NCBI GenBank assembly: GCA_937868795.1
Contig: CALMNM010000153.1
Location: 1 to 64,000, forward strand
Length of the DNA: 64,000 bases
Source: an uncultured Acholeplasma sp.
Lineage (GTDB): Bacteria; Bacillota_I; Bacilli_A; Acholeplasmatales; Acholeplasmataceae
Direction: 5' to 3'
The notes under the pieces are model-generated. The model did not search any database and was not told the origin of the DNA. It saw only the letters and a program-made list of their open reading frames with translations. A program made the position numbers and the translations under genes. Positions 1 through 64,000 of this stretch are shown one piece after another. Position 1 is the first letter of the stretch. Each line of letters begins with the position of its first letter.

Positions 1-441
<441 letters not shown>

Positions 442-474
442 TTATGATTTTCGCAACTTTCGCATGCCCCATGA

Positions 475-480
475 TATAAT
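475..480 (+). promoter_or_regulatory. -10 box of the neopullulanase-LacI operon
   Basis: A perfect TATAAT stands 17 bases before the preferred ATG at 497, which gives a very short leader of about ten bases. A GGTGAT at 487-492 could serve as ribosome site. No good -35 box is visible. Confidence 0.5.
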
Positions 481-496
481 AACCCTGGTGATAAAA

Positions 497-2302
497 ATGA
501 ATCGTTTAGCGTTGTGGCATCAAGCAAAATCTGAGTATGCGTATGCCTATGATAAAGATACTCTCCACCTTGTGCTGCGCACAGGTAAAAATGACTTAAC
601 GAAGGTCTCATGCATTCATGGAGACCCTTTTTCGTGGCATAAACTAAAAGGTGCTGACAAGATGTCATGGAAACATGAGATCACTGTCATGGACAAGCGT
701 TACCAAACCCTTGACTTTGATTATTACTTCGTTTCTATTAAACCTGATCACTTTAGAACGAAATATGCCTTCATCCTTGAAGAACCCAATCATACGTATC
801 TTTTTGGTCCTAAACGGGTCAGAGAATTTGCAAATGAGAAAGAATTATATCAAGAATACGATTTGACTGAATACTATAATTTCCCATATCTCAATCAAGA
901 GGATTTGCATCATACACCAAGCTGGGTGAAAGAAACGATTTGGTACCAAATATTTCCTGATCGCTTCTATCGTATAGGTGATGATCATGATCTACCCTGG
1001 GGTAAACTTCCAGTGAACAACCACGAACTTTATGGAGGTAGCATTTTAGGGATCATGGAAAAACTTCCTTATCTTTCTGATCTCGGTGTCACAGGTATCT
1101 ATTTTACACCGATGTTTACCTCGCCTTCAGCCCATAAATATGACACGACCGATTATTTTTCAATAGACCCTCAAATTGGGACGAATGATGAGTTTAAAGC
1201 GATGGTTAAAAAAGCGCATGCGTTAGGTATCAAAGTGATGCTTGATGGGGTCTTTAATCACTGTGGTTACTATCATCCCTTCTTTCAAGATGTCGTACAA
1301 AATGGTGAAAAGAGCCAATATAAAGATTGCTTTTTTATCGATCAATATCCTGTGGTTAATTTTCCTTTAGATAGCCTAGGTAAGCCAATTAACTATCATG
1401 GGATTCCACTAAATTTTAAGACTTTTGCCTTCACCCCTGTGATGCCAAAATGGAATACAGCGAACCCGATTGCTGAAGAGCATCTCCTGTCTGTCATCAC
1501 CTATTGGATCAAGGAACATGATATTGATGGTTGGCGTTTAGACGTGTCCAATGAAGTCTCTCATGACTTCTTAAGAAAGATCAAAGATGTCTCAAGAAAG
1601 GCGAAAAAAGAGACATTTATCCTTGGCGAAAACTGGGATTCTTCCATTCCTTGGTTACGAGGAGATCAACTTGATTCCGTGATGAATTATGATCTGATTT
1701 ATCCTGTATGGAAATACTTGGATCACACATTTAATAAAGAAACATTCATTGATATGATTGAAAATTACTTAGCACAAACCCCGAAAAACGTCATGGAAAA
1801 TATGTTCAATTTAGTGGGAAGTCACGATACGATCCGTATTAAAAGACGTCTAAAAGATGATCCTAGACGGGTGAAACTTGCTTATCTTTTCATGTTTTTA
1901 TCCTCAGGAGCACCAAATATTTACTATGGGGATGAAGTAGGTATGACAGGTGAACATGACCCTGATAATCGCCGTTGTATGCTCTGGAATCAAGAAGATA
2001 TCGATCAAGATTTCTTTCAGTTTACCAAGGCGTTGATTTCCTTGAGAAAGACTTTCCCTGTGATGAGGGAACCCGATTATCATTTCCTCGAATCCAACGC
2101 ACTTCTCTTTACGAAAAAGGATTCAGAAACTGAGATTCTTGTCATGATGTATAACGAACCTAAGTCTGGGATGGTTACCATTCCCAAAGCCTATCAAGGA
2201 ACCTATCTTGATATACTAAGTCATCAAATCATCACACTTCGTGATACAATGAACGTAGGAGCCTATAGTTTTATGTTGCTTCAAAGAAAGGAAACTCTAT
2301 GA
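497..2302 (+). CDS. Cytoplasmic neopullulanase / cyclomaltodextrinase (GH13 with N-terminal CBM34-like domain)
   Basis: The 601-residue protein should hydrolyse cyclodextrins, maltodextrins or pullulan inside the cell. The first ~115 residues look like the CBM34-type N-domain of neopullulanases, and the barrel follows. Catalytic residues are visible: nucleophile Asp349 in GWRLDVSNE, acid Glu378 in LGENWD, and Asp444 in VGSHDT. The reading frame is open further upstream to 365, but those codons run over the promoter and the divergent gene, so I start at ATG 497. It has no signal peptide. Its stop overlaps the ATG of the LacI-type regulator by four bases, so the two are co-translated and the enzyme and its probable regulator form one operon. 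Confidence 0.88.
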   Translation: MNRLALWHQAKSEYAYAYDKDTLHLVLRTGKNDLTKVSCIHGDPFSWHKLKGADKMSWKHEITVMDKRYQTLDFDYYFVSIKPDHFRTKYAFILEEPNHTYLFGPKRVREFANEKELYQEYDLTEYYNFPYLNQEDLHHTPSWVKETIWYQIFPDRFYRIGDDHDLPWGKLPVNNHELYGGSILGIMEKLPYLSDLGVTGIYFTPMFTSPSAHKYDTTDYFSIDPQIGTNDEFKAMVKKAHALGIKVMLDGVFNHCGYYHPFFQDVVQNGEKSQYKDCFFIDQYPVVNFPLDSLGKPINYHGIPLNFKTFAFTPVMPKWNTANPIAEEHLLSVITYWIKEHDIDGWRLDVSNEVSHDFLRKIKDVSRKAKKETFILGENWDSSIPWLRGDQLDSVMNYDLIYPVWKYLDHTFNKETFIDMIENYLAQTPKNVMENMFNLVGSHDTIRIKRRLKDDPRRVKLAYLFMFLSSGAPNIYYGDEVGMTGEHDPDNRRCMLWNQEDIDQDFFQFTKALISLRKTFPVMREPDYHFLESNALLFTKKDSETEILVMMYNEPKSGMVTIPKAYQGTYLDILSHQIITLRDTMNVGAYSFMLLQRKETL

Positions 2303-3270
2303 AACCAACGATTCGAGATGTTGCTAAACGTGCGAATGTGAGTGTCTCAACCGTTTCCCGTGTCATCAACCAAAAAGGTTATGTCCACGAAGAGACGAAA
2401 GATCTCGTCAATAAAACGATCAAGGAACTCGGCTTTATCCCTAATCAACTTGCCCGAAGTTTAACTAACCGCAGTTCAAAAATTATTGGGGTGATTGTTC
2501 CCCATATCGGACCCTCTTTTTATGGTGAACTCTTAGAAGGTATTGAATCTCAAGCGGCAGCATATGGGTATAAAATCATGTTCTGTCATACCCAAGATGA
2601 CCCAGATCGTGAACTTGAATATTTGAAGTTCTTCGAACAATATAATATTGAGGGACTCATCATTGCTTCAAACTTTTCCAACCGTGATAAACTCGCTGAA
2701 CTCAATATCCCTGTGGTCACCGTCGACCATATTCTGGATGAAAATATTCCATCCATCACCTCTGATAATGTCAAAGGAGGGATGCTTGCAGCACAACGTT
2801 TGATTAAATCGGGAGCGAAACATTTGATCGTGTTTAGAGGACCCTCGTTCCTATTAACAACGATGGAACGTACCATTGGTTTCTTAAATGAGATTAAAAA
2901 ACATGATTTATACGCTGATATATTTGATTTTGACCTTGTTAGCCCAGATACGCGTTTGATTGAAGAAGTCCTAAAGAATAATCCTCATGTGGATGGTATC
3001 TTCACCTTCTCCGATACACTTGCCTTTGCAACATTAAATATCTTGCAAAAACTAGGCAAAAAAGTACCGAAAGATGTGTCACTCGTTGGTTATGATGATA
3101 CCCCTTATTCCAAATGGGTCTCTCCTTCGATTACCACAATTCATCAATCGGTAAACTTCATGGGTAAACAGTCGTTCATCAATCTAACACGACTCATTCG
3201 TGGGGTTGAACTCGAAAGTTTGCATGATATCATCGACGTCAAATTAATTGAACGAGAAACGACAAAATAA
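2299..3270 (+). CDS. LacI/GalR-family transcriptional regulator, probable maltodextrin regulator
   Basis: The 323-residue protein has the LacI helix-turn-helix at residues 3-25 (IRDVAKRANVSVSTVSRVIN), the hinge with LARSLTNRSS, and a periplasmic-binding-protein-like effector domain from about residue 60 (IGVIVPHIGPSFYGELLEGI) ending in the usual VGYDDTPYS and PSITTIHQ segments. It overlaps the neopullulanase gene and sits amid maltodextrin genes, so a MalR-like role is likely. Candidate targets are the four TGNNACCGYT sites found before the GH13, glgP, secreted pullulanase and RDD-amylase genes. The effector (maltose, maltodextrin or a phosphosugar) is unknown. It could alternatively be the genome's CcpA, but the local setting argues for a pathway regulator. 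Confidence 0.85.
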   Translation: MKPTIRDVAKRANVSVSTVSRVINQKGYVHEETKDLVNKTIKELGFIPNQLARSLTNRSSKIIGVIVPHIGPSFYGELLEGIESQAAAYGYKIMFCHTQDDPDRELEYLKFFEQYNIEGLIIASNFSNRDKLAELNIPVVTVDHILDENIPSITSDNVKGGMLAAQRLIKSGAKHLIVFRGPSFLLTTMERTIGFLNEIKKHDLYADIFDFDLVSPDTRLIEEVLKNNPHVDGIFTFSDTLAFATLNILQKLGKKVPKDVSLVGYDDTPYSKWVSPSITTIHQSVNFMGKQSFINLTRLIRGVELESLHDIIDVKLIERETTK

Positions 3271-3303
3271 AAGCTTGAGGAGAGTTCCTCAAGCTTATTT
3301 TTT
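3271..3303. terminator. Bidirectional terminator between lacI-type gene and glgB
   Basis: An 11-bp perfect stem AAGCTTGAGGA / TCCTCAAGCTT (3271-3281 and 3286-3296) with a four-base loop is flanked by T-rich tracts in both directions. It overlaps the glgB stop codon and serves the two convergent operons. Confidence 0.85.
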
Positions 3304-5148
3304 ACCTTTATAGCGGAATATCATGCCGGAAAGTGGTCCGATTTTCGGTTTAATATAATAGGGAAATTGATTTTTATTGCCCTTAATCGCTTTGATGGGT
3401 AAGCCATTGTATTGACCACTACCAAAATAAATCTCTTTATCGCTATTTAATATTTCTTCATAGATGCCTTCAAAAGGGACACCAATCTCATAAAACTCAT
3501 GCACATTAGGCGTCATGTTTAAGACGATGACTAGTGTTTCTACGTCACTTCTTCGAAGATAGGCAAACACGCTTTGTGCTTGATCATCGACAACAGACCA
3601 TTCAAAACCTTTAGGATGATGATCATATTGATAGAGGGCATCGTGATGGCGATAGACTTGTGCGAGATCTCTAAAGAACCGATTTGCTGCATCATGCGCA
3701 GGGTAGGTAAAGAGATGCCAATCAAGTTCACCTTTAAAATTCCATTCGGAGAATTGCGCAAATTCCTGACCCATCATCAACAACTTTTTCCCTGGATGGG
3801 TCATCCAAAGCGTCATGAGCAAGCGCCAATTTGCCATTTTTTGAAAATAATCCCCAGGCATCTTGTTGACGAGTGATCCTTTCATGTGGACCACTTCATC
3901 ATGGGAGAATGGAAGTACAAACTGTTCATTAAAGGCGTAGACTAAACCAAATGTGATTTTGTCATGGTGAAATTTACGATGGATGGGATCTTCTTTAAAG
4001 TACCGCAATACGTCATTCATAAATCCCATATTCCATTTGTAATTAAATCCGATACCACCTGAAGATACAGGATGGGTGACATAGGGATAATCCGTGGAAT
4101 CTTCTGCCATTAATAGGATACGATCATCTTTTCCAAAAAGATGAAAGGATAGTTGTCTAATAAACTGGATGGCATCATGATTGACACCTTTATCTTTATT
4201 CCCTAGATAGTAAATAAGGTTGGAAACTGCATCAATTCTAAATCCATCCACGTGAAAATAATCAACCCAAAAATTTAGAGCCGATAGCATGAAACTACGG
4301 GTAATCCCTTTCGAAAAGTCAAGATTATCCGTACCCCAAGTGACATTTTCACGTCGATCTTGATCATTGAATTCATATAGAGGTGTGCCATCAAAGAATG
4401 ATAACCCATGAGCATCCTTGCAAATATGACCTAAGACCCAGTCCAAGATGACCCCAACCCCCGCTTGATGCATCCGATCAATAAAATACATGAAATCCAT
4501 CGGGACACCATAACGTGATGTGGGTGCGAAAAACCCAGTTCCTTGATAACCCCATGAATCATCTAAGGGATATTCATAGATTGGGAGGAGTTCGACGTGG
4601 GTAAACCCTTGTTCTTTGACATAGGTGATGAGTTCATCAACGATTTCATTATATGGCTTGTAGCCACCAAATTTGCGGCGCCAGGACCCTAAATGCACTT
4701 CATAAATGAGTAAAGGTTCTTGATAGACCTTTTTCTTTTGATAAAACCAAGTTTCATCATGCCATGCATAGCCATGGATATCCGTGACTTTGGAGGCGGT
4801 ATTGGGTCTTTCTTCCGCATAGTGGGCAAAAGGATCTGCTTTATAGATGATGCGGTGATCAGGCGTATGAATTTCATATTTATAGGTTGCCCAAAGATGA
4901 TCCCCAGGAATCTCAATCCGCCAAAATCCCATGGGATGAACCTTAGTTAAGACATGTTTCCATCCTTCATACTGATTGAATGATGAAACCAAACGCACCT
5001 CACTAGCATTGGGTGCATAAACAGTAAATTCGGTTGAAACAATCTTTCCTTGAGCGTTTTTGATGAGATGGGATCCTAAAAACTCGTAAGCTTGATCATG
5101 CTTACCTAGTAAATACAGATTGACATCATGTTCGAGAATAGGACGCAT
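3295..5148 (-). CDS. glgB: 1,4-alpha-glucan branching enzyme (GH13_9)
   Basis: The 617-residue enzyme moves alpha-1,4 chains to alpha-1,6 positions. A CBM48-like domain comes first (TEFTVYAPNASEVRLV), then the barrel with the branching-enzyme signature DWVLGHICKDAHGLSFFDGT. Catalytic residues are Asp306 (GFRIDAVSN), Glu349 (MAEDST) and Asp417 (FSHDEVVH). Length is near the short end of the family (usually 620-730), with no extra N-domain. It is last in the operon glgP - GH13 - pulA - glgB; the start follows AAGGAGG. No glycogen synthase or ADP-glucose pyrophosphorylase is in the window, so polymer synthesis cannot be inferred. It may remodel imported dextrins, or glgA/glgC may lie elsewhere. 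Confidence 0.93.
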   Translation of the reverse strand: MRPILEHDVNLYLLGKHDQAYEFLGSHLIKNAQGKIVSTEFTVYAPNASEVRLVSSFNQYEGWKHVLTKVHPMGFWRIEIPGDHLWATYKYEIHTPDHRIIYKADPFAHYAEERPNTASKVTDIHGYAWHDETWFYQKKKVYQEPLLIYEVHLGSWRRKFGGYKPYNEIVDELITYVKEQGFTHVELLPIYEYPLDDSWGYQGTGFFAPTSRYGVPMDFMYFIDRMHQAGVGVILDWVLGHICKDAHGLSFFDGTPLYEFNDQDRRENVTWGTDNLDFSKGITRSFMLSALNFWVDYFHVDGFRIDAVSNLIYYLGNKDKGVNHDAIQFIRQLSFHLFGKDDRILLMAEDSTDYPYVTHPVSSGGIGFNYKWNMGFMNDVLRYFKEDPIHRKFHHDKITFGLVYAFNEQFVLPFSHDEVVHMKGSLVNKMPGDYFQKMANWRLLMTLWMTHPGKKLLMMGQEFAQFSEWNFKGELDWHLFTYPAHDAANRFFRDLAQVYRHHDALYQYDHHPKGFEWSVVDDQAQSVFAYLRRSDVETLVIVLNMTPNVHEFYEIGVPFEGIYEEILNSDKEIYFGSGQYNGLPIKAIKGNKNQFPYYIKPKIGPLSGMIFRYKGKK

Positions 5149-5158
5149 AAAAACCTCC

Positions 5159-7120
5159 TTAGACTTTATGAATCAAAATGATATAGACTCCTGGTTTATC
5201 GACAAACATATGATTTTCTTCAATAAAGATATCTTGTGAATGAAAGAGAATGGTTCCCCCTTCAAGAGGAAGTTTTTCAATCTTATGATCATGTTTTAAG
5301 TAATGCACAATTGAATGCTTTTTGTCTTCTAATACGTATTTAATCAAATTTGCTTCTTTAAAGATCGCCACATGATCTAGCCCTTTGGCTTTACGATACA
5401 TACTGTAGCGTTTGCGTATCTTTAGAATAGCTTTTAATTTCTTAACGCTTTCGCTTTTAGTATTCCAAAGAATGTGGTTGATGTCATCAGGACTATTGTA
5501 TGAGTTTTCAACACCTTTTTTAGAACGATAAAATTCTTGACCTGCATGGTAGAAGGGAATCCCTTGAGCAATGGCAATGACATGATTGGCAAAATCTTGG
5601 AAATCTTTAAACCGTTCCTTTTCATATCCACAGGATTGTAATAACTTATCGAAATACGTCATATTATCATGGCATTCAACATAGTTGATCGATTGATTTT
5701 GTGAGGTAAACATCTGAGGACTTCCAATCATGGCATCCATCGCGCGTAACATCAACGATTGATTGCCCATGGTAAACCCTAATCCTGGACCATGAAGTTC
5801 ACCCTTCATCGTATTTCTAAAGAAATCATTGAAGTGGGCATAACTAGGAAATAACGCTTGATTGCCCATGTTGGGTCGTTGTTTAGCGGGAACTTCGGTC
5901 ATCATATTCCAACCTTCGCCATAAAGCATCAGATATGGATGTCTCTTTTTTAATTCTTTTTCAATTAAATTCATGGTATCAAGATCCATTAAGCCCATCA
6001 GGTCAAAACGGAATCCGTCAATCTGATAATTTTCTACCCAATGGATTAAACTATCAACAATCAGCTTTCTGACCATATAATTGCGTGTTTCTACGTCATT
6101 TCCACAATAAGAGGCATTCGTCCCTTTGGCAGATTTGTCATGACGGTAGAAATACCCTGGAACGAGATAATCATAGGCAAAGGTATGTCTGGAGAACACG
6201 TGGTTATAGACCACATCCATATTGACACCTAATCTCAAACGGTGCGCTTCATTGACTAATTTACGCATCGCTTCTATCCGGTCGATGGGATTATCGGGAT
6301 CCTTGGAAAACCATCCTTCTAACGCGAAGTATTGAACGGGATTATATCCCCAATTGTACGCTTTACCTTTCTCCTTTTCATCCACACCATCAAAATCAAA
6401 GATGGGTAGAAGTTGAAGATGGGTCATACCTAAACGTTTGATATAATCTAAAACAGAACCTTTAAAGATCTTACTGTGCTCAATGATGCCATCAAAAAGA
6501 CCGGCATGAGGAACATCCGTATGGATGGTTAAATCTCTGATATGTCCTTCATAGATCACTGCATCTGTATAGTTTTTCAGTTGAATGGGGGATGGATTAA
6601 TCTTTACTAATGATGACCAATCGAGAATATAGGACCCATCGGTTGCTGCAGCGACTGTATAAGGATCATGGACGTAATCATATTGATCAACAAGGCGTAC
6701 CTTATAGATATATTTTTTTCCATGAAAATCGCCATCGATCACGCGTTCCCAAATGGGTTCATGATAAACCATGGGGTATTCAATGTCATCAATAACGACA
6801 AAAATCTCTTTAGCGACTGGGCTAAAGACTGCAAAGCGTGTAGAACTCTTTTGATAATCCACACCGAGGGGTCCATCATAACGAAATCTTCTTTCAAACT
6901 CTTTGGTCAATGTGACAAGACCAATATAGAGTGGATAGACTGCTTGATTGATCGTGATATGATCATGAAGATGAAGTTCAATCGGACGCTCAGTGGTAAA
7001 ATACTGATGATTTCCTTCGCGCTTGAGAAAGTGGATGGTATGATCAGTGAGTGAAATTTGAAACACCTGAAGGGTAGTTTCAACGCGAATAAGGGTAAAA
7101 TCATCAATAAATACTTTCAT
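5159..7120 (-). CDS. pulA: Cytoplasmic type I pullulanase (GH13_14, debranching)
   Basis: The 653-residue enzyme hydrolyses alpha-1,6 branches in imported dextrins. The type I pullulanase signature YNWGYNP is near residues 254-260. The nucleophile is Asp373 (FRFDLMGL), the acid is in LYGEGWNM, and the third acidic residue is in VECHDNMTYFDK. A CBM48-like domain (GVDYQKSSTRFAVFSPVAKEIFV) precedes the barrel. There is no signal peptide and no CBM41, unlike the secreted paralogue at 18.1 kb. Its ATG overlaps the stop of the upstream GH13 gene (ATGA), and glgB follows after ten bases. Confidence 0.92.
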   Translation of the reverse strand: MKVFIDDFTLIRVETTLQVFQISLTDHTIHFLKREGNHQYFTTERPIELHLHDHITINQAVYPLYIGLVTLTKEFERRFRYDGPLGVDYQKSSTRFAVFSPVAKEIFVVIDDIEYPMVYHEPIWERVIDGDFHGKKYIYKVRLVDQYDYVHDPYTVAAATDGSYILDWSSLVKINPSPIQLKNYTDAVIYEGHIRDLTIHTDVPHAGLFDGIIEHSKIFKGSVLDYIKRLGMTHLQLLPIFDFDGVDEKEKGKAYNWGYNPVQYFALEGWFSKDPDNPIDRIEAMRKLVNEAHRLRLGVNMDVVYNHVFSRHTFAYDYLVPGYFYRHDKSAKGTNASYCGNDVETRNYMVRKLIVDSLIHWVENYQIDGFRFDLMGLMDLDTMNLIEKELKKRHPYLMLYGEGWNMMTEVPAKQRPNMGNQALFPSYAHFNDFFRNTMKGELHGPGLGFTMGNQSLMLRAMDAMIGSPQMFTSQNQSINYVECHDNMTYFDKLLQSCGYEKERFKDFQDFANHVIAIAQGIPFYHAGQEFYRSKKGVENSYNSPDDINHILWNTKSESVKKLKAILKIRKRYSMYRKAKGLDHVAIFKEANLIKYVLEDKKHSIVHYLKHDHKIEKLPLEGGTILFHSQDIFIEENHMFVDKPGVYIILIHKV

Positions 7121-8409
7121 CGTATGTGTTCCTTTAATGTGTCAATAATAATTGGTTTTTGGTTGAGTTCAATCGTTTGGTCTTTGACGATGACTTCAGA
7201 TTCATCATAAAAGTTGGTATAGATGCCATCAATTAAGGGGACCTTAATCGAAACGGCTTGTTCAAGATTAAAAATACCTAAAAGAAATTGATGTTGATAG
7301 GTGTATGAAAACATCGCGACCTCATCATGGGCGTGATAATTGAAGTTTCCTTCTACAAAAATGGGTTGTTTCTTCAAGGATGCTAAACGTTTAATCAGTG
7401 GTTCGATGGATTGAGAGGTATTCCATGGGACAAGGTCATCTTCAAATAAACTTGGGGTCACTGAGACTTCATGTTCCTCTCCTGCATAGATAAATGCAGC
7501 CCCTTTGAGAAAGAAGTTCAATGCGAGCATCATGATGAAATGATCATGATCTCTGACCTTGGATCTCAAGCGAGGTTGATCATGATTTTCAAAACTTCTT
7601 AATTTCACATAATTTTTCGGATAGATCACATCTTGATGAATAATCGCTTCAAGCCAATCCTTTAACTTCTTGGGGTTCGCCAAATAGTCATTCATCAGAT
7701 CAAAAATGTCATAATCGTAACACATGTCAAAAGCTTGATACATCTCACTATCACTTGAACATTCATAACCAAGATCGCGTAGATACTTGATAAAACCTGG
7801 ATGAACAGATTCCGTTAACCAGATAAAGTCGGGACGAATCTGATCCACTTTTGCTCGTGCTTCTAACCAAAAATCAAGCGGTAGTAATGGTGCAACATCA
7901 CAGCGAAAGCCGTCTGCGATTTTTGCCCAATACAAAAGCACATCGATCAAATAATCCCAGACTGCACGGTGCTTAAAATCCAGATCCGTGATATCACTCC
8001 AATCCCCAACACGATTCGCAAACTCACCTTTTTCGTTCTTATAGAACCAATCAGGCTTTGTTTTCACCAAGACTGAATCTCTTGAGGTATGATTGAACAC
8101 GATATCCATCATGACTTTCATGTTCCGTTCATGTGCAGCCTGAATAAGTGCTTTAAAATCATCTAAAGTTCCGTAAAGTGGATCGATTTGATAGTAGTCA
8201 ATAATGGAATAAGGGCTGCCTTGGCTGCCCTTTCTTGCTTTTTTCCCAATCGGATGAATCGGTAAGAGATAGATGACATCGACTCCCAAACTCTTGATGC
8301 GATCAAGATCTTCTTGAATTCCTTGAAAGTTTTGTTTCTTGGAATGCTGTCTGGGAAAGACTTGATAAAACGTCATCGAACGTAAATTAATATCCGTTTT
8401 TCTAGCCAT
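7117..8409 (-). CDS. Cytoplasmic GH13 alpha-amylase-family enzyme
   Basis: The 430-residue protein is a compact GH13 enzyme without extra N-terminal domain or signal peptide. It starts directly at the barrel (TFYQVFPRQHSKKQNF), has region I MDIVFNHTS, the nucleophile in DGFRCDVAPLLPLDFW, the acid in WLTESVHP and the third acidic residue in FENHDQPR. The Cys and Pro-rich region II differs from standard amylases, so the linkage preference is unclear; hydrolysis of short maltodextrins in the cytoplasm is likely. It is translationally coupled to pulA downstream and follows glgP by 14 bases. Confidence 0.85.
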   Translation of the reverse strand: MARKTDINLRSMTFYQVFPRQHSKKQNFQGIQEDLDRIKSLGVDVIYLLPIHPIGKKARKGSQGSPYSIIDYYQIDPLYGTLDDFKALIQAAHERNMKVMMDIVFNHTSRDSVLVKTKPDWFYKNEKGEFANRVGDWSDITDLDFKHRAVWDYLIDVLLYWAKIADGFRCDVAPLLPLDFWLEARAKVDQIRPDFIWLTESVHPGFIKYLRDLGYECSSDSEMYQAFDMCYDYDIFDLMNDYLANPKKLKDWLEAIIHQDVIYPKNYVKLRSFENHDQPRLRSKVRDHDHFIMMLALNFFLKGAAFIYAGEEHEVSVTPSLFEDDLVPWNTSQSIEPLIKRLASLKKQPIFVEGNFNYHAHDEVAMFSYTYQHQFLLGIFNLEQAVSIKVPLIDGIYTNFYDESEVIVKDQTIELNQKPIIIDTLKEHIR

Positions 8410-8423
8410 AGTCTCACCTTAGT

Positions 8424-10802
8424 TTATAATGTGATATGTTTTAATTTCCAAATGTCTTGATTGTATTGTTCAATGGTACGATCCGAAGTGAAGAATCCTG
8501 AGTTCGCAATATTTGCAATCGACATCGCGAGCCAACGTGTACGATTTTTATACGCACTGTTCGCGACTTCATGTGCTTTGACATAACTTGCAAAATCCTT
8601 CATGACGAGGAAGTAGTCACTGTTTAAGAGGGCATTCAAAATATAGTCAAAATGTTGTGGGTTAGGATTGAGTTTTCTGATGAATTGGAAGACTTTTTGA
8701 AGTCTGGGATCTTGATCAAAGATCTCTCTTGGTTTGTAATGGTTGAACGTGTGAAGTTTCGTGACTTCTTCTGCAGACAGACCGAAAATAATTTCGTTTT
8801 CGTATCCAGCTTTTTCCACGATTTCCACATTTGCCCCATCAAGGGTTCCAATCGTAATGGCACCATTCATCATGAATTTCATGTTTCCTGTTCCTGATGC
8901 TTCTTTGGTCGCGGTAGAAATCTGTTCAGAAAGATCTGCAGCTGGCATGATGTATTCAGCATAGGTAACATTGTAGTTTCTGACAAAAACCACTTTGAGA
9001 AGTTCATTGGTTTCAGGATCATTATTGATGATATCAGCCACGGTATCGATGAGTTCAATCACCGATTTCGCCATCACGTAGGAAGGAGCAGCTTTAGCAC
9101 CAAAAATAAATGAATGTGGATAATAAGTTTCTCTAAACTCATGATCTGTCTTCAAACGTTGGTAGACATAAATGATATGAAGAATATTCATAAGTTGACG
9201 CTTATATTCATGAAGACGTTTAACCTGAATATCAAATAAGCTGTCGACACTAAGTTGAACTCCAGTATCTTTAAAAATGACATCTGCGAGTGCTTGTTTC
9301 TTCGCACGTTTCATGAGATCAACCTTGAATTGAACATCGCGATCAAATCTGAATTGGTCGAATTTAACGAGCTGAGTTAAATCTTTACGCCATGCGGTAC
9401 CAATTTTTTCATCTAAGATGCTGACAAGTTCAGGATTGGAATGAATCAACCAACGACGATGGGTAATCCCATTGGTTTTGTTGTTGAACTTGAGCGGATA
9501 GAGATGATAGAAATTGCGCATTTCAATATTTTTCAAAATATTGGTGTGAAGCTCAGCGACACCATTGATCGAAAAAGAACCATAGATACAAATGTGTGCC
9601 ATACGAACATGATTTTGTCCAATAAGACCCATTAAGTAAATCTGTTCTTTATTAAAACGACCATCGGATTCAAGGATGAACTTGAAACGACGATTCATTT
9701 CAGCTACGATTTCATAGATGCGAGGAAGTAAGTTTCTGAAAATCTGAATGTTCCATTTTTCTAAAGCTTCTGCTAAAATCGTATGGTTGGTAAACGCACA
9801 CGTCCGTTGGGTTATGTGCCAAGATTCTTCGTAACCAATGCCTTCTTCGTCCATAAGAATGCGCATCATTTCAGGAATGATGAGTGTCGGATGCGTATCA
9901 TTGATCTGGAAGGTATAATAATCCGGAAATTCTCTAACATCTCTGCCTAAAGCTTTATGCTCATTGATGGCATTTTTGACACCTGCAGCGCTGAACACAT
10001 AGGATTGCATGAGTCTTAATGTCTTTCCTTCTTCGGTTGAATCATCTGGATAAAGCTGATCACAAATTCTTCGTGTCATTCTGACGTACTCTTCACTCTT
10101 CACTTCTTGGCGATCAGAGGGTTCAGTCGACCAAAGGCGAAGGGTTGTCACCACACCATTTTGATCACCGACGATATTGACATCATAAGGAACGGCTTTA
10201 ATCCATTGTGGATTGATTAGACGTGTATTTTCCACATATCCAAATAAAGGAATTTCAATCGCATCTTTATCAATCCGCTTTTCCCAAATAAATGGTTTAT
10301 CTAACCAGGGATCAGGTAGTTCAACTTGGCGATGATTTTTGATCTCTTGCATGAAAAAACCATGTTGATAGCGTAGACTATTGCCATAAAGCGGTAATCC
10401 CACAGAAGCGGCTGAATCTAAAAAGCAAGCTGCAAGTCTTCCAAGACCACCATTGCCTAAACCGGCATCCGCTTCACTGTTTTCCACTTCATTTAAATCG
10501 ATACCCAATTCCTTAAACACATCGCTTACGACTTGATAATGACCACTGTTGTAAAGGTTATTGGTAATCAGTCGACCCATGAGAAATTCCATCGAAAAGT
10601 AGATAGTTTTCTTCATTTGATGATCTTTGACGTATTGTTCAGTGATTCCTTTTTGACCATCTAACTCCGCTTCTAGAAGCGAAGCGAGCACTGTATAACG
10701 TTGGTAAACATCCGATTGATTTAGTTCAACGCCATGACGCTCCTTAAGACCAGCCAAAAACGCCGTTTTAAAGGCATTTTTACTCTTAAATATTGAATTC
10801 AT
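8424..10802 (-). CDS. glgP: Maltodextrin/glycogen phosphorylase (GT35)
   Basis: The 792-residue enzyme releases glucose-1-phosphate from non-reducing ends of alpha-1,4 glucans. The N-terminus carries FSMEFLMGR and NGGLGRLAACFLDS, and the pyridoxal-phosphate site EASGTGNMKFMMNG places the Schiff-base lysine at about residue 642. Length is normal for the family (about 750-840). It is the first gene of its operon with a good ribosome site (AAGGAGA). It links dextrin uptake to glycolysis. Its promoter has an operator-like site and a 17-base inverted repeat. Confidence 0.95.
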   Translation of the reverse strand: MNSIFKSKNAFKTAFLAGLKERHGVELNQSDVYQRYTVLASLLEAELDGQKGITEQYVKDHQMKKTIYFSMEFLMGRLITNNLYNSGHYQVVSDVFKELGIDLNEVENSEADAGLGNGGLGRLAACFLDSAASVGLPLYGNSLRYQHGFFMQEIKNHRQVELPDPWLDKPFIWEKRIDKDAIEIPLFGYVENTRLINPQWIKAVPYDVNIVGDQNGVVTTLRLWSTEPSDRQEVKSEEYVRMTRRICDQLYPDDSTEEGKTLRLMQSYVFSAAGVKNAINEHKALGRDVREFPDYYTFQINDTHPTLIIPEMMRILMDEEGIGYEESWHITQRTCAFTNHTILAEALEKWNIQIFRNLLPRIYEIVAEMNRRFKFILESDGRFNKEQIYLMGLIGQNHVRMAHICIYGSFSINGVAELHTNILKNIEMRNFYHLYPLKFNNKTNGITHRRWLIHSNPELVSILDEKIGTAWRKDLTQLVKFDQFRFDRDVQFKVDLMKRAKKQALADVIFKDTGVQLSVDSLFDIQVKRLHEYKRQLMNILHIIYVYQRLKTDHEFRETYYPHSFIFGAKAAPSYVMAKSVIELIDTVADIINNDPETNELLKVVFVRNYNVTYAEYIMPAADLSEQISTATKEASGTGNMKFMMNGAITIGTLDGANVEIVEKAGYENEIIFGLSAEEVTKLHTFNHYKPREIFDQDPRLQKVFQFIRKLNPNPQHFDYILNALLNSDYFLVMKDFASYVKAHEVANSAYKNRTRWLAMSIANIANSGFFTSDRTIEQYNQDIWKLKHITL

Positions 10803-10831
10803 AGTTGTCTCCTTAACATATATCTACGACT

Positions 10832-10837
10832 ATTTTA
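10832..10837 (-). promoter_or_regulatory. Extended -10 of the glgP operon
   Basis: The minus strand reads TGATAAAAT about 30 bases before the glgP ATG. The -35 position falls inside the inverted repeat at 10844-10860, which suggests repression by occlusion. Confidence 0.5.
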
Positions 10838-10843
10838 TCATGA

Positions 10844-10860
10844 AAACCATATAATGGTTT
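10844..10860. promoter_or_regulatory. 17-base inverted repeat over the glgP -35 region
   Basis: AAACCAT-ATA-ATGGTTT is a perfect palindrome with a 3-base centre. It lies directly upstream of the extended -10 and a few bases from the TGATACCGTTTTTA site, so a second regulator may bind here. Confidence 0.45.
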
Positions 10861-10863
10861 ATA

Positions 10864-10877
10864 TGATACCGTTTTTA
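10864..10877. promoter_or_regulatory. Operator-like site upstream of glgP
   Basis: TGATACCGTTTTTA on the plus strand matches the core seen at 424, 18036 and 24341. It sits just upstream of the glgP promoter. LacI-family regulator binding is inferred. Confidence 0.5.
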
Positions 10878-10881
10878 TTTA

Positions 10882-10916
10882 CACCAAAAAAAAGGGTGAG
10901 GAATGCTCACCCTTTT
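10882..10916 (-). terminator. Terminator of the malEFG operon
   Basis: On the minus strand a 10-bp stem AAAGGGTGAG / CTCACCCTTT (10891-10900, 10906-10915) is followed by a run of T. It overlaps the malG stop codon. Confidence 0.85.
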
Positions 10917-12292
10917 GTTGCACCTGCCATGATGCCTTCGATTAAGTAACGTTGGAAAAGCATATAAAGAATGGTGATTGGAATACCGACCATCAGAGCA
11001 CCAGCAGCAAACGCTGAGTAGTTACGATAGTTGATATCATTGATGAACTTGAACAAGCCAACGGCAAGTGTCCACTGATTGGTAATATCATAATCTTGTG
11101 GGGCTCCCGCAGGTTTAAATCGTAAGAGATAACCTGGAAGTAAGTAATCCATCCAAGGACCCATAAACATCGATACGGCAACGAACGTCAAGATTGGGAC
11201 AGCAAGCGGCAAGATAATCTTGAAGAAAATCTGGATCTTTGATGCACCATCAATCATTGCTGATTCATCGAGATCCTTAGGAATTTGTGAAAGGAATCCT
11301 TTGATGAGCCATAAATTACCTGGAATACTACCACCGATATAGAGGATAGAAAGTGCTCTTGGTTGCCCTAGAAGTCCAAATTTCCAGAACAAGACATACA
11401 TCGCGATGAGTCCCATGAAAGATGGGAATGCTTGTAAGACTAAGATGGTGAGGAGTCCTGCTTTTTTACCTTTAAAACTAAACCGTGCGAATACGTATGC
11501 TGCACCTGTAATTAAGATGGTTCCCACAAACATATTGATCAGGGCAATGGAAAGTGTGTTCCAATACCAACGGGTAAAGTTCGTTTCTTCAAAGAGGAAT
11601 CTAAATGCTTCCCAAGATGGTGTTTCAGGCCAGATCGTGTTGGGGATAGCGGTACGAATATCTGAGAATGCCATACCAAAGATGTAGACAACCGGAACAA
11701 TGACAATAACTGCAACGAGTGTGATTTGTGCATAAACAAGTATCTTTTGAATGAGATATCCCGGTTTAAAGATGTCCTGAATGGCTTTTAAGGAGACATT
11801 ACGACGCTTAGGAAGGACTTTGAAATGGATGAACCCATACACAGGGATGAGCCCCATCAAGCCGACTTCTTTGCCTTCATATCCTTTTTTGCTCGCATAA
11901 TCCACGACTAAACCTTGATGTAACAAAATGACGATGATGATGCCATAGATGATGAGCAATGATTGCAACAAATTATTAAAGAAGGAACGATAAATCACGA
12001 ACGATGTAGGAATCAAAATGATGAATCCAAGTAGGAGTAATCCAGCATAAAGAAGGATACGCTTGCCTAAAATATCAAAGGTAAAGAGATGTTTAACTTC
12101 TCTAATATCCACATCCGTCATGGATTGAAGATTAATGTAGTAAAGATTACCGAGAATAGGAATAAACGATAAGAATCTGTATTTACCACCCTCATAACCT
12201 TTTTTAATCATCAAATCGTAGACAGTACCTTGATTAACCCAAACGATCAGTAAGACGAGATAGACAATCACTAATAAGATGAATGGATTCAT
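10907..12292 (-). CDS. malG: MalG-type maltodextrin ABC permease with duplicated N-terminal module
   Basis: The C-terminal ~270 residues are a normal MalG-type permease: six membrane segments and the EAA loop near DESAMIDGASKIQIFFKIILPLAVP that contacts the ATPase. The first ~200 residues are extra. They hold two gapless copies, period exactly 105 residues, of a membrane segment, a cytoplasmic KKGYEG motif (residues 30-35 and 135-140), an IPxxG segment and a second membrane segment; the second copy runs into the normal first MalG helix. I start at ATG 12292, which has GGAGG seven bases upstream; the frame extends 14 codons further into malF. Total 461 residues against about 280 usually. The ATPase partner is not in the window. 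Confidence 0.88.
   Translation of the reverse strand: MNPFILLVIVYLVLLIVWVNQGTVYDLMIKKGYEGGKYRFLSFIPILGNLYYINLQSMTDVDIREVKHLFTFDILGKRILLYAGLLLLGFIILIPTSFVIYRSFFNNLLQSLLIIYGIIIVILLHQGLVVDYASKKGYEGKEVGLMGLIPVYGFIHFKVLPKRRNVSLKAIQDIFKPGYLIQKILVYAQITLVAVIVIVPVVYIFGMAFSDIRTAIPNTIWPETPSWEAFRFLFEETNFTRWYWNTLSIALINMFVGTILITGAAYVFARFSFKGKKAGLLTILVLQAFPSFMGLIAMYVLFWKFGLLGQPRALSILYIGGSIPGNLWLIKGFLSQIPKDLDESAMIDGASKIQIFFKIILPLAVPILTFVAVSMFMGPWMDYLLPGYLLRFKPAGAPQDYDITNQWTLAVGLFKFINDINYRNYSAFAAGALMVGIPITILYMLFQRYLIEGIMAGATKG
11654..12283 (-). repeat. In-gene tandem duplication, 2 x 315 bp (105 codons)
   Basis: Residues 4-108 and 109-213 of the MalG-type protein align without a gap. Matching anchors at +105 are QG (21/126), KKGYEG (30/135), IP (44/149), F (70/175), YA (82/187) and P (95/200). 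DNA boundaries are approximate. Confidence 0.8.
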
Positions 12293-12294
12293 GA

Positions 12295-14640
12295 TTAGTC
12301 CTCCTGGAATGCACGTGTTCTCGATAGATTCCACGCGGTAATCGATCCGACGAACAAGAAGATCAGCACAGAGAATACGGATGCCATGTTATATGTCGAG
12401 TAATCAACTGTTAATTTATACATCCATGAAATCAAGATGTCGGTATCTCCGGCATAACCTCTCGAGGCTTGACCAGCATTGGGTCCACCACCTGTGATAA
12501 AGTAAATAACCCCGAAGTTATTAAAGTTACCTGAGAATGTCATAATGAGAATTGGAGCTGTAGAGTAGAGTACGAGTGGCATGGTGATCTTGAAGATTTT
12601 TTGGAACCTATTAGCACCATCAATATCAGCTGCTTCATAAAGAGTCGCATCAATTGCAGTCATAACCCCAGTCATTAATGCCATAAAGTAAGGGAATCCC
12701 AACCAGATATTAACCACAATCAATGTCGTTCTAACAAAGGTTGGATTGAATGGATTTGAGAACCATTGAATGTTATCAGGACCCAAATACAAGTACTTCA
12801 TAATACCAGATAGTGATTCGAAATTTTGTCCTAATAAGCCCAAATCAAAGAATGCTTGATAGAGACCAACATCCTGTAAGAATTGGTTAACAAAGCCGTT
12901 TTCGTTGAACATGACAGAGAATACCATCTGTGAAAGCAACGCTGGAATCGCCCATGGTAAAATCAAAATGGTACGCCATAATTTACGGAAAACGACATGC
13001 TCACTATTAAGAATGAGTGCCTGGATAAACCCACCGAAGAAGACAGTAAATGTTGAGAAAATCGCCCATATGATTGTCCAAAGGAGGACATTCCAGAACG
13101 CAACACCAAAGGATGAACCAAGATTCGATGTGAAATCAAAGAGTGCGAAGAAGTTAGATAATCCAACCCAGTCGAAGGTGTCTTCCATTGAAGCGTTTCC
13201 TGCAATATTGGTAAATGCCATGACGAATCCAAAGACGATGGGCATGATAGAAATAAAGGCTAAGACGACGATGGGGAAGAACAGAATAATGTATTCAAAG
13301 GAACCTTCATAGACATCTTTTAAGTAGGCAATGTCATTTAATACAAGTTCTTCTTTACGTTTCGCTTCTGCGACTTTATAAGCATCACGAATGCTCCAAA
13401 TCATAAATACTGAGAAGATCAACGAACCAATAACACCAATCAAACCTTCTAAGAGTAACATCGTAGATACGTGTCCACGAATGGGCACTTCTTCTAAAGG
13501 TTGTACTTGAGGAAGATTAACCATCGTATGTTGCGCTGTTGATGTTCCCACCATCGCTTCATAGAGTGCCATATGGCCGGTATAATTGACTTTATATGTG
13601 GTCCCTAAGGTAATGACTGCCCAGTAACCACGAACAAAGACACCTGCTTGATCAAAGAAGAAATTATTAAACTCAGTTTCAAATGATTCCTTGATCTCAG
13701 GATGAATTTCAAAATAGACCTTAAGCATTAAACGCGTATAATCAGATTGTGTATATTCATTCCACGTGAAAGAATATGTATTAATCATCGCTTGACGCAA
13801 TGCGACAAATATAGGTGTTTCTTTATATTGAAGACGCGCAGAATTATAAATTAATCCTGGTTCAAAATATTCATAGATATTGCCATTAAGACGATAAAGC
13901 GGTCCTTTGACAGTCAGACGGGTAGCACTTGTATTAGGAATAATCTCATCGGTGAACAAATTGATCAAGATGGTTGATCCATCGTCTGTTGCGCGGACAT
14001 AATATTCGCCATTTAATCGATAGACTTCACCTGACTTGCTAAATACGGTGAGGTTATCACGACTAAGTAAAATATTGTTTTCATTAAGAACTCCGGTTAA
14101 AAGGGTTGTTTCGACGTATTCTTTACGTGTTCCACCACCGACTTCTTGGGGGACTTCTCTTTCTGCATATAAGATACCATTTGCATCTTTATAAAGCGTT
14201 TGACGTCTGAAGAGATGTTCTTTTCCTGTATCGTCAAATTCAGATGCTAAAAAAGATTCATTGGTGATAATATTCCGATAGGTAATCGGATTATTCTCCA
14301 CAATATCTTTTGCCAAGAACTGAATAAAGAGTTCCTCGGTGAGATTTTGTTCGCCACCAATCTCAACGATGAAATCATCAAAGGGTTGGTAATTCACATT
14401 GTCAAAGTTGTACTCAGGTAAAAACCCATTGATGTACCACAAGTCTTCAAAATCTTTACCTACCATCTTATCGTAAGGATCAATCTCCTCAAAATAACGG
14501 CTGGATACGAGTTCAATTCCTACAAAAAGACCGAACACGATGAAAAATAGTGTCGCTTTGAGAAACTGTTTATTCAATAATTGCCCAAGTCCCCAAACGA
14601 GACCTGATAAAATCGCTTTAATGACACTCCAAGCTTTCAT
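12295..14640 (-). CDS. malF: MalF-type maltodextrin ABC permease with very large extracellular loop
   Basis: This 781-residue permease pairs with the MalG protein. The N-terminus is a cytoplasmic helix and one membrane segment (residues ~1-45). An extracellular stretch of about 345 residues follows, and membrane segments resume near residue 390. The transport core contains the EAA-type loop (YEAADIDGANRFQKIFKITMPL) and the MalF-like FITGGGPNAG. Typical Gram-positive MalF proteins are about 430-450 residues and E. coli MalF is 514, so the outer loop is unusually large; it may dock MalE or the starch-binding protein. ATG 14640 has GGAGG upstream; the frame continues 19 codons upstream but without a ribosome site. 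It is 86 bases downstream of malE, with a stable hairpin between. Confidence 0.88.
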   Translation of the reverse strand: MKAWSVIKAILSGLVWGLGQLLNKQFLKATLFFIVFGLFVGIELVSSRYFEEIDPYDKMVGKDFEDLWYINGFLPEYNFDNVNYQPFDDFIVEIGGEQNLTEELFIQFLAKDIVENNPITYRNIITNESFLASEFDDTGKEHLFRRQTLYKDANGILYAEREVPQEVGGGTRKEYVETTLLTGVLNENNILLSRDNLTVFSKSGEVYRLNGEYYVRATDDGSTILINLFTDEIIPNTSATRLTVKGPLYRLNGNIYEYFEPGLIYNSARLQYKETPIFVALRQAMINTYSFTWNEYTQSDYTRLMLKVYFEIHPEIKESFETEFNNFFFDQAGVFVRGYWAVITLGTTYKVNYTGHMALYEAMVGTSTAQHTMVNLPQVQPLEEVPIRGHVSTMLLLEGLIGVIGSLIFSVFMIWSIRDAYKVAEAKRKEELVLNDIAYLKDVYEGSFEYIILFFPIVVLAFISIMPIVFGFVMAFTNIAGNASMEDTFDWVGLSNFFALFDFTSNLGSSFGVAFWNVLLWTIIWAIFSTFTVFFGGFIQALILNSEHVVFRKLWRTILILPWAIPALLSQMVFSVMFNENGFVNQFLQDVGLYQAFFDLGLLGQNFESLSGIMKYLYLGPDNIQWFSNPFNPTFVRTTLIVVNIWLGFPYFMALMTGVMTAIDATLYEAADIDGANRFQKIFKITMPLVLYSTAPILIMTFSGNFNNFGVIYFITGGGPNAGQASRGYAGDTDILISWMYKLTVDYSTYNMASVFSVLIFLFVGSITAWNLSRTRAFQED

Positions 14641-14668
14641 GGATACCTCCAAATAAAAACTAAATGAG

Positions 14669-14689
14669 GGCGGCATGCAAGATGCCGCC
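14669..14689 (-). promoter_or_regulatory. Stable hairpin between malE and malF
   Basis: An 8-bp GC-rich perfect stem GGCGGCAT / ATGCCGCC with a five-base loop lies in the malE-malF gap. No immediate U-run follows on the minus strand, so it looks more like a 3'-end stabiliser or partial terminator that lets malE mRNA outnumber malFG. Confidence 0.6.
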
Positions 14690-14726
14690 TTCATCATAGC
14701 TTATTGTGATTACTAAATTTGATCGA

Positions 14727-16109
14727 TTAAGCGCCAGCTAAATCTCTCGCTGTACGATAGGATTGTTCAGCGGTAGCAGCTGCTGTGGCTGGAGCGACAC
14801 CATTGTTCCAAACTTGGATAATCATGGTTTCACCTGGACCCCAGTAATAAGTGACTTGTGGAATGGTTGGCATTGGAATTGATGTTTCGAGTTGTGCAGC
14901 CATTGCCATTAATAGTGGATCTTCGTTAACGCCTTCAATGTTTTCGAGTAAGTCAGCTTTGAGGGCTGGTAATTTACCTTTATATTCGTATTGAAGTGCC
15001 ATTGCAACATCACTATTTAAGAATTCAACAAACTTAATTGCATCTTCGACATTTTCAGAATACTTATAAACAGCAGCCATCATTGCACCCGCAAAGGTCT
15101 TTGTTTGGTTACCGTTAATGGTTGGCATTGGAGCAACTGCATAAGGAACGCCTGCGTTCTTGTATGCTTCATGGTTCCATGGACCACCAATAATGTAAGG
15201 AATCTTACCTGTTTCGAAGTTTGCACCAGCAGTCACGGAGTTATGAAGACCAGTTCCGGTAACAGCAGGTTTCAATGTGTTAACCATCCATGTGAGTGCA
15301 GCAATCGCTTGTGGAGATTCGAATCCAACAGATGATGGATTGTCAAGGGTTGCACCAAATGGGTAGAAACCAAATGCTGAGTAAATGTGTTGTGTGAAGT
15401 AGCTATCTGCCCAGTGGCTAGATGTACCTAAATAATAATAACCTTTTTGAGCATTGGTTCTTGTGTCACCTTCTGCATTATCTGCAGCGGGAGCAGCATT
15501 CCATATTGCAGCAGCAGCGAGTAATTCTTCATAGGTTGCAGCTGGAGTTTCGATTAAGTCAGTGTTATAGAATAAACCAACGGATTCGATAGACATTGGA
15601 ACGGCATAAAGTCTTTCAACAGCATTTGGGCTCGCTGGATCAAAAGATTTAGCAGTTTCATCATAACTTAATGTTGCAATACTTACACCAAGTTCATGTG
15701 CGCGTTCAGCAATCTTGGTTTGAGTTGAAGAGGGAAGTGGATAGACGAGATCTTCTAAAACCGCTTGAGCCAAATGGTCATGTGGGAATTGGAAGACGTC
15801 AGCACCGTTACCGGATGGACCAAAGGTCTTTAACATTTCTCTTGCATCAACGCTACCATAATGTTGATGTTCAACAACGATATTTGGATATACTTTGTTG
15901 AACTCAGCAATAACAGCTTGCATATATTCGCCAGCTTCGTCATCGATCCATACAGTGATCTTAGACTTTTGAACGATAGAGTCACCGAAGTCAATTAATT
16001 CACCATCGTTTTCTTCAATAGGAACGGTGGGTTCAACGGGATCTTTTTCACAAGAAACAAGCACCAAAACCATTAAAAAGATAGTAAATACTGAAAGTAA
16101 TTTTTTCAT
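14727..16109 (-). CDS. malE: Maltodextrin-binding lipoprotein MalE
   Basis: The 460-residue protein begins with a lipoprotein signal (MKKLLSVFTIFLMVLVLVSC, Cys20), then an acidic Pro/Glu linker and a type 1 solute-binding fold (SKITVWIDDEAGEYMQAVIAEF, VEHQHYG, GGPWNHEAYKNAGVPYAVAPMP) typical of the MalE/CUT1 family. It would be anchored outside the membrane and deliver maltodextrins to MalFG. The gene has AAGGAGG and lies 11 bases after the secreted starch-binding protein. Ligand range is not visible, but the operon makes maltodextrin the best guess. Confidence 0.9.
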   Translation of the reverse strand: MKKLLSVFTIFLMVLVLVSCEKDPVEPTVPIEENDGELIDFGDSIVQKSKITVWIDDEAGEYMQAVIAEFNKVYPNIVVEHQHYGSVDAREMLKTFGPSGNGADVFQFPHDHLAQAVLEDLVYPLPSSTQTKIAERAHELGVSIATLSYDETAKSFDPASPNAVERLYAVPMSIESVGLFYNTDLIETPAATYEELLAAAAIWNAAPAADNAEGDTRTNAQKGYYYLGTSSHWADSYFTQHIYSAFGFYPFGATLDNPSSVGFESPQAIAALTWMVNTLKPAVTGTGLHNSVTAGANFETGKIPYIIGGPWNHEAYKNAGVPYAVAPMPTINGNQTKTFAGAMMAAVYKYSENVEDAIKFVEFLNSDVAMALQYEYKGKLPALKADLLENIEGVNEDPLLMAMAAQLETSIPMPTIPQVTYYWGPGETMIIQVWNNGVAPATAAATAEQSYRTARDLAGA

Positions 16110-16120
16110 GGTTGGCCTCC

Positions 16121-17935
16121 TTAAGCAGCGGGTTTAACGACTCTGAAGATAAATGTTTCTTCAGTGACGTTACCCCATCTGTCAACTACGCGTAACATAA
16201 TGGTGTAGTTACCTTCTGTACGTGTATCAAGCACAGAGTTCGCACCCTTTGGAACATAGACGAATGCAGTAATGTCGCCATCACGGTCATCGTTTGCTCT
16301 AAATCTTGGGAATAAGTTTTGGTTAAATGGTTGTCCCCAAGGAACATCAATAATTCTTTGTGCTGCGTCGACACCAACGATGCCTGCAGGAGAGATGAAT
16401 GTTAATTCAGGAGCCATAGTATCCATTGCAACTTCGATTGATGCAGCAAGATTTGGTTTCGCTTCGCGAACTGGTGCTGCATATTTATTTGCTGGAGCTT
16501 CGACATCTGCCCATGCTTCAACAACATCATCAAATGTAATAGAATCTACGTTATTAGGAACGACTAATGGGCGATTTCCTTCAACGAATTCTTCAGTGCC
16601 CCAAGCTCCTCTAGTCCATTTGTATTCAAATGTTGTATAAGGATTAGTTACTTCAACAGTGAATGTTAATGTGTAATGAGTTGCATCAACCTTGGTTGCT
16701 ACATATTCTGCAGTACCAGGTGCCCATCCATTAAACGCGCCAGCTGCACTTAAAACTGCATCAGTCGGTGTATTGGCTGGAACTGTTAAGTTAATGGTAA
16801 CTGTAATTTCTTTGGCTTCTGTTAATGTTTCACTTGGATAACCTAGATCGAAGAATACTTCATAATCTTTGGTGTTATCAAGTGCATCTTCTAAAATGAT
16901 AACGAAAGCATTTAATGTAGTGTTGCTCTTTGCAAAGTCAACACGTTCAATGGCAAGAGGTTCACCATAGACGCCTTCAGAAATAACTTCTTTAACCATG
17001 AACCAACTTTCAACCATAGCTTGTGCTTCTTCTTTATCAGTTGCTGCAGGATATGGAGAAGCTACAGATGCGCTAGTCTTTAAAATGATCGTATTAGGAT
17101 CAACTGCGTATGTACCATCTTTTTCTTCAGCAACGTAAGGCATTAACTTGAAGGAGAATGCTTCTTCAGCAAATTGTGCTGGAGTTAAGAAGACATTGGA
17201 ATTGTCAGTGACAGCATCACCAGCATTGACAATGTAAACCACTTCAGTTGTACCTACGACTTGATTAGTGAAATATCCTGTATCAGGTTTTAAGTCACCA
17301 GTCTTCTTCGTTGCATCATCGCCAGCATAGATTAAGAATCCTGCCCATGTTTCAACAGCGGAAAGGATAACTGCTTTGACTGGATAACCTGATTCTGCGA
17401 CACCAACATTAACCAAAATTTGGTCAGGAGTTGCCCATGCAGGTCCAGTAAGTGTCCAACCCCAGTGGTGAAGACCTAAAGTTTCTTCATAAGCACCAGC
17501 GGGATCGTAGTAAACAGCGATAACATTATATCTGTCGGGATCAGCCTTAAGATATTGTGCACCGTTGGCACCTTCCCAAACATAAACGTGAACGGTCTTA
17601 CCTTCTTGGATTACGTCAGCACCGAGGTTGACGTCACCCGTTAATTTCATACCCCAGTCAGGACCCGTTCCCGATGGCCATTCAACTGCGATGAATCCAA
17701 CAGCTGTGCCCACCGCGACGTTGTCAAAATTAAAGTATGCACCAAAGTCGTCAACGCCATCCTTGAGACGACCAGCGGCAGTGTCACCCCATGCCCAGGA
17801 GCCGAGTGTATCATATTCGCCATCCCATGCCTGGAAGTGTACAACTAAATTCCCTGTTCCTGCAGCGCGTCCATTAAGTCCTAAAAGGAACACAGCAGAT
17901 GCTAGGAGAATTAAAGCTAAAAACACTTTCTTCAT
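16121..17935 (-). CDS. Secreted non-catalytic starch-binding protein (2 x CBM41-like, CBM20-like, Ig-like)
   Basis: The 604-residue protein has a signal peptide (LALILLASAVFLLGLNGRAAG) without lipobox Cys. Two CBM41-like modules follow: NLVVHFQAWDGEYDTLGSWAWG and a second beginning VIAVYYDPAGAYEETLGLHHWGW. A long middle region comes next, then a CBM20-like module (AAGAFNGWAPGTAEY ... FEYKWTRGAWGTEE) and a C-terminal Ig-like DUF5011-type domain (ANDDRDGDITAFV). I see no GH13 motifs, so it binds rather than cuts starch. It is the first gene of the malEFG operon. ATG 17935 follows GGAGGA; the frame's extra 12 upstream codons lack one. No membrane or wall anchor is evident, so how it stays at the cell is open. 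Confidence 0.8.
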   Translation of the reverse strand: MKKVFLALILLASAVFLLGLNGRAAGTGNLVVHFQAWDGEYDTLGSWAWGDTAAGRLKDGVDDFGAYFNFDNVAVGTAVGFIAVEWPSGTGPDWGMKLTGDVNLGADVIQEGKTVHVYVWEGANGAQYLKADPDRYNVIAVYYDPAGAYEETLGLHHWGWTLTGPAWATPDQILVNVGVAESGYPVKAVILSAVETWAGFLIYAGDDATKKTGDLKPDTGYFTNQVVGTTEVVYIVNAGDAVTDNSNVFLTPAQFAEEAFSFKLMPYVAEEKDGTYAVDPNTIILKTSASVASPYPAATDKEEAQAMVESWFMVKEVISEGVYGEPLAIERVDFAKSNTTLNAFVIILEDALDNTKDYEVFFDLGYPSETLTEAKEITVTINLTVPANTPTDAVLSAAGAFNGWAPGTAEYVATKVDATHYTLTFTVEVTNPYTTFEYKWTRGAWGTEEFVEGNRPLVVPNNVDSITFDDVVEAWADVEAPANKYAAPVREAKPNLAASIEVAMDTMAPELTFISPAGIVGVDAAQRIIDVPWGQPFNQNLFPRFRANDDRDGDITAFVYVPKGANSVLDTRTEGNYTIMLRVVDRWGNVTEETFIFRVVKPAA

Positions 17936-17983
17936 TTTCTTCCTCCTTAAAAATTTAAAGAATGTAAACATCCTTGCACCACA

Positions 17984-18013
17984 ATCATATCACATATATG
18001 TGAATAATGTAAA
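17984..18013 (-). promoter_or_regulatory. Promoter of the starch-binding/malEFG operon
   Basis: On the minus strand TTTACA (18008-18013), an 18-base spacer and an extended -10 TGATATGAT (TATGAT at 17984-17989). The spacer contains a 14-base perfect palindrome, and the -35 lies inside a cre-like site. Confidence 0.7.
17990..18003. promoter_or_regulatory. Perfect palindrome inside the promoter spacer
   Basis: TCACATATATGTGA is fully self-complementary and sits exactly between the -35 and -10 boxes of the malEFG-type operon, an ideal place for a repressor. The binder is unknown. Confidence 0.5.
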
Positions 18014-18021
18014 CGCTTTAG
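18008..18021. promoter_or_regulatory. cre-like catabolite site over the -35 box
   Basis: TGTAAACGCTTTAG matches 12 of 14 positions of the Bacillus CcpA consensus TGWAARCGYTWNCW. It covers the -35 of the minus-strand operon, which predicts glucose repression. Confidence 0.6.
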
Positions 18022-18035
18022 ATTGGTGTGCATTG

Positions 18036-18049
18036 TGCAACCGTTTTCC
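18036..18049. promoter_or_regulatory. Operator-like site between the mal operon and secreted pullulanase
   Basis: TGCAACCGTTTTCC shares the TGNNACCGYT core with the other maltodextrin promoters. It lies upstream of the plus-strand pullulanase gene and behind the mal operon promoter, so it could act on both. Confidence 0.45.
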
Positions 18050-18123
18050 TTTTGAAATCGCTATCATCTTTTTACGATATGATTACTTAATCATGATATA
18101 GTGGTATCGAGGAGGAATGAGAA

Positions 18124-21045
18124 ATGAAAAAAGTATTTTCGTTATTACTAATGCTTTTCATGCTCACAGTCGTGGGCTTCACATCATTGGCATCAGAATT
18201 ACCAACAACATTGGTGATTCACTATTATCGCTATGATGAAACGTATACAAACTTTAATATGTGGGTATGGGAAAATGAACCTGTATCGCGCGGAGGAATC
18301 CAACATGATTTTGATCCAATGATGGTGGGTGACTATGGGGTCTATTATGAAATTGATCTCGAAGAAAGTTATCCTGGGGCGACCCGTATTGGCATCATTA
18401 TCAAACAAGGTGGATGGGATGGATATCGCGAAATTGGGGGCGATCGCTTCATTGAACTCTCTGAAGTAGAGGTTATTGGAGGGGTTGGTCATGCCTATTT
18501 TGTTGAACAGGATATTAACATTGGATTAACTCAGGATGATTTATCCAACAATATCCCAGATTATCGGGAAAAGATTTTATCAGCTAGTTTTGATACACAA
18601 AAACGGATCACAGCAAAATTAACGCATGTTCCTGATTTAGGATATGAAGTTTATGAAGGGAATACACTTCTCCAAAGTGGTACGCTCACAACCACCACTG
18701 TACTCATCACGATTGCTAACGTGGATATCTCTAAGACGTATACACTTCGCATTAAATTTTCTCTAGAACGTGTGGTAGATCGCATCGTTTCTTTGCAAAA
18801 TCTTTATGATACCGATGACTTTGAAAACCTTTATACTTTTGAAGGTGAATTAGGCGTGTTTAAAGATGGTTCTGAAACCGTTTTCAGATTATGGGCTCCT
18901 CTGTCTTCTTCCGTGAAGTTAAACTTATATAATCAAGGGCATCCTAACTATAACGCTCAAGGTCAAAAAGTGAACGAGTTAACTCCTTATCAAACAGAGG
19001 ACTTATACCAGATTGAAAGTGGTGCTTGGGAAGTTAGACTCACCGGTGATTTCAGTTTTAAATATTACACTTTCAGCGTGACAAATAACGATATCACACA
19101 TGAGGTTACAGACCCTTACGCTTATTCTACAGGTGCGAATGGTCAACGAAGCATGGTCGTAGATTTTGATCAAACGAATCCTGAAGGTTGGGTTTATGGC
19201 GATCGTCCAGATACGATAAAGAATCTAACCGATTATATTGTTTGGGAACTACATGTTCGTGATTTAACCACCCATAGTTCATGGAATGGAACCGAAAGTT
19301 ATCGCGGTAAGTTCATGGGTATGACTGAATCCGGTACTACCTATACCAAAGATGATGTCACCGTGACCACAGGACTTGATCATATCGCCGAACTTGGTGT
19401 GAACGCGGTACAATTATTACCTATCTTTGATTTTGGTTATGTCGATGAAGTAGAAATGGCAACGAACCCAGCATATACCAATACGTTTAACTGGGGCTAT
19501 ATGCCATATCATTTCAATACCCTTGAAGGTTCTTATTCCACCAATCCTTTTGATGGTGCGGTACGTATCAACGAATTCAAACAAGTCGTCCAAGCATTCC
19601 ATGCAAAGGATATCAGAATCATTATGGACGTAGTCTATAATCATACTGGCGAATCAGATACTTCGAATTTCCATAAGATTGTCCCGGGTTACTATCATAG
19701 ATTAACATCAACTGGTGGCTTCTCTAATGGATCTGGAACTGGGAATGAAACAGCATCTGAAAGATCTATGGTCCGCAAATTTATGGTGGACTCTGTGAAA
19801 TTCTGGGCAACCGAATATAACTTATCTGGGTTCCGTTTCGACTTAATGGCACTTCATGATATTGAGACGATGAATGAAATTCAAGCAATGCTTGAAGACA
19901 TCGATCCAACCATCGTGGTTTATGGTGAACCATGGAATGGTGGAACGTCTCCATTATCTAGTTCTCTTGCAGCCAATAAAGATAACATCAAAAACATGAA
20001 TTTGGTCGGCGCATTCAACGATGTTACCCGTGATGCCGTTAAAGGATCCGTATTTAATGCTAATGAAAAAGGTTGGGTTCAAGGCAATGTCACTGACTAC
20101 TCCAAACAAGGCATTATGTATGGTGTTGTGGGTGGTACGAATCACTCAGCCATTACTCAAATTCAAGAATGGCATTTAAATCCTAATCAAACGATCAATT
20201 ATGTGTCCGCACATGATAACAATACGCTTTACGATAAATTGCGCTTAACAGGAATTTCCAGTACGAATGCTGCCAAGTTGCAGGTTCAAGCAAACGCGAT
20301 TATTCTTACTTCACAAGGCATACCGTTCCTTCACGCAGGTGTTGAGTTTATGCGATCGAAACCACTTCCAACAGGTGGATATGATCATAACTCTTATGAA
20401 TCCCCTGATACTGTTAACCAACTTCGTTGGGATCGTAAAGCAACCTATGTGGATGTCTTCAATTACTATAAAGCATTGATTCAAATTAGAAAGACATATA
20501 ATCATTTTAGAATCGATAATGCCGCTGAAATTCAAAATCGTTTGACATTCTTGACATCCGATTCAGGAAATCAAGTGGTTGCCTATAAGATTGCGGGTGA
20601 TGCGTACACACCAGAAATTATTGTGATGCATACTGCAAATCCTCAAGGTGGTTTAGCATCAATCGAGCTTACACCAGGTAAGACATACTCCATGCTTACG
20701 TACTTCGAACAATTCGATGTTAACGGTTTAGAAGAAGTCAGTGGAACACTCTTCTCACCATCAAATACATCGATCATCTTAGTCGAAAACATGGATGCAT
20801 CCATCACGATTAACGAACCTGAAGTTACTATCGATAAGGGACAAACTTTTGATCCACTCTCTAACCTTACGATCAATAATCCTGAAGCCGAGATCTATTA
20901 TTCAACCTATCATGATGTAAATGTTCCAGGTCGTTACACCATTACACTCGCAGTCGTTGAACCCTATGGTGCTGTGAACTACTATTATTACACCTTATTC
21001 GTCAGTGGTGAATCATTTAGAGTCACCGTTCAAGAAAGGGGTTAA
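18124..21045 (+). CDS. pulA: Secreted modular type I pullulanase (CBM41-N2-CBM48-GH13_14-Ig)
   Basis: The 973-residue protein has a signal peptide (residues ~1-24, no lipobox). A CBM41 module follows (VIHYYRYDETYTNFNMWVW), then a small Ig-like N2 domain (about 140-220), CBM48 (about 240-340, FRLWAPLSSSVKLNLY) and the GH13_14 barrel with the FNWGYMP form of the pullulanase signature. Catalytic motifs are GFRFDLMALHD, VYGEPWNGG and SAHDNNTLYDK. The last ~80 residues are a DUF5011-like Ig domain. It should debranch starch or pullulan outside the cell. The ATG follows GAGGAGG. It diverges from the starch-binding/mal operon and overlaps the ribosome site of a small lipoprotein gene. Confidence 0.93.
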   Translation: MKKVFSLLLMLFMLTVVGFTSLASELPTTLVIHYYRYDETYTNFNMWVWENEPVSRGGIQHDFDPMMVGDYGVYYEIDLEESYPGATRIGIIIKQGGWDGYREIGGDRFIELSEVEVIGGVGHAYFVEQDINIGLTQDDLSNNIPDYREKILSASFDTQKRITAKLTHVPDLGYEVYEGNTLLQSGTLTTTTVLITIANVDISKTYTLRIKFSLERVVDRIVSLQNLYDTDDFENLYTFEGELGVFKDGSETVFRLWAPLSSSVKLNLYNQGHPNYNAQGQKVNELTPYQTEDLYQIESGAWEVRLTGDFSFKYYTFSVTNNDITHEVTDPYAYSTGANGQRSMVVDFDQTNPEGWVYGDRPDTIKNLTDYIVWELHVRDLTTHSSWNGTESYRGKFMGMTESGTTYTKDDVTVTTGLDHIAELGVNAVQLLPIFDFGYVDEVEMATNPAYTNTFNWGYMPYHFNTLEGSYSTNPFDGAVRINEFKQVVQAFHAKDIRIIMDVVYNHTGESDTSNFHKIVPGYYHRLTSTGGFSNGSGTGNETASERSMVRKFMVDSVKFWATEYNLSGFRFDLMALHDIETMNEIQAMLEDIDPTIVVYGEPWNGGTSPLSSSLAANKDNIKNMNLVGAFNDVTRDAVKGSVFNANEKGWVQGNVTDYSKQGIMYGVVGGTNHSAITQIQEWHLNPNQTINYVSAHDNNTLYDKLRLTGISSTNAAKLQVQANAIILTSQGIPFLHAGVEFMRSKPLPTGGYDHNSYESPDTVNQLRWDRKATYVDVFNYYKALIQIRKTYNHFRIDNAAEIQNRLTFLTSDSGNQVVAYKIAGDAYTPEIIVMHTANPQGGLASIELTPGKTYSMLTYFEQFDVNGLEEVSGTLFSPSNTSIILVENMDASITINEPEVTIDKGQTFDPLSNLTINNPEAEIYYSTYHDVNVPGRYTITLAVVEPYGAVNYYYYTLFVSGESFRVTVQERG

Positions 21046-21049
21046 GACG

Positions 21050-21433
21050 ATGAGAAAATCAATATTCACACTTCTTTTCCTTGTGATCACCTTATTATTG
21101 GTCGGTTGTCAAAATGATCCCGAACCTAAAGATATTGTTGTTATAGCAAGTCAATCGTTAACCGATGTCTCTCTCCAAGCGGATGTGGTCATCAATGATG
21201 CCACATCCCTTGCCGAATTGAATGAAATTGCCTTGAATGTTGCTTCACAGATCTATGAAGAAAACTTTGCAGAAATCGGTGCGAAGAAGATGACCTTTAC
21301 ACTTCGATTCTATGCCTCAGAAGATGATTTTGAAGCCAATCAAATCACCTATGGAACGTTAACCTTTGATATTAATCTGAGTGTTACTTCTCCAGGACTC
21401 AGTTTAAAGACAAATGCTTTGATTTATGAATAA
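21050..21433 (+). CDS. Small lipoprotein of unknown function
   Basis: The 127-residue protein has a clear lipoprotein signal (FLVITLLLVGC, Cys20). The mature part (about 108 residues) contains helix-favouring LAELNEIALNVASQIYEENF and then beta-rich sequence. I do not recognise a family. The ATG at 21050 lies five bases after the pullulanase stop, with AAAGGGG overlapping that gene's end; the frame's upstream extension into the pullulanase has no ribosome site. It is therefore co-expressed with the secreted pullulanase and might help keep it at the surface, but that is only a guess from position. Confidence 0.75.
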   Translation: MRKSIFTLLFLVITLLLVGCQNDPEPKDIVVIASQSLTDVSLQADVVINDATSLAELNEIALNVASQIYEENFAEIGAKKMTFTLRFYASEDDFEANQITYGTLTFDINLSVTSPGLSLKTNALIYE

Positions 21434-21438
21434 AAAAA

Positions 21439-21486
21439 GACTAGGTTGCCCTAGTCATGAGTAGCGCCAAGTGCGCTACTTTTTTT
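21439..21486. terminator. Back-to-back terminators for convergent genes
   Basis: Two separate hairpins stand in tandem. GACTAGG/CCTAGTC (21439-21456) followed by T7 on the minus strand ends the DUF1189 gene. AGTAGCGC/GCGCTACT (21460-21480) followed by T6 on the plus strand ends the lipoprotein gene. Confidence 0.85.
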
Positions 21487-22294
21487 ATGCAAAGACTTTC
21501 TTTCCGTAGGTCAGCATGACGACCATGGTGATGATTCCTACACCAAACTGATAGATGACTGGTGAAAATGCCATCGAAATCCAACTGATGAGGAAACTTA
21601 AGACTGCCGGAATTGTCATGGTATAGATTAAGAATTTTAGACTATCCAGATAACGGAAGAATTTTGAGTATCCCAAGCGGAAGAGTTGCAAAACAAGTGA
21701 TAACATGAGAATAAAAACGATATTGATCCCGAGTGTCGTCAATGTGTTGACGAGCAAACTGAAGAAGACAATATAAGGGCCAAAACTGTTTTCAAGCTGT
21801 TCAGCAAAAGCGATATACCCTAAAGACTTTTCTGTTCCTTCAAGCAAGTTCAGTGATCTAAAGGAAAAACGGTCTAAAAATCCTTGGTGGTAATATCCTG
21901 TCATGGATGCTCCTACACCATTGGTGTAGACCAAACGGTCTTCTAGAAGATAAACCGCTTTTTGATTCTCATCAATCATGTCTTGAGTTGCGTTGATCAC
22001 ATAGGTGATGTCTTGATGAATCAAGGTGATTGTTCCTGGGTTGTCACATGTGAGTGACCCTGCTTCTATTTCACAAGTTTCGGGTAGCACCCAATTGGGT
22101 GTTTCTTGTGTAAATGATTCTTCGATAAAATTAATTCTAAAACCCTGTTCACTAACGATGGTGTAATTGAGAGGGAACGCGATGAGCATGATCATGATTA
22201 AAAAATAGAGCAGATACTTCCAAAAGGGTTCATTCACTTCGATGAGCATCGTTTGAAACGAAAACGATGTTTTAAAAAATCGTAGGATAAACAT
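21485..22294 (-). CDS. DUF1189 membrane protein, maltodextrin-utilisation associated
   Basis: The 269-residue protein has a membrane segment near residues 25-45, an outside domain of about 120 residues (including TGYYHQGFLDRFSFRS), and three or four C-terminal membrane segments. It fits DUF1189, whose members (YvdJ of Bacillus) occur in maltodextrin operons; the biochemical role is not established. I chose ATG 22294, which stands just after the amylase stop; a TTG six codons upstream is possible. It is last in the operon RDD - amylase - DUF1189. Confidence 0.78.
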   Translation of the reverse strand: MFILRFFKTSFSFQTMLIEVNEPFWKYLLYFLIMIMLIAFPLNYTIVSEQGFRINFIEESFTQETPNWVLPETCEIEAGSLTCDNPGTITLIHQDITYVINATQDMIDENQKAVYLLEDRLVYTNGVGASMTGYYHQGFLDRFSFRSLNLLEGTEKSLGYIAFAEQLENSFGPYIVFFSLLVNTLTTLGINIVFILMLSLVLQLFRLGYSKFFRYLDSLKFLIYTMTIPAVLSFLISWISMAFSPVIYQFGVGIITMVVMLTYGKKVFA

Positions 22295-22295
22295 A

Positions 22296-23837
22296 TTATT
22301 GATAAGCCTCAATCAAATTATAATCAATCTCAGCAATGAATGTTCCATAGGCTGGTAAATCAACGGACCCATAGATCGATGTCACGTATTCAACATCAAG
22401 GCTAAGTGGATCAGGTGAGAAATTGTGAATAACAAGAATAGCTTGAGAAAAATCATCATAAGTGAAGGTGCGGATATATCCTTGAATATTCGAGTTATTA
22501 CCACTATAAGGAATAAATGAATTGCCATACATTAATGCTGGATATGATCTTCGAATTTGGATGATATCCCTGTAGGCGTTATATAACGAATTTTCATCTG
22601 TTTTTTGCGTTAAAACAGAAGGTGTCTGATCATTGGAACCATCACTTGGTAGCCATGTGGTTGTGATCGCTTGATCACCCCAAAGGAAAGGTTGTCTACG
22701 GTATTCATCATACACCACGCCATAACCTGATACATTTAATCCTTCATAACGGACGCCTTTCATCCCGAGTTCATCGCCGTAATAGATGAAAGGATTTCCA
22801 GGTAATGTTAAGAGAATACGAGCGGCAAGGGCTAGTTTTAAATCGCCATTATATTGCGAGAACCCTCCCATGGATGCGATACGATCGACATCGTGATTAC
22901 TTAAGAAGGGTGAATCGATAAACGCATCATCAACAGCACGAAATGCATTGTAGGCACGATTTAAATTGTTGACAAACAGGAATCTTGAATTTCCATTACC
23001 AAGTTTATCCCATACATTTTGAGCTTGGTAGAAATTAAACAAGGAATCAGATCCAATATAATAATCTGCAACCTGATCGATATTATAGTTAAATACTTCA
23101 GAAACCACGAAAGAATGTGGGTAATTACGCTTGATATGTGCGTTTAGGTTCAGCAATAAAATGGAATTGTCATACGTAGGATTGACACTTTCAATTAAAT
23201 GCATCGCAGCATCAATTCTAAATCCTGTAACACCTAAGTCAAGCCAATAATCCATGATGTTTTTTACTTCGTCAATGACTTCAGGATTTTTAAAATTGAG
23301 ATCTTTCATTCCACCGACAAAGGATTCATACGCTGTAGATCCATTCCAAATGTAATAGTCACGATACGGATCAGAGGTCGATGATCGTGCTGAAATATAC
23401 CAAGGATGTTGATCTGAGGTATGATTGATGACAAGATCAATGATGATATCAATCCCACGATTCTTCGCTTCACTGATCAGTTCATTAAAGTCTTCCATTG
23501 TCCCATAATCTTCTTCAATACCATAGTAATCGGTCACTGAATATCCATGATAGGAGGGGGAAGGATTGATGGGCATCAACCATAAAGCGGTGATACCTAG
23601 TTCAGCTAAATAATCTAGATTATTGGTAATCCCTTTAAGATCACCGATACCATCACCATCGCTATCTGCAAAAGAACGCACAAAGATATGATAGTAAACG
23701 TCTTGTTCAGGATATGCTTCTGCAAGAGTATCGAGAATGGTAGGTTCGGTGGGAATAGGTTCGGTGGGTTCATCTTGACATGCGTAAAGCGATGTTGCGA
23801 TGAGTAAGATTAAAACAATTATGCTTAATTTTTTCAT
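22296..23837 (-). CDS. Surface lipoprotein GH13 alpha-amylase / neopullulanase
   Basis: The 513-residue enzyme has a lipobox (LIATSLYAC, Cys20), a Pro/Glu/Thr linker and a GH13 barrel: YYHIFVRSFADSDGDGIGD, LVINHTSDQHPW, nucleophile in GFRIDAAMH, acid in VVSEVFN and third Asp in LSNHDVDR. It should be tethered to the outer face of the membrane and hydrolyse alpha-1,4 glucans into dextrins for MalE. Its ATG overlaps the RDD gene stop by four bases. The start has the usual MKK lipoprotein N-terminus. Whether it prefers starch or shorter dextrins cannot be told. Confidence 0.9.
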   Translation of the reverse strand: MKKLSIIVLILLIATSLYACQDEPTEPIPTEPTILDTLAEAYPEQDVYYHIFVRSFADSDGDGIGDLKGITNNLDYLAELGITALWLMPINPSPSYHGYSVTDYYGIEEDYGTMEDFNELISEAKNRGIDIIIDLVINHTSDQHPWYISARSSTSDPYRDYYIWNGSTAYESFVGGMKDLNFKNPEVIDEVKNIMDYWLDLGVTGFRIDAAMHLIESVNPTYDNSILLLNLNAHIKRNYPHSFVVSEVFNYNIDQVADYYIGSDSLFNFYQAQNVWDKLGNGNSRFLFVNNLNRAYNAFRAVDDAFIDSPFLSNHDVDRIASMGGFSQYNGDLKLALAARILLTLPGNPFIYYGDELGMKGVRYEGLNVSGYGVVYDEYRRQPFLWGDQAITTTWLPSDGSNDQTPSVLTQKTDENSLYNAYRDIIQIRRSYPALMYGNSFIPYSGNNSNIQGYIRTFTYDDFSQAILVIHNFSPDPLSLDVEYVTSIYGSVDLPAYGTFIAEIDYNLIEAYQ

Positions 23838-24295
23838 ACAATCCCTCGCTTCTTCATGGATTCTGATTTCCCTAAGATGGGTTCACTTTTGTGGTTAAGT
23901 GGTTTTTGTAAATCGATGAGTTTCGTTTTAAAAATCTTATCATGAATGGTTTGTGAGGTTTTCTCTGACATGGCAAAGAAAGCGATGACGAGATATAATC
24001 CAAAGGTGATGAAACTTAATCCTAACTTAAAGATTTCTCGCGCAAGCACTCGCCAGAGTGGAGCGGGTCCACCTTCAATGTCGACTACTTTAATTTTTTG
24101 AATTCGCTTTCCAAAGGTTTGACCTTCAGAAATGATGTAAGGAATGATATAAAAACCTAGAAATGCTAGACCACTGATAATCCAAGGTAAAGGACGCCAG
24201 TAGACGCCTAAAAAGGATGATAAGATGACAAATAATGTCACGCCAGACGTATCAATGGCAAAAGCACGTACACGTTTTTCAAAGGATGGAATCAT
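23834..24295 (-). CDS. RDD-family membrane protein
   Basis: The 153-residue protein has the RDD pattern: FEKRVRAFAIDTSGVTLF at the start of helix 1, two to three further membrane segments and the motif GQTFGKRIQKIKVVD between helices 2 and 3. RDD proteins are small membrane proteins; some act as ion antiporters, most are uncharacterised. It leads the operon with the lipoprotein amylase and DUF1189 genes and has AGGAGGT before its ATG, so a role at the membrane in starch use or in amylase export is possible but unproven. Confidence 0.82.
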   Translation of the reverse strand: MIPSFEKRVRAFAIDTSGVTLFVILSSFLGVYWRPLPWIISGLAFLGFYIIPYIISEGQTFGKRIQKIKVVDIEGGPAPLWRVLAREIFKLGLSFITFGLYLVIAFFAMSEKTSQTIHDKIFKTKLIDLQKPLNHKSEPILGKSESMKKRGIV

Positions 24296-24320
24296 AGGGT
24301 TACCTCCTCTTTCTATGGTT

Positions 24321-24326
24321 ATTGTA
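24321..24326 (-). promoter_or_regulatory. Extended -10 of the RDD-amylase operon
   Basis: The minus strand reads TGATACAAT about 26 bases before the ATG, identical to the box at 392. The -35 position is inside the operator-like site at 24341-24354. Confidence 0.55.
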
Positions 24327-24340
24327 TCACATGAAAATCA

Positions 24341-24354
24341 TGAAACCGTTTTTA
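24341..24354. promoter_or_regulatory. Operator-like site over the RDD-amylase promoter
   Basis: TGAAACCGTTTTTA on the plus strand is the best example of the shared maltodextrin motif. It covers the -35 region and also the stop codon of the upstream nucleotidase gene. Confidence 0.5.
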
Positions 24355-26385
24355 TAAGCGATAAGAATCTTTGATGATGGATGCAAAGTCAAGATTTGTA
24401 AGTTTATTTAACCATAAAGGATCCAAAGAAGACAGAACAATCGGATGATCAATCAAAAATGTTGCATACGATTCTGCTTGGTTTCTTAAAACATCTTCTA
24501 AAACATCGCGAATGATAATCCCTGTGTCGATGGGATTTTGTCCATATATGAATGGATTATCGACTTTATCAAAGACATATTCATTGGTTGCAACCGTATA
24601 ATAAACATCATCTTCTAAGGTATTTAAACTTAATCCAGGAGCAAAATCGATGTAGACCGATGAATTTGCATAATCTTTAATCTCAGAACCCAAGAGATCC
24701 ACATATTTTACTTTGTTGTCAAAGGGGAAAATTTCGTACAGGGTTGCAACTGTAATATCTTCACCCATATCTAAACCTGCCCGTGTTCCTCCATAATTAT
24801 GAATCCCTAGATCAGCATCGACTGAAAGTCTAATGAGTCTTGCCATAAAGGCTGTAAGTTCTGTTTGAGAATAATAATCGCCTGAGGTGATGATCACTTC
24901 GGTCAACAGTGGTTCAATTTCTGTCACATAGGTACCAATGATATCCTGCATGCCTGAATCAGGTGTGTTAAGGCGTGGTTCGGAGGATCCTGTTAAGTTC
25001 TTGACTTGATATCCACTCACTTGTCCTGTACTATTTAACGTTAGCATGACTTCGCCTACATAAGTTCCGTTAGCCCCTGATTGGATCACAGGCATGTCCA
25101 CGCCATCTCGTGATTCAAAGCGAATATATTCCTGATGTGAATGACCATTAAAGGTGACATCAATGCGCTCAGAACCTGATAATTGGCCAAGTGCTTGATT
25201 CGTGTAATCTGAAGATCCATGCAGGACGGCGATGATGACATCGACATCTTCTTCTGTTCTCAAATAATCAGCGTAGTGCGCTGCCCATGTCACAGGGTCA
25301 TCAAAATAATAATCTTGAACCATGGAGGTTGCAATTGAATCTTCCAGTCCATACCCCATCAGACCAATAATGCCAATTTTAACATTGGCACGCTCGATAA
25401 TCGTATAAGGATCGATGTGGTCTGGATAGGTTGTTGTTCCTTTAAGAAAAACATTGGCTGCTAATAGTGGAAATTCAGCTTTCGTTCCTGTGGTTTCAGG
25501 ATTGAAATATTCAAGGATACGTCCTAACCCCCAATCGAATTCATGATTGCCTAAAACAAAGGCATCCATTTGCATATAATTCAACATCGAAATCATAGAA
25601 CTTCCATAAAAATAATTGGATAAGACATTGCCTTGAAGTAGATCTCCTCCACCGATAAACAAGGTTTCATCGGGGTTACTTGATTTCTCATCCAATATAA
25701 GATTTGCGATATTGGCAAGTCCCATTTGTGACCCATTTTTCTGAATGGCTCCATGGGTATCATTGATATAATAAATCGTTAATGATGATAGGGTTGTAGT
25801 ACCGGATTGAACGGTAATAGTGACAGTAATTGAGAATAGGTTATCAGAAGAATCTTCAACCGAATAGGTCACTTGATACGTTCCTGGAACATCCCAATCG
25901 ACTTGAGACGAATCGATCACAACCTCAGAAGTTAAATTCCCATCCTTGTCATCATAAGCAATAATCCCTGAAGAAAGATCAGGGATTGTATCGCCAATTT
26001 GATAAACGACATTGGATGCATTATAGATGAGAGGTGGAGTTTGGTCAACTTCCCCTTGACGTTCGGTGATAATCACTAAAACACTATCACCAATCAAGTT
26101 ATCAGACGTATCGGTCACCGTATAAATAAGGTTATAAATCCCTGGAGTATTCCAATCCACTTGTGATTCATCGACGACGATCCGTGATGTGACATCACCA
26201 TCAATGGTATCAAGTGCTGTGACACCTTCCAAAAGATTGGGTTTGGGATCGGTTAATGTATATTGAATGTCTTTTAAGCCGAAAAATGTGGGGGGAACAT
26301 AATCAATCTCACTCTCGTTTGGCTGACAAGCCATCAAGAGAAATGAAAGAGAGATAAAGATGAGTGCACGAAACCATTTTGTCAT
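24352..26385 (-). CDS. Surface 5'-nucleotidase-family lipoprotein with two Ig-like domains
   Basis: The 677-residue protein has a lipobox (ISLSFLLMAC, Cys20). Two tandem DUF5011-like Ig domains follow at about 30-110 and 115-195; both end in a YxVxDxSDN motif and share SQVDW-(N/D)-PG. The metallophosphatase domain then shows INDTHG, GGGDLLQG, LGNHEFDWG and NGHSHQEY, and a C-terminal nucleotidase domain carries the substrate pocket (GTRAGLDMGEDITVATLYEIFPFDN). It should strip phosphate from extracellular nucleotides for salvage. It is a single gene divergent from the glycerophosphodiesterase, with promoter TGTTATAAT. Confidence 0.9.
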   Translation of the reverse strand: MTKWFRALIFISLSFLLMACQPNESEIDYVPPTFFGLKDIQYTLTDPKPNLLEGVTALDTIDGDVTSRIVVDESQVDWNTPGIYNLIYTVTDTSDNLIGDSVLVIITERQGEVDQTPPLIYNASNVVYQIGDTIPDLSSGIIAYDDKDGNLTSEVVIDSSQVDWDVPGTYQVTYSVEDSSDNLFSITVTITVQSGTTTLSSLTIYYINDTHGAIQKNGSQMGLANIANLILDEKSSNPDETLFIGGGDLLQGNVLSNYFYGSSMISMLNYMQMDAFVLGNHEFDWGLGRILEYFNPETTGTKAEFPLLAANVFLKGTTTYPDHIDPYTIIERANVKIGIIGLMGYGLEDSIATSMVQDYYFDDPVTWAAHYADYLRTEEDVDVIIAVLHGSSDYTNQALGQLSGSERIDVTFNGHSHQEYIRFESRDGVDMPVIQSGANGTYVGEVMLTLNSTGQVSGYQVKNLTGSSEPRLNTPDSGMQDIIGTYVTEIEPLLTEVIITSGDYYSQTELTAFMARLIRLSVDADLGIHNYGGTRAGLDMGEDITVATLYEIFPFDNKVKYVDLLGSEIKDYANSSVYIDFAPGLSLNTLEDDVYYTVATNEYVFDKVDNPFIYGQNPIDTGIIIRDVLEDVLRNQAESYATFLIDHPIVLSSLDPLWLNKLTNLDFASIIKDSYRL

Positions 26386-26395
26386 ATGAAAACCT

Positions 26396-26416
26396 ACCTT
26401 TGCAAAAGGTATTATA
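26396..26416 (-). promoter_or_regulatory. Extended -10 and palindrome before the 5'-nucleotidase gene
   Basis: The minus strand has TGTTATAAT (TATAAT at 26411-26416), and immediately after it the perfect palindrome ACCTTT-GCA-AAAGGT (26396-26410) near the transcription start. The palindrome could be an operator; it also contains part of the ribosome site. Confidence 0.45.
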
Positions 26417-26451
26417 ACATAATAACCGTCAGGGATACTGATATTTTATGC

Positions 26452-26457
26452 TATAAT
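26452..26457 (+). promoter_or_regulatory. Extended -10 of the glycerophosphodiesterase gene
   Basis: TGCTATAAT gives an extended -10; a leader of about 60 bases precedes the ATG at 26526. No -35 match is evident. Confidence 0.5.
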
Positions 26458-26525
26458 GAGGTCGTATTGAACGAAAAATCCCCTTGATGACTGAACAAAT
26501 ACGAAGATAAGGGCTTGAATAGACT

Positions 26526-27266
26526 ATGACAAAAGATCTAAGCTGGTTAAAAAGTAATTGGATTGCACATCGTGGATGCCATACAAAAGACGGTGTGGTC
26601 CCTGAAAACTCGCGATTGGCATTTATGCTTGCACTTGACAAAGGGTATGGCATTGAACTTGACGTGAATGTCTTGAAAGATGGAACAGTGGTTGCTTTTC
26701 ATGATTATCATTTAAACCGTCTTTGTGGAGATCCACGTAATGTAGATACAATCACGAAAACAGATCTTGAGTCATTGCGTCTTTTAGAATCTGACCAAAA
26801 GATCATGACGATCGATGAAGTGCTATCATTAGTGGATGGGAAAGTACCTTTGTTGATTGAACTCAAACCCCATGGTTCAATCCTTCTTCTATGTGAATCA
26901 CTTATGAAATCACTTTCGACATACCGGGGCACATATGCGATCTTTTCCTTTCATCCAAAAGTCGTTTATTGGTTTAAAAAGCATCATCCAAACATCATTC
27001 GTGGACAAATTGCAGAAACCTTTAAGCGGGATCCAAACATGCCAAAAGTTATCAAATGGATGATGAAAAACATGATCTTTAACCCTTTTACCAAGCCAGA
27101 TTTCATCTCTTACTACATTCATGACATGCCAACAAAAAAGCTTACTCGATTGCACAAAAAAGGCATAACAATTATTAGTTATGCCGCACAGTCTCAAGAA
27201 GAGCTAGATTTTGTGAAATCGCATTACGATAATGCGGTATTTGAATACTTTTCACCCAAAAAATAA
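26526..27266 (+). CDS. Glycerophosphodiester phosphodiesterase
   Basis: The 246-residue cytoplasmic protein has the GDPD fold: WIAHRG near residue 11, PENS, the metal site in IELDVNVLKDG and VVAFHD, and LLIELKP. It hydrolyses glycerophosphodiesters to glycerol-3-phosphate and an alcohol, likely from lipid turnover. Length is typical of the UgpQ type. It stands alone between the divergent nucleotidase gene and the convergent MFS gene and ends at a strong terminator. The ribosome site before the ATG is weak. Confidence 0.9.
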   Translation: MTKDLSWLKSNWIAHRGCHTKDGVVPENSRLAFMLALDKGYGIELDVNVLKDGTVVAFHDYHLNRLCGDPRNVDTITKTDLESLRLLESDQKIMTIDEVLSLVDGKVPLLIELKPHGSILLLCESLMKSLSTYRGTYAIFSFHPKVVYWFKKHHPNIIRGQIAETFKRDPNMPKVIKWMMKNMIFNPFTKPDFISYYIHDMPTKKLTRLHKKGITIISYAAQSQEELDFVKSHYDNAVFEYFSPKK

Positions 27267-27294
27267 GGTACTGGGGCCCAGTACCTTTTTTTAT
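27265..27294. terminator. Bidirectional terminator
   Basis: AAGGTACTGGG / CCCAGTACCTT (27265-27287) is a long perfect inverted repeat followed by T7 on the plus strand. It separates the convergent GDPD and MFS genes. Confidence 0.85.
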
Positions 27295-28901
27295 TAATCC
27301 ATATCGACATCGAAGTTTTCAAGTAGTGAATCTTTAGCAACCACTGGATCACCGTGTTTGGTGAAGAACATCGTGATAAAGGCTAATGCGACAAAGACGG
27401 TTGCATATGGGAAGAGGACCTTTTGATGAATCATATCCATCAAGAATCCCGAGAGAATTGGAGTCAATATTTGTGCAGCCATCGAAAATGAATAGTAATA
27501 TCCGGTGTATTTTCCAACATTGGATCCCTTTGCGAGTTCAACCACCATGGGATACGAGTTAACATTAATCGTTGCCCACCCAATTCCGGTCAAACCGAAA
27601 ACGATGAACATGACCCAACCAGTATCCTTGGTTAAGAAGAAGACACTACCAAAACAAAGGGTTAATAAAACAATCCCTGCCAAAATGGTTTTTCTTCGAC
27701 CAAACTTGGTAGATAAAATTCCAATAGGAATAAATGCGATAATCGCTGTGACATTCGCAACGAGTAAAGGAAGGGTAAATGAGGGGAGTTGTAAGATCTT
27801 AGGTGCATAATCCGATACTTTGGTCATGACTGCGTTATAGCCCATAAACCAAAGGAAGACGGAGAAAAGGATTAAATAAAGTGATAATTTTTTATCTTTG
27901 GGAAGTTCGTGCATATCATGGACTTCTTTTTCATCTTCGGTAAGTTTCCATTTCTTGTCATCTGCTTCTCTTTCTTTGACCAGCTTAGGTTCATTGACCT
28001 TGAAGAGGAAGAAAGCTAGCACGAGGAGCATGATCACACCGACACTAATAAAGGCCATCGTATAGTGAACATAGGATCGACCACCTAAACCAAAGACGGT
28101 AAGTAAAACGAGTGAGGTGACACCAGCTGCGGCACCCATAAGGTTAATGATCGCATTGGCTTTAGAACGCAATGGCTTCATTGTCACATCCGGCATTAAT
28201 GATACTGCTGGCGAACGATAGGTTGACATCGCGATAAGCGCTATGAGGAGCATAAAGACAAACGCAATGAAATTTCCTGGTGATTCAACGGTGATCATCC
28301 AAGCAAGTTCACTCAAATACTGGTGATAATAACCATCTAAATAGGAAAGTTCAATCGCATCCAATGTTGTCGTTAAACCGTTGTCATTAAGAAGTTCAGT
28401 CATCGGATCAAAAATCGATTGTTCGAAACGATCAAATTGTTTTTGAGAAATCTTTCCATCATCGAGCATCTCTTGGCGCTCAAGACGCATGTCAACGGTC
28501 AGTCCAAGCCAGAAGATGGGTTGTTCTCTCACATTATCAGAGGAGTCGACAATCAATTCATATTGTTGAATGATATTTGACTCTTCGATTTTCGTGGTCT
28601 GAATATTATCCATGAAGGATAATGCCATGAAGGCAAATGCGGCGACGATGGTTCCATAAATAATATAGGGTGTACGTCTTCCCTTCTTATGGTTCGTACG
28701 GTCTGAGATCGCACCAAACAGAGGCAACATGAATAGTGCAAGCACATTATCCAGTGCCATGACAACGCCAGACCATGTTTGATTTAGTCCAAACTTGTCG
28801 ATGAGAATCTTGGTGATAATCGAATCATATGTCTGCCAAAAAATGGTAATGATAAAAAAGGCGAGACCTACATAAAACGTCTTTTTATAATCGAGTTTCA
28901 T
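27294..28901 (-). CDS. MFS carrier (SLC45/GPH-like) with large loop
   Basis: The 535-residue protein has about 12 membrane segments. The signature after helix 2 is FGAISDRTNHKKGRRTPYI, as in sugar carriers of the SLC45/GPH type. Between the third and fourth helices there is an inserted hydrophilic stretch of about 110 residues (near 108-215) that should face outside. Substrate is unknown; a disaccharide is plausible given the neighbouring starch locus. It is a single gene with AGGTGAAGG before the ATG. Confidence 0.8.
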   Translation of the reverse strand: MKLDYKKTFYVGLAFFIITIFWQTYDSIITKILIDKFGLNQTWSGVVMALDNVLALFMLPLFGAISDRTNHKKGRRTPYIIYGTIVAAFAFMALSFMDNIQTTKIEESNIIQQYELIVDSSDNVREQPIFWLGLTVDMRLERQEMLDDGKISQKQFDRFEQSIFDPMTELLNDNGLTTTLDAIELSYLDGYYHQYLSELAWMITVESPGNFIAFVFMLLIALIAMSTYRSPAVSLMPDVTMKPLRSKANAIINLMGAAAGVTSLVLLTVFGLGGRSYVHYTMAFISVGVIMLLVLAFFLFKVNEPKLVKEREADDKKWKLTEDEKEVHDMHELPKDKKLSLYLILFSVFLWFMGYNAVMTKVSDYAPKILQLPSFTLPLLVANVTAIIAFIPIGILSTKFGRRKTILAGIVLLTLCFGSVFFLTKDTGWVMFIVFGLTGIGWATINVNSYPMVVELAKGSNVGKYTGYYYSFSMAAQILTPILSGFLMDMIHQKVLFPYATVFVALAFITMFFTKHGDPVVAKDSLLENFDVDMD

Positions 28902-29003
28902 ACCTTCACCTGTCTTTTGAGATTAGCATTTCGCTTGAGACCATTATAACATGATGAAAGATATTTGATATCAGTGTCTATAGATTTTTTCGTTACGTAA
29001 AAA

Positions 29004-29027
29004 AAAGGATGCCCCAAGACATCCTTT
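29004..29027 (-). terminator. Terminator of the LeuDH-oxidoreductase operon
   Basis: AAAGGATG / CATCCTTT stem with an eight-base loop, followed on the minus strand by a long T run. Confidence 0.85.
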
Positions 29028-29036
29028 GAAATCATA

Positions 29037-29573
29037 TTAAGCAACCGCTTCAAACCCTACACATAATGCTTTTTGATTGATGGGTAACATATGGCCTTTC
29101 TTTTCACCTAAAAAATGCTTAAGTGAATCGATGATCACATCTTCTTTAAAGATATCCACTTTCTTCAGATAAGCACCTAACATGACCATGTTGGCGACTT
29201 GTGGTTTTTCTAAAGATTGTGCTAATTCTGTCATGGGTACACCATAAATATGAATGGCTTCTTTTTCTAGATGAGATTTAATGAGGGAAGAATTATAGAA
29301 AATGTTTCCCCCTTCTTTAATCTTATCCATGAATTTTTGCATGGAAGGTTCATTAAAAATGAGCAGATCATCTGCATTTTTAAAAACGGGTGAATGAATC
29401 GGTTTATCACTAATGACAACCGAACAATTGGCGGTTCCCCCACGTGTTTCTGGTCCATACGTAGGCACCCACAAACTGTAAAGACCTTGCTTATTTGCTG
29501 CATAAGCGAGAAGCTGACCTGTCAACATCACACCTTGACCACCAAATCCTGCAATACGAATGTTTCTAATCAT
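29037..29573 (-). CDS. 2-oxoacid:ferredoxin oxidoreductase gamma subunit
   Basis: The 178-residue protein begins IRIAGFGGQGVMLTGQLLA, the hallmark of the gamma (CoA-handling) subunit, with PTYGPETRGGTANCSV after it. It joins the alpha, beta and delta subunits encoded just upstream to make a four-subunit enzyme that turns 2-oxoacids plus CoA into acyl-CoA, CO2 and reduced ferredoxin. The ATG at 29573 overlaps the end of the beta gene by eight bases, and GGATGTGGA precedes it; the frame extends eight codons further. It closes the operon. Confidence 0.9.
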   Translation of the reverse strand: MIRNIRIAGFGGQGVMLTGQLLAYAANKQGLYSLWVPTYGPETRGGTANCSVVISDKPIHSPVFKNADDLLIFNEPSMQKFMDKIKEGGNIFYNSSLIKSHLEKEAIHIYGVPMTELAQSLEKPQVANMVMLGAYLKKVDIFKEDVIIDSLKHFLGEKKGHMLPINQKALCVGFEAVA

Positions 29574-30309
29574 GATTTTCCACATCCTTATAAACACCTA
29601 AAGGATAGACAGGAAGCATGTTTTCTTTCGCCCAATCCATCGCTTCACGTGGCTTCATTCCCCAGTTTACAGGGCATGTTGAGATGACTTCAACCATGGT
29701 GAATCCTCGGCCTTCAAGCTGGTAGGTAAAGGCTTTTTTAATCGCTTTTTTCGCTTTTCGAATATTTGGAATATCGTGCAGTGAGACGCGTTCAACATAG
29801 GCTGCACCGGTAATTTGACCAAAGATCTCAGAAATTCGTAAAGGTGCACCATGCATCTGACGATTTCTACCATCTTGAGAAGTCGTTGTATGTTGTCCGA
29901 TCAATGTAGTCGGAGCCATCTGTCCACCAGTCATCCCATAAGTTGCATTATTCGCGACAATCGCTGTGATCAGTTCACCCCGATTGGCCGCATGAATCGC
30001 TTCAGCAATCCCAATTGAACCAAAGTCACCATCACCTTGATACGTGTAAACGATGCGGTCTGGTAAAACACGCTTAATTCCCGTCGCTGTCGCACAGGCA
30101 CGTCCATGAGGTGCTTGCTGAAAATCGGTATTGATATAATCATAAGAAAATACAGAACAACCCACAGATGCAATACCAACTGATTTTCCTAAAAGATTTA
30201 ATTCTTCTAATACTTCAGCCACAAGCTTATGGAGAATACCATGGGTACATCCTGGACAATAGTGGGTATGGGCTTCAGTCAGTCCATGACTACGTTCATA
30301 ACGAATCAT
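29566..30309 (-). CDS. 2-oxoacid:ferredoxin oxidoreductase beta (TPP) subunit
   Basis: The 247-residue subunit binds thiamine diphosphate: HYCPGCTHG, YQGDGDFGSIGIAE (GDG motif) and NNATYGMTGGQMAPTT. It overlaps the alpha gene by four bases. Reaction and complex as for the gamma subunit. The gene order delta-alpha-beta-gamma occurs in both VOR and KOR enzymes; the leucine dehydrogenase at the head of the operon favours branched-chain 2-oxoacids (VOR). Confidence 0.92.
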   Translation of the reverse strand: MIRYERSHGLTEAHTHYCPGCTHGILHKLVAEVLEELNLLGKSVGIASVGCSVFSYDYINTDFQQAPHGRACATATGIKRVLPDRIVYTYQGDGDFGSIGIAEAIHAANRGELITAIVANNATYGMTGGQMAPTTLIGQHTTTSQDGRNRQMHGAPLRISEIFGQITGAAYVERVSLHDIPNIRKAKKAIKKAFTYQLEGRGFTMVEVISTCPVNWGMKPREAMDWAKENMLPVYPLGVYKDVENHD

Positions 30310-31376
30310 GATTCCACCACCTTTTCATTGAAATGAAGAATGGCTTCAACGATTTCTTCGGGTTCAGGAACGACACCACCGGTGCGTCCATAAAAAGCAA
30401 TCGGAAGTTTTCCCTTGTTGACTATCTTGACATCATCGATCATTTGTCCCATGCTCATCTCGGTGACGAGAATGCCTTTACATGAAGAAGGTATGTGTTC
30501 AAATGCTTTTTTCGGGAATGGCCAAAGTGAAATAGGTCTGATCATTCCAACGTTAATTCCTTGATCATGGAGGGTTTCGATAGCTGAACGACAGATTCGT
30601 GCGGATGTGCCATAAGCAACGATGACATACTCAGCATTTTCCATGTTCGTGAGCTCAAAACGGACTTCATTTTTTTCTACTTGGCGATACTTCGCTTGAA
30701 GTTCTAAATTATGATTTTCCAACTGGATGGGATCTAAGAATACCGAGGTAATGATGTTTCTTCCCTCATGATAATCAGTTCCAGTGGTTGCGTATGTTTT
30801 TGGCTTTATTTCGCGCTTTTTCGCAGGTCTATCCATATCGACAGATTCCATCATTTGACCGATTAAACCATCGGCTAAAATCATGACTGGATTACGATAT
30901 TGATCCGCAATATCAAACGCTTCTTTCATTAAATCTACCGTTTCTTGAATGGATTCAGGTGCAAAGACTATGACGTGATAATCTCCATTCCCTCCGCCAC
31001 GTGTGGCTTGAAAATAGTCAGCTTGAGAAGGTTGAATACCCCCTAAACCAGGACCTCCACGCATGATCGAAACGATGACACAGGGAAGTTGAGCCCCTGC
31101 CATATAACTGATACCTTCCTGTTTTAATGCAATCCCTACTGAGGATGATGATGTCATGACTCTTGCACCTGTACCAGCGGCTCCATAGACCATATTGATC
31201 GCGGCCACTTCGGATTCAGCTTGGACAAATGCTTTCCCATGTTCAACGAGTAATTTTGATAAATACTCAGGGATTTCATTTTGAGGAGTAATCGGATAAC
31301 CAAAGAAAGCATCGCATCCTGCTGCCACAGCGGCGCGAGCAATCGCTTCGTTACCCTTAATGAGTACTTTGCTCAT
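30306..31376 (-). CDS. 2-oxoacid:ferredoxin oxidoreductase alpha subunit
   Basis: The 356-residue alpha subunit shows GNEAIARAAVAAGCDAFFGYPITPQNEIPE near its start and MRGGPGLGGIQPSQADYFQATRGG in the pyrimidine-domain region, both standard for this family. It overlaps the ferredoxin-type delta gene (ATGA) and the beta gene, so the subunits are made together. Substrate is assigned by context as branched-chain 2-oxoacids. Confidence 0.92.
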   Translation of the reverse strand: MSKVLIKGNEAIARAAVAAGCDAFFGYPITPQNEIPEYLSKLLVEHGKAFVQAESEVAAINMVYGAAGTGARVMTSSSSVGIALKQEGISYMAGAQLPCVIVSIMRGGPGLGGIQPSQADYFQATRGGGNGDYHVIVFAPESIQETVDLMKEAFDIADQYRNPVMILADGLIGQMMESVDMDRPAKKREIKPKTYATTGTDYHEGRNIITSVFLDPIQLENHNLELQAKYRQVEKNEVRFELTNMENAEYVIVAYGTSARICRSAIETLHDQGINVGMIRPISLWPFPKKAFEHIPSSCKGILVTEMSMGQMIDDVKIVNKGKLPIAFYGRTGGVVPEPEEIVEAILHFNEKVVES

Positions 31377-31597
31377 GCTTCTCTAACCTCCTCAACTTTA
31401 ATTACTGAATCTGGACAAACGATTGCACATTGAGCACAAGCTATGCATTTATCCATATCGGTGACTGAAATTAAATTATATCCGCTCTGATTAATTCTTT
31501 CTTTGTCTAAATAAAGAATATCGACTGGGCAAAAAGTGACACAGAGTTCGCACCCTTTGCATGATTCGTTGTCGAATGTCAATCTTCCTTTTCTCAC
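31373..31597 (-). CDS. Ferredoxin-like delta subunit (2 x 4Fe-4S)
   Basis: The 74-residue protein has two CxxCxxCxxxCP cluster motifs, CKGCELCVTFCP and CIACAQCAIVCP, and nothing else. It carries electrons from the thiamine centre to free ferredoxin. The start codon is GTG. It follows the dehydrogenase gene by 12 bases and overlaps the alpha gene. Confidence 0.93.
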   Translation of the reverse strand: MRKGRLTFDNESCKGCELCVTFCPVDILYLDKERINQSGYNLISVTDMDKCIACAQCAIVCPDSVIKVEEVREA

Positions 31598-31609
31598 ACC
31601 CTCACTCCC

Positions 31610-32689
31610 TTATCTAACAATGTAATTATCTTGAACGTTATTGATGGTTTCAATACGCTTCTTCGCAAACACTTTCGCAGCTTGTTGTGTATGAATTCCT
31701 TCACGATCAGCGATCTTAAAGATTTCTAAGAGACGATCATAAATCTTCTCGATGTCACGTGTGGCACGTCCAATATTGTATTCCTTTAATTCATGATAGA
31801 CATTGATGAGTCCACCTGCGTTAATGACAAAGTCTGGAGCATAAAGGATGCCCATATCCTTGATCATATTGCCGTGAATATCTTCTTCTAGAAGCACGTT
31901 ATTGGCAGTACCTGCAATAACTTTCGCTTTAATTTGTGGGATCGTTTGATCATTTAAGACTCCACCAAGTGCACAGGGCACAATCACATCAACATCGGCT
32001 GAAAAATACTTTTCTGGTGCGATAAATTCAACATCTGGATGTTCCTTTTTCATACGTTCGATATGTTTAGGATTGATTTCAGAGAAATAAATCTTCTTCG
32101 CTTTCGCTTCTACTAACTTCTTAATTAAATAATAGCCCGTTTGCCCTGCACCTTGAACAGCAAATGAATATTTCGTGAAATCTTCATCACCAAACTTATA
32201 TTGGAGTGCAGCACGGATTCCATGGAACGCACCAAGCGCTGTCATGGGGGATGGATTGCCTGATTTTCCTTCAAGTCCTACGACGTGATCGGTTTCCATC
32301 GCAACGAAATCCATGTCTTTCGTACTTGTATTAACGTCTTCTGCGGTAATATAACGTCCATTTAAACTTTGGACATAACGACCGAGAGCTCTGAAATAAC
32401 CTTCATTTTTCATTTGATCAGGATCACCGATCAAGACGGTTTTACCGCCACCAAGATTTAAGCCTGCAGCGGCAGCTTTGTAGGTCATACCTCTTGCTAA
32501 TCTTAAGCAGTCAATGACCGCTTCTTCTTCGCTTGCATAGTTCCACAGTCTAGTTCCACCAAGGGCTGGACCTAATGTGGTGTTGTGTATGCAGGTAATC
32601 CCTTTTAATCCTGTCGTCTTATCATAAAAATAGACGACTTGCTCGTACCGGTGTTTAGCCATGTACTCAAAATGCTTGAAATCGCTCAT
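31610..32689 (-). CDS. Leucine (branched-chain amino acid) dehydrogenase
   Basis: The 359-residue enzyme deaminates leucine, valine or isoleucine with NAD. The Glu/Leu/Phe/Val dehydrogenase signature LNLGGGKTVLIGD holds the catalytic lysine, LGPALGGTRLW precedes it, and the nucleotide fold starts at YSFAVQGAGQTGYYLIKKLV. Its 2-oxoacid product is the substrate expected for the oxidoreductase encoded immediately downstream, so the operon makes a complete path from amino acid to acyl-CoA. A cre-like site covers the predicted transcription start. Confidence 0.9.
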   Translation of the reverse strand: MSDFKHFEYMAKHRYEQVVYFYDKTTGLKGITCIHNTTLGPALGGTRLWNYASEEEAVIDCLRLARGMTYKAAAAGLNLGGGKTVLIGDPDQMKNEGYFRALGRYVQSLNGRYITAEDVNTSTKDMDFVAMETDHVVGLEGKSGNPSPMTALGAFHGIRAALQYKFGDEDFTKYSFAVQGAGQTGYYLIKKLVEAKAKKIYFSEINPKHIERMKKEHPDVEFIAPEKYFSADVDVIVPCALGGVLNDQTIPQIKAKVIAGTANNVLLEEDIHGNMIKDMGILYAPDFVINAGGLINVYHELKEYNIGRATRDIEKIYDRLLEIFKIADREGIHTQQAAKVFAKKRIETINNVQDNYIVR

Positions 32690-32709
32690 GTTATTCTCCC
32701 TTCAATTTC

Positions 32710-32723
32710 TTAAAGCGCTTACA
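32710..32723. promoter_or_regulatory. cre-like site at the start of the LeuDH transcript
   Basis: TTAAAGCGCTTACA matches 13 of 14 positions of the CcpA consensus TGWAARCGYTWNCW. It lies just after the -10, a classic repression position. Confidence 0.65.
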
Positions 32724-32729
32724 TCTCAT

Positions 32730-32735
32730 ATTATA
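32730..32735 (-). promoter_or_regulatory. Extended -10 of the LeuDH-oxidoreductase operon
   Basis: The minus strand reads TGTTATAAT about 40 bases before the ATG; no clear -35 box. Confidence 0.55.
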
Positions 32736-32883
32736 ACACACGTTATATGATTTATCATATAAATTTTTGAAGAATGGTCAAGGGGTGGGTTTCATCTGTT
32801 TTCATCGTTTATTTTTATGAAAATCAATCATGAAAGAAAACAGATAGGTTAGATAACCTCTAAATATTAACAAGAATCTCTAT

Positions 32884-32906
32884 AAAAAAAGACCTCAAAA
32901 GAGGTC
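32884..32906 (-). terminator. Terminator of the msrB-esterase-CAT operon
   Basis: GACCTC / GAGGTC with an AAAA loop, followed by T7 on the minus strand and overlapping the stop codon of the CAT-like gene. Confidence 0.8.
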
Positions 32907-33534
32907 ATTTCCATTCATTAATGGCTTTTTGAAGATTTTGAATCAATACGCCTACATGTCTACCATCGACGAAAGCATGATGTGATTCAATCGCAAAGGG
33001 CATCAGATATCGTCCATTCATAGGTTCGAATTTTCCCCAAGCTACACGAGGGATAGCATCCTTGTTATCAATCATGTGAGCGTGTGATACCTGCATGAAA
33101 CTTGCCCAAGGAAACGTTGTGATATAGACGAGATCTTGCCTTTCTTCTTCGGAATAATCGATAAATACTGAGCCTTGCTTTAGTGATTTGTCTTTAGCCT
33201 GTTCGATAAACGCAAGCAAATCTTCATGATAATCAACTGTCACGATTTTAAATTGTTCAGAGTTTGGTATTTGATCGGTGAATGATGGATGAATTTGATC
33301 CATTAGATAAGGCTCACCGTCAATAAAGCGATATCGATAATTCTCGATTTGATTCATTTCACTTATGACAAGGTGCATAAAACTTAGGTAAAACGATAAA
33401 TCTCTTTTCTTTACTTCTTGATAAAAGTGCGTGATATCGAGTTGAAATGTCATCATATACATCGGAACATCGATATCTTTATAAAAGAGATAGGTTTGTT
33501 TCCTATTCCACGTTTCTAGATCAATTTTCTTCAT
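32905..33534 (-). CDS. Chloramphenicol acetyltransferase-family protein
   Basis: The 209-residue protein matches the type A CAT family in length and carries its active-site histidine motif near the C-terminus (SHHAFVDGRHVG). Other family features are the opening IDLETWNRKQ and the FPWASFMQVSHA segment. It would use acetyl-CoA; chloramphenicol is the classic acceptor, but many such chromosomal proteins have unknown acceptors. ATG 33534 has GAGGG six bases upstream, and the gene overlaps the end of the esterase gene by 14 bases. I would not call resistance from sequence alone. Confidence 0.82.
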   Translation of the reverse strand: MKKIDLETWNRKQTYLFYKDIDVPMYMMTFQLDITHFYQEVKKRDLSFYLSFMHLVISEMNQIENYRYRFIDGEPYLMDQIHPSFTDQIPNSEQFKIVTVDYHEDLLAFIEQAKDKSLKQGSVFIDYSEEERQDLVYITTFPWASFMQVSHAHMIDNKDAIPRVAWGKFEPMNGRYLMPFAIESHHAFVDGRHVGVLIQNLQKAINEWK

Positions 33535-34447
33535 CGTCATCCCTCATAAACTGAATCCGTTTTTGAATCATATTCTTGATTAATTTGCTGTAAAAGACTG
33601 CATCATAACCATGGACTGTTTTTAATGTATGATACTCCTTGACTGGAACACCTGCTTCACTCAAACGTCTTGCATATTCAATCGCTTCATCTCTTAAACA
33701 ATCGTATTGTGCTGTTTCAATATACGCCTTAGGTAGGTTATGGAGTTTAGCTAAGGATGGTGATGCATACTCAATCATCCCTAAATCGCCATTCTTTAAG
33801 TAAAGTTCCCACATGCTTTTGTTTAGGATGGAATTCCACATCGGTGTATCATGATATTCTTTCATTGATGGCGTATTTTGCAATACATCAATCACAGGGT
33901 ACAAAAGCATCTGTCGCTTGATTTTAGGCCCATCAAAATCTCTTGCTAATAGCGTGACCGCTGTGGCAAGGTTACCTCCTGCAGAATCTCCCGCGACTGA
34001 TAAGTTATTCGGATCTATCTTCAAGAAATCTGCGTGTTCTTTCATGAATTGTAACGCGTGGTAACAATCGAACAAACCGACAGGAAAAGGATATTTTGGA
34101 GCGAGATGATAGCGGACATAGAGGGCACGTTGATTGGTTTCCATGATGATACTTTGAAGCATGCCTATGTGTACTGGTGTACCTTCCATCTGGAAACCAC
34201 CGCCATGAATGTAAAGCAACCCAGGAGCAATGCCTTTCTGATCCTTTTTCTCATAGAGCGTGACTTTAATTTTCATGTGATTATAACCACGAATAATAAA
34301 TACCTTTTTGCGTATCCCTTTTTTGGTGCGTGTAAAAAGCATCGTCAAATTGAAGACCATATTGGCAGTCATGCGACGAAGTTTCGTATAACGTGTAAAT
34401 TTAAGTGGCTTTAAGATGAGTAATTCAGGATCTATATGATATGCCAT
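33521..34447 (-). CDS. Alpha/beta hydrolase, hormone-sensitive-lipase-like esterase
   Basis: The 308-residue protein has the HSL-type oxyanion motif HGGGF (in LLYIHGGGFQMEG), the nucleophile GDSAGGNLA, an Asp in YDCLRDEA and a His in VHGYDAVF. It is probably a cytoplasmic carboxylesterase for short acyl esters. AAGGAG precedes the ATG. It lies between msrB (8 bases upstream) and the CAT-like gene (overlapping). Confidence 0.85.
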   Translation of the reverse strand: MAYHIDPELLILKPLKFTRYTKLRRMTANMVFNLTMLFTRTKKGIRKKVFIIRGYNHMKIKVTLYEKKDQKGIAPGLLYIHGGGFQMEGTPVHIGMLQSIIMETNQRALYVRYHLAPKYPFPVGLFDCYHALQFMKEHADFLKIDPNNLSVAGDSAGGNLATAVTLLARDFDGPKIKRQMLLYPVIDVLQNTPSMKEYHDTPMWNSILNKSMWELYLKNGDLGMIEYASPSLAKLHNLPKAYIETAQYDCLRDEAIEYARRLSEAGVPVKEYHTLKTVHGYDAVFYSKLIKNMIQKRIQFMRDDDEEN

Positions 34448-34455
34448 GATACTCC

Positions 34456-34881
34456 TTATTTTTTAAAGAGGGATAAATACTCCTGATATCCTTCTTTTTC
34501 TAGATCTTCAACTTTAATAAATCGTAATGAAGCGGAATTGATGCAGTAACGATAGCCACCTAATTCTCTAGGTCCATCATTAAAAAGATGTCCTAAATGA
34601 CTATCGGCTTCCTTACTTCTCACTTCAGTACGTATCATTCCATATGTACGATCCATTTTTGTCGTTAATGGTTTGATGGCTTTGGCAAAACTAGGCCAAC
34701 CGCAGTCACTGTCAAATTTGTCTTCGGAACTAAAGAGAGGTTCTCCAGAAACAATATCGACATAAAGCCCTTTTTCATGATGATTCCAAAACTCATTTTG
34801 GAATGGTCGTTCTGTTCCATTCTCTTGTGTCACATAAAATTGGATTGGCGTTAATCGTTTTTTCAGTTCATCTTTATTCAT
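34456..34881 (-). CDS. msrB: Peptide-methionine (R)-S-oxide reductase
   Basis: The 141-residue enzyme repairs methionine-R-sulfoxide. The catalytic cysteine is in [11 protein letters not shown], with [10 protein letters not shown] and [12 protein letters not shown] before it. The two CxxC pairs that hold zinc in many MsrB proteins are absent, so it is the zinc-free type. ATG 34881 is preferred over an upstream GTG because GGGTGAT stands before it. It is first in a three-gene operon with the esterase and CAT-like genes. Confidence 0.93.
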
Positions 34882-34948
34882 TTTTATCACCCAATCTTAG
34901 TGTACCATAGATGGATAAAACCATCATTTTTCATGCCTTGATGAAGAA

Positions 34949-37282
34949 TTAAGTGTGAAGGTGTTGAATATGCTTAGCCAAGCTAGTCACTTCTTCGAAT
35001 AATATCTTTAGATTGTCTTCCATGTGAATCAGAAGGTTTTGCTTAGCCTCTTCGAGCATTCGATTGAGGACCCACACGGCACGTTTTCCACTGACATATG
35101 CACATGAACCTTTAAAGTAGTGTACCGCTTGAATGATGTCTTCTTTATTTTTTCCAATTATCGCAGTTTCTATTTGCTTTAAATCTTTCGCATATTCCTT
35201 CAAGAAGATTGAAAGGACTTCAGATGCAATACTTTCAGAACCTTCAAAACGTTTATGAAAATCTTGTTCATCCCATGTGAAGAGATCATCAGGCACGTGT
35301 AAAACATCTTGTGTTTGCATATATTTACGCAAAATTTGTTTTAAATGATCCATGTTGATTGGTTTAAAAATGACATCATTGATCTTGGCTGATTTTTTTA
35401 GATCATAATCATTAAAGTAAGCATTCGCGGTGACAGCAACAATGGTGATCTTTTCAAAGTTTTTTCCTAAAGATCGAATACGTCGTGTCGTCTCTATCCC
35501 ATCCATGACAGGCATTTGAATATCCATCAATATGAGATCAACAGTTTCTCTTTTAACCATTTCTATCGCTTTTTCACCGCTTTCAGCGAGCAAGACATCG
35601 ATGCCTTCCTTGATGAGAATGGATTCTAAAGCAATCCGGTTTAACCGATTATCATCCACCACTAATGCAGTCCCATGTAACACAACACCATAGGAACGAT
35701 CATCATTTGTCTTGGTATGTTGCAGTTGAGCATGACTCATCTTATGCATCAATACTGTACGTGAGAATGGGGATTCGATGATGATATCGATTTTTCTTGA
35801 TTGGCGTAATATCGGGTGATCAAAGACCATCATCAAACATGATGGGGTTCCATAGGTTTCCTTATATTGATCGATATCTTCCATCGTTTTGATCTTATGA
35901 TCCAGCATAATAAAATCGACTTTATGTCCATCATACTGATCGATTGGAAGCACATGCGCTCCCATTGAGGAAAGTGCATCGATGAGTTGTTTTTCCTCTC
36001 CTGATTCACTCATCCACAGGACTCGCTTTTGATGAGTTGCTGAAAAGTCCATCGGACTACCCTTTTGAAGAGGGATATCGATTGTAAATGTGGATCCTTG
36101 ATTCAATGTGCTATCGACAGTAATTTGTCCTTTCAATAGATCAACCCAACGTTTGACAATGGGTAAGCCCAACCCTGCACCCTGATATTGACGTTGGGAG
36201 GTCATATCCACTTGAAAGAAAGGATCATAGAGTTGACCCATATGTTCATAAGCAATCCCAATTCCTGTATCTTTGATATGAATACGGATGGTATGAGGTT
36301 CATCAGAAATGCGTTCAATCAAGCACGTGATACTGCCTGTTTGGGTAAATTTGATCGCATTGTCAATAAGCTGAGTGAGGATTTGTCTTAGTTTAATGAC
36401 ATCCCCTACAAGATCATAATTGATACGATAATCAAACTTGAAGATAAACTCCAACCCTTTTTGATCGAGTAATCGCTTGTATGAGCGGTAAATTCTTAAG
36501 ACCTCTTCTTCCATGTTAAAAGCAAACAATTCAACATGCGTTTCGGATTCATATGGCATTATGTCTAACAAATGATCAATTAAGGTGTTTAAACCTTCAC
36601 TGGCCTCTTGACCTAAACGAAGATAAGATCTTTGTTCTTCTGTAAGTTCTGTGGTCGATAACAAATAAAGCGCATGATGAATGCCACCAAGAGGAGTTTT
36701 CATTTCATGTGACATATTTTGCATAAAGTTTGTTTGTATGAATGGAAGGGTATTTTTCTTTGAAGTCATCTGCCGTTGTCTATAAAATGCGTCTTGATAT
36801 ACTTTTGCAATCATGGATAAACTAGATTCATTTACAGACGATTGACTTTGTGACATGCGGATGTTTTCTAATAAGAGAAAGCCAAAACAGAGATTTTCAT
36901 GCATAAGTGGTATCATGATGGCTGATTTGGTTAAGTAATCAGAAAAGAATGCTTGAGAATTTTTTCGGTTCAGGTGTTCAATGTCCTCGATAATGGTCAT
37001 CTTACCTTGTTGATGAAATGCTTTCCAAGGGAAATCATCCTCATGTTGGATAAGATAAATATGGGTGTTTCGACTCATGACACCTACATGACACCATTGA
37101 ACACTTACGCGAATCGAGGTCATTGATTCATCATAGATCATGATACTTGCTCTGTCCATATGATAAAACAAACAAAGATCGCCTAAGGTTTCTTTCATTG
37201 CACTAAAAAAATGATCGGTGCTGGTATCAATCATGGTTTCGGTTATCTTGATGATGAGGTCTTGAGATGATAACGAGGGCAC
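34949..37282 (-). CDS. Soluble hybrid histidine kinase (GAF-HisKA-HATPase-REC-REC-HPt)
   Basis: The 777-residue protein has no membrane segment. Order: GAF-like sensor (about 20-170), HisKA with phospho-His in NMSHEMKTPLGG, HATPase (LIDNAIKFTQ, DTGIGI, GAGLGLPIV), a degenerate receiver (about 415-520) lacking the usual acidic pocket, a full receiver (VVDDNRLNR, phospho-Asp in LILMDIQMPVMDG) and a C-terminal HPt domain with VHYFKGSCAYVSG. The start is GTG. No separate response regulator or output gene is adjacent, so the phosphorelay target is unknown. Predicted cytoplasmic sensing of a small ligand or redox state is inference. Confidence 0.88.
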   Translation of the reverse strand: MPSLSSQDLIIKITETMIDTSTDHFFSAMKETLGDLCLFYHMDRASIMIYDESMTSIRVSVQWCHVGVMSRNTHIYLIQHEDDFPWKAFHQQGKMTIIEDIEHLNRKNSQAFFSDYLTKSAIMIPLMHENLCFGFLLLENIRMSQSQSSVNESSLSMIAKVYQDAFYRQRQMTSKKNTLPFIQTNFMQNMSHEMKTPLGGIHHALYLLSTTELTEEQRSYLRLGQEASEGLNTLIDHLLDIMPYESETHVELFAFNMEEEVLRIYRSYKRLLDQKGLEFIFKFDYRINYDLVGDVIKLRQILTQLIDNAIKFTQTGSITCLIERISDEPHTIRIHIKDTGIGIAYEHMGQLYDPFFQVDMTSQRQYQGAGLGLPIVKRWVDLLKGQITVDSTLNQGSTFTIDIPLQKGSPMDFSATHQKRVLWMSESGEEKQLIDALSSMGAHVLPIDQYDGHKVDFIMLDHKIKTMEDIDQYKETYGTPSCLMMVFDHPILRQSRKIDIIIESPFSRTVLMHKMSHAQLQHTKTNDDRSYGVVLHGTALVVDDNRLNRIALESILIKEGIDVLLAESGEKAIEMVKRETVDLILMDIQMPVMDGIETTRRIRSLGKNFEKITIVAVTANAYFNDYDLKKSAKINDVIFKPINMDHLKQILRKYMQTQDVLHVPDDLFTWDEQDFHKRFEGSESIASEVLSIFLKEYAKDLKQIETAIIGKNKEDIIQAVHYFKGSCAYVSGKRAVWVLNRMLEEAKQNLLIHMEDNLKILFEEVTSLAKHIQHLHT

Positions 37283-37370
37283 TGGACCACTTCCTTTATG
37301 GGATAAGCTCTTAATTTAATTATAGCCGATAAAAAAGAAAAACAACATGTCTTTCTTCTTTATAAAAAGA

Positions 37371-37390
37371 AAAGGGAATGATTTCCCCTT
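37371..37390 (-). terminator. Terminator after the PgpA-like gene
   Basis: AAAGGGAA / TTCCCCTT stem with TGAT loop, then a T-rich tract on the minus strand; overlaps the stop codon. Confidence 0.7.
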
Positions 37391-37910
37391 ATAGGTTTGC
37401 GAAGCGATGAGCAATCGATGATGCTGCTGCTGCAGCGATGGCTCCTACGATATCATCTAAAAATGTGTTACAGCGACCACCTTTTTTTCCTTCTTCATCA
37501 AGTCGACCAATAATGCCTGGTTTCACTTTATCAACATAACCAAAATTGGTAAATCCAATGGATCCGTAGACATTGACAATCGATAATGCTAAAACTTCAT
37601 CAATGCCATAAAGTCCGTAATCATTATTGAGCATCGATAATAGGGGTTCCGAAAGTTTGTTTTGTTCTGCTAATATATCTAATTCAAGACCTGTTAAAAT
37701 GGCATGTTGAACTTCACGCTTCATGACGACACGTTTGACATGTTCAAGACAAAGTTCAAAGGTGAGTTGAGGAATATATTTTTTCTGAAGATCTAAGGTA
37801 ATCTGTGCCATGTCTTCAAGAATCACGCCTCGTGCTTCGAGTCGTTTGACGACAACATCGTATTTTTCTAAATCATTAAGGCGATTGGTATCTGCGTTTT
37901 GTGTGTTCAT
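37389..37910 (-). CDS. Phosphatidylglycerophosphatase A-like protein (YpjQ family)
   Basis: The 173-residue protein fits the PgpA/YpjQ family: an N-terminal helical part (VKRLEARGVILEDMAQI), then YGIDEVLALSIVNVYGSIGFTNFGYVDK and the C-terminal NTFLDDIVGAIAAAAASSIAHR with conserved acidic residues. True PgpA makes phosphatidylglycerol from its phosphate; the YpjQ branch is soluble and less well studied, so activity is not certain. AGGAGGG precedes the ATG. It is a single gene with its own terminator. Confidence 0.8.
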   Translation of the reverse strand: MNTQNADTNRLNDLEKYDVVVKRLEARGVILEDMAQITLDLQKKYIPQLTFELCLEHVKRVVMKREVQHAILTGLELDILAEQNKLSEPLLSMLNNDYGLYGIDEVLALSIVNVYGSIGFTNFGYVDKVKPGIIGRLDEEGKKGGRCNTFLDDIVGAIAAAAASSIAHRFANL

Positions 37911-37978
37911 AGTATCTTTTCCCTCCTGAGGTGGTAAACATTATTATACGTCGATTTACATCAATAAACAAGATAAAA

Positions 37979-38002
37979 AATGATGGAAAATCCACCATCA
38001 TT
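37979..38002 (-). terminator. Terminator after yerC-like gene
   Basis: AATGATGG / CCATCATT stem with an eight-base loop and T6 downstream on the minus strand; it overlaps the stop codon. Confidence 0.75.
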
Positions 38003-38294
38003 TATTTCTTATCTTTTTCAAAATGAGTTTATATCCATCCGCACCATAAGATAGGGCACGATTCACGCGAGAAATGGTCGCTGTCGAGGCATGCGTTTCT
38101 TGAGTGATGTGCGCATACGAGATGTGATCATCAAGAAGTAAAGCCACTCTGATTCGTTGTCCCAAATCCTGAAGTTCATTCACAGTGCATAGATCTTCAA
38201 AAAAACGATAACATTCTTCTTTGTTTTCGAGAGCTAAAATGGCATCAAAAAGTAAATCCAAATCTTGACTTTGAAACTTTGATTGATAACTCAT
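37998..38294 (-). CDS. TrpR-like DNA-binding protein (YerC/YecD family)
   Basis: The 98-residue protein is all helical. It shows the family core FEDLCTVNELQDLGQRIRVALLL and a helix-turn-helix HITQETHASTATISRVNRAL. Members resemble the Trp repressor fold; targets are mostly unknown. It is 10 bases downstream of the PI-PLC-like gene and shares its transcript, with AAGGAGG before the ATG. Confidence 0.88.
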   Translation of the reverse strand: MSYQSKFQSQDLDLLFDAILALENKEECYRFFEDLCTVNELQDLGQRIRVALLLDDHISYAHITQETHASTATISRVNRALSYGADGYKLILKKIRNK

Positions 38295-38304
38295 AGTGTC
38301 CTCC

Positions 38305-39402
38305 TTAAGTCGTGAAACGAATGATCATGTATCCACCAAGATCTATCATGTCATCATCATTTAAATCTTTCCGTCCAGACGTAAAGTCAGAGGTTAAGAT
38401 TTGTGCACCGCTCGATAGTGCAGCCATATAACGACTTTGATCGAAGATGAGGGAGTCATCAATACGGGTTCTTACGATATAGCCTTGTTCAACTAATGAT
38501 TGGATCGATTCGACATCTACATCGTTGTGAACGATGAAGGACGCATAATCATGCTCGAGATCATCTGCGTATGAACCGATGAACATCGCTTGGGTTTCCA
38601 TTGAAGGATCGATGGCTTCATAACGATCGTTAAACTCTGAAGGGTGAAGAACAATGATGATTTTTCCTAGCATATCCTGAATGCTTGGCCAACCGATAGT
38701 GGTCACTGTCTCTTTGACAGTTAAGTCACCTATCATAAGATCATTCGGTTGATATAAATGATCACCTAGTTGATCTTTGATCAATTGATCAAGTTGTAGC
38801 AATTCCTCGGTTTCAATTTGTTGTAGAGCATGATCAAGAATCATCCAATCTGTTTTAACTTCAATCAAAAGGATGATTGGGATATGCACAGGATTATTTT
38901 CTGAGTATAATCTCATTTCTTCTAATGCAAGAGCAAAATTAGGTGCGACACTCGAATTATCAACGAGAGGAACGTGAGTCAACATAAACGAATCCTTTCG
39001 TTTGCGAACATCAAATTCCATACTGCGTATCCCAAGTTGTAGTTGATCAGTAATGGACTGATAACTATATTTTAAAGCTCTGGCTTCATCAAATGAGTCA
39101 CCCAAACCAACAAATAGCCGACCTAAGGATGTGCTCATCCCTTTATAACTGTTATGGCTCGCAAGAATTTGAATATCATTGAGTTTGATCGTCGGATCAT
39201 AAAGATCAAAATCGACAAATTGTTCATCATTGATCTCAACGTACTCATTATCCGAATACATCTCATCGATCCGTTTCATATGTTGAGTTTGAACAATTGA
39301 ATCAAAGATTTTCACAGAAAAAAGACGTGAGATAATAATCACAACCAAAGCAATAAGTGATAAAACGATAATCAGTGAAATTTTCGCGATTTTTTTGACC
39401 AT
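38305..39402 (-). CDS. Membrane-anchored PI-PLC-like (Ca-dependent phosphoinositide PLC) protein
   Basis: The 365-residue protein starts with a membrane anchor (residues ~6-28, ISLIIVLSLIALVVIIISRLF). The outside part has the PLC-like TIM-barrel features LASHNSYKG, LGIRSMEFDVRKR, FMLTHVPL and LLIEVKTDW, as in the PI-PLC-C1 family. It may cleave phosphodiester head groups of lipids outside the cell. Substrate is not established for bacterial members. It lies between the nucleotidyltransferase gene (24 bases upstream) and the yerC-like gene. Confidence 0.78.
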   Translation of the reverse strand: MVKKIAKISLIIVLSLIALVVIIISRLFSVKIFDSIVQTQHMKRIDEMYSDNEYVEINDEQFVDFDLYDPTIKLNDIQILASHNSYKGMSTSLGRLFVGLGDSFDEARALKYSYQSITDQLQLGIRSMEFDVRKRKDSFMLTHVPLVDNSSVAPNFALALEEMRLYSENNPVHIPIILLIEVKTDWMILDHALQQIETEELLQLDQLIKDQLGDHLYQPNDLMIGDLTVKETVTTIGWPSIQDMLGKIIIVLHPSEFNDRYEAIDPSMETQAMFIGSYADDLEHDYASFIVHNDVDVESIQSLVEQGYIVRTRIDDSLIFDQSRYMAALSSGAQILTSDFTSGRKDLNDDDMIDLGGYMIIRFTT

Positions 39403-39425
39403 AATTTTCTCCTAATGATAAATAT

Positions 39426-40208
39426 TTAGATATCTTCTTGTTTTTTAAGTTGTTCAATCTGAAAACGGATTTCTTGAACAAAGGGAGCGTTTGCTTGATA
39501 GATTGAAACAATCATATCCAAGATAGCCTCTGCTGAGTTTGCTAGATGACGATAACCTTGTAGCATAAGAGGGATCTTTGGGTTTAACGTAGGGTATCTT
39601 AATTCAAAACGACGTTCTAGATTAAAGGGGTCCTTCATGGCCTTTTCCTCTTTGACAAAAAGGTGCATGACCGACATAAGATTGGTAAACGCATAAGATT
39701 CGATGAAACGCAAGGCAGATAGCTTTTCGCCACGTTGCGCTCGTAAAACACCGACATAGAGATTCGTTAATGCCTCATTTAATCGATAATCGGCATCAGT
39801 ATATTCGATCGGTACAATTTTCCCTTTTTTTTCAAGGAGATGAGGTTCATCATAGTTGTTTCTTTTCCACACCAATCTTCCTTCATTTTGGGTTACATGA
39901 GCCATTTCACTACGTCCAAAAACCGCAAATTCGCCATAAATGCCATCCTGATACATGAATTTATACCCATCATTGGTGTTTTTAAAGATATAGGCGAGCG
40001 GATATACATCTTCTAACCAAAAGAGCGAATCGATGAATTTATTTTTCTGATCGTCTTCAACGACAACAAAAAAATCCAGGTCGGAATAGTCATCCAATCG
40101 AGCTAGTTCGACCCCTACCGATCCATGACCAATCAAGGCAAGTGTGTTAGGATATTTCTTCAAGCTTTCACCAATCGCGTCCAAACGCTTTAACAGTTTA
40201 TCATTCAA
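39426..40208 (-). CDS. Nucleotidyltransferase-domain protein
   Basis: The 260-residue protein carries the polymerase-beta-type motif GHGSVGVELARLDDYSDLDFFVV with the metal-binding Asp pair SDLDF. A helical C-terminal half follows, as in aminoglycoside adenylyltransferase-like proteins; the acceptor is unknown. The best start is TTG at 40208, with GAGG eight bases upstream. The frame extends upstream across the TATAAT at 40227-40232, so that extension would be untranscribed. Confidence 0.75.
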   Translation of the reverse strand: MNDKLLKRLDAIGESLKKYPNTLALIGHGSVGVELARLDDYSDLDFFVVVEDDQKNKFIDSLFWLEDVYPLAYIFKNTNDGYKFMYQDGIYGEFAVFGRSEMAHVTQNEGRLVWKRNNYDEPHLLEKKGKIVPIEYTDADYRLNEALTNLYVGVLRAQRGEKLSALRFIESYAFTNLMSVMHLFVKEEKAMKDPFNLERRFELRYPTLNPKIPLMLQGYRHLANSAEAILDMIVSIYQANAPFVQEIRFQIEQLKKQEDI

Positions 40209-40226
40209 AAGTAACACCTCGATACT

Positions 40227-40232
40227 ATTATA
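40227..40232 (-). promoter_or_regulatory. -10 box of the nucleotidyltransferase-PLC-yerC operon
   Basis: TATAAT on the minus strand, 19 bases before the TTG start; this position decides the start choice. Confidence 0.5.
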
Positions 40233-40265
40233 ACGCAAAAGAGCAAACTATCTACCGTTTGTTGG

Positions 40266-40294
40266 TTGCTTGTTCTATCATAACATCATATAAT
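40266..40294 (+). promoter_or_regulatory. Promoter of the CDGSH gene
   Basis: TTGCTT (40266-40271), 17-base spacer, TATAAT (40289-40294), then GGAGGG and the ATG. Confidence 0.65.
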
Positions 40295-40312
40295 GAAATT
40301 GGAGGGATTACT

Positions 40313-40552
40313 ATGCGCCATGGATTTTCTATCACTCGTCATCCACATCGAGTCGAACTCAAAGCGAAAACAGAGTATCTTTTCTGTCGCTGTGGAAAAA
40401 GTGATACACAACCTTTTTGTGATCAACGGAGTCATCGTTATACCGAGGAAGTTCCCTTAACCTTTTCGGTTGAAGTGGACGGATGGTATTACCTATGCGG
40501 GTGTAAAAAATCGAAACATAAACCCTTTTGTGATGGTACACATAAAGAATAG
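40313..40552 (+). CDS. Dual CDGSH iron-sulfur protein
   Basis: The 79-residue protein consists of two CDGSH motifs in tandem: CRCGKSDTQPFCDQRSH and CGCKKSKHKPFCDGTH. Each supplies three Cys and one His for a 2Fe-2S cluster, as in the Miner2-type small CDGSH proteins. Its partners are unknown; redox or cluster transfer roles are known for relatives. GGAGGG precedes the ATG at 40313. It is a single gene with a strong terminator. Confidence 0.92.
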   Translation: MRHGFSITRHPHRVELKAKTEYLFCRCGKSDTQPFCDQRSHRYTEEVPLTFSVEVDGWYYLCGCKKSKHKPFCDGTHKE

Positions 40553-40576
40553 GAACTCAATCGAGTTCCTTTTTTA
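40551..40576 (+). terminator. Terminator after the CDGSH gene
   Basis: AGGAACTC / GAGTTCCT stem with AATC loop, then T5-6 on the plus strand; also separates the convergent glycosyltransferase gene. Confidence 0.8.
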
Positions 40577-41729
40577 TCTTTTCAAGATACCGATGGTAAG
40601 CCAGCATACTCACATCTTTCCACGTCTTATAAAGATCATGAAATGCGGTCTCCTTAACCTTTTGATAAATCTTCGGTTGTTTAAAGATTTTTATGATCGT
40701 TTCGGCATAATCTTTAGGATCATCTTTGGCAAGATAACCATTCACTTGATCGGTGATCATAGATGAGGTCGCTGTGCCTTCAATGAATAACGTTGGTGTC
40801 TTTTGACTTGCTGCTTCGATTTGAACAAGTGAAGATGAATCGTAGAGGGATGGAAATAGGAATAAATCAGCGATGGCAAAATGATGAGCAATCATCATAC
40901 GATCTGTTATTTTACCTAAAAATATCATGTGATCATTTAATCCAAATTTCTTCATTGACTTTTTTAGTGCATCCTCGTGAGGTCCCGTACCGATGACTAT
41001 CATTTTAAATGGGAATGCTTTTAAGCGTAAACTATAAAGCGCACTCATTAAGAAATCGAGATTTTTAACTATATCTAGTCTACCAACATATAAAAAGACT
41101 TTTTCCTGTGGTTTAATCTGATAGGTCAACTTAAGCTTTTGTAAGTCAGATAGGTTAGTCACCGGCATAAGATCTGTCGCATTTTCCATGACCAAGGGTA
41201 AGCGATTGGCCCCAAATGAATAATAAAGATTCGCAATAGCTTGATTCACTGCCCACAACTCATCGCAACGATTAAAAACTGAAAGAATTTCTTTAACCGC
41301 AAGTTCAGTGAGTACCTTAGATTTTGTACGTTCATAGATATCCTTTTGGTATTGAGAATGGAGCGTACCAATGATGGGAATCCCTCGCTTTTTGGCATAG
41401 GTGATGCCAATCTTTCCCATGGTAAATGGTGAATGAATGTGAACGATATCGAGATTGAGTTGATTGAGTTGTTTGCGAAAATTGCGATCAATCAAAGGCA
41501 ATGAAAGATCATAATCTGTAAAGGGAATATGTAGATGCTTACTTCTTAACACGTGGTATGGACATTGATCCTGATATGATTTATCCTGTGCTCTTGGTGC
41601 AAATACATAGACATCTGCGACATTCATCAATTGTCTTGCATACTGATCAACCACCATGATAACACCATCAATCATAGGGAAAAAAGCATCAATAAAAAAA
41701 CCAATTTTTAAACGATTAGTCTGATTCAT
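40557..41729 (-). CDS. GT4-family glycosyltransferase, probably glycolipid synthesis
   Basis: The 390-residue protein is a GT-B enzyme: N-domain IGFFIDAFFPMIDGV and HIHSPFTMGKIG, C-domain LYVGRLDIVKNLDFLM and the nucleotide-sugar motif LFPSLYDSSSLVQIEAAS. The pattern is close to diacylglycerol glucosyltransferases that make membrane glycolipids in Acholeplasma and Gram-positives, but acceptor specificity cannot be read from sequence. AAGGAGG precedes the ATG, 11 bases after the U32 gene. It is last in a six-gene operon that starts with the DUF554 gene. Confidence 0.83.
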   Translation of the reverse strand: MNQTNRLKIGFFIDAFFPMIDGVIMVVDQYARQLMNVADVYVFAPRAQDKSYQDQCPYHVLRSKHLHIPFTDYDLSLPLIDRNFRKQLNQLNLDIVHIHSPFTMGKIGITYAKKRGIPIIGTLHSQYQKDIYERTKSKVLTELAVKEILSVFNRCDELWAVNQAIANLYYSFGANRLPLVMENATDLMPVTNLSDLQKLKLTYQIKPQEKVFLYVGRLDIVKNLDFLMSALYSLRLKAFPFKMIVIGTGPHEDALKKSMKKFGLNDHMIFLGKITDRMMIAHHFAIADLFLFPSLYDSSSLVQIEAASQKTPTLFIEGTATSSMITDQVNGYLAKDDPKDYAETIIKIFKQPKIYQKVKETAFHDLYKTWKDVSMLAYHRYLEKIKKELD

Positions 41730-41740
41730 CGTCGGCCTCC

Positions 41741-44047
41741 TTAAGCGATAAAACGACCTGTATTGGTCTTTTTATCTCCGACATCAACCTTCTCATTTCT
41801 CGCTTTTTGAAACTGTTCGATGATATTGTCGACTTCTTCTTTTGTTTCAATCGTAAAGTTCAAACGGAAGGTTAAAGGTAATTCTATCATCTCGTAGAGA
41901 TAACTAAAAAGATTTAATGGTTTTGAATGTAGAAGGCGCAAATTACAATGGCCATCATTAATCAGAGGAAAACGCAATCCAATACGGTCTTCCAAATAAT
42001 ACTGCTTCTTCTCACAAAGATGGCAATCTGGTTTTGTTTTATATGTCTTTGCAATCGGACAATATTTTGTAATCATCAATTCTTCACGACCATAGACGAC
42101 AAGTTCTAAGTTAGGTTGATAGCCGAATTGACTTTCAAATGTTTGATAGAGTTGCATAATGCGTTGTTTGGACACTTCAGGGGATAAGGTAATTCGTTTA
42201 GCTCCCTGTTGATGGAGAAGGTGGATAGAGTAACTGTTGGTGATATTGAGTGCTTCATCGGTGATAAGTTCATGTCCTTGATTGGCATAGAGGAGTCCCA
42301 TCTCTTGAACAAGTGCTTTCTCCTTAATGGATGATGCGTAGGTTTGAATTCTTTTTTTCACAGGAATGATAGACGAATCCTGAACATCAAGAATATCTTC
42401 AACATAAATGATGGGCACATGTTTTTGTTTTGCAGCTTCATATTGCTCAGGTGTTCTTACTTTGACCGCCCATAATCCTTGATCATGGCTTATATCAGGA
42501 ATGGATGTTTGTGTTTGTGGATGAATCTGGCGTGGTTGTCTTTGTGTACGTAAACGACTCAATTCTTCCACTGCTTTCCGTCTGAGATCATTCAAATGAG
42601 CGATGGGTAAAAAGCAAGATTCATCAGTATCAATATCAATATTTGTGATAAAGTAGGGAGTTCCTCCAAATTTACTCATTTGATCCGCTAATTTTTCCTT
42701 GGATAGCGGGGCATTTTTAGCACGTGTTAAAACATCGTCTGAAGTCACTGATACTTGATGTATCTCATCAGTAATCTCAAAGCATAAAGGCTGATCCACA
42801 AAAGCGATTACTTTCCCTTTTATAGGGATGAGTTTATAATCGGGTTCAAGATATTTTTTTAGGCTGTCTTCAAGACTTTCATCAAGCGTTTTTAGAACAA
42901 CAGAGCCAACAAAAACATCTTCCTGTAAGTCTAGTTTGATAATCGATCCTGGTTCCGCTGTTTTTACGAGATTATTGCCCATAAGAATACGTGAGACGAT
43001 GTTTCCAACATCTTTTTTACCTACAATACGATACCCATCATTGACAGAAAGGCGATCTGTTAATTTGATCGTCGCTTTGTGATCTCTCATTTCAATGACT
43101 TCACCTACTTGAATGCCCATATGGTTCGGTCGAAAATTCTGATTGATCTGATTGGGTTCCTCATCAAAAAGGTAACCCTTTGTATATTCACGATTGAATA
43201 CCTGTTTTAATTTCAAGATATCTTCATCAAGAGAAATCATCTTTTTATGCCATGTAGCATCAAGCACTTTTCGATAGGATAACACTGTCTGGACAACATA
43301 TTCGGGTTTGCGCATCCGTCCTTCAATTTTTAAAGAATCGATGTTCGCATCGATAAGTTCTCCCATGTGATCCAGCGTCATGAGATCTTTGGTGGACAGG
43401 AGGTAGGAACTATCAGATATTTTTTGATTCTCTTTGTAGAGAACATAGGGGAGTCGACACGGTTGTGCGCATTCGCCACGATTTCCTGAACGCCCACCAA
43501 TCATTGAACTCATCAAACATTGCCCAGAATAAGAAACACAGAGTGCTCCGTGAATAAAAACTTCAATTTCGATATCAACATGCTTTTTGATTTTCTTAAT
43601 GACGTCAATCGAGGTTTCTCGTGCCATGACAATGCGTTTGACACCACGTGATTTCAACCATAAAACTTGATCAATGGTATGGGTATTTGCTTGGGTAGAT
43701 ACATGAATATCAACATCTGGATAACGTTTAACAAATAGATCAATCATCCCTAAATCTTGCATAATAAACGCATCGACTTGATGGACTGCGAGCATATCTG
43801 CATAATTCAAAAGATCCTCGATTTCGTCATCAAAAATCACCGTATTGATCGCTACATAGACAAAAACACCACGCTCATGGGCATAGTGAATCATTTCTAT
43901 CAATGACGTTTCATCAAAATTATTTGCATACGCTCGGGCACCAAAACGTTTGCCAGCGAGATAAACCGCATTCGCACCTGCATTGATGGCACCGATAAGT
44001 GATTCTATACTTCCAGCTGGAGCAAGAATCTCTGGTTTTTTAATCAT
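41741..44047 (-). CDS. U32 peptidase-like protein, RlhA/YdcP type
   Basis: The 768-residue protein has the U32 fold: EILAPAGSIESLIGAINAGANAVYLAGKRFGAR at the start and the signature EVFIHGALCVSYSGQCLMS with cluster cysteines (GECAQPCRLPY). A DUF3656-like C-terminal half follows. Relatives such as E. coli RlhA hydroxylate 23S rRNA C2501 rather than cut collagen, so rRNA modification is the better guess; it is longer than RlhA (653). ATG 44047 has AGAGGTG upstream. Confidence 0.85.
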   Translation of the reverse strand: MIKKPEILAPAGSIESLIGAINAGANAVYLAGKRFGARAYANNFDETSLIEMIHYAHERGVFVYVAINTVIFDDEIEDLLNYADMLAVHQVDAFIMQDLGMIDLFVKRYPDVDIHVSTQANTHTIDQVLWLKSRGVKRIVMARETSIDVIKKIKKHVDIEIEVFIHGALCVSYSGQCLMSSMIGGRSGNRGECAQPCRLPYVLYKENQKISDSSYLLSTKDLMTLDHMGELIDANIDSLKIEGRMRKPEYVVQTVLSYRKVLDATWHKKMISLDEDILKLKQVFNREYTKGYLFDEEPNQINQNFRPNHMGIQVGEVIEMRDHKATIKLTDRLSVNDGYRIVGKKDVGNIVSRILMGNNLVKTAEPGSIIKLDLQEDVFVGSVVLKTLDESLEDSLKKYLEPDYKLIPIKGKVIAFVDQPLCFEITDEIHQVSVTSDDVLTRAKNAPLSKEKLADQMSKFGGTPYFITNIDIDTDESCFLPIAHLNDLRRKAVEELSRLRTQRQPRQIHPQTQTSIPDISHDQGLWAVKVRTPEQYEAAKQKHVPIIYVEDILDVQDSSIIPVKKRIQTYASSIKEKALVQEMGLLYANQGHELITDEALNITNSYSIHLLHQQGAKRITLSPEVSKQRIMQLYQTFESQFGYQPNLELVVYGREELMITKYCPIAKTYKTKPDCHLCEKKQYYLEDRIGLRFPLINDGHCNLRLLHSKPLNLFSYLYEMIELPLTFRLNFTIETKEEVDNIIEQFQKARNEKVDVGDKKTNTGRFIA

Positions 44048-44118
44048 GATACACCTCTGAAGAACCACTCATGATTATATCAAAAAGTTGATTAAAAAGA
44101 TGCATCTTCAATAAATTA

Positions 44119-44967
44119 TCACACCGATTTTACAAGTTCTTCTGTTAATTCCCATAATTTATCTTGGTGATGCTCAAGATAGGTAATTGGATTGGATTTT
44201 TTGGGGATTCCCTCTTTAAAATACAGTCCTGTTTGACTTATATAATCAGGATCAGTCGCAATTTTTACCATAAACGAGGCAGGATAATTAGCTTCTGTTC
44301 CTTTGCTAACACGCCATAGCCAAACTTTAGCAGCTAGTTTTGATGTGTTTTTTATCCCAATCTCGGTTTTGACCAAACCTGGATCGATTGCAAATATGGG
44401 TAAATGGGGATACCGTTTTGCAAACGCTTTGACAAAAAATACGTTGTAGAGTTTAGAACGTTTGTATGCTTTGAGGATGTTATAACACTTTTTATTTTGA
44501 AGATTATTAAAATTAATTGAAGCTCGATAATGGGACAGCGAGCTTACGACTAATATTCTTGGATCCTGCGATTTTTCTAAATATGAAATTAAACCATTGG
44601 TTAAGATAAATACAGAGAGATGGTTGGTCGCAAACGTCAGTTCATTGCCTTCTTCATTGAGATGGAGACCTGAGGAGACAATACCAGCCACATTCATTAG
44701 GATATCTAAATGGCCTTCGTAATGCTTGTCAAGAACAGACTTAATGGCAACGAGGGCATCCTGGGTTTTACGTGTTGATGATAGATCTCCCATCACCACA
44801 TGGAGTTTTGCTTGTGTCTTTATGTCTGCAAGATCTTTTTTTAAGACTTCAGCACGCATTTCATTACGTGCGAGTCCGATGACATCAATATTTGCTTTTA
44901 ATAATAGTTCAACATTAGCGCGTCCAATACCGGAAGTTGCACCAGTGACGACTGCGACTTTATTCAT
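44119..44967 (-). CDS. Short-chain dehydrogenase/reductase
   Basis: The 282-residue protein shows the SDR cofactor motif VTGATSGIGRANVELL, NVAGIV, the serine in VVSSLSHY and the catalytic YKRSK. Replacement of the usual YxASK by YKRSK is common in retinol-dehydrogenase-like SDRs. NADP is likely because of the basic GLARNEMRAE. Substrate unknown. It follows the methyltransferase gene by nine bases. Confidence 0.88.
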   Translation of the reverse strand: MNKVAVVTGATSGIGRANVELLLKANIDVIGLARNEMRAEVLKKDLADIKTQAKLHVVMGDLSSTRKTQDALVAIKSVLDKHYEGHLDILMNVAGIVSSGLHLNEEGNELTFATNHLSVFILTNGLISYLEKSQDPRILVVSSLSHYRASINFNNLQNKKCYNILKAYKRSKLYNVFFVKAFAKRYPHLPIFAIDPGLVKTEIGIKNTSKLAAKVWLWRVSKGTEANYPASFMVKIATDPDYISQTGLYFKEGIPKKSNPITYLEHHQDKLWELTEELVKSV

Positions 44968-44976
44968 AAAATTACC

Positions 44977-45624
44977 TCACACATTCTTTTTTTTAAAGAT
45001 GGCATAACGATAGTCATTATGTTCAATAAGTTCTAGGTTAAGGATATCAGCCAAAACCTGTAGGGTTTTCGGACGATAGAAAATCACATGGGTTGGATCG
45101 CGTTGATAAAACCAATCTTCAAAATGATGCATATCATTCTTGTGAAACAGGGTTAAGATACAAAGAAAACCCTCAGGTTTAAGAAATTGCACCATGTGTT
45201 CAAAGGAAGTTCGTGGATTATGAAAATGTTCAACGACTTCTGTTGATGTAATCAGATCATAGGATTTATTCGATGGGTCGTTTTGATGAAAGTAAGGATC
45301 ATAAATATCGACTGAATAACCTCTTCGCTTCAGCAAAACAGATAAAACTGGATTGGGGCCAGACCCATAGTCCAAGATATGCCCAGACTTAAGTACAGGA
45401 ACGACCGTTGAATCAATAAAGTTTTCCAGAAAATTGACATAGCCCTCATTGTCAAGATCATTATGATGTTCAAGATATTTTTTAAGTTCAATCGCCTGAG
45501 TGGGGAAAAACTGAGGGTCCATGAAAATCGCTTCACAATTGGGACATTGATAATAGATTGTTTTACGTTTGGGATGAGTCCATGCTTGAGTCTCTCTATA
45601 ATCACAAATTGGACAAGACTTCAT
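44977..45624 (-). CDS. SAM-dependent methyltransferase with N-terminal zinc ribbon
   Basis: The 215-residue protein starts with a zinc ribbon (CPICDY ... CPNCEAIF) and continues with a class I methyltransferase core: ILDYGSGPNP (motif I), VDIYDPYF and TSTEVVEHFHNP. Substrate unknown; similar proteins modify sugars or small molecules. Its ATG overlaps the stop of the DUF1801 gene. Confidence 0.83.
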   Translation of the reverse strand: MKSCPICDYRETQAWTHPKRKTIYYQCPNCEAIFMDPQFFPTQAIELKKYLEHHNDLDNEGYVNFLENFIDSTVVPVLKSGHILDYGSGPNPVLSVLLKRRGYSVDIYDPYFHQNDPSNKSYDLITSTEVVEHFHNPRTSFEHMVQFLKPEGFLCILTLFHKNDMHHFEDWFYQRDPTHVIFYRPKTLQVLADILNLELIEHNDYRYAIFKKKNV

Positions 45625-46022
45625 GCCCTCATCGCCTCATGGTAGGATTCTAAAAGGATTTTATAGAGTTCATCTTGATTGATTTCTGAGAGCTTTTTAA
45701 GATATAAACATCCCACACCTTTCGTATGGGGACCTAATAGACTAAAGTCTTTTTGATTTGTCGAAATGGTCAAATAGAGGGTTATTGCATGCTTTCGCAT
45801 CGAAAAACCCAATAAGAAATATTCAATATGTCGACCACTTGAATAGTGAAATGTCTTTTGACCAAAACCGATGATCGATGATCCCCACATGACTGCAGGT
45901 TTACCCGTGATTTCTGTCATCATTTGGATCAATTTTCGTGCATCATCATTTTTGTCTACACTTAGTGAATGTAAATAGGTATCTACATTCATTTGATTCG
46001 GTTTTGTTTTTAACTCCGCCAT
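45621..46022 (-). CDS. DUF1801 protein
   Basis: The 133-residue protein has the DUF1801 pattern: ARKLIQMMTEITGKPAVMWGSSIIGFG, then IEYFLLGFSMRKHAITLYL and a C-terminal GVGCLYLKKLSEINQDELYKIL. Family function is not established. AGGAGGC precedes the ATG; gap of nine bases after the DUF554 gene. Confidence 0.82.
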   Translation of the reverse strand: MAELKTKPNQMNVDTYLHSLSVDKNDDARKLIQMMTEITGKPAVMWGSSIIGFGQKTFHYSSGRHIEYFLLGFSMRKHAITLYLTISTNQKDFSLLGPHTKGVGCLYLKKLSEINQDELYKILLESYHEAMRA

Positions 46023-46031
46023 AAAAGCCTC

Positions 46032-46739
46032 CTAAAAAAAGGACATGATCACAAAATAGAGGATAGGAATCAAGAGCGATGGCAACATGTTGGCGACTTT
46101 GATTCGCTTAAGTTCCATAAAATTAATACCGATTGCAATCAGTAATATATTTCCAACCATCGACATGGTTTGAATGATTTCAGGTGATAATAGATCTCCA
46201 CCCACCATGGCAAGCAATGTGATCGATCCTTGATAAAGTAACACACTGAGTGCAGAAAATGCCACACCGATGCCGAGAACAGAAGCTAAAATCATTGCGG
46301 TCACAAAGTCAAGTGCACTTTTAATTAACAACGTTGTCATATCGCCGGTTAACCCATCTTTGATTGAACCCACAATCGCCATCGCTCCGACACAAAAAAT
46401 CATGGTTGCTGCGATGAAACCTCGGGCTAAAGGAGGTAGATTGTGCTTTTTTTCAAAATTCTCTGCCCATGTGTTCAAACGATGATCGATATCAATCCAT
46501 TCACCAATGATGACACCAATCACCAATGATATGATGATTAAGAGATCATATTGTGTTGAGATGCCTGTACTGTTAACGGTAAAGAAATCTTGTAAAAACC
46601 ATCCTAATGAAAGTGCAGTTAACCCTAATCCTAAGGAGACCATGACTGCCTTTTGCATTTTTTCTGGTAAACCTTTTTTTAAAAATACTCCAAGAAAACT
46701 AGCTACGACAATCGCGACAGCATTAATAATTGTTCCCAT
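46032..46739 (-). CDS. DUF554 membrane protein (YdfK/YqgA family)
   Basis: The 235-residue protein has about seven membrane segments and the family motifs GTIINAVAIVVASFLGVFLKK, GEWIDIDHRLNTW and FCVGAMAIVGSIKDGLTGD. It is a likely transporter of unknown substrate. ATG 46739 with AGAGGTG is preferred over a GTG two codons upstream. It leads the operon DUF554 - DUF1801 - methyltransferase - SDR - U32 - GT4. Confidence 0.87.
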   Translation of the reverse strand: MGTIINAVAIVVASFLGVFLKKGLPEKMQKAVMVSLGLGLTALSLGWFLQDFFTVNSTGISTQYDLLIIISLVIGVIIGEWIDIDHRLNTWAENFEKKHNLPPLARGFIAATMIFCVGAMAIVGSIKDGLTGDMTTLLIKSALDFVTAMILASVLGIGVAFSALSVLLYQGSITLLAMVGGDLLSPEIIQTMSMVGNILLIAIGINFMELKRIKVANMLPSLLIPILYFVIMSFF

Positions 46740-46805
46740 AGACACCTCTTATATTCTCTTCTCATTATAATCGATAACATACTGAATTATCAAAAAAGGA
46801 GAATA

Positions 46806-46830
46806 AAAAAAGTTCAGTGCTGAACTTTTT
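46806..46830 (-). terminator. Terminator after the aldo/keto reductase gene
   Basis: AGTTCAG / CTGAACT stem (46811-46826) with T-rich tract on the minus strand. Confidence 0.75.
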
Positions 46831-47763
46831 CTACCATGGAAGAGGATCCTTTTTGATCTTTTCCTCATATATCTTTATAAACTGATCTTTGAGATCATGT
46901 GGTAACACGTAATCTGCGTTCATCAGGTGATCATCCACTTGATCAATATTACGCATGCCTGGAATCACTGCAGTGATTTCAGGATAGGACAAGATGAACC
47001 CTATCGCATATTTCGTTAACGTATTGTCTTTCGTAATTTCTTTAAGTTCTTTAACAAGTGATGCACGTCTTTCGATGGTTTGGTCGTCCCATCGCATTCT
47101 TATGCCTGTAAATTCTGAATTTTCATCATATTTACCTGTTAACCATCCGGAATCTAATGGAACTTTCGCAATTAAAGAAATTCCCTTTTTCTTTGCTTTA
47201 TGAAAAAGCTTGGCTGGTTCTTGGAAAAAGATATTGAAAAGAATTTCAATAACATCGACCTCTAAATGATTAAGAACGGTTTCAAGTTCCTCATAAGTAT
47301 CAATCGATACACCATAAGCACGAATGAGTCCTTCTTCTTTTAATGCCTTTAACTCTTGAACGTGTTGCGTTTTTCCTTCTAGAATATCAAATCCAGGATT
47401 ATGAAGAATGACACTATCTAAATAAGTAGACTGGAGACGTTCTAAGGAATCTTCGATTTGTTTTCTTAATGAAAAAACTGAAAAATCGGTCTCACCGTCA
47501 GCAGTGTGTCCTAATTTTGTATTGATAACGACTTTGGAACGGAAATTTTTTGTTGCCATGCCAAGGATGGTTTCACTTAAGCCTGAAGCATACCCAGGCG
47601 CTGTATCAAAAAAATTAATCCCCCGTTTAATAGCATGTTGAACAAGCTCAACACCATCTTCAATCGCCATATATCCCCAAAATTCGGTGTTTCCTAATTG
47701 CCAAGCACCAAAACCTAAACGATTGATTTTCTGTTTTGTTTTTGCATATTCGTTATATCCCAT
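46831..47763 (-). CDS. Aldo/keto reductase
   Basis: The 310-residue protein has the AKR barrel: LGFGAWQLG, FFDTAPGYASGLSE with the catalytic Tyr and Asp, DSVILHNPG, and VIPGMRNIDQVDDHL near the end. It reduces carbonyls with NADPH; substrate unknown. ATG 47763 follows GGGAG; the frame continues upstream for 23 codons over the divergent promoter region and is not used. Divergent from an esterase gene. Confidence 0.87.
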   Translation of the reverse strand: MGYNEYAKTKQKINRLGFGAWQLGNTEFWGYMAIEDGVELVQHAIKRGINFFDTAPGYASGLSETILGMATKNFRSKVVINTKLGHTADGETDFSVFSLRKQIEDSLERLQSTYLDSVILHNPGFDILEGKTQHVQELKALKEEGLIRAYGVSIDTYEELETVLNHLEVDVIEILFNIFFQEPAKLFHKAKKKGISLIAKVPLDSGWLTGKYDENSEFTGIRMRWDDQTIERRASLVKELKEITKDNTLTKYAIGFILSYPEITAVIPGMRNIDQVDDHLMNADYVLPHDLKDQFIKIYEEKIKKDPLPW

Positions 47764-47858
47764 AGCATCAACTCCCAATCTAATTTTATCACATAAGGAA
47801 AAAATCACTCCCCTAAAATGTGAGGAAAACATGTTACAATGAAACAGGAGGTATCCAT

Positions 47859-48635
47859 ATGAAACAGATTCTCACATCTTTACCCATTCCCACCGGACCA
47901 TACCCCAGAACGATTCGTATTTTAGTTCCTGATGACTTTGAACAAACACCACGTAACTATCGTGTTCTCTATATGCACGATGGACAAAATCTCTTTGATG
48001 ATCATCTCGCTTATGGTGGTCATTCATGGGGAATCAAGGAAATCCTTGAAGATTTAAAGATCACTGATCTCATCGTTGTTGGCATTGACAACTCAGACTT
48101 AAGATTTTTTGAGTATTCACCGTGGAAAAGTGTCCCTGAAGTCAAAAAAATCACAGCGATTGATATGGGAGGTTTGGGCGATCTTTATGCAACCTGGGTG
48201 AGTGAACAAGTCGTTCCCTTTATCGATCATCAATATTCCACCATCAAGCATCCTTCTTCTCGCATGATTGCTGGCAGTTCCATGGGTGGTTATATATCTG
48301 CATATATTGCAGCTAAGTATCCTGAGGTATTTTCCATTGCAGGTATATTTTCCTTGGCATCATGGTTCAATGAACCCGCGTTTTTAAACTATATGGAAGA
48401 TCATATTTCAGACCCATCACAGCGCTTTTTCATCTCTGTGGGATCTCATGAGACATCCAATCCTGATGAACCCACCTTTAGTCAACTTTATTTGGATAAT
48501 AGTCGTCGCTTAAGGGATGTGTTAAAGTCAAAAGGGATTCAAGATATTTATTATATCGAAACAGAAGATGTTCATAATGAACTTGCTTGGCGAAAGGTTT
48601 TCCCCAATTTCATCACTTGGGCACAAAAAAAATAG
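47859..48635 (+). CDS. Esterase, alpha/beta hydrolase (Fes/esterase D-like)
   Basis: The 258-residue protein shows YMHDGQNLFD, the nucleophile elbow AGSSMGGYISAY and a C-terminal His in TEDVHNELAW, as in the putative esterase family that includes enterochelin esterase-like proteins. No signal peptide. AGGAGG precedes ATG 47859. Substrate unknown; acetylated sugars are possible given the starch lifestyle, but this is speculation. Confidence 0.83.
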   Translation: MKQILTSLPIPTGPYPRTIRILVPDDFEQTPRNYRVLYMHDGQNLFDDHLAYGGHSWGIKEILEDLKITDLIVVGIDNSDLRFFEYSPWKSVPEVKKITAIDMGGLGDLYATWVSEQVVPFIDHQYSTIKHPSSRMIAGSSMGGYISAYIAAKYPEVFSIAGIFSLASWFNEPAFLNYMEDHISDPSQRFFISVGSHETSNPDEPTFSQLYLDNSRRLRDVLKSKGIQDIYYIETEDVHNELAWRKVFPNFITWAQKK

Positions 48636-48676
48636 CTCAAATGAGCTATCATACCAGGGAAACCTGGTTTTTTTTA
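48632..48676. terminator. Back-to-back terminators between convergent esterase genes
   Basis: ATAGCTCA / TGAGCTAT (48632-48649) followed by T8 on the minus strand, and ACCAGG / CCTGGT (48653-48668) followed by T8 on the plus strand. Each gene has its own hairpin, as at 21439-21486. Confidence 0.85.
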
Positions 48677-49417
48677 TATCCAAGCTAAAACCTTTTGAAT
48701 GTATTCATCCCAAAATGCCCAACTGTGGTCACCTTTAGATTCATGATAGGTATAGGCAACCTTGTGTTGATCAAGAAACGCTTTAAAATCAAGGTTAATT
48801 TGATATAGGAAATCTTCAGTTCCACATCCGATAAATAAATCAGGGAGAGTCTTCTTCTTGTCAATAGCAAGTTTTACTAAATAGTTTAAGTCATTTTTTG
48901 TATGTCTGGCTGAACCTTCACCAAATATGGCCTTAAACCAGGGTTCGCGTGGGGTCCCCTTGGCATAGGTCTGAATATCATCAATATCAAGTGCTCCGGA
49001 TAATGAGGCTGCTTTGGCATATTTGTCTGGATAAGTTAATGCGATCTTGAGTGCACCATATCCTCCCATGGATAAACCGGCAACAAAGGTATCTTCTCTT
49101 TTTTTGGAAACAGGGAGAAAGGATTGGATAAATGCGGGAAGTTCTTTAGCCACAAAACGGAAAAAGAATAATCCACATTTCGCATCCGTATAATAACTGT
49201 TATTGATACTTGGCATGACGATGACAAAACGTTTGTCCCAATTGTATCGTTCGATGGAGGTAAATCTCGACCAATCTGTATAATCGCCCATGTAACCATG
49301 AAGCAAATATAGTACGCGAAGCTTTTCACCCTTTTTAATATCTTGGGGAAAAATGATGCGAAGATGGGTATTAAATCCTAAAGCGTCAGAATACATGGTT
49401 ACATCCATTACTGCCAT
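48674..49417 (-). CDS. Esterase (tributyrin esterase / S-formylglutathione hydrolase-like)
   Basis: The 247-residue protein has YLLHGYMGDYTDWSRFT, the nucleophile elbow GLSMGGYGALK, the Asp in GTEDFLY and the His in GDHSWAFWDEY. It fits the EstA group of cytoplasmic short-chain esterases. It has its own promoter (TGGTACAAT, TACAAT at 49443-49448) just downstream of the small-RNA terminator. Confidence 0.86.
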   Translation of the reverse strand: MAVMDVTMYSDALGFNTHLRIIFPQDIKKGEKLRVLYLLHGYMGDYTDWSRFTSIERYNWDKRFVIVMPSINNSYYTDAKCGLFFFRFVAKELPAFIQSFLPVSKKREDTFVAGLSMGGYGALKIALTYPDKYAKAASLSGALDIDDIQTYAKGTPREPWFKAIFGEGSARHTKNDLNYLVKLAIDKKKTLPDLFIGCGTEDFLYQINLDFKAFLDQHKVAYTYHESKGDHSWAFWDEYIQKVLAWI

Positions 49418-49463
49418 TGTCTTAACCTCGTTTTTTTCTTTTATTGTACCATAATTATCATGA

Positions 49464-49546
49464 TAAAAAAAGAGTCCTAATGCCTGGGGGGGATGTAGAC
49501 ATTAGGACCAATTCACGGGTCTCACCTCACTAAAGGTGGGTGAAAC
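49464..49546 (-). ncRNA. Candidate small regulatory RNA with C7 terminator loop
   Basis: A perfect promoter is followed by about 80 transcribed bases with no open frame. The 5' part can fold as TTTCACC / GGTGAGA (one G-U pair) with an inner CAC/GTG. The 3' part is a terminator: GTCCTAATG / CATTAGGAC (49474-49482 and 49500-49508), a 17-base loop with seven consecutive C (49486-49492), then T7. C-rich unpaired loops are the seed regions of Gram-positive small RNAs such as RsaE/RoxS that pair with Shine-Dalgarno sequences. I do not recognise a known family. The next gene has its own promoter, so this looks like a free RNA rather than a leader. Ends are inferred, not measured. Confidence 0.65.
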
Positions 49547-49552
49547 ACTTGT

Positions 49553-49581
49553 ATTATATATGATTCATCAAATGATGTCAA
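49553..49581 (-). promoter_or_regulatory. Perfect consensus promoter of the small RNA
   Basis: TTGACA (49576-49581), exactly 17 bases, TATAAT (49553-49558) on the minus strand. One of only two perfect promoters I found in the window; the other drives clpB. The stretch 49582-49677 upstream shows nothing else. Confidence 0.85.
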
Positions 49582-49677
49582 CACATATAGCAACAAATAG
49601 TTGAAGTAACTTTGAAATGTGTTTTTTTGTGTCAAATACCTATTTTATGGCTCGATTTTAAGCTCTTTTTGATTGAA

Positions 49678-50406
49678 TTAATCATCAATAGATGCTTTAT
49701 AACGGTGTAAAAGATGCTCTAATATAAGGGCGATAATGATCAGCATGATCGTCCATGCAAAGACGGATGAATAATCAAGATACGTCTTGGCAAGATAGAG
49801 TTCATTTCCCACAGAATTTCGTGTTTGAGATAAATACTCTGCCATGACGAGGACTTTTAACCCTAGTCCTACCGATTGAAGAAAACCTAGGATAATATAA
49901 GGACGCATCAATGGATAGTAAAGATGTCTAAATGCGAGACGAGAGTCTTGAGCTTCTAAATGGTAAATGTCAAGATAAGCATGGTCAATATGGGTGATTC
50001 CTTCATAAGTAGCTTGATATATGATGGGAAATACCATCAAAAACGTAATCAAATATGGGGTCAAACGGTAACCGATCAATATCAATAGAATGACGATGAT
50101 ACTGATAACTGGTATTGTCCGAAAAATGGAAACATAGGGGGAAACCCACCAAGAAAATCGCTTGGATAAACCTGAAATTGATCCCAGAAGGATACCTAAA
50201 CATCCTGAAATCACGATAGCGAGTAGTAATCTTATGAGGGTGCTTCCTAACACGACCCATGTATGAGTGTCAATGAGCATACCCAAAAATGCTTCCCCTA
50301 CCATGATAGGTGAGGGTAAGATCAGTGGATGGTTGATCACTAGACTGATGATAAACCATATGAAGATGATGGAAATAACGGATGATGCTGTCCACCACTT
50401 TTTCAT
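49678..50406 (-). CDS. ABC transporter permease (SsuC/TauC/ThiX-like)
   Basis: The 242-residue protein has about six membrane segments, SPIMVGEAFLGML near the start, the LLGSISGLSKR turn and a cytoplasmic loop (YLDIYHLEAQDSRLAFRHLYYPLMRPYI) in the EAA position that contacts the ATPase. It fits the nitrate/sulfonate/taurine/pyrimidine permease group. The binding protein is encoded three bases upstream. No ATPase gene is adjacent. Confidence 0.85.
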   Translation of the reverse strand: MKKWWTASSVISIIFIWFIISLVINHPLILPSPIMVGEAFLGMLIDTHTWVVLGSTLIRLLLAIVISGCLGILLGSISGLSKRFSWWVSPYVSIFRTIPVISIIVILLILIGYRLTPYLITFLMVFPIIYQATYEGITHIDHAYLDIYHLEAQDSRLAFRHLYYPLMRPYIILGFLQSVGLGLKVLVMAEYLSQTRNSVGNELYLAKTYLDYSSVFAWTIMLIIIALILEHLLHRYKASIDD

Positions 50407-50409
50407 CGT

Positions 50410-51351
50410 CTACTCCATATAAAAATCGTCATTGGGAATGGTGCCACCAATTAATGCTGGATTCATTGCTAGAATGATTTCAAAATATTGTTCGATCATG
50501 GATTTCGCATCTTGGGAATAAATGATTGTGACATGACTGCCAGAAATGGCGTCTTCTAAGATGTCTTGATCGTCAAGAATGCCTAAGGCAACACCTTTTT
50601 GTGCTGCTAATGTCATCTGATCATGGAGAAACAAGATGCTGTCATCCATGTCTTCTTTCAAACGCTCTTTCAAGTGATTGGAGATGTTTTTATTAACAAA
50701 GAGTGACGCTTGAGGAAAACTTAATCCCTCATGAAGTGTTTCATAAGTATCATTCAAATCAATAGAATAAAGATTAGGGATTTGGGCTTTGATCAGACTA
50801 AGTGAAGGTTCAGCTACCAATACGATTTGGGTTGGATCCATGAGAAACTGAGCAACGGCAGAAGCGACTGAATCCACATAGTTGAGGGTTGCTGTGATTG
50901 ACATTTCATTTAAAAGATGTTTTACAATGATATCTGATGTTTGATTTTGTCCAAAGACTAAAATATCTTTTCCATTGATCTGGTGGATCGAATCATCCAC
51001 AAAAGATGTGGATACAAGATGATAATTTCCTAATCCAATCACGGCAAACAATTTATATTCATCACTTGATTGATAAAACTTGGCACCTAGATTCGTCGGT
51101 GCAATGATGGCATCATGCGAACCTGAGCCAAAAGCTGCGACTAAAGGATCGGGGCCATTCACAATATCGATAGCATAATCGTGTTCATCAAGTCCTAATA
51201 TGCTTAATGTTGGACTTCCTTGAGGTACCATGATACTGAGAGAATCTTCTTGTCCTATGCAGGCAAAAAGGCTTAGTAAAAGGATCATGAACAAGATAAC
51301 ACTCATAGATAACTTTAATTTAGATATTCTGATAAGGCTCACGTCTTTCAT
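50410..51351 (-). CDS. ABC substrate-binding lipoprotein (SsuA/NMT1-like)
   Basis: The 313-residue protein has a lipoprotein signal ending LLLSLFAC (Cys31) and a type 2 binding fold: SIMVPQGSPTLSILGL, IVNGPDPLVAAFGSGSHDAIIAPTNLGAKFY and VLVAEPS. These resemble proteins that bind sulfonates, thiamine precursors or oxyanions; the ligand cannot be told. The ATG start makes a 32-base overlap with the end of the hydrogenase gene and has no ribosome site, so it is probably translated by coupling; a GTG three codons in is an alternative. Confidence 0.8.
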   Translation of the reverse strand: MKDVSLIRISKLKLSMSVILFMILLLSLFACIGQEDSLSIMVPQGSPTLSILGLDEHDYAIDIVNGPDPLVAAFGSGSHDAIIAPTNLGAKFYQSSDEYKLFAVIGLGNYHLVSTSFVDDSIHQINGKDILVFGQNQTSDIIVKHLLNEMSITATLNYVDSVASAVAQFLMDPTQIVLVAEPSLSLIKAQIPNLYSIDLNDTYETLHEGLSFPQASLFVNKNISNHLKERLKEDMDDSILFLHDQMTLAAQKGVALGILDDQDILEDAISGSHVTIIYSQDAKSMIEQYFEIILAMNPALIGGTIPNDDFYME

Positions 51352-53077
51352 AATGGGTGTGCAATAATTTATGGGCGAGATGTGAATTGGGATGTCCTAA
51401 AAACTTTTCATAGAGCGCCATGACAAAGGGATTCTCATGCGATTTTCTTAATTCTGTTGCTTGATCGAGATCATATAATACTTTCGCTCTGAGTCCTCTA
51501 ATATCGGTTTTTTCAGCGATATGTGCCGGAACAATCGGTTGTCCACCACCATTGATACAACCACCGGTACACCCCATGATTTCAATGAAATGGTATTTTT
51601 TATGTCCCTTCTTCATTTCTTCTAAAAATTGCCCAATCGCAAATCCACCATGGACGACTGCGACATTGACATCGATACCTGCCACATGATAGGTTGCTTC
51701 TTTGATATCTTGGGTTCCTCTCAACTCTTTAAAATCTATCGGTGTGGGATGATTCTCAAGAATTTCTGTCACGGTGCGTAGTGCAGCTTCCATGACGCCA
51801 CCCGTGGCACCAAAGATGGTTCCTGCTCCAGTATAACTCGATAGGACACCAAAAGGTTTGATAGGTTCAAGATTTTTAAAATCAATTTTTCTCCGTTTAA
51901 TAAGTCGAGCAAGTTCGCGTGTTGTCAATACGATATCGACATCTGCGTACCCTTCACGACCCATATCATGACGTCTTGCTTCTGCTTTTTTAGCGATACA
52001 TGGCATGACGGAAATAGAGACGATATTTTTGGGATCTAAATTGAGTTCCTTCGCATAATAAGTCTTAATCAGTGCGCCAGCCATTTGCTGGGGAGATTTG
52101 CAAGAAGATAGATTAGGAATTAAGTCGGGATGATAAAGTTCCATATAATTAACCCAACCTGGTGAGCAAGAGGTAAACATGGGGAAAGGACCATTATTTT
52201 TCAGGCGATTGATGAATTCTGTTCCCTCTTCAAGAATCGTTAGATCTGCTGTGAAATTGGTGTCCATGATTTCATCGACACCTAATTTTTTCAATGCGGC
52301 AAACATCTGTCCTTCCACATTGGTGCCAATGGGATACCCAAATTCTTCACCTAATGTCGCACGGATGGATGGAGCTACCTGGATGACCACTGTTTTTCTT
52401 GGATCACGAAGTGCAGTTTCTACTAAACGAATATCATCTTTTTCGGAAAGGGCACCTGTGGGGCATGCTTGAATACATTTCCCACAGTAAATACATCCTG
52501 CATCCTCAAGATTGTGGAAAAGAGCGGGACCAACATATGTTTCAGAGCCACGTTCATTAAAGTTTAGGATACCCAATCCTGTGAATGCCTGACAGGCAGA
52601 CACACAGCGACCACATAAAATACACTTACTGCTATCAATAGTCATGACACCACTTGAGTCCGAATAATAGATCGGTGCATCATGATAACCATATAGATGG
52701 GTAAGTTCGTTTTCAACTGAATAACGTTGTAAAAGGTCTAAGAACTCACAATTATCTTCTCTAGAACAATTAAAGCATTCAAAATGATGCTTATGAGCAA
52801 GTAACTCTAAGTTCATCGTCACTGCATTATAAACATCAAGGTCATCGGTGACCACATTCATGCCTTCATCAACGAACGTACGACATGCAGGTTTGAGATT
52901 CTTTTGGCCGTTGACTTTGACAGAACAAACACGGCAATTCCCTTCTTCATGGATCTTTTCATAATAACAAAGACGAGGAATATAAATCCCTTGATCCTCT
53001 GCTGCTTGTAAAATCGTTTTATCTGATGTAGTTTCTACGGGTTGACCATTGATGGTCAAATGGATCACTTTATTCAT
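51320..53077 (-). CDS. hydA: [FeFe] hydrogenase catalytic subunit of a multimeric NAD(P)-linked enzyme
   Basis: The 585-residue subunit starts with a 2Fe-2S domain (PRLCYYE, GNCRVCSV, ACRTF). A His-Cys 4Fe-4S site follows (HHFECFNCSREDNC), then two 4Fe-4S motifs (CILCGRCVSAC, CIYCGKCIQACP), and the H-cluster domain with TSCSPGW, MPCIAKKAEA and GCTGGCINGGG. The L1 motif reads TSCSPGW instead of TSCCPGW; from memory this form is common in NAD(P)-linked multisubunit enzymes. With HydB and HydC it should evolve hydrogen from NADH and reduced ferredoxin. ATG 53077 follows CAGGAGA; the frame runs 17 codons further upstream inside hydB. Confidence 0.93.
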   Translation of the reverse strand: MNKVIHLTINGQPVETTSDKTILQAAEDQGIYIPRLCYYEKIHEEGNCRVCSVKVNGQKNLKPACRTFVDEGMNVVTDDLDVYNAVTMNLELLAHKHHFECFNCSREDNCEFLDLLQRYSVENELTHLYGYHDAPIYYSDSSGVMTIDSSKCILCGRCVSACQAFTGLGILNFNERGSETYVGPALFHNLEDAGCIYCGKCIQACPTGALSEKDDIRLVETALRDPRKTVVIQVAPSIRATLGEEFGYPIGTNVEGQMFAALKKLGVDEIMDTNFTADLTILEEGTEFINRLKNNGPFPMFTSCSPGWVNYMELYHPDLIPNLSSCKSPQQMAGALIKTYYAKELNLDPKNIVSISVMPCIAKKAEARRHDMGREGYADVDIVLTTRELARLIKRRKIDFKNLEPIKPFGVLSSYTGAGTIFGATGGVMEAALRTVTEILENHPTPIDFKELRGTQDIKEATYHVAGIDVNVAVVHGGFAIGQFLEEMKKGHKKYHFIEIMGCTGGCINGGGQPIVPAHIAEKTDIRGLRAKVLYDLDQATELRKSHENPFVMALYEKFLGHPNSHLAHKLLHTHYERREPYQNI

Positions 53078-54885
53078 GGTCTGTTCTCCTGATGAATGGC
53101 AACGCTTGAAATCGCTCCAACGGGACATGCTTTTTTACATGCACCACAACGGATACATAAATCAAGATCAATGATATGTTTCTGTCTTGGCCAACCTGTG
53201 ATCGCATTGGTAGGACAGTTTTTCGCACATTTCGTACATCCAACACACGCATCATCAATCACGAAGTTGGTAAGTTCACGACACACACCAGCTGGACATG
53301 CTTTATCGATGACATGCGCGATATACTCATGTCTAAAATGTTTTAGGGTCGATAAGACAGGATTAGGTGCTGTTTGGCCAAGACCACAAAGTGAGGTTTC
53401 TTTAATCATATTGGCGAGTCTTTCGAGCTCATCAATATCTTTCATCGTTCCCAAACCTTCACAGATGCGATCGAGAATCGCCTTCATTTGACGTGTTCCT
53501 TCGCGACATGGCGTACATTTACCACAGGATTCATCCACGGTGAAATCAAGATAGAATCTCGCGACATCCACCATACAGTTGTCTTCATCCATGATGATCA
53601 TCCCGCCGGATCCCATCATGGATCCTAACGCGGTTAGATTTTCAAAATCGATGGGTGTATCCAAATCCTTTTCAGTAATACATCCCCCTGAAGGTCCACC
53701 AGTTTGAATGGCTTTAAACTTACGCTTATTAGGGATTCCTCCACCGATATCAAACACAATCTCTCTTAAGGTGGTTCCCATCGGAACTTCCACCAAGCCA
53801 GTGTTCACGATTTTACCGCCTAAAGCAAAGACTTTCGTTCCACTGGATTTTTCTGTACCAATCGATTTAAACCAATCAGCACCCTTCAAAAAGATGACGG
53901 GAACATTGGCGAATGTTTCGACGTTATTGACGTTTGTTGGTTTTCCCCAAAGGCCTTTAACCGCTGGAAATGGAGGTTTTAGTCTTGGCATTCCTCGGTA
54001 ACCTTCGATGGATGCAATAAGTGCGGTTTCTTCACCACAGACAAAGGCTCCTGCTCCAAGACGAATATCAATATCAAAACTAAAATCAGTCCCAAAGAGA
54101 TTCTCTCCTAAAAGTTGATATTCTCTTGCTTGCTTAATAGCAATATTGAGTCTTTCAACGGCTACAGGATATTCAGCACGCACATAGATGTATCCTTGAT
54201 TCGCACCGATCGCATATCCACAGATTGCCATCGCTTCTAAGACGGAGTGAGGATCACCTTCAAGAACCGCTCGGTCCATAAATGCACCTGGATCGCCTTC
54301 ATCCGCATTACAAATCACGTATTTTTGATCAGAGACTGAGTTTCTCGCAAACTGCCACTTCTTCCCTGTGGAGAATCCTCCTCCACCACGGCCACGCAAG
54401 CCAGACTTAATCATTTCATCGATGACTTCTTGCGGTGTCATGGTCGTCAACGCTTTACCCAGTGCCATATATCCATCTTTTGCAATATACTCATCGATCA
54501 CCATGGGATTGATGTTACCACAATTTCTTAAAGCAATACGACGTTGTTTTGCATAGAATTTTAATTGTCCCATGTTCTTGATTTTCTTCTTATCGATGGG
54601 ATCCTTCACTAAAAGACGTTCAACAGGACGACCTTTAAGCAAATGTTCTTCACAGATTTCTTTGACGTCATCCACAGTCACGTGGGTATAAAAGGTTTCT
54701 TCAGGATAGATCACAACCACTGGACCTTTTTCACATAAACCGAAACAACCCGTTAAAACGAGTCCAACCTCTTCGGTCATTTCGAGTGTATGCAATACTT
54801 CTTCAAAACGATGTTTGATCTCTTTGGAATGAGAACTCATACATCCTGTGCCACCACAGATTAGTACTTGACTTCTTTCTAGCAT
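53074..54885 (-). CDS. hydB: Hydrogenase NADH-binding subunit (NuoF-like)
   Basis: The 603-residue subunit begins with a thioredoxin-like 2Fe-2S domain (CGGTGC ... GCFGLC). The NuoF core has the NADH/FMN motif RGRGGGGFSTGKKW, NADEGDPGAFMDR and the 4Fe-4S motif SCGKCTPCREG. Two C-terminal 4Fe-4S clusters follow (CVGCTKCAKNCP and CIRCGACKKACP). It accepts electrons from NADH in a bifurcating or confurcating HydABC complex. Stop and hydA start overlap by four bases. Confidence 0.93.
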   Translation of the reverse strand: MLERSQVLICGGTGCMSSHSKEIKHRFEEVLHTLEMTEEVGLVLTGCFGLCEKGPVVVIYPEETFYTHVTVDDVKEICEEHLLKGRPVERLLVKDPIDKKKIKNMGQLKFYAKQRRIALRNCGNINPMVIDEYIAKDGYMALGKALTTMTPQEVIDEMIKSGLRGRGGGGFSTGKKWQFARNSVSDQKYVICNADEGDPGAFMDRAVLEGDPHSVLEAMAICGYAIGANQGYIYVRAEYPVAVERLNIAIKQAREYQLLGENLFGTDFSFDIDIRLGAGAFVCGEETALIASIEGYRGMPRLKPPFPAVKGLWGKPTNVNNVETFANVPVIFLKGADWFKSIGTEKSSGTKVFALGGKIVNTGLVEVPMGTTLREIVFDIGGGIPNKRKFKAIQTGGPSGGCITEKDLDTPIDFENLTALGSMMGSGGMIIMDEDNCMVDVARFYLDFTVDESCGKCTPCREGTRQMKAILDRICEGLGTMKDIDELERLANMIKETSLCGLGQTAPNPVLSTLKHFRHEYIAHVIDKACPAGVCRELTNFVIDDACVGCTKCAKNCPTNAITGWPRQKHIIDLDLCIRCGACKKACPVGAISSVAIHQENRP

Positions 54886-54894
54886 GCGTTTGAC

Positions 54895-55263
54895 CTATCC
54901 TTTCCGTGATGTGAGTAAATATCTGGTGATGGGTTGATGATTAATGAGGTGCGTTTCGATAATCTCTTTGATCATAGCTTCATTGATTTGACAATAAACA
55001 AAAGATTGCCCTTCTTCATCAATGATTTCAGCCATAGGTTCATACGCACACTCTCCCATACAACCCACTTGAGTCACCATCACGTGTGATAGGTTGTATT
55101 CTTGGATAGCTTTTAAAAAGTTTTGCAAAACATCTTTCGCTCCGGATGCAATCCCACATGTTCCCATTCCGACTTGAATACGGAACCCTCCGGATTGATA
55201 ACGGACATTCATTTTCTTTAGAGCTTCATCTCTAAGTTTTTGTAAATCGGCTAATGATTTCAT
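54895..55263 (-). CDS. 2Fe-2S thioredoxin-like ferredoxin of the hydrogenase operon
   Basis: The 122-residue protein has the four cysteines of a thioredoxin-like ferredoxin as in the NuoE C-domain: GMGTCGIASGAKD and QVGCMGECAYEP. It may be an extra electron carrier or subunit for HydAB. It overlaps the HATPase gene by four bases and precedes hydB by nine. Confidence 0.88.
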   Translation of the reverse strand: MKSLADLQKLRDEALKKMNVRYQSGGFRIQVGMGTCGIASGAKDVLQNFLKAIQEYNLSHVMVTQVGCMGECAYEPMAEIIDEEGQSFVYCQINEAMIKEIIETHLINHQPITRYLLTSRKG

Positions 55264-55796
55264 AATCTACCTCGCACTATGTCAATTTCTTGATTAATAT
55301 ATTGAATTAAACCTTGCATCACTTCGTGATCCATCAGTGTGTCTTGAAACATTGTTCTGATGGCATCCAAATCAAATTGATACGCTTTAGGTGCATTTGT
55401 GTAATGAAAATCAAAATGCTTCACTTGTGGATGGATCGCAATCATCATGATCATTTCACCGAGGTTACCCATCTGTGGCATATCCATATGATGATGATTG
55501 AAGCAAACCTTGAGTTCAGTTCCTTGATTTAGGGTTGATGTTAAAGAGAAATTTCCTTCAGTTTGTTCAGCAAGCATTTTGATCAGTGATAGACCCATAC
55601 CTACTTTTCGAGTCTTTCTTGTAGTATAAAATGGTGACATCGCTTTGGCGACATTTTCTTCACTCATACCACATCCATCATCCTTGATCGTAAGGCATAA
55701 TTGATGGGTTTCCACCATATCTACTCGAATATGTTCCGCTTTAGCTTCAATCGAGTTTTGAACTAAATCGAGGATGTAAAGTGCTAAATTATCCAT
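55260..55796 (-). CDS. HATPase-domain protein of the hydrogenase operon
   Basis: The 178-residue protein has a histidine-kinase-type ATP domain without a kinase phosphoacceptor: LDLVQNSIEAKA (N box), IKDDGCGMSEE (G1), TTRKTRKVGMGLSL (G2) and GTELKVCF. It resembles the ATPase genes seen beside HydABC in other anaerobes; no activity is established. ATG 55796 lies within the end of the PHP gene. Confidence 0.83.
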   Translation of the reverse strand: MDNLALYILDLVQNSIEAKAEHIRVDMVETHQLCLTIKDDGCGMSEENVAKAMSPFYTTRKTRKVGMGLSLIKMLAEQTEGNFSLTSTLNQGTELKVCFNHHHMDMPQMGNLGEMIMMIAIHPQVKHFDFHYTNAPKAYQFDLDAIRTMFQDTLMDHEVMQGLIQYINQEIDIVRGRL

Positions 55797-56490
55797 GTCT
55801 AACCCGCTTGAATAGAGCATCGATGGTCAGTTCATCAAGTTCAATGACGTTGAGTGTTCCCCGTTCAGCAATATCGGTGAGCTGATGTGCATCCGAATTG
55901 TAAAAGATAAAATAATTTTCAGTATGATGGGTGATCATCCAGTCTGGTTTCGCACGTGGACTGAGTTCAATTGCATCAAGTGGCTTTTTATTCATGAAGG
56001 ATGCTCCACTATATCTTTGGCGATCAACATGGGCATAAACCATAATATGATCATAAGGCTTTAGTAAAGTCATAAGTTCATCAAGCGTAAGATCGAGTGG
56101 TTTGGTTAGATCAAAAGGATAATGATGCAAAGGCTCATCGTCAATATCTGTAATCCACTGATCCTGATCGGTAATGATCAAGTGAGGATGCTTTTTTTGT
56201 ATGTTTTCAAGTATTTGATCAAAGGTCATAGCATCTTCCATCTTCTTAAAATAACAGAGGACATGAAAATCTTCTTTGACGTGAATTTCAACTCCGGGAA
56301 CAAACAGAAAGTCATAGGATTTTGCAATCTCATCAATGATAGGGAGTTGTTTTAGTGAATTATGGTCCGTTACAGCGATGATATCCAATTTTTTTATCTG
56401 TGTCATATTTAAAATGTTATTGGGTGTCATCAAGTCGTCGCCATCAGGGGATAAAACCGAATGTATATGTAAATCATAATAGTATTTCAT
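55789..56490 (-). CDS. PHP-domain phosphoesterase of the hydrogenase operon
   Basis: The 233-residue protein shows DLHIHSVLSPDG, VTDHNSLKQLP, PGVEIHVKEDFHVL, YAHVDRQRYSG and the terminal NSDAHQL, the complete metal-binding set of PHP phosphoesterases. Substrate unknown; in this setting a nucleotide or signalling phosphoester is conceivable. It overlaps the genes on both sides. Confidence 0.87.
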   Translation of the reverse strand: MKYYYDLHIHSVLSPDGDDLMTPNNILNMTQIKKLDIIAVTDHNSLKQLPIIDEIAKSYDFLFVPGVEIHVKEDFHVLCYFKKMEDAMTFDQILENIQKKHPHLIITDQDQWITDIDDEPLHHYPFDLTKPLDLTLDELMTLLKPYDHIMVYAHVDRQRYSGASFMNKKPLDAIELSPRAKPDWMITHHTENYFIFYNSDAHQLTDIAERGTLNVIELDELTIDALFKRVRHG

Positions 56491-56819
56491 AACAAGCCTC
56501 GTTGATAAAGATCAATCACTACTTCATGGGTCTTTAATGAGGTTCTTAATAGACAGATGTTTTCTTCATTTGCTTTTTGAATCATAACGGGTGAAACGAC
56601 TTTATCTTCGGTGATGATGACTAAAGGTAAATCGATCATCATGGCTAGAGCTATCGTATTTTCATGAGAGATGATTGTGATCAATGCATTGGATGGTTCA
56701 GCGCTTTTAATCGCTTGTGATAAAAGATCAGTCGTGTAACACCCTTGAAACGATTGCTGAAGCGTCTTTTCATCAGTCATTAAATGATATTGCTTGGTGA
56801 GTACATCAGAGATCATCAT
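56487..56819 (-). CDS. Second DRTGG-like protein of the hydrogenase operon
   Basis: The 110-residue protein (MMISDVLTKQYHL) resembles the DRTGG domain: ALAMMIDLPLVIITEDKVVSP and ANEENICLLRTSLKTHEVVIDLYQ match the last strand-helix units of the DRTGG protein encoded at 57.2-57.6 kb. I start at the ATG following GAGGTGA; an upstream extension would overlap the previous gene heavily. Possible ligand-sensing partner of the neighbouring ATPase-like protein. Confidence 0.68.
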   Translation of the reverse strand: MMISDVLTKQYHLMTDEKTLQQSFQGCYTTDLLSQAIKSAEPSNALITIISHENTIALAMMIDLPLVIITEDKVVSPVMIQKANEENICLLRTSLKTHEVVIDLYQRGLL

Positions 56820-57234
56820 GCGTATCACCTCGAAAAAATGCCATATGCACATGAGTACCAAAACGATCGGTATGGACTTTGAGTACATCAGCAAGTCGTT
56901 TCATGTTGGGTAATCCCATGCCTGCACCAAATCCATTCATATGATCGATTTCGTTCGCTGTGGAATAACCTTCTTTCATAGCCAGTTCAAGATCAGAGAT
57001 GCCAGGTCCATCATCGTAGAAATCTAGGTAAAAAGCTGTATCGTCAAACTGAAAGGTTGCATAGCCGCCTACTGAATGAATCACCACATTGATTTCAGCT
57101 TCATATGAAGCTGCACAAATCCGTTTCATTAAGCGGCTTTGAATCATCATGTCTTTGAGTTGATGTTTGATATCGGAAGATGCTCGTCCTGCCAAATCAA
57201 AGTTACGAGCAATAATTTGATATTCTTTTACCAT
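56806..57234 (-). CDS. RsbW/anti-sigma-like ATPase of the hydrogenase operon
   Basis: The 142-residue protein has a compact GHKL fold: NFDLAGRASSDIKHQLKDM, FYDDGPGISDLELAMKEGYS and GFGAGMGLPNMKRLAD. This fits serine-protein-kinase or anti-sigma-type ATPases. No sigma factor or anti-anti-sigma gene is near. It overlaps both neighbours. Confidence 0.82.
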   Translation of the reverse strand: MVKEYQIIARNFDLAGRASSDIKHQLKDMMIQSRLMKRICAASYEAEINVVIHSVGGYATFQFDDTAFYLDFYDDGPGISDLELAMKEGYSTANEIDHMNGFGAGMGLPNMKRLADVLKVHTDRFGTHVHMAFFRGDTHDDL

Positions 57235-57611
57235 TGTTGGTGATAAACGATGCCCTTAATCCCATCTTGGTACATCAAGCCACTGACATTAAACATCGTA
57301 TAATCCGTTGAAAGTAGCATAACACCTAAAGATTTCGCGAGTTCAATGACCTTAAGTGAGGGGATTTTACCTCGAACAAGCAGAACAACATCGACATCAA
57401 GCATCTCTGCTGTACGAATCGATTGATTGGTCGTAAGACCCGTAATTAGTATGGTTTCTTGAAGAATTCGATCATCTTCAACTGAATTCATAATGACCAG
57501 GGCATCACTCATAAGATCGGAACAAAAGCCGTAATGAATCTCTTTATCACGAAAGTCTTCTTGATTATAGACTTTACATTGATATTTTTGGATGAGTTCA
57601 CTTAGTTTCAT
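57228..57611 (-). CDS. DRTGG-domain protein of the hydrogenase operon
   Basis: The 127-residue protein is a single DRTGG-type domain: ALVIMNSVEDDRILQETILITGLTTNQSIRTAEMLDVDVVLLVRGKIPS and VIELAKSLGVMLLSTDYTMF. DRTGG domains accompany phosphotransacetylase and HPr kinase-like proteins; the ligand is unknown. Its start overlaps hydC by 14 bases. Confidence 0.82.
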   Translation of the reverse strand: MKLSELIQKYQCKVYNQEDFRDKEIHYGFCSDLMSDALVIMNSVEDDRILQETILITGLTTNQSIRTAEMLDVDVVLLVRGKIPSLKVIELAKSLGVMLLSTDYTMFNVSGLMYQDGIKGIVYHQQW

Positions 57612-58098
57612 GGATGGCCTCTTTTAATTCTTTAAGAATTTGTTTTGCTTTTTGAACATTACTATTGCCATAGATGTGATCATCAATGGAAAAGACAGGT
57701 GCTAATCCACATGCACCGATACAACGGGTTGCACATAGGGTGACTTCACCATCTTTAGTGGTTTCCCCTGCTTTAATCTTGAGTTCATCCTGGAGTGTTT
57801 CCATGATATTTTGTGATCCTCTAACATAGCATGCCGTCCCTAAACAAACACCAATCACTCGCTTGCCTTTAGGTGTAACAGAGAAATTGCCATAAAAAGT
57901 GACAACTCCATTGACCTTAGCAATACTTTCATTGAGTTCTTTGGCGATAATTTTTTGGATGTTTAAAGGGATATGCCCAAAAAGGTGTTGTGCATCGTGT
58001 AATGTTGGCATGAGAGGTCCAGGAAGTTTCTTATTTTTTTCAAGCTGCGTGTAAAAAAGAGCAAGCTTTTCACTGGTGATATGAGTGTTCGTATTCAT
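57598..58098 (-). CDS. hydC: Hydrogenase 2Fe-2S subunit (NuoE-like)
   Basis: The 166-residue subunit has an N-terminal helical part (LGHIP-like FGHIPLNIQKIIA) and the NuoE cluster: CLGTACYVRG and CATRCIGACGLAPVF. It forms the 2Fe-2S entry subunit of the HydABC complex with NuoF-like HydB. It is the first gene of the operon. Order here is hydC - DRTGG - ATPase - DRTGG - PHP - HATPase - ferredoxin - hydB - hydA. Confidence 0.93.
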   Translation of the reverse strand: MNTNTHITSEKLALFYTQLEKNKKLPGPLMPTLHDAQHLFGHIPLNIQKIIAKELNESIAKVNGVVTFYGNFSVTPKGKRVIGVCLGTACYVRGSQNIMETLQDELKIKAGETTKDGEVTLCATRCIGACGLAPVFSIDDHIYGNSNVQKAKQILKELKEAIHETK

Positions 58099-58136
58099 AT
58101 GTTCTCCTATAATAAAGCATCGATTAATTCACCTAT

Positions 58137-58142
58137 ATTATA
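58137..58142 (-). promoter_or_regulatory. Extended -10 of the hydrogenase operon
   Basis: TGCTATAAT on the minus strand, about 40 bases before the hydC ATG. A TTGACA exists but 26 bases from the -10, too far for a normal -35. Confidence 0.55.
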
Positions 58143-58197
58143 GCATTCATCTATCCTTTTGTGCTTTTTGTCAAGCATTTTGCATGACTGAAAATCA

Positions 58198-58211
58198 TGA
58201 TAACGTTTTCT
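58198..58211. promoter_or_regulatory. cre-like site upstream of the hydrogenase operon
   Basis: TGATAACGTTTTCT matches 13 of 14 positions of the CcpA consensus. Its centre is about 75 bases upstream of the predicted start of transcription, where CcpA activates overflow genes in Bacillus, so activation during fermentation is possible. Confidence 0.5.
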
Positions 58212-58254
58212 AAATACCCATGAAAGTTAAATATGTTTTTATTCTAAACAAAGC

Positions 58255-58281
58255 GAAAAAAAACACCTCAAAAAAGGTGTT
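58255..58281 (-). terminator. Terminator after corA
   Basis: AACACCT / AGGTGTT stem (58262-58281) and a T7 run on the minus strand. Confidence 0.8.
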
Positions 58282-58300
58282 GTTTGGCTTCATGATTGAA

Positions 58301-59311
58301 TTAAAACCACTTCTTATGTTTAAAGAAAAAGATCATGAAAATGATAATAGAAAGACAGATAAGTGTAAAACCTAAAACTGCATATCGATATTCCAAAATA
58401 CCAAAATGAACAAAATTCATGCCAAAGAATCCGGTGAGAAACGATAAGGGAATGAATATGGCTGAAAACAACGTGAGTGTTGCCATAATTTTATTCAGCT
58501 TTGTCGACTGGTTGTTCGTATCCAAATCGAGTAAGTTTCGCACCTGTTCTCTCGATTGATTGATTCTGTTATCGAGTCGCTGTAAATGGTCCATCAGATC
58601 ATCAAAAAATGCTTTATTATCATTTTTAAAAAGATCGTTGCGACGATTCATGGCTTTATCTAGCGATTCATAGGTTGGAGTCACGTGGCTTTTCAATTTA
58701 AGCATCGTTTTTCGAATCAAATAGAATTCATCTTGCTTAATGTTTTTTTGATCGATGATATGGTCCTCAAATCGATTGATTTGTTCATCCAAAATATCAT
58801 AGATATCAAGATGATTATCGGTAATGATATCGAGGATTTGATAGAGCAAATAATCTGCGGAGCGTTCTCTTAAATCTTTATGTTCTTTAAAAAGCTGTTC
58901 TAGTGGATTCAAGTAGACAGGTTTGGTTTCATGGAAGGTAATAATCGTATTCTCATACATCAGAAGGCTCATGTATTGATCGATAACTTCACCTTGATCT
59001 AAAAATTCTAAGTTAAACACACAAAAGACATAAGCATCACGAATATCAATTTTTGTCCGTTGGTTGACATTGAAGACATCTTCTAAGATAAGAGGATCAA
59101 TGGGATAAAACTTTTTGATGCTTTCAATGATCCCAATATCGGAGAGTCCAATCACTTGGATATAGTGTTTTAAAGAAGAATCTCCTTCAAATGAATTTGA
59201 GATTTCAAGAACTTTATCGTTATATGCATAATGAATAATGGTGGTTGGAACTTGATGGTGTTCACCTGTATAAATCATTGATTTTGGTTTAACATAATCA
59301 GAGAGTTTCAT
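58301..59311 (-). CDS. corA: CorA-type magnesium transporter
   Basis: The 336-residue protein has a long cytoplasmic N-domain and two C-terminal membrane helices with the FFGMNF selectivity motif between them (GMN). Length is usual. It follows the Smr gene by 12 bases with AAGGAGG, so it is third in the operon NYN-LOTUS - Smr - CorA. It transports Mg2+ or a related divalent ion. Confidence 0.92.
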   Translation of the reverse strand: MKLSDYVKPKSMIYTGEHHQVPTTIIHYAYNDKVLEISNSFEGDSSLKHYIQVIGLSDIGIIESIKKFYPIDPLILEDVFNVNQRTKIDIRDAYVFCVFNLEFLDQGEVIDQYMSLLMYENTIITFHETKPVYLNPLEQLFKEHKDLRERSADYLLYQILDIITDNHLDIYDILDEQINRFEDHIIDQKNIKQDEFYLIRKTMLKLKSHVTPTYESLDKAMNRRNDLFKNDNKAFFDDLMDHLQRLDNRINQSREQVRNLLDLDTNNQSTKLNKIMATLTLFSAIFIPLSFLTGFFGMNFVHFGILEYRYAVLGFTLICLSIIIFMIFFFKHKKWF

Positions 59312-59323
59312 TCTAAAACCTCC

Positions 59324-59650
59324 TTATAAAATGATATATGAAATACCAGGATTGTTTCTTTTGTATTCAGGATCTTTTTTAAGTAAATGTTGGTAGGTTT
59401 TAATCAATTGATCATAACCAAACAATGAACCAAACGCTTCACCTGGAATAAAGGCTTTAATTTCTTGTTTTGACATCTTATCTTCCAATACTTGGCGAAC
59501 CATATCTCTAATGACTCCACCCACACCCGTGGAACCGTAGCCATGAACAATTTTGATGATGGGTTCTTTCTCATATTTAAGAATCACATCAAGCCTTTGT
59601 CTTGCTAAGGCTTGGGTGGGCATGTCAATCTTGATATTGTACGATTTCAT
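59324..59650 (-). CDS. Smr-domain protein
   Basis: The 108-residue protein is a stand-alone Smr domain: IDMPTQALARQRLDVILKYE, KIVHGYGSTGVGGVIRDMV and the terminal GISYIIL. The standard LDLHG is replaced by IDMPT, while the central HGYGSTG is kept. Smr domains act as nucleases or ribosome-collision binders. It overlaps the NYN-LOTUS gene by four bases, which suggests a functional pair. Confidence 0.85.
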   Translation of the reverse strand: MKSYNIKIDMPTQALARQRLDVILKYEKEPIIKIVHGYGSTGVGGVIRDMVRQVLEDKMSKQEIKAFIPGEAFGSLFGYDQLIKTYQHLLKKDPEYKRNNPGISYIIL

Positions 59651-60564
59651 TTTAATTTTGCTGCGTTTTTACTTACAGTGATTTCTGGAATGCTAGAAAC
59701 CAATTTTGAAAAACGAGTAAACCCATATTCTTGATAACTGAAATCTGGATGACGTTTTTCTAGTTCTTGTTTGATTTTGGTAAGCATCATTTCTTTACTC
59801 TTGTTTTGAGCAATAATTTCAATGATTTCTTGCATGATGTCATGTTTTTGAAGCTTTGATTCTAAGGTGACAAAGGTGGTTGTTTTTTCTTGAGTGATAA
59901 AAACACCATTGATGGTTGACACTAAACTAGAAAGTGTTTTATGCCCATAGCGACGTGCATCAAAATCTGAAAACCGATTGACCAAGATGTCTCCTAATCG
60001 TGAAAGTTGAATCTTGTTATCGACACCGTTTTCAATAATAATGTTTTTGATCAGTAAGACGATTTCGCTATAGTCATCTTTAACTTGAGGTTTTTTGAGT
60101 GTTTGTTCTTCTTCCTCATCATCCTCATCAGTTAAGTATTCGAAATATTTAAACTCATTGCATGCTGAGCGAAACGCTTGGGTTGTCGTTTTATTACTAC
60201 CCACACCGATAACGTGCATGCCACCCTCTCTTAATTTCATCGCGAGAGGGGTAAAATCACTATCGGATGTGACCAAGAAGAAAGCATTGACTTTCTCTTG
60301 ATACATCATTTCTTGTGCATCTAATGCCATTGCCATATCTGCGGCATTCTTACCGATGGCTACATTGTATTGATGCACAGGCTTTATCGCATGATCCTGA
60401 GCAGTGCGATGCCATTCTTTGGGTAAATTATTAATATCGCCATAAAAACGTGCGATGACAATCTTACCGTATTTAGCAATTTCATTCATGACGAGTTTGA
60501 TATATTTATGGGACACATTCTCAGAATCAATAAGAAGTGCGATTTTATACTCTGATTTTTCCAT
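59647..60564 (-). CDS. NYN nuclease-fold protein with two LOTUS/OST-HTH domains
   Basis: The 305-residue protein starts with a NYN (PIN-like) domain, residues ~1-145: LLIDSENVSH, ARFYGDI, NAADMAMALDA and TSDSDFTPLAMKLRE with the conserved acidic residues of PIN-like RNases. An acidic linker (DEDDEEEE) follows. Two LOTUS/OST-HTH modules are seen near 165-235 and 240-305 (repeat marks RRYGHKTLSSLVSTI and QEYGFTRFSKLVSSI). Likely an RNA-cutting or RNA-binding factor. AGGAGG precedes the ATG. Confidence 0.87.
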   Translation of the reverse strand: MEKSEYKIALLIDSENVSHKYIKLVMNEIAKYGKIVIARFYGDINNLPKEWHRTAQDHAIKPVHQYNVAIGKNAADMAMALDAQEMMYQEKVNAFFLVTSDSDFTPLAMKLREGGMHVIGVGSNKTTTQAFRSACNEFKYFEYLTDEDDEEEEQTLKKPQVKDDYSEIVLLIKNIIIENGVDNKIQLSRLGDILVNRFSDFDARRYGHKTLSSLVSTINGVFITQEKTTTFVTLESKLQKHDIMQEIIEIIAQNKSKEMMLTKIKQELEKRHPDFSYQEYGFTRFSKLVSSIPEITVSKNAAKLK

Positions 60565-60655
60565 ATAACCTCCTGGAGTCGTTATCTTTCTCTATTATAC
60601 TCTTTTTATGCTTAAAATACGAGACCGCATCATCATCGAAACCTAAATAAAAAAA

Positions 60656-60679
60656 GATACTTCTTCGATTAGAAGCATC
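60656..60679 (-). terminator. Terminator after tRNA-Cys
   Basis: GATACTTCT / AGAAGCATC hairpin (one G-U pair) with T7 following on the minus strand. Confidence 0.7.
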
Positions 60680-60693
60680 ATTTTCTAATGACA

Positions 60694-60767
60694 TGGAGGC
60701 CTCAAACGGATTTGAACCGATGATCAGGCAGTTGCAGTGCCTTGCCTTACCACTTGGCTATGAGGCC
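60694..60767 (-). tRNA. tRNA-Cys (GCA)
   Basis: The cloverleaf has a 7-bp acceptor GGCCTCA / TGAGGCC, D arm GCCAAGTGGTAAGGC, anticodon stem AGGCA / TGCCT around CTGCAAC (anticodon GCA), T loop GGTTCAAATCC, discriminator T and an encoded CCA. It has its own promoter and terminator, so it is transcribed alone. Confidence 0.95.
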
Positions 60768-60782
60768 GTTACATGCTATATC

Positions 60783-60812
60783 ATTATATCGTTATTAAAG
60801 TCGAAAAGTCAA
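60783..60812 (-). promoter_or_regulatory. Promoter of tRNA-Cys
   Basis: TTGACT (60807-60812), 18-base spacer, TATAAT (60783-60788) on the minus strand. Confidence 0.75.
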
Positions 60813-60821
60813 TAGATTTCC

Positions 60822-61280
60822 CTAGGATTTTTTGAGTCGCTCCAACCATAGGGGAAGTGATTCAGAGATGAGTTTGAAGGTTTCCTCGTAGCGTCCGCTA
60901 TAGTAGGGATCCGGAACGTCTTGACCTTTTGTGTTTGGATTGATATCTCTAAAGAGATAAATTTTATCATAGTGTCTAGTAGACATCTGCTTTAGATCAA
61001 ATACATTCTCATGATCCATACCAATAATGACATCAAATTCATCAAAATCGCTCTTAGTGATTTGCTTCGCACGTTTACCAACAAGAGTTGCGTGTTCTCT
61101 CACTAGTATCTCTTGTGTACGTGGGTGGGGAGGCTGACCGATTTCATAGGTGGATGTTGCTCTTGATTCGACATGAATACGATCTTCCAAACCTTGATCC
61201 TTGATCATCTTTATAAACAATCCTTCTGCCATAGGGGATCGACATATATTTCCTAAGCAGACAAATAAAACTCTTATCAT
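60822..61280 (-). CDS. Low-molecular-weight protein tyrosine phosphatase
   Basis: The 152-residue enzyme has the P-loop VCLGNICRSPMAEG at residues 5-18 and the catalytic acid in VPDPYYSG. ATG 61280 follows GGAGG; the frame has eight further upstream codons with no site. Function in regulation of phosphotyrosine or polysaccharide is possible. Divergent from clpB. Confidence 0.93.
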   Translation of the reverse strand: MIRVLFVCLGNICRSPMAEGLFIKMIKDQGLEDRIHVESRATSTYEIGQPPHPRTQEILVREHATLVGKRAKQITKSDFDEFDVIIGMDHENVFDLKQMSTRHYDKIYLFRDINPNTKGQDVPDPYYSGRYEETFKLISESLPLWLERLKKS

Positions 61281-61334
61281 AAATTTCCTCCAGCGTAAGT
61301 TCATTATAACACAAAGATGGGGGATTATGTGATT

Positions 61335-61361
61335 TTAGCACTTATCAGTTGACAGTGCTAA
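61335..61361 (+). promoter_or_regulatory. CIRCE operator (HrcA) of clpB
   Basis: TTAGCACTT-N9-CAGTGCTAA matches 16 of 18 bases of the CIRCE consensus arms. It overlaps the -35 box, predicting HrcA-controlled heat-shock expression. Confidence 0.9.
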
Positions 61362-61377
61362 TATTCTATTTTATAAT
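61349..61377 (+). promoter_or_regulatory. Perfect consensus promoter of clpB
   Basis: TTGACA (61349-61354), 17-base spacer, TATAAT (61372-61377), with the CIRCE repeat around the -35. Confidence 0.85.
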
Positions 61378-61420
61378 AAGGTTGGCAATCAGATATATAG
61401 ACTGCCAAAGGAGGATTATT

Positions 61421-63547
61421 ATGAACTTTACCCAAATGGATGATTACAGCAAAGACCCAAAAGTCCTCGATAAATTTGGTCGAAACATCGTTGATGCTGT
61501 CAAACAAGGAAAAATTGATCCCGTCATTGGACGTGAAGATGAAATCCGACGTGTCATCAAAATACTTTCTAGGAAAACCAAAAACAACCCCGTATTGATT
61601 GGTGAACCCGGTGTAGGTAAAACCGCTATCGTCGAAGGATTAGCACGTCGAATCGTTGATAAAGATGTGCCTTTAGGACTCCAAAACAAAATTATTTATG
61701 AACTCGATCTCGCCGCACTTGTTGCTGGTGCTAAATTTCGAGGTGAGTTTGAAGAACGACTTAAAGCAGTCTTAAATAAAATTAAAGAATCCAATGGAGA
61801 AATCATCTTATTCATCGATGAACTTCATACGATTGTTGGTGCAGGTCGAGCTGATGGTGCAATGGATGCTTCGAATATGCTAAAACCCATGCTCGCACGT
61901 GGTGAATTACACTGCGTTGGTGCCACCACTTTAAATGAATATCGAAAATATATTGAAAAAGACTCCGCATTAGAACGTCGTTTTCAAAAAGTGATGATCG
62001 ACGAACCCACTGTCACAGATACGGTAAGTATTTTACGTGGACTAAAATCCCGTTTTGAAGCACATCATGGTGTCCATATCTCTGATCCTGCGATTATCGC
62101 TGCTGCGACCCTATCAAACCGCTATATCTCTGATCGATTCTTACCAGATAAGGCAATTGACTTGATAGACGAAGCATGTGCTTCTATTCGTATGGAAATT
62201 GATTCAATGCCCGTTGAACTCGATAATGTCTTACGTCGTTTAATGCAACTTGAAATTGAAAAGACTGCTTTAGATAAAGAAACGGACCCGATTTCTAAAG
62301 ATCGATTAGCAAAACTAAAAGTTGAAATTGCTGATTTAAAACAACAAGAAAAACATTTGCGCAGTCAGTGGGATGAAGAAAAAGAACAGATTAATGCGAT
62401 TAAAAAGAAAAAGAGTCAACTCGAAGTGTTAAGAAATGATTTACAAAATGCATTTAATGATAGTAATTATCAAAAAGCTGCTGAGCTCCAATATTCAAAG
62501 ATTCCTGCTTTAGAAAAAGAAATCAATGATCTCACTTTGGAAAACCAACAAGATGGTCGACTCATTACTGAAGTAGTTACCGAAGAATCAATCGCAGAAA
62601 TCGTATCCAAATGGACCCAAATTCCCATCTCAAAACTCATGAGTGGCGATAAAGAAAAATTGTTACATCTTGAAGAAACGTTGAAAAAGCGGGTTATCGG
62701 TCAAGATCACGCACTCAGACTCATCACGGATGCGATCATCAGACAACGTGCAGGAATCAAAGATGAAAATCGTCCGATTGGCTCATTTCTCTTCTTAGGT
62801 CCTACTGGAGTCGGTAAAACCGAGGTTGCTCGATCGCTTGCGGAAGCGTTATTTGATAGTGAACATCAAATGGTTCGCATTGATATGAGCGAATATATGG
62901 AGTCCTTTAGTGTATCTCGATTAATTGGTTCTCCTCCTGGATATGTGGGTTATGATGAAGGTGGTCAACTTACTGAAGCTGTTAGACGTAAACCTTACTC
63001 GATTATTCTTTTCGATGAAGTAGAAAAAGCTCATCCTGAAGTCTTTAATATTTTGCTACAGATTTTAGAAGATGGTCGACTCACGGATAACCAAGGCAGA
63101 ACGGTTGATTTTAAAAATACGATCATTATCTTGACATCCAATATTGGTAGTGAATTTCTGCTAAGTTATGATCCTGAAGCACAAAAACAAGTCATGAACT
63201 TGGTGAAAACGAAATTTAAACCCGAATTTATCAATCGTATTGATGAAATCGTCATTTTCAATGCCTTATCTCTCAAAGTTCAAGTTGAAATTGCCAATAA
63301 GATGCTACACGATCTTGAAAAGCGTCTTTCTGAAAAGAATCTACATATCTCGTTTGGTGAAGATGTTCAAAAACACATCATTAAACATGGTTTTAACGAT
63401 GAATATGGCGCGCGGCCTTTAAAACGTTTCATTCAAAGACACGTTGAAACATTGGTTGCGATGAAGATGATTGAAGGACTGATCGTCCCCAATCAAACGT
63501 ATAAAATGGTTGTTAAAGACGATAAGTTAGTGATTGAAAATGCATAA
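61421..63547 (+). CDS. clpB: ClpB disaggregase lacking the N-terminal domain
   Basis: The 708-residue AAA+ protein has a first ATPase domain ([25 protein letters not shown]), a coiled-coil middle region (about 330-450, rich in Lys/Glu), and a second ATPase domain ([37 protein letters not shown]). Full ClpB is about 860 residues; the N-domain with its repeats is missing, as in short ClpB forms. AAAGGAGG precedes ATG 61421; codons upstream overlap the promoter. Heat-shock disaggregation together with DnaK is the expected role. Confidence 0.92.
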
Positions 63548-63551
63548 AAAA

Positions 63552-63575
63552 AGCACCGAAAGGTGCTATTTTTTT
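63552..63575. terminator. Bidirectional terminator after clpB
   Basis: AGCACC / GGTGCT stem with a GAAA tetraloop, followed by T7 on the plus strand and a T-run on the minus strand; also ends the permease gene. Confidence 0.85.
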
Positions 63576-64000
63576 GGCTTAAATACTAGATCGTAAAGAA
63601 AATAACCGATGATGAGGACGCCAAGACCAATAAGTGATGGCACAAGACTTGAAATAAGTGTGGTTATCATCAATCCAACCATACCGATAATGGCAATGAT
63701 GGGGATGACTGGATAAAATGGGATCTTATAAGGTCTTTCATGTTCGGGTAGACGCTTTCTAAAGAGGAACACCGCAATAAAGATTAAGGTATTGAAGATC
63801 AGTCCACCAAAGACGACAAAGGTTAAGAGATCTCTGACGTTAAAAATCAGTAAGAGGATGGCCATGAGGCCAGAACCGATGATAGCAAAACTTGGTGTTT
63901 GATATTTCTTATCCAATGTTTTAAATTTTGAAAAGAATGTTTTATCTTCTGCCATCGCATAGTAGACTCTAGGGAAGACCATCACTGATCCATTCAAAGC
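63566..64000 (-). CDS. Amino acid permease (APC family), C-terminal part only
   Basis: The last 145 codons of a permease are seen; the gene runs past the right edge. It shows NGSVMVFPRVYYAMAEDKTFFSKF (the cytoplasmic loop typical of amino acid transporters), PSFAIIGSG, and about four membrane helices ending in a basic tail. Substrate unknown. Confidence 0.88.
   Translation of the reverse strand, partial: ALNGSVMVFPRVYYAMAEDKTFFSKFKTLDKKYQTPSFAIIGSGLMAILLLIFNVRDLLTFVVFGGLIFNTLIFIAVFLFRKRLPEHERPYKIPFYPVIPIIAIIGMVGLMITTLISSLVPSLIGLGVLIIGYFLYDLVFKPKK

Follow-up and report, generated by a model that had tools for sequence, protein, structure and literature searches.

Within the 64-kb window (the whole stretch of DNA analysed, 64,000 nucleotides), the minus strand carries a perfect sigma-70 promoter, a short putative RNA gene ending in an intrinsic terminator and an esterase gene (Table 1). 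The RNA lies directly 3' of the ABC-permease gene that ends a cluster with an NADH-dependent [FeFe] hydrogenase of group A6 (NF040763). The permease gene and a substrate-binding lipoprotein gene (49678-51351) directly follow and overlap the hydrogenase A6 genes; the lipoprotein gene has a weak match to VitK2_biosynth (PF02621).

Table 1. Coordinates of the small RNA locus and of the adjoining esterase gene
Feature	Position	Strand	Evidence or remark
Sigma-70 promoter of the sRNA, TTGACA-N17-TATAAT	49553..49581	(-)	12/12 match
Putative sRNA gene, class A, ~83 nt	49464..49546	(-)	Fold z-score and alignment
Hairpin 1, 8 bp plus 3 inner pairs	49519..49546	(-)	5/8 pairs compensated, 95% of cells paired
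Linker CCGUGAAUU	49510..49518	(-)	Near-invariant in the genus (alignment); mostly single-stranded (pairing probabilities)
Hairpin 2, intrinsic terminator, 13-bp stem, 11-nt loop ACAUCCCCCCC	49473..49509	(-)	Fold
C7 of the terminator loop, proposed to seed pairing with G-rich ribosome sites	49486..49492	(-)	
Terminator U-tract	49464..49472	(-)	Sequence
Extended -10 box TGGTACAAT of the esterase promoter	49443..49451	(-)	TGnTAYAAT type, behind the sRNA terminator
Esterase (PF00756), own promoter, outside the RNA	48674..49417	(-)	3' of the sRNA

Promoter and fold of the RNA

The initial annotation had described an exact TTGACA-N17-TATAAT promoter in front of an RNA of about 80 bases that ends in a strong terminator with seven unpaired Cs in its loop, and all of this held on reanalysis. 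Sites matching the promoter consensus at 12/12 positions occur twice in the window, where 0.07 are expected from shuffled sequences, and a TTGA-type -35 box and TATAAT are kept across most of the genus. The 5' end of the RNA was placed, by inference, 7-8 nt past the -10 box. The resulting 83 nt (49546..49464) fold into two hairpins with -31.8 kcal/mol, against -15.2 +/- 2.9 kcal/mol for shuffles (z = -5.65, 0/200).

The apical loop of hairpin 1 is CUUUA, located inside a conserved ACCUUUnGU. In the terminator loop, all seven Cs have an unpaired probability of 1.0. This is the sole C7 in the window, where 1.97 are expected, and by itself it is nothing unusual there. Hairpin 2 was missed by a simple terminator scan because its 11-nt loop exceeds the limit of 8 nt set in that scan.

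A CIRCE-like inverted repeat, TTAGCACT...AGTGCTAA, overlaps the second perfect promoter of the window (61349-61377, plus strand). Both stand before a Clp ATPase gene, and the region (61336-61422) is likely an HrcA-controlled heat-shock promoter.

Two classes of C-run RNAs

The short RNA, termed class A, was found in 18 of the 20 genomes of its own genus and in no other genus among the 61 genomes searched. Where the locus is assembled, it is present without exception (18/18 congeneric genomes); the two genomes left out are G014, in which the esterase gene is cut by a contig end, and G019, in which the esterase was not found. Two relatives belong to Acholeplasmataceae. Given this conservation across the genus, the feature at 49464-49581 is more than a chance occurrence.

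An alignment of 17 full class A copies has a mean column identity of 86%, versus about 53% identity for the adjoining esterase protein (53-55% in three of the aligned genomes). Almost no variation is seen in the linker GUGAAUU, the stem GUCCUAAUGUC or the loop ACAYCCCCCC; the loop varies at the one Y only, and every row of the alignment has a run of at least six Cs. Hairpin 1 covaries. In one class A copy (L025, G016:C3) the U-tract is lost (GACTATGACTATT); downstream lies another hairpin that has a long T-run, as if termination had shifted there. A leader peptide beginning at a conserved RUG-AAU-U(G/A)G start in the linker was considered and rejected, as the frame stops after 2-4 codons and is broken in L026.

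The genome that contains the window was searched for C-run terminators, and three were found: the window copy and one each on contigs C154 and C106. The C154 copy (G000:C154:48742), termed class B, stands before an OmpR-type response regulator with PF00072 and PF00486 domains, for which the closest NCBIfam models are YycF/WalR, below cut-off. Class B RNAs measure 113-125 nt and consist of a long 5' hairpin with an apical CCUUU-type loop and, after it, a C-run terminator; most copies bear a bulge of 3-5 nt on the 5' arm of the hairpin. All 16 genomes of the genus that have the regulator carry a structured stretch in front of it, and the C5-C8 terminator loop is kept in 14 of these. It is lost in G009 and G013, whose class B copies (L233, L234) retain the CCCUUU hairpin and the downstream extended -10 box. 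By genus, class B precedes the response regulator in g1, g8 and g15; shorter family forms occur in g9 and in g4, the latter with C-run RNAs of its own.

Across the family, 99.5% of cells in the terminator stem are paired, 10 of 11 pairs are compensated, and 48 compensated cells were counted versus 14 in shuffles. The covariation check proposed with the initial annotation thus turned out positive for this stem as well as for hairpin 1. Terminator stem sequences differ strongly among loci and the loop stays C5-C8. Since the stems vary freely while the loop remains C-rich, the loop is taken to be the functional part.

Further matches were also collected. The C106 hairpin (L182, 9736-9757) has a C6 loop, a T-run and a TATAAT-like box upstream. 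The preceding gene is extracellular solute-binding-protein-like, the following one encodes an ABC permease, and the hairpin is possibly another C-loop RNA. Weak R2 matches (E 0.005-0.05) were retrieved from g1, g11, g13, g15 and g20 and discarded, being without a C-run and resembling ordinary terminators; R2 matches of comparable score are present in g17 and g23. The R1 match L061 is a false positive inside a pyrD-like coding region. Two class-level matches (L482, L484) lack a C-run, and a third (L483) has a C5 loop with nothing further in its favour. A pattern scan of contigs with GTCTACATCCCCCC was too unspecific as a family finder, with at least 119 matches that are mostly unrelated.

Neither class corresponds to a catalogued family. 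Rfam 15 matched only a tRNA in the whole window, with no sRNA or riboswitch at gathering score, and ten loci of relatives were likewise without a match at that score. A scan of the sRNA region to E = 10 returned one spurious match, BSR0709, which we attribute to chance, the alignment being mostly promoter and flank and far under cut-off. A covariance model for RsaE exists in Rfam. A full-text literature search found no sRNA studies of Acholeplasma-like Mollicutes, in which trans-acting sRNAs appear hardly described. By Rfam 15 and this literature search, the putative sRNA family is new, and the initial annotation had likewise matched the RNA to no riboswitch or sRNA family; the kind, a C-rich anti-Shine-Dalgarno sRNA, is already known.

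Independent RNA, leader or terminator

Behind the terminator, an extended -10 box of the TGnTAYAAT type was found within 75 nt at 15 of 17 class A and 20 of 20 class B loci (35/37 together), compared with about 0.3 per set in shuffles. The downstream genes therefore have their own promoter, as had been claimed for the esterase. In g4, the RNA has no co-directional downstream gene and is followed by convergent genes, which from reading their translations are arginine-deiminase-like in G035 and SGNH-hydrolase-like in G022. The G022 copy keeps an upstream neighbour of the glycosyl-hydrolase type, as in other genera, and the response regulator is absent there, so the RNA persists where a leader would have no such gene to regulate.

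These observations bear on whether the RNA could be a cis-acting leader, that is, a riboswitch or attenuator whose terminator gates read-through into the esterase or the response regulator. Within each sub-family the RNA does lie directly 5' of, and co-directional with, one constant gene. Because the surrounding gene order is conserved, this association is not specific, and esterase and regulator are unrelated in function. A riboswitch or attenuator would always lie 5' of the gene it regulates and be co-transcribed with it; the second promoter and the convergent genes in g4 do not fit that arrangement. No antiterminator alternative appears among the lowest-energy structures, and Rfam scans of the window, the sRNA region and the ten relatives' loci matched no known aptamer family. 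We consider a leader improbable.

Another alternative is that the hydrogenase/ABC-transporter operon upstream merely ends here in a strong terminator and that the locus encodes no regulatory RNA. The terminator scan found no other terminator between the permease stop codon (49678) and the sRNA promoter, so that read-through from this operon may end at the sRNA terminator. Such a role leaves unexplained the perfect internal promoter, the covarying 5' hairpin and invariant loop, and the paralogue before a response regulator, which has a terminator-like hairpin of its own upstream. As a full account of the locus it is highly improbable. The position beside the hydrogenase operon was correctly noted in the initial annotation. 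Its value as a functional clue was not borne out: genomes of the genus share the local gene order around class A, and the paralogue adjoins a response regulator, which makes the hydrogenase neighbourhood uninformative.

From the second promoter behind the terminator and the stand-alone copies in g4, which agree with the initial suggestion of an independent RNA, we conclude that the two classes most probably form an independent trans-acting sRNA family and not a riboswitch leader. The window RNA would then belong to an uncatalogued sRNA family that has two classes in Acholeplasmataceae, a real and somewhat bigger finding than first noted.

Candidate targets, proposed mechanism and related RNAs

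In the genus, G6-N(3-10)-ATG sites number 246, against 100 for a reversed-pattern control, and the base following G6 is A in 65% of the 134 sites listed. GGGGGGAU, the complement of AUCCCCCC, accounts for 47 of the 87 listed GGGGGGA sites versus 13 of 51 for AAGGAGGA sites (p = 0.0013; this and the following p values on target enrichment are nominal, several comparisons having been made). Genes with a GGGGGGA site are mostly membrane- or secreted-like by hydropathy (41/55), more so than window and other background genes (21/63; p = 8.5e-6) or genes with an AAGGAGG site (5/24; p = 1.3e-5). The role in central metabolism that had been proposed by comparison with RsaE/RoxS-type regulators is not what these candidate sites indicate; they point to membrane and secreted proteins. 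Three adjacent paralogous genes for small membrane proteins (L213-L215, G000:C40:388-1792), each with a G5-G8 ribosome site, form the best candidate target cluster for the C-run RNAs. A GGGGGGA site also precedes the gene for a 163-aa membrane protein (G000:C18:25918).

The controls are imperfect. In genera without the RNA, G6 ribosome sites likewise exceed the reversed-pattern control, with a similar excess, and counts per genome do not separate the RNA-bearing from the RNA-lacking group. Part of the membrane bias is seen in RNA-free genera too, where it is weaker (19/38), and the contrast with the RNA-bearing genus has a nominal p of 0.014. Comparison of orthologues yielded no conserved core of G6 targets, such genes being rarely shared between species.

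As judged from the sequence, RNA polymerase would start at the consensus promoter and stop about 83 nt on, at a terminator that displays AUCCCCCCC in its loop; that structure is shown by fold and covariation. The 5' hairpin would present another pyrimidine stretch, the CUUU of ACCUUU, and both loops are anti-Shine-Dalgarno-like. Acting in trans, the C-run would pair with ribosome-binding sites of the GGGGGG(A/U) type and so block the start of translation on a group of mRNAs, probably enriched in those for membrane and secreted proteins. Given the longer relative in the same genome, class A and class B would function as members of one multicopy family of C-rich sRNAs; judged by position, a tie to the OmpR/WalR-like two-component system is plausible. 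Complementarity of the C7 to G-rich Shine-Dalgarno sequences had been pointed out in the initial annotation; the exposed and conserved loop stands, and the pairing itself is putative.

The same loops could serve to bind a protein. In this alternative, the C-rich and CCUUU loops would titrate an RNA-binding protein or dock a G-rich sponge RNA, and conserved loops on stems that turn over freely fit protein binding and RNA pairing equally well. A precedent for a G-rich sponge is RosA, which acts on RoxS and FsrA (PMC8216469). No candidate protein is known, and the over-representation of GGGGGGAU among ribosome sites speaks for pairing with mRNA; a protein-binding or decoy RNA is unlikely.

Pairing of the C-run with G-rich ribosome sites appears the most likely mechanism, with modest support. 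In view of the imperfect controls (RNA-free genera and unshared orthologues), we give a stand-alone sRNA gene that acts in trans in this way a probability of about 0.7. For the same reason, a coordinated regulon in which both sRNA classes, linked to the WalR-like regulator, hold down membrane and secreted mRNAs via GGGGGGAU sites is proposed tentatively, and we regard it as doubtful.

Among known systems, LhrC of Listeria monocytogenes seems the closest analogy, with more than one copy, a motif in the terminator loop, envelope-biased candidate targets and a two-component regulator nearby. CUCCC motifs in loop A and in the terminator loop of LhrC cover the ribosome site of an envelope-protein mRNA, and its expression requires the two-component system LisRK (PMC4132741). 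The window family is similarly short and multicopy, its related classes A and B presenting putative anti-Shine-Dalgarno motifs in the terminator loop (C-run) and in another loop (CCUUU), where LhrC has CUCCC/UCCC. It differs from LhrC in a C-run of 5-8 instead of UCCC, in two copies per genome instead of five, in a response-regulator link that is positional only, in targets that are predicted candidates and in matching no Rfam model.

C-rich regions are present in RoxS, FsrA and CsfG; both RoxS and FsrA use theirs to base-pair with targets and the sponge RosA (PMC8216469). Like these RNAs and RsaE, the window family has an unpaired C-rich region, here putatively able to pair with G-rich ribosome sites, and many GGGGGGA sites occur in the genus. 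Unlike in these RNAs, the C-run sits in the terminator loop; the gene context is unrelated, the targets are putative, and the Rfam 15 scans of the window and the ten relatives' loci gave no RoxS/RsaE covariance-model match.

The 6C RNA of Actinobacteria has two hairpins, each with a loop containing a run of at least six Cs. The window RNA shares one such loop. It belongs to another phylum, its other loop is ACCUUU, and neither a second C-run hairpin (fold) nor a covariance-model match (Rfam scans) was found.

Together, the above observations describe a compact RNA family that is supported by covariation. Its boundaries and promoters are clear, its members fall into two architectural classes, and the G-run ribosome sites provide a set that can be tested. 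The observations would place C-rich anti-Shine-Dalgarno-type RNAs outside the Bacillus, Listeria and Staphylococcus groups, with an adjacent two-component regulator reminiscent of LisRK-dependent LhrC. Acholeplasmataceae are wall-less bacteria. If the proposed regulation is true, the family would represent a circuit for envelope homeostasis that, in organisms lacking a cell wall, has been rebuilt to centre on membrane proteins.
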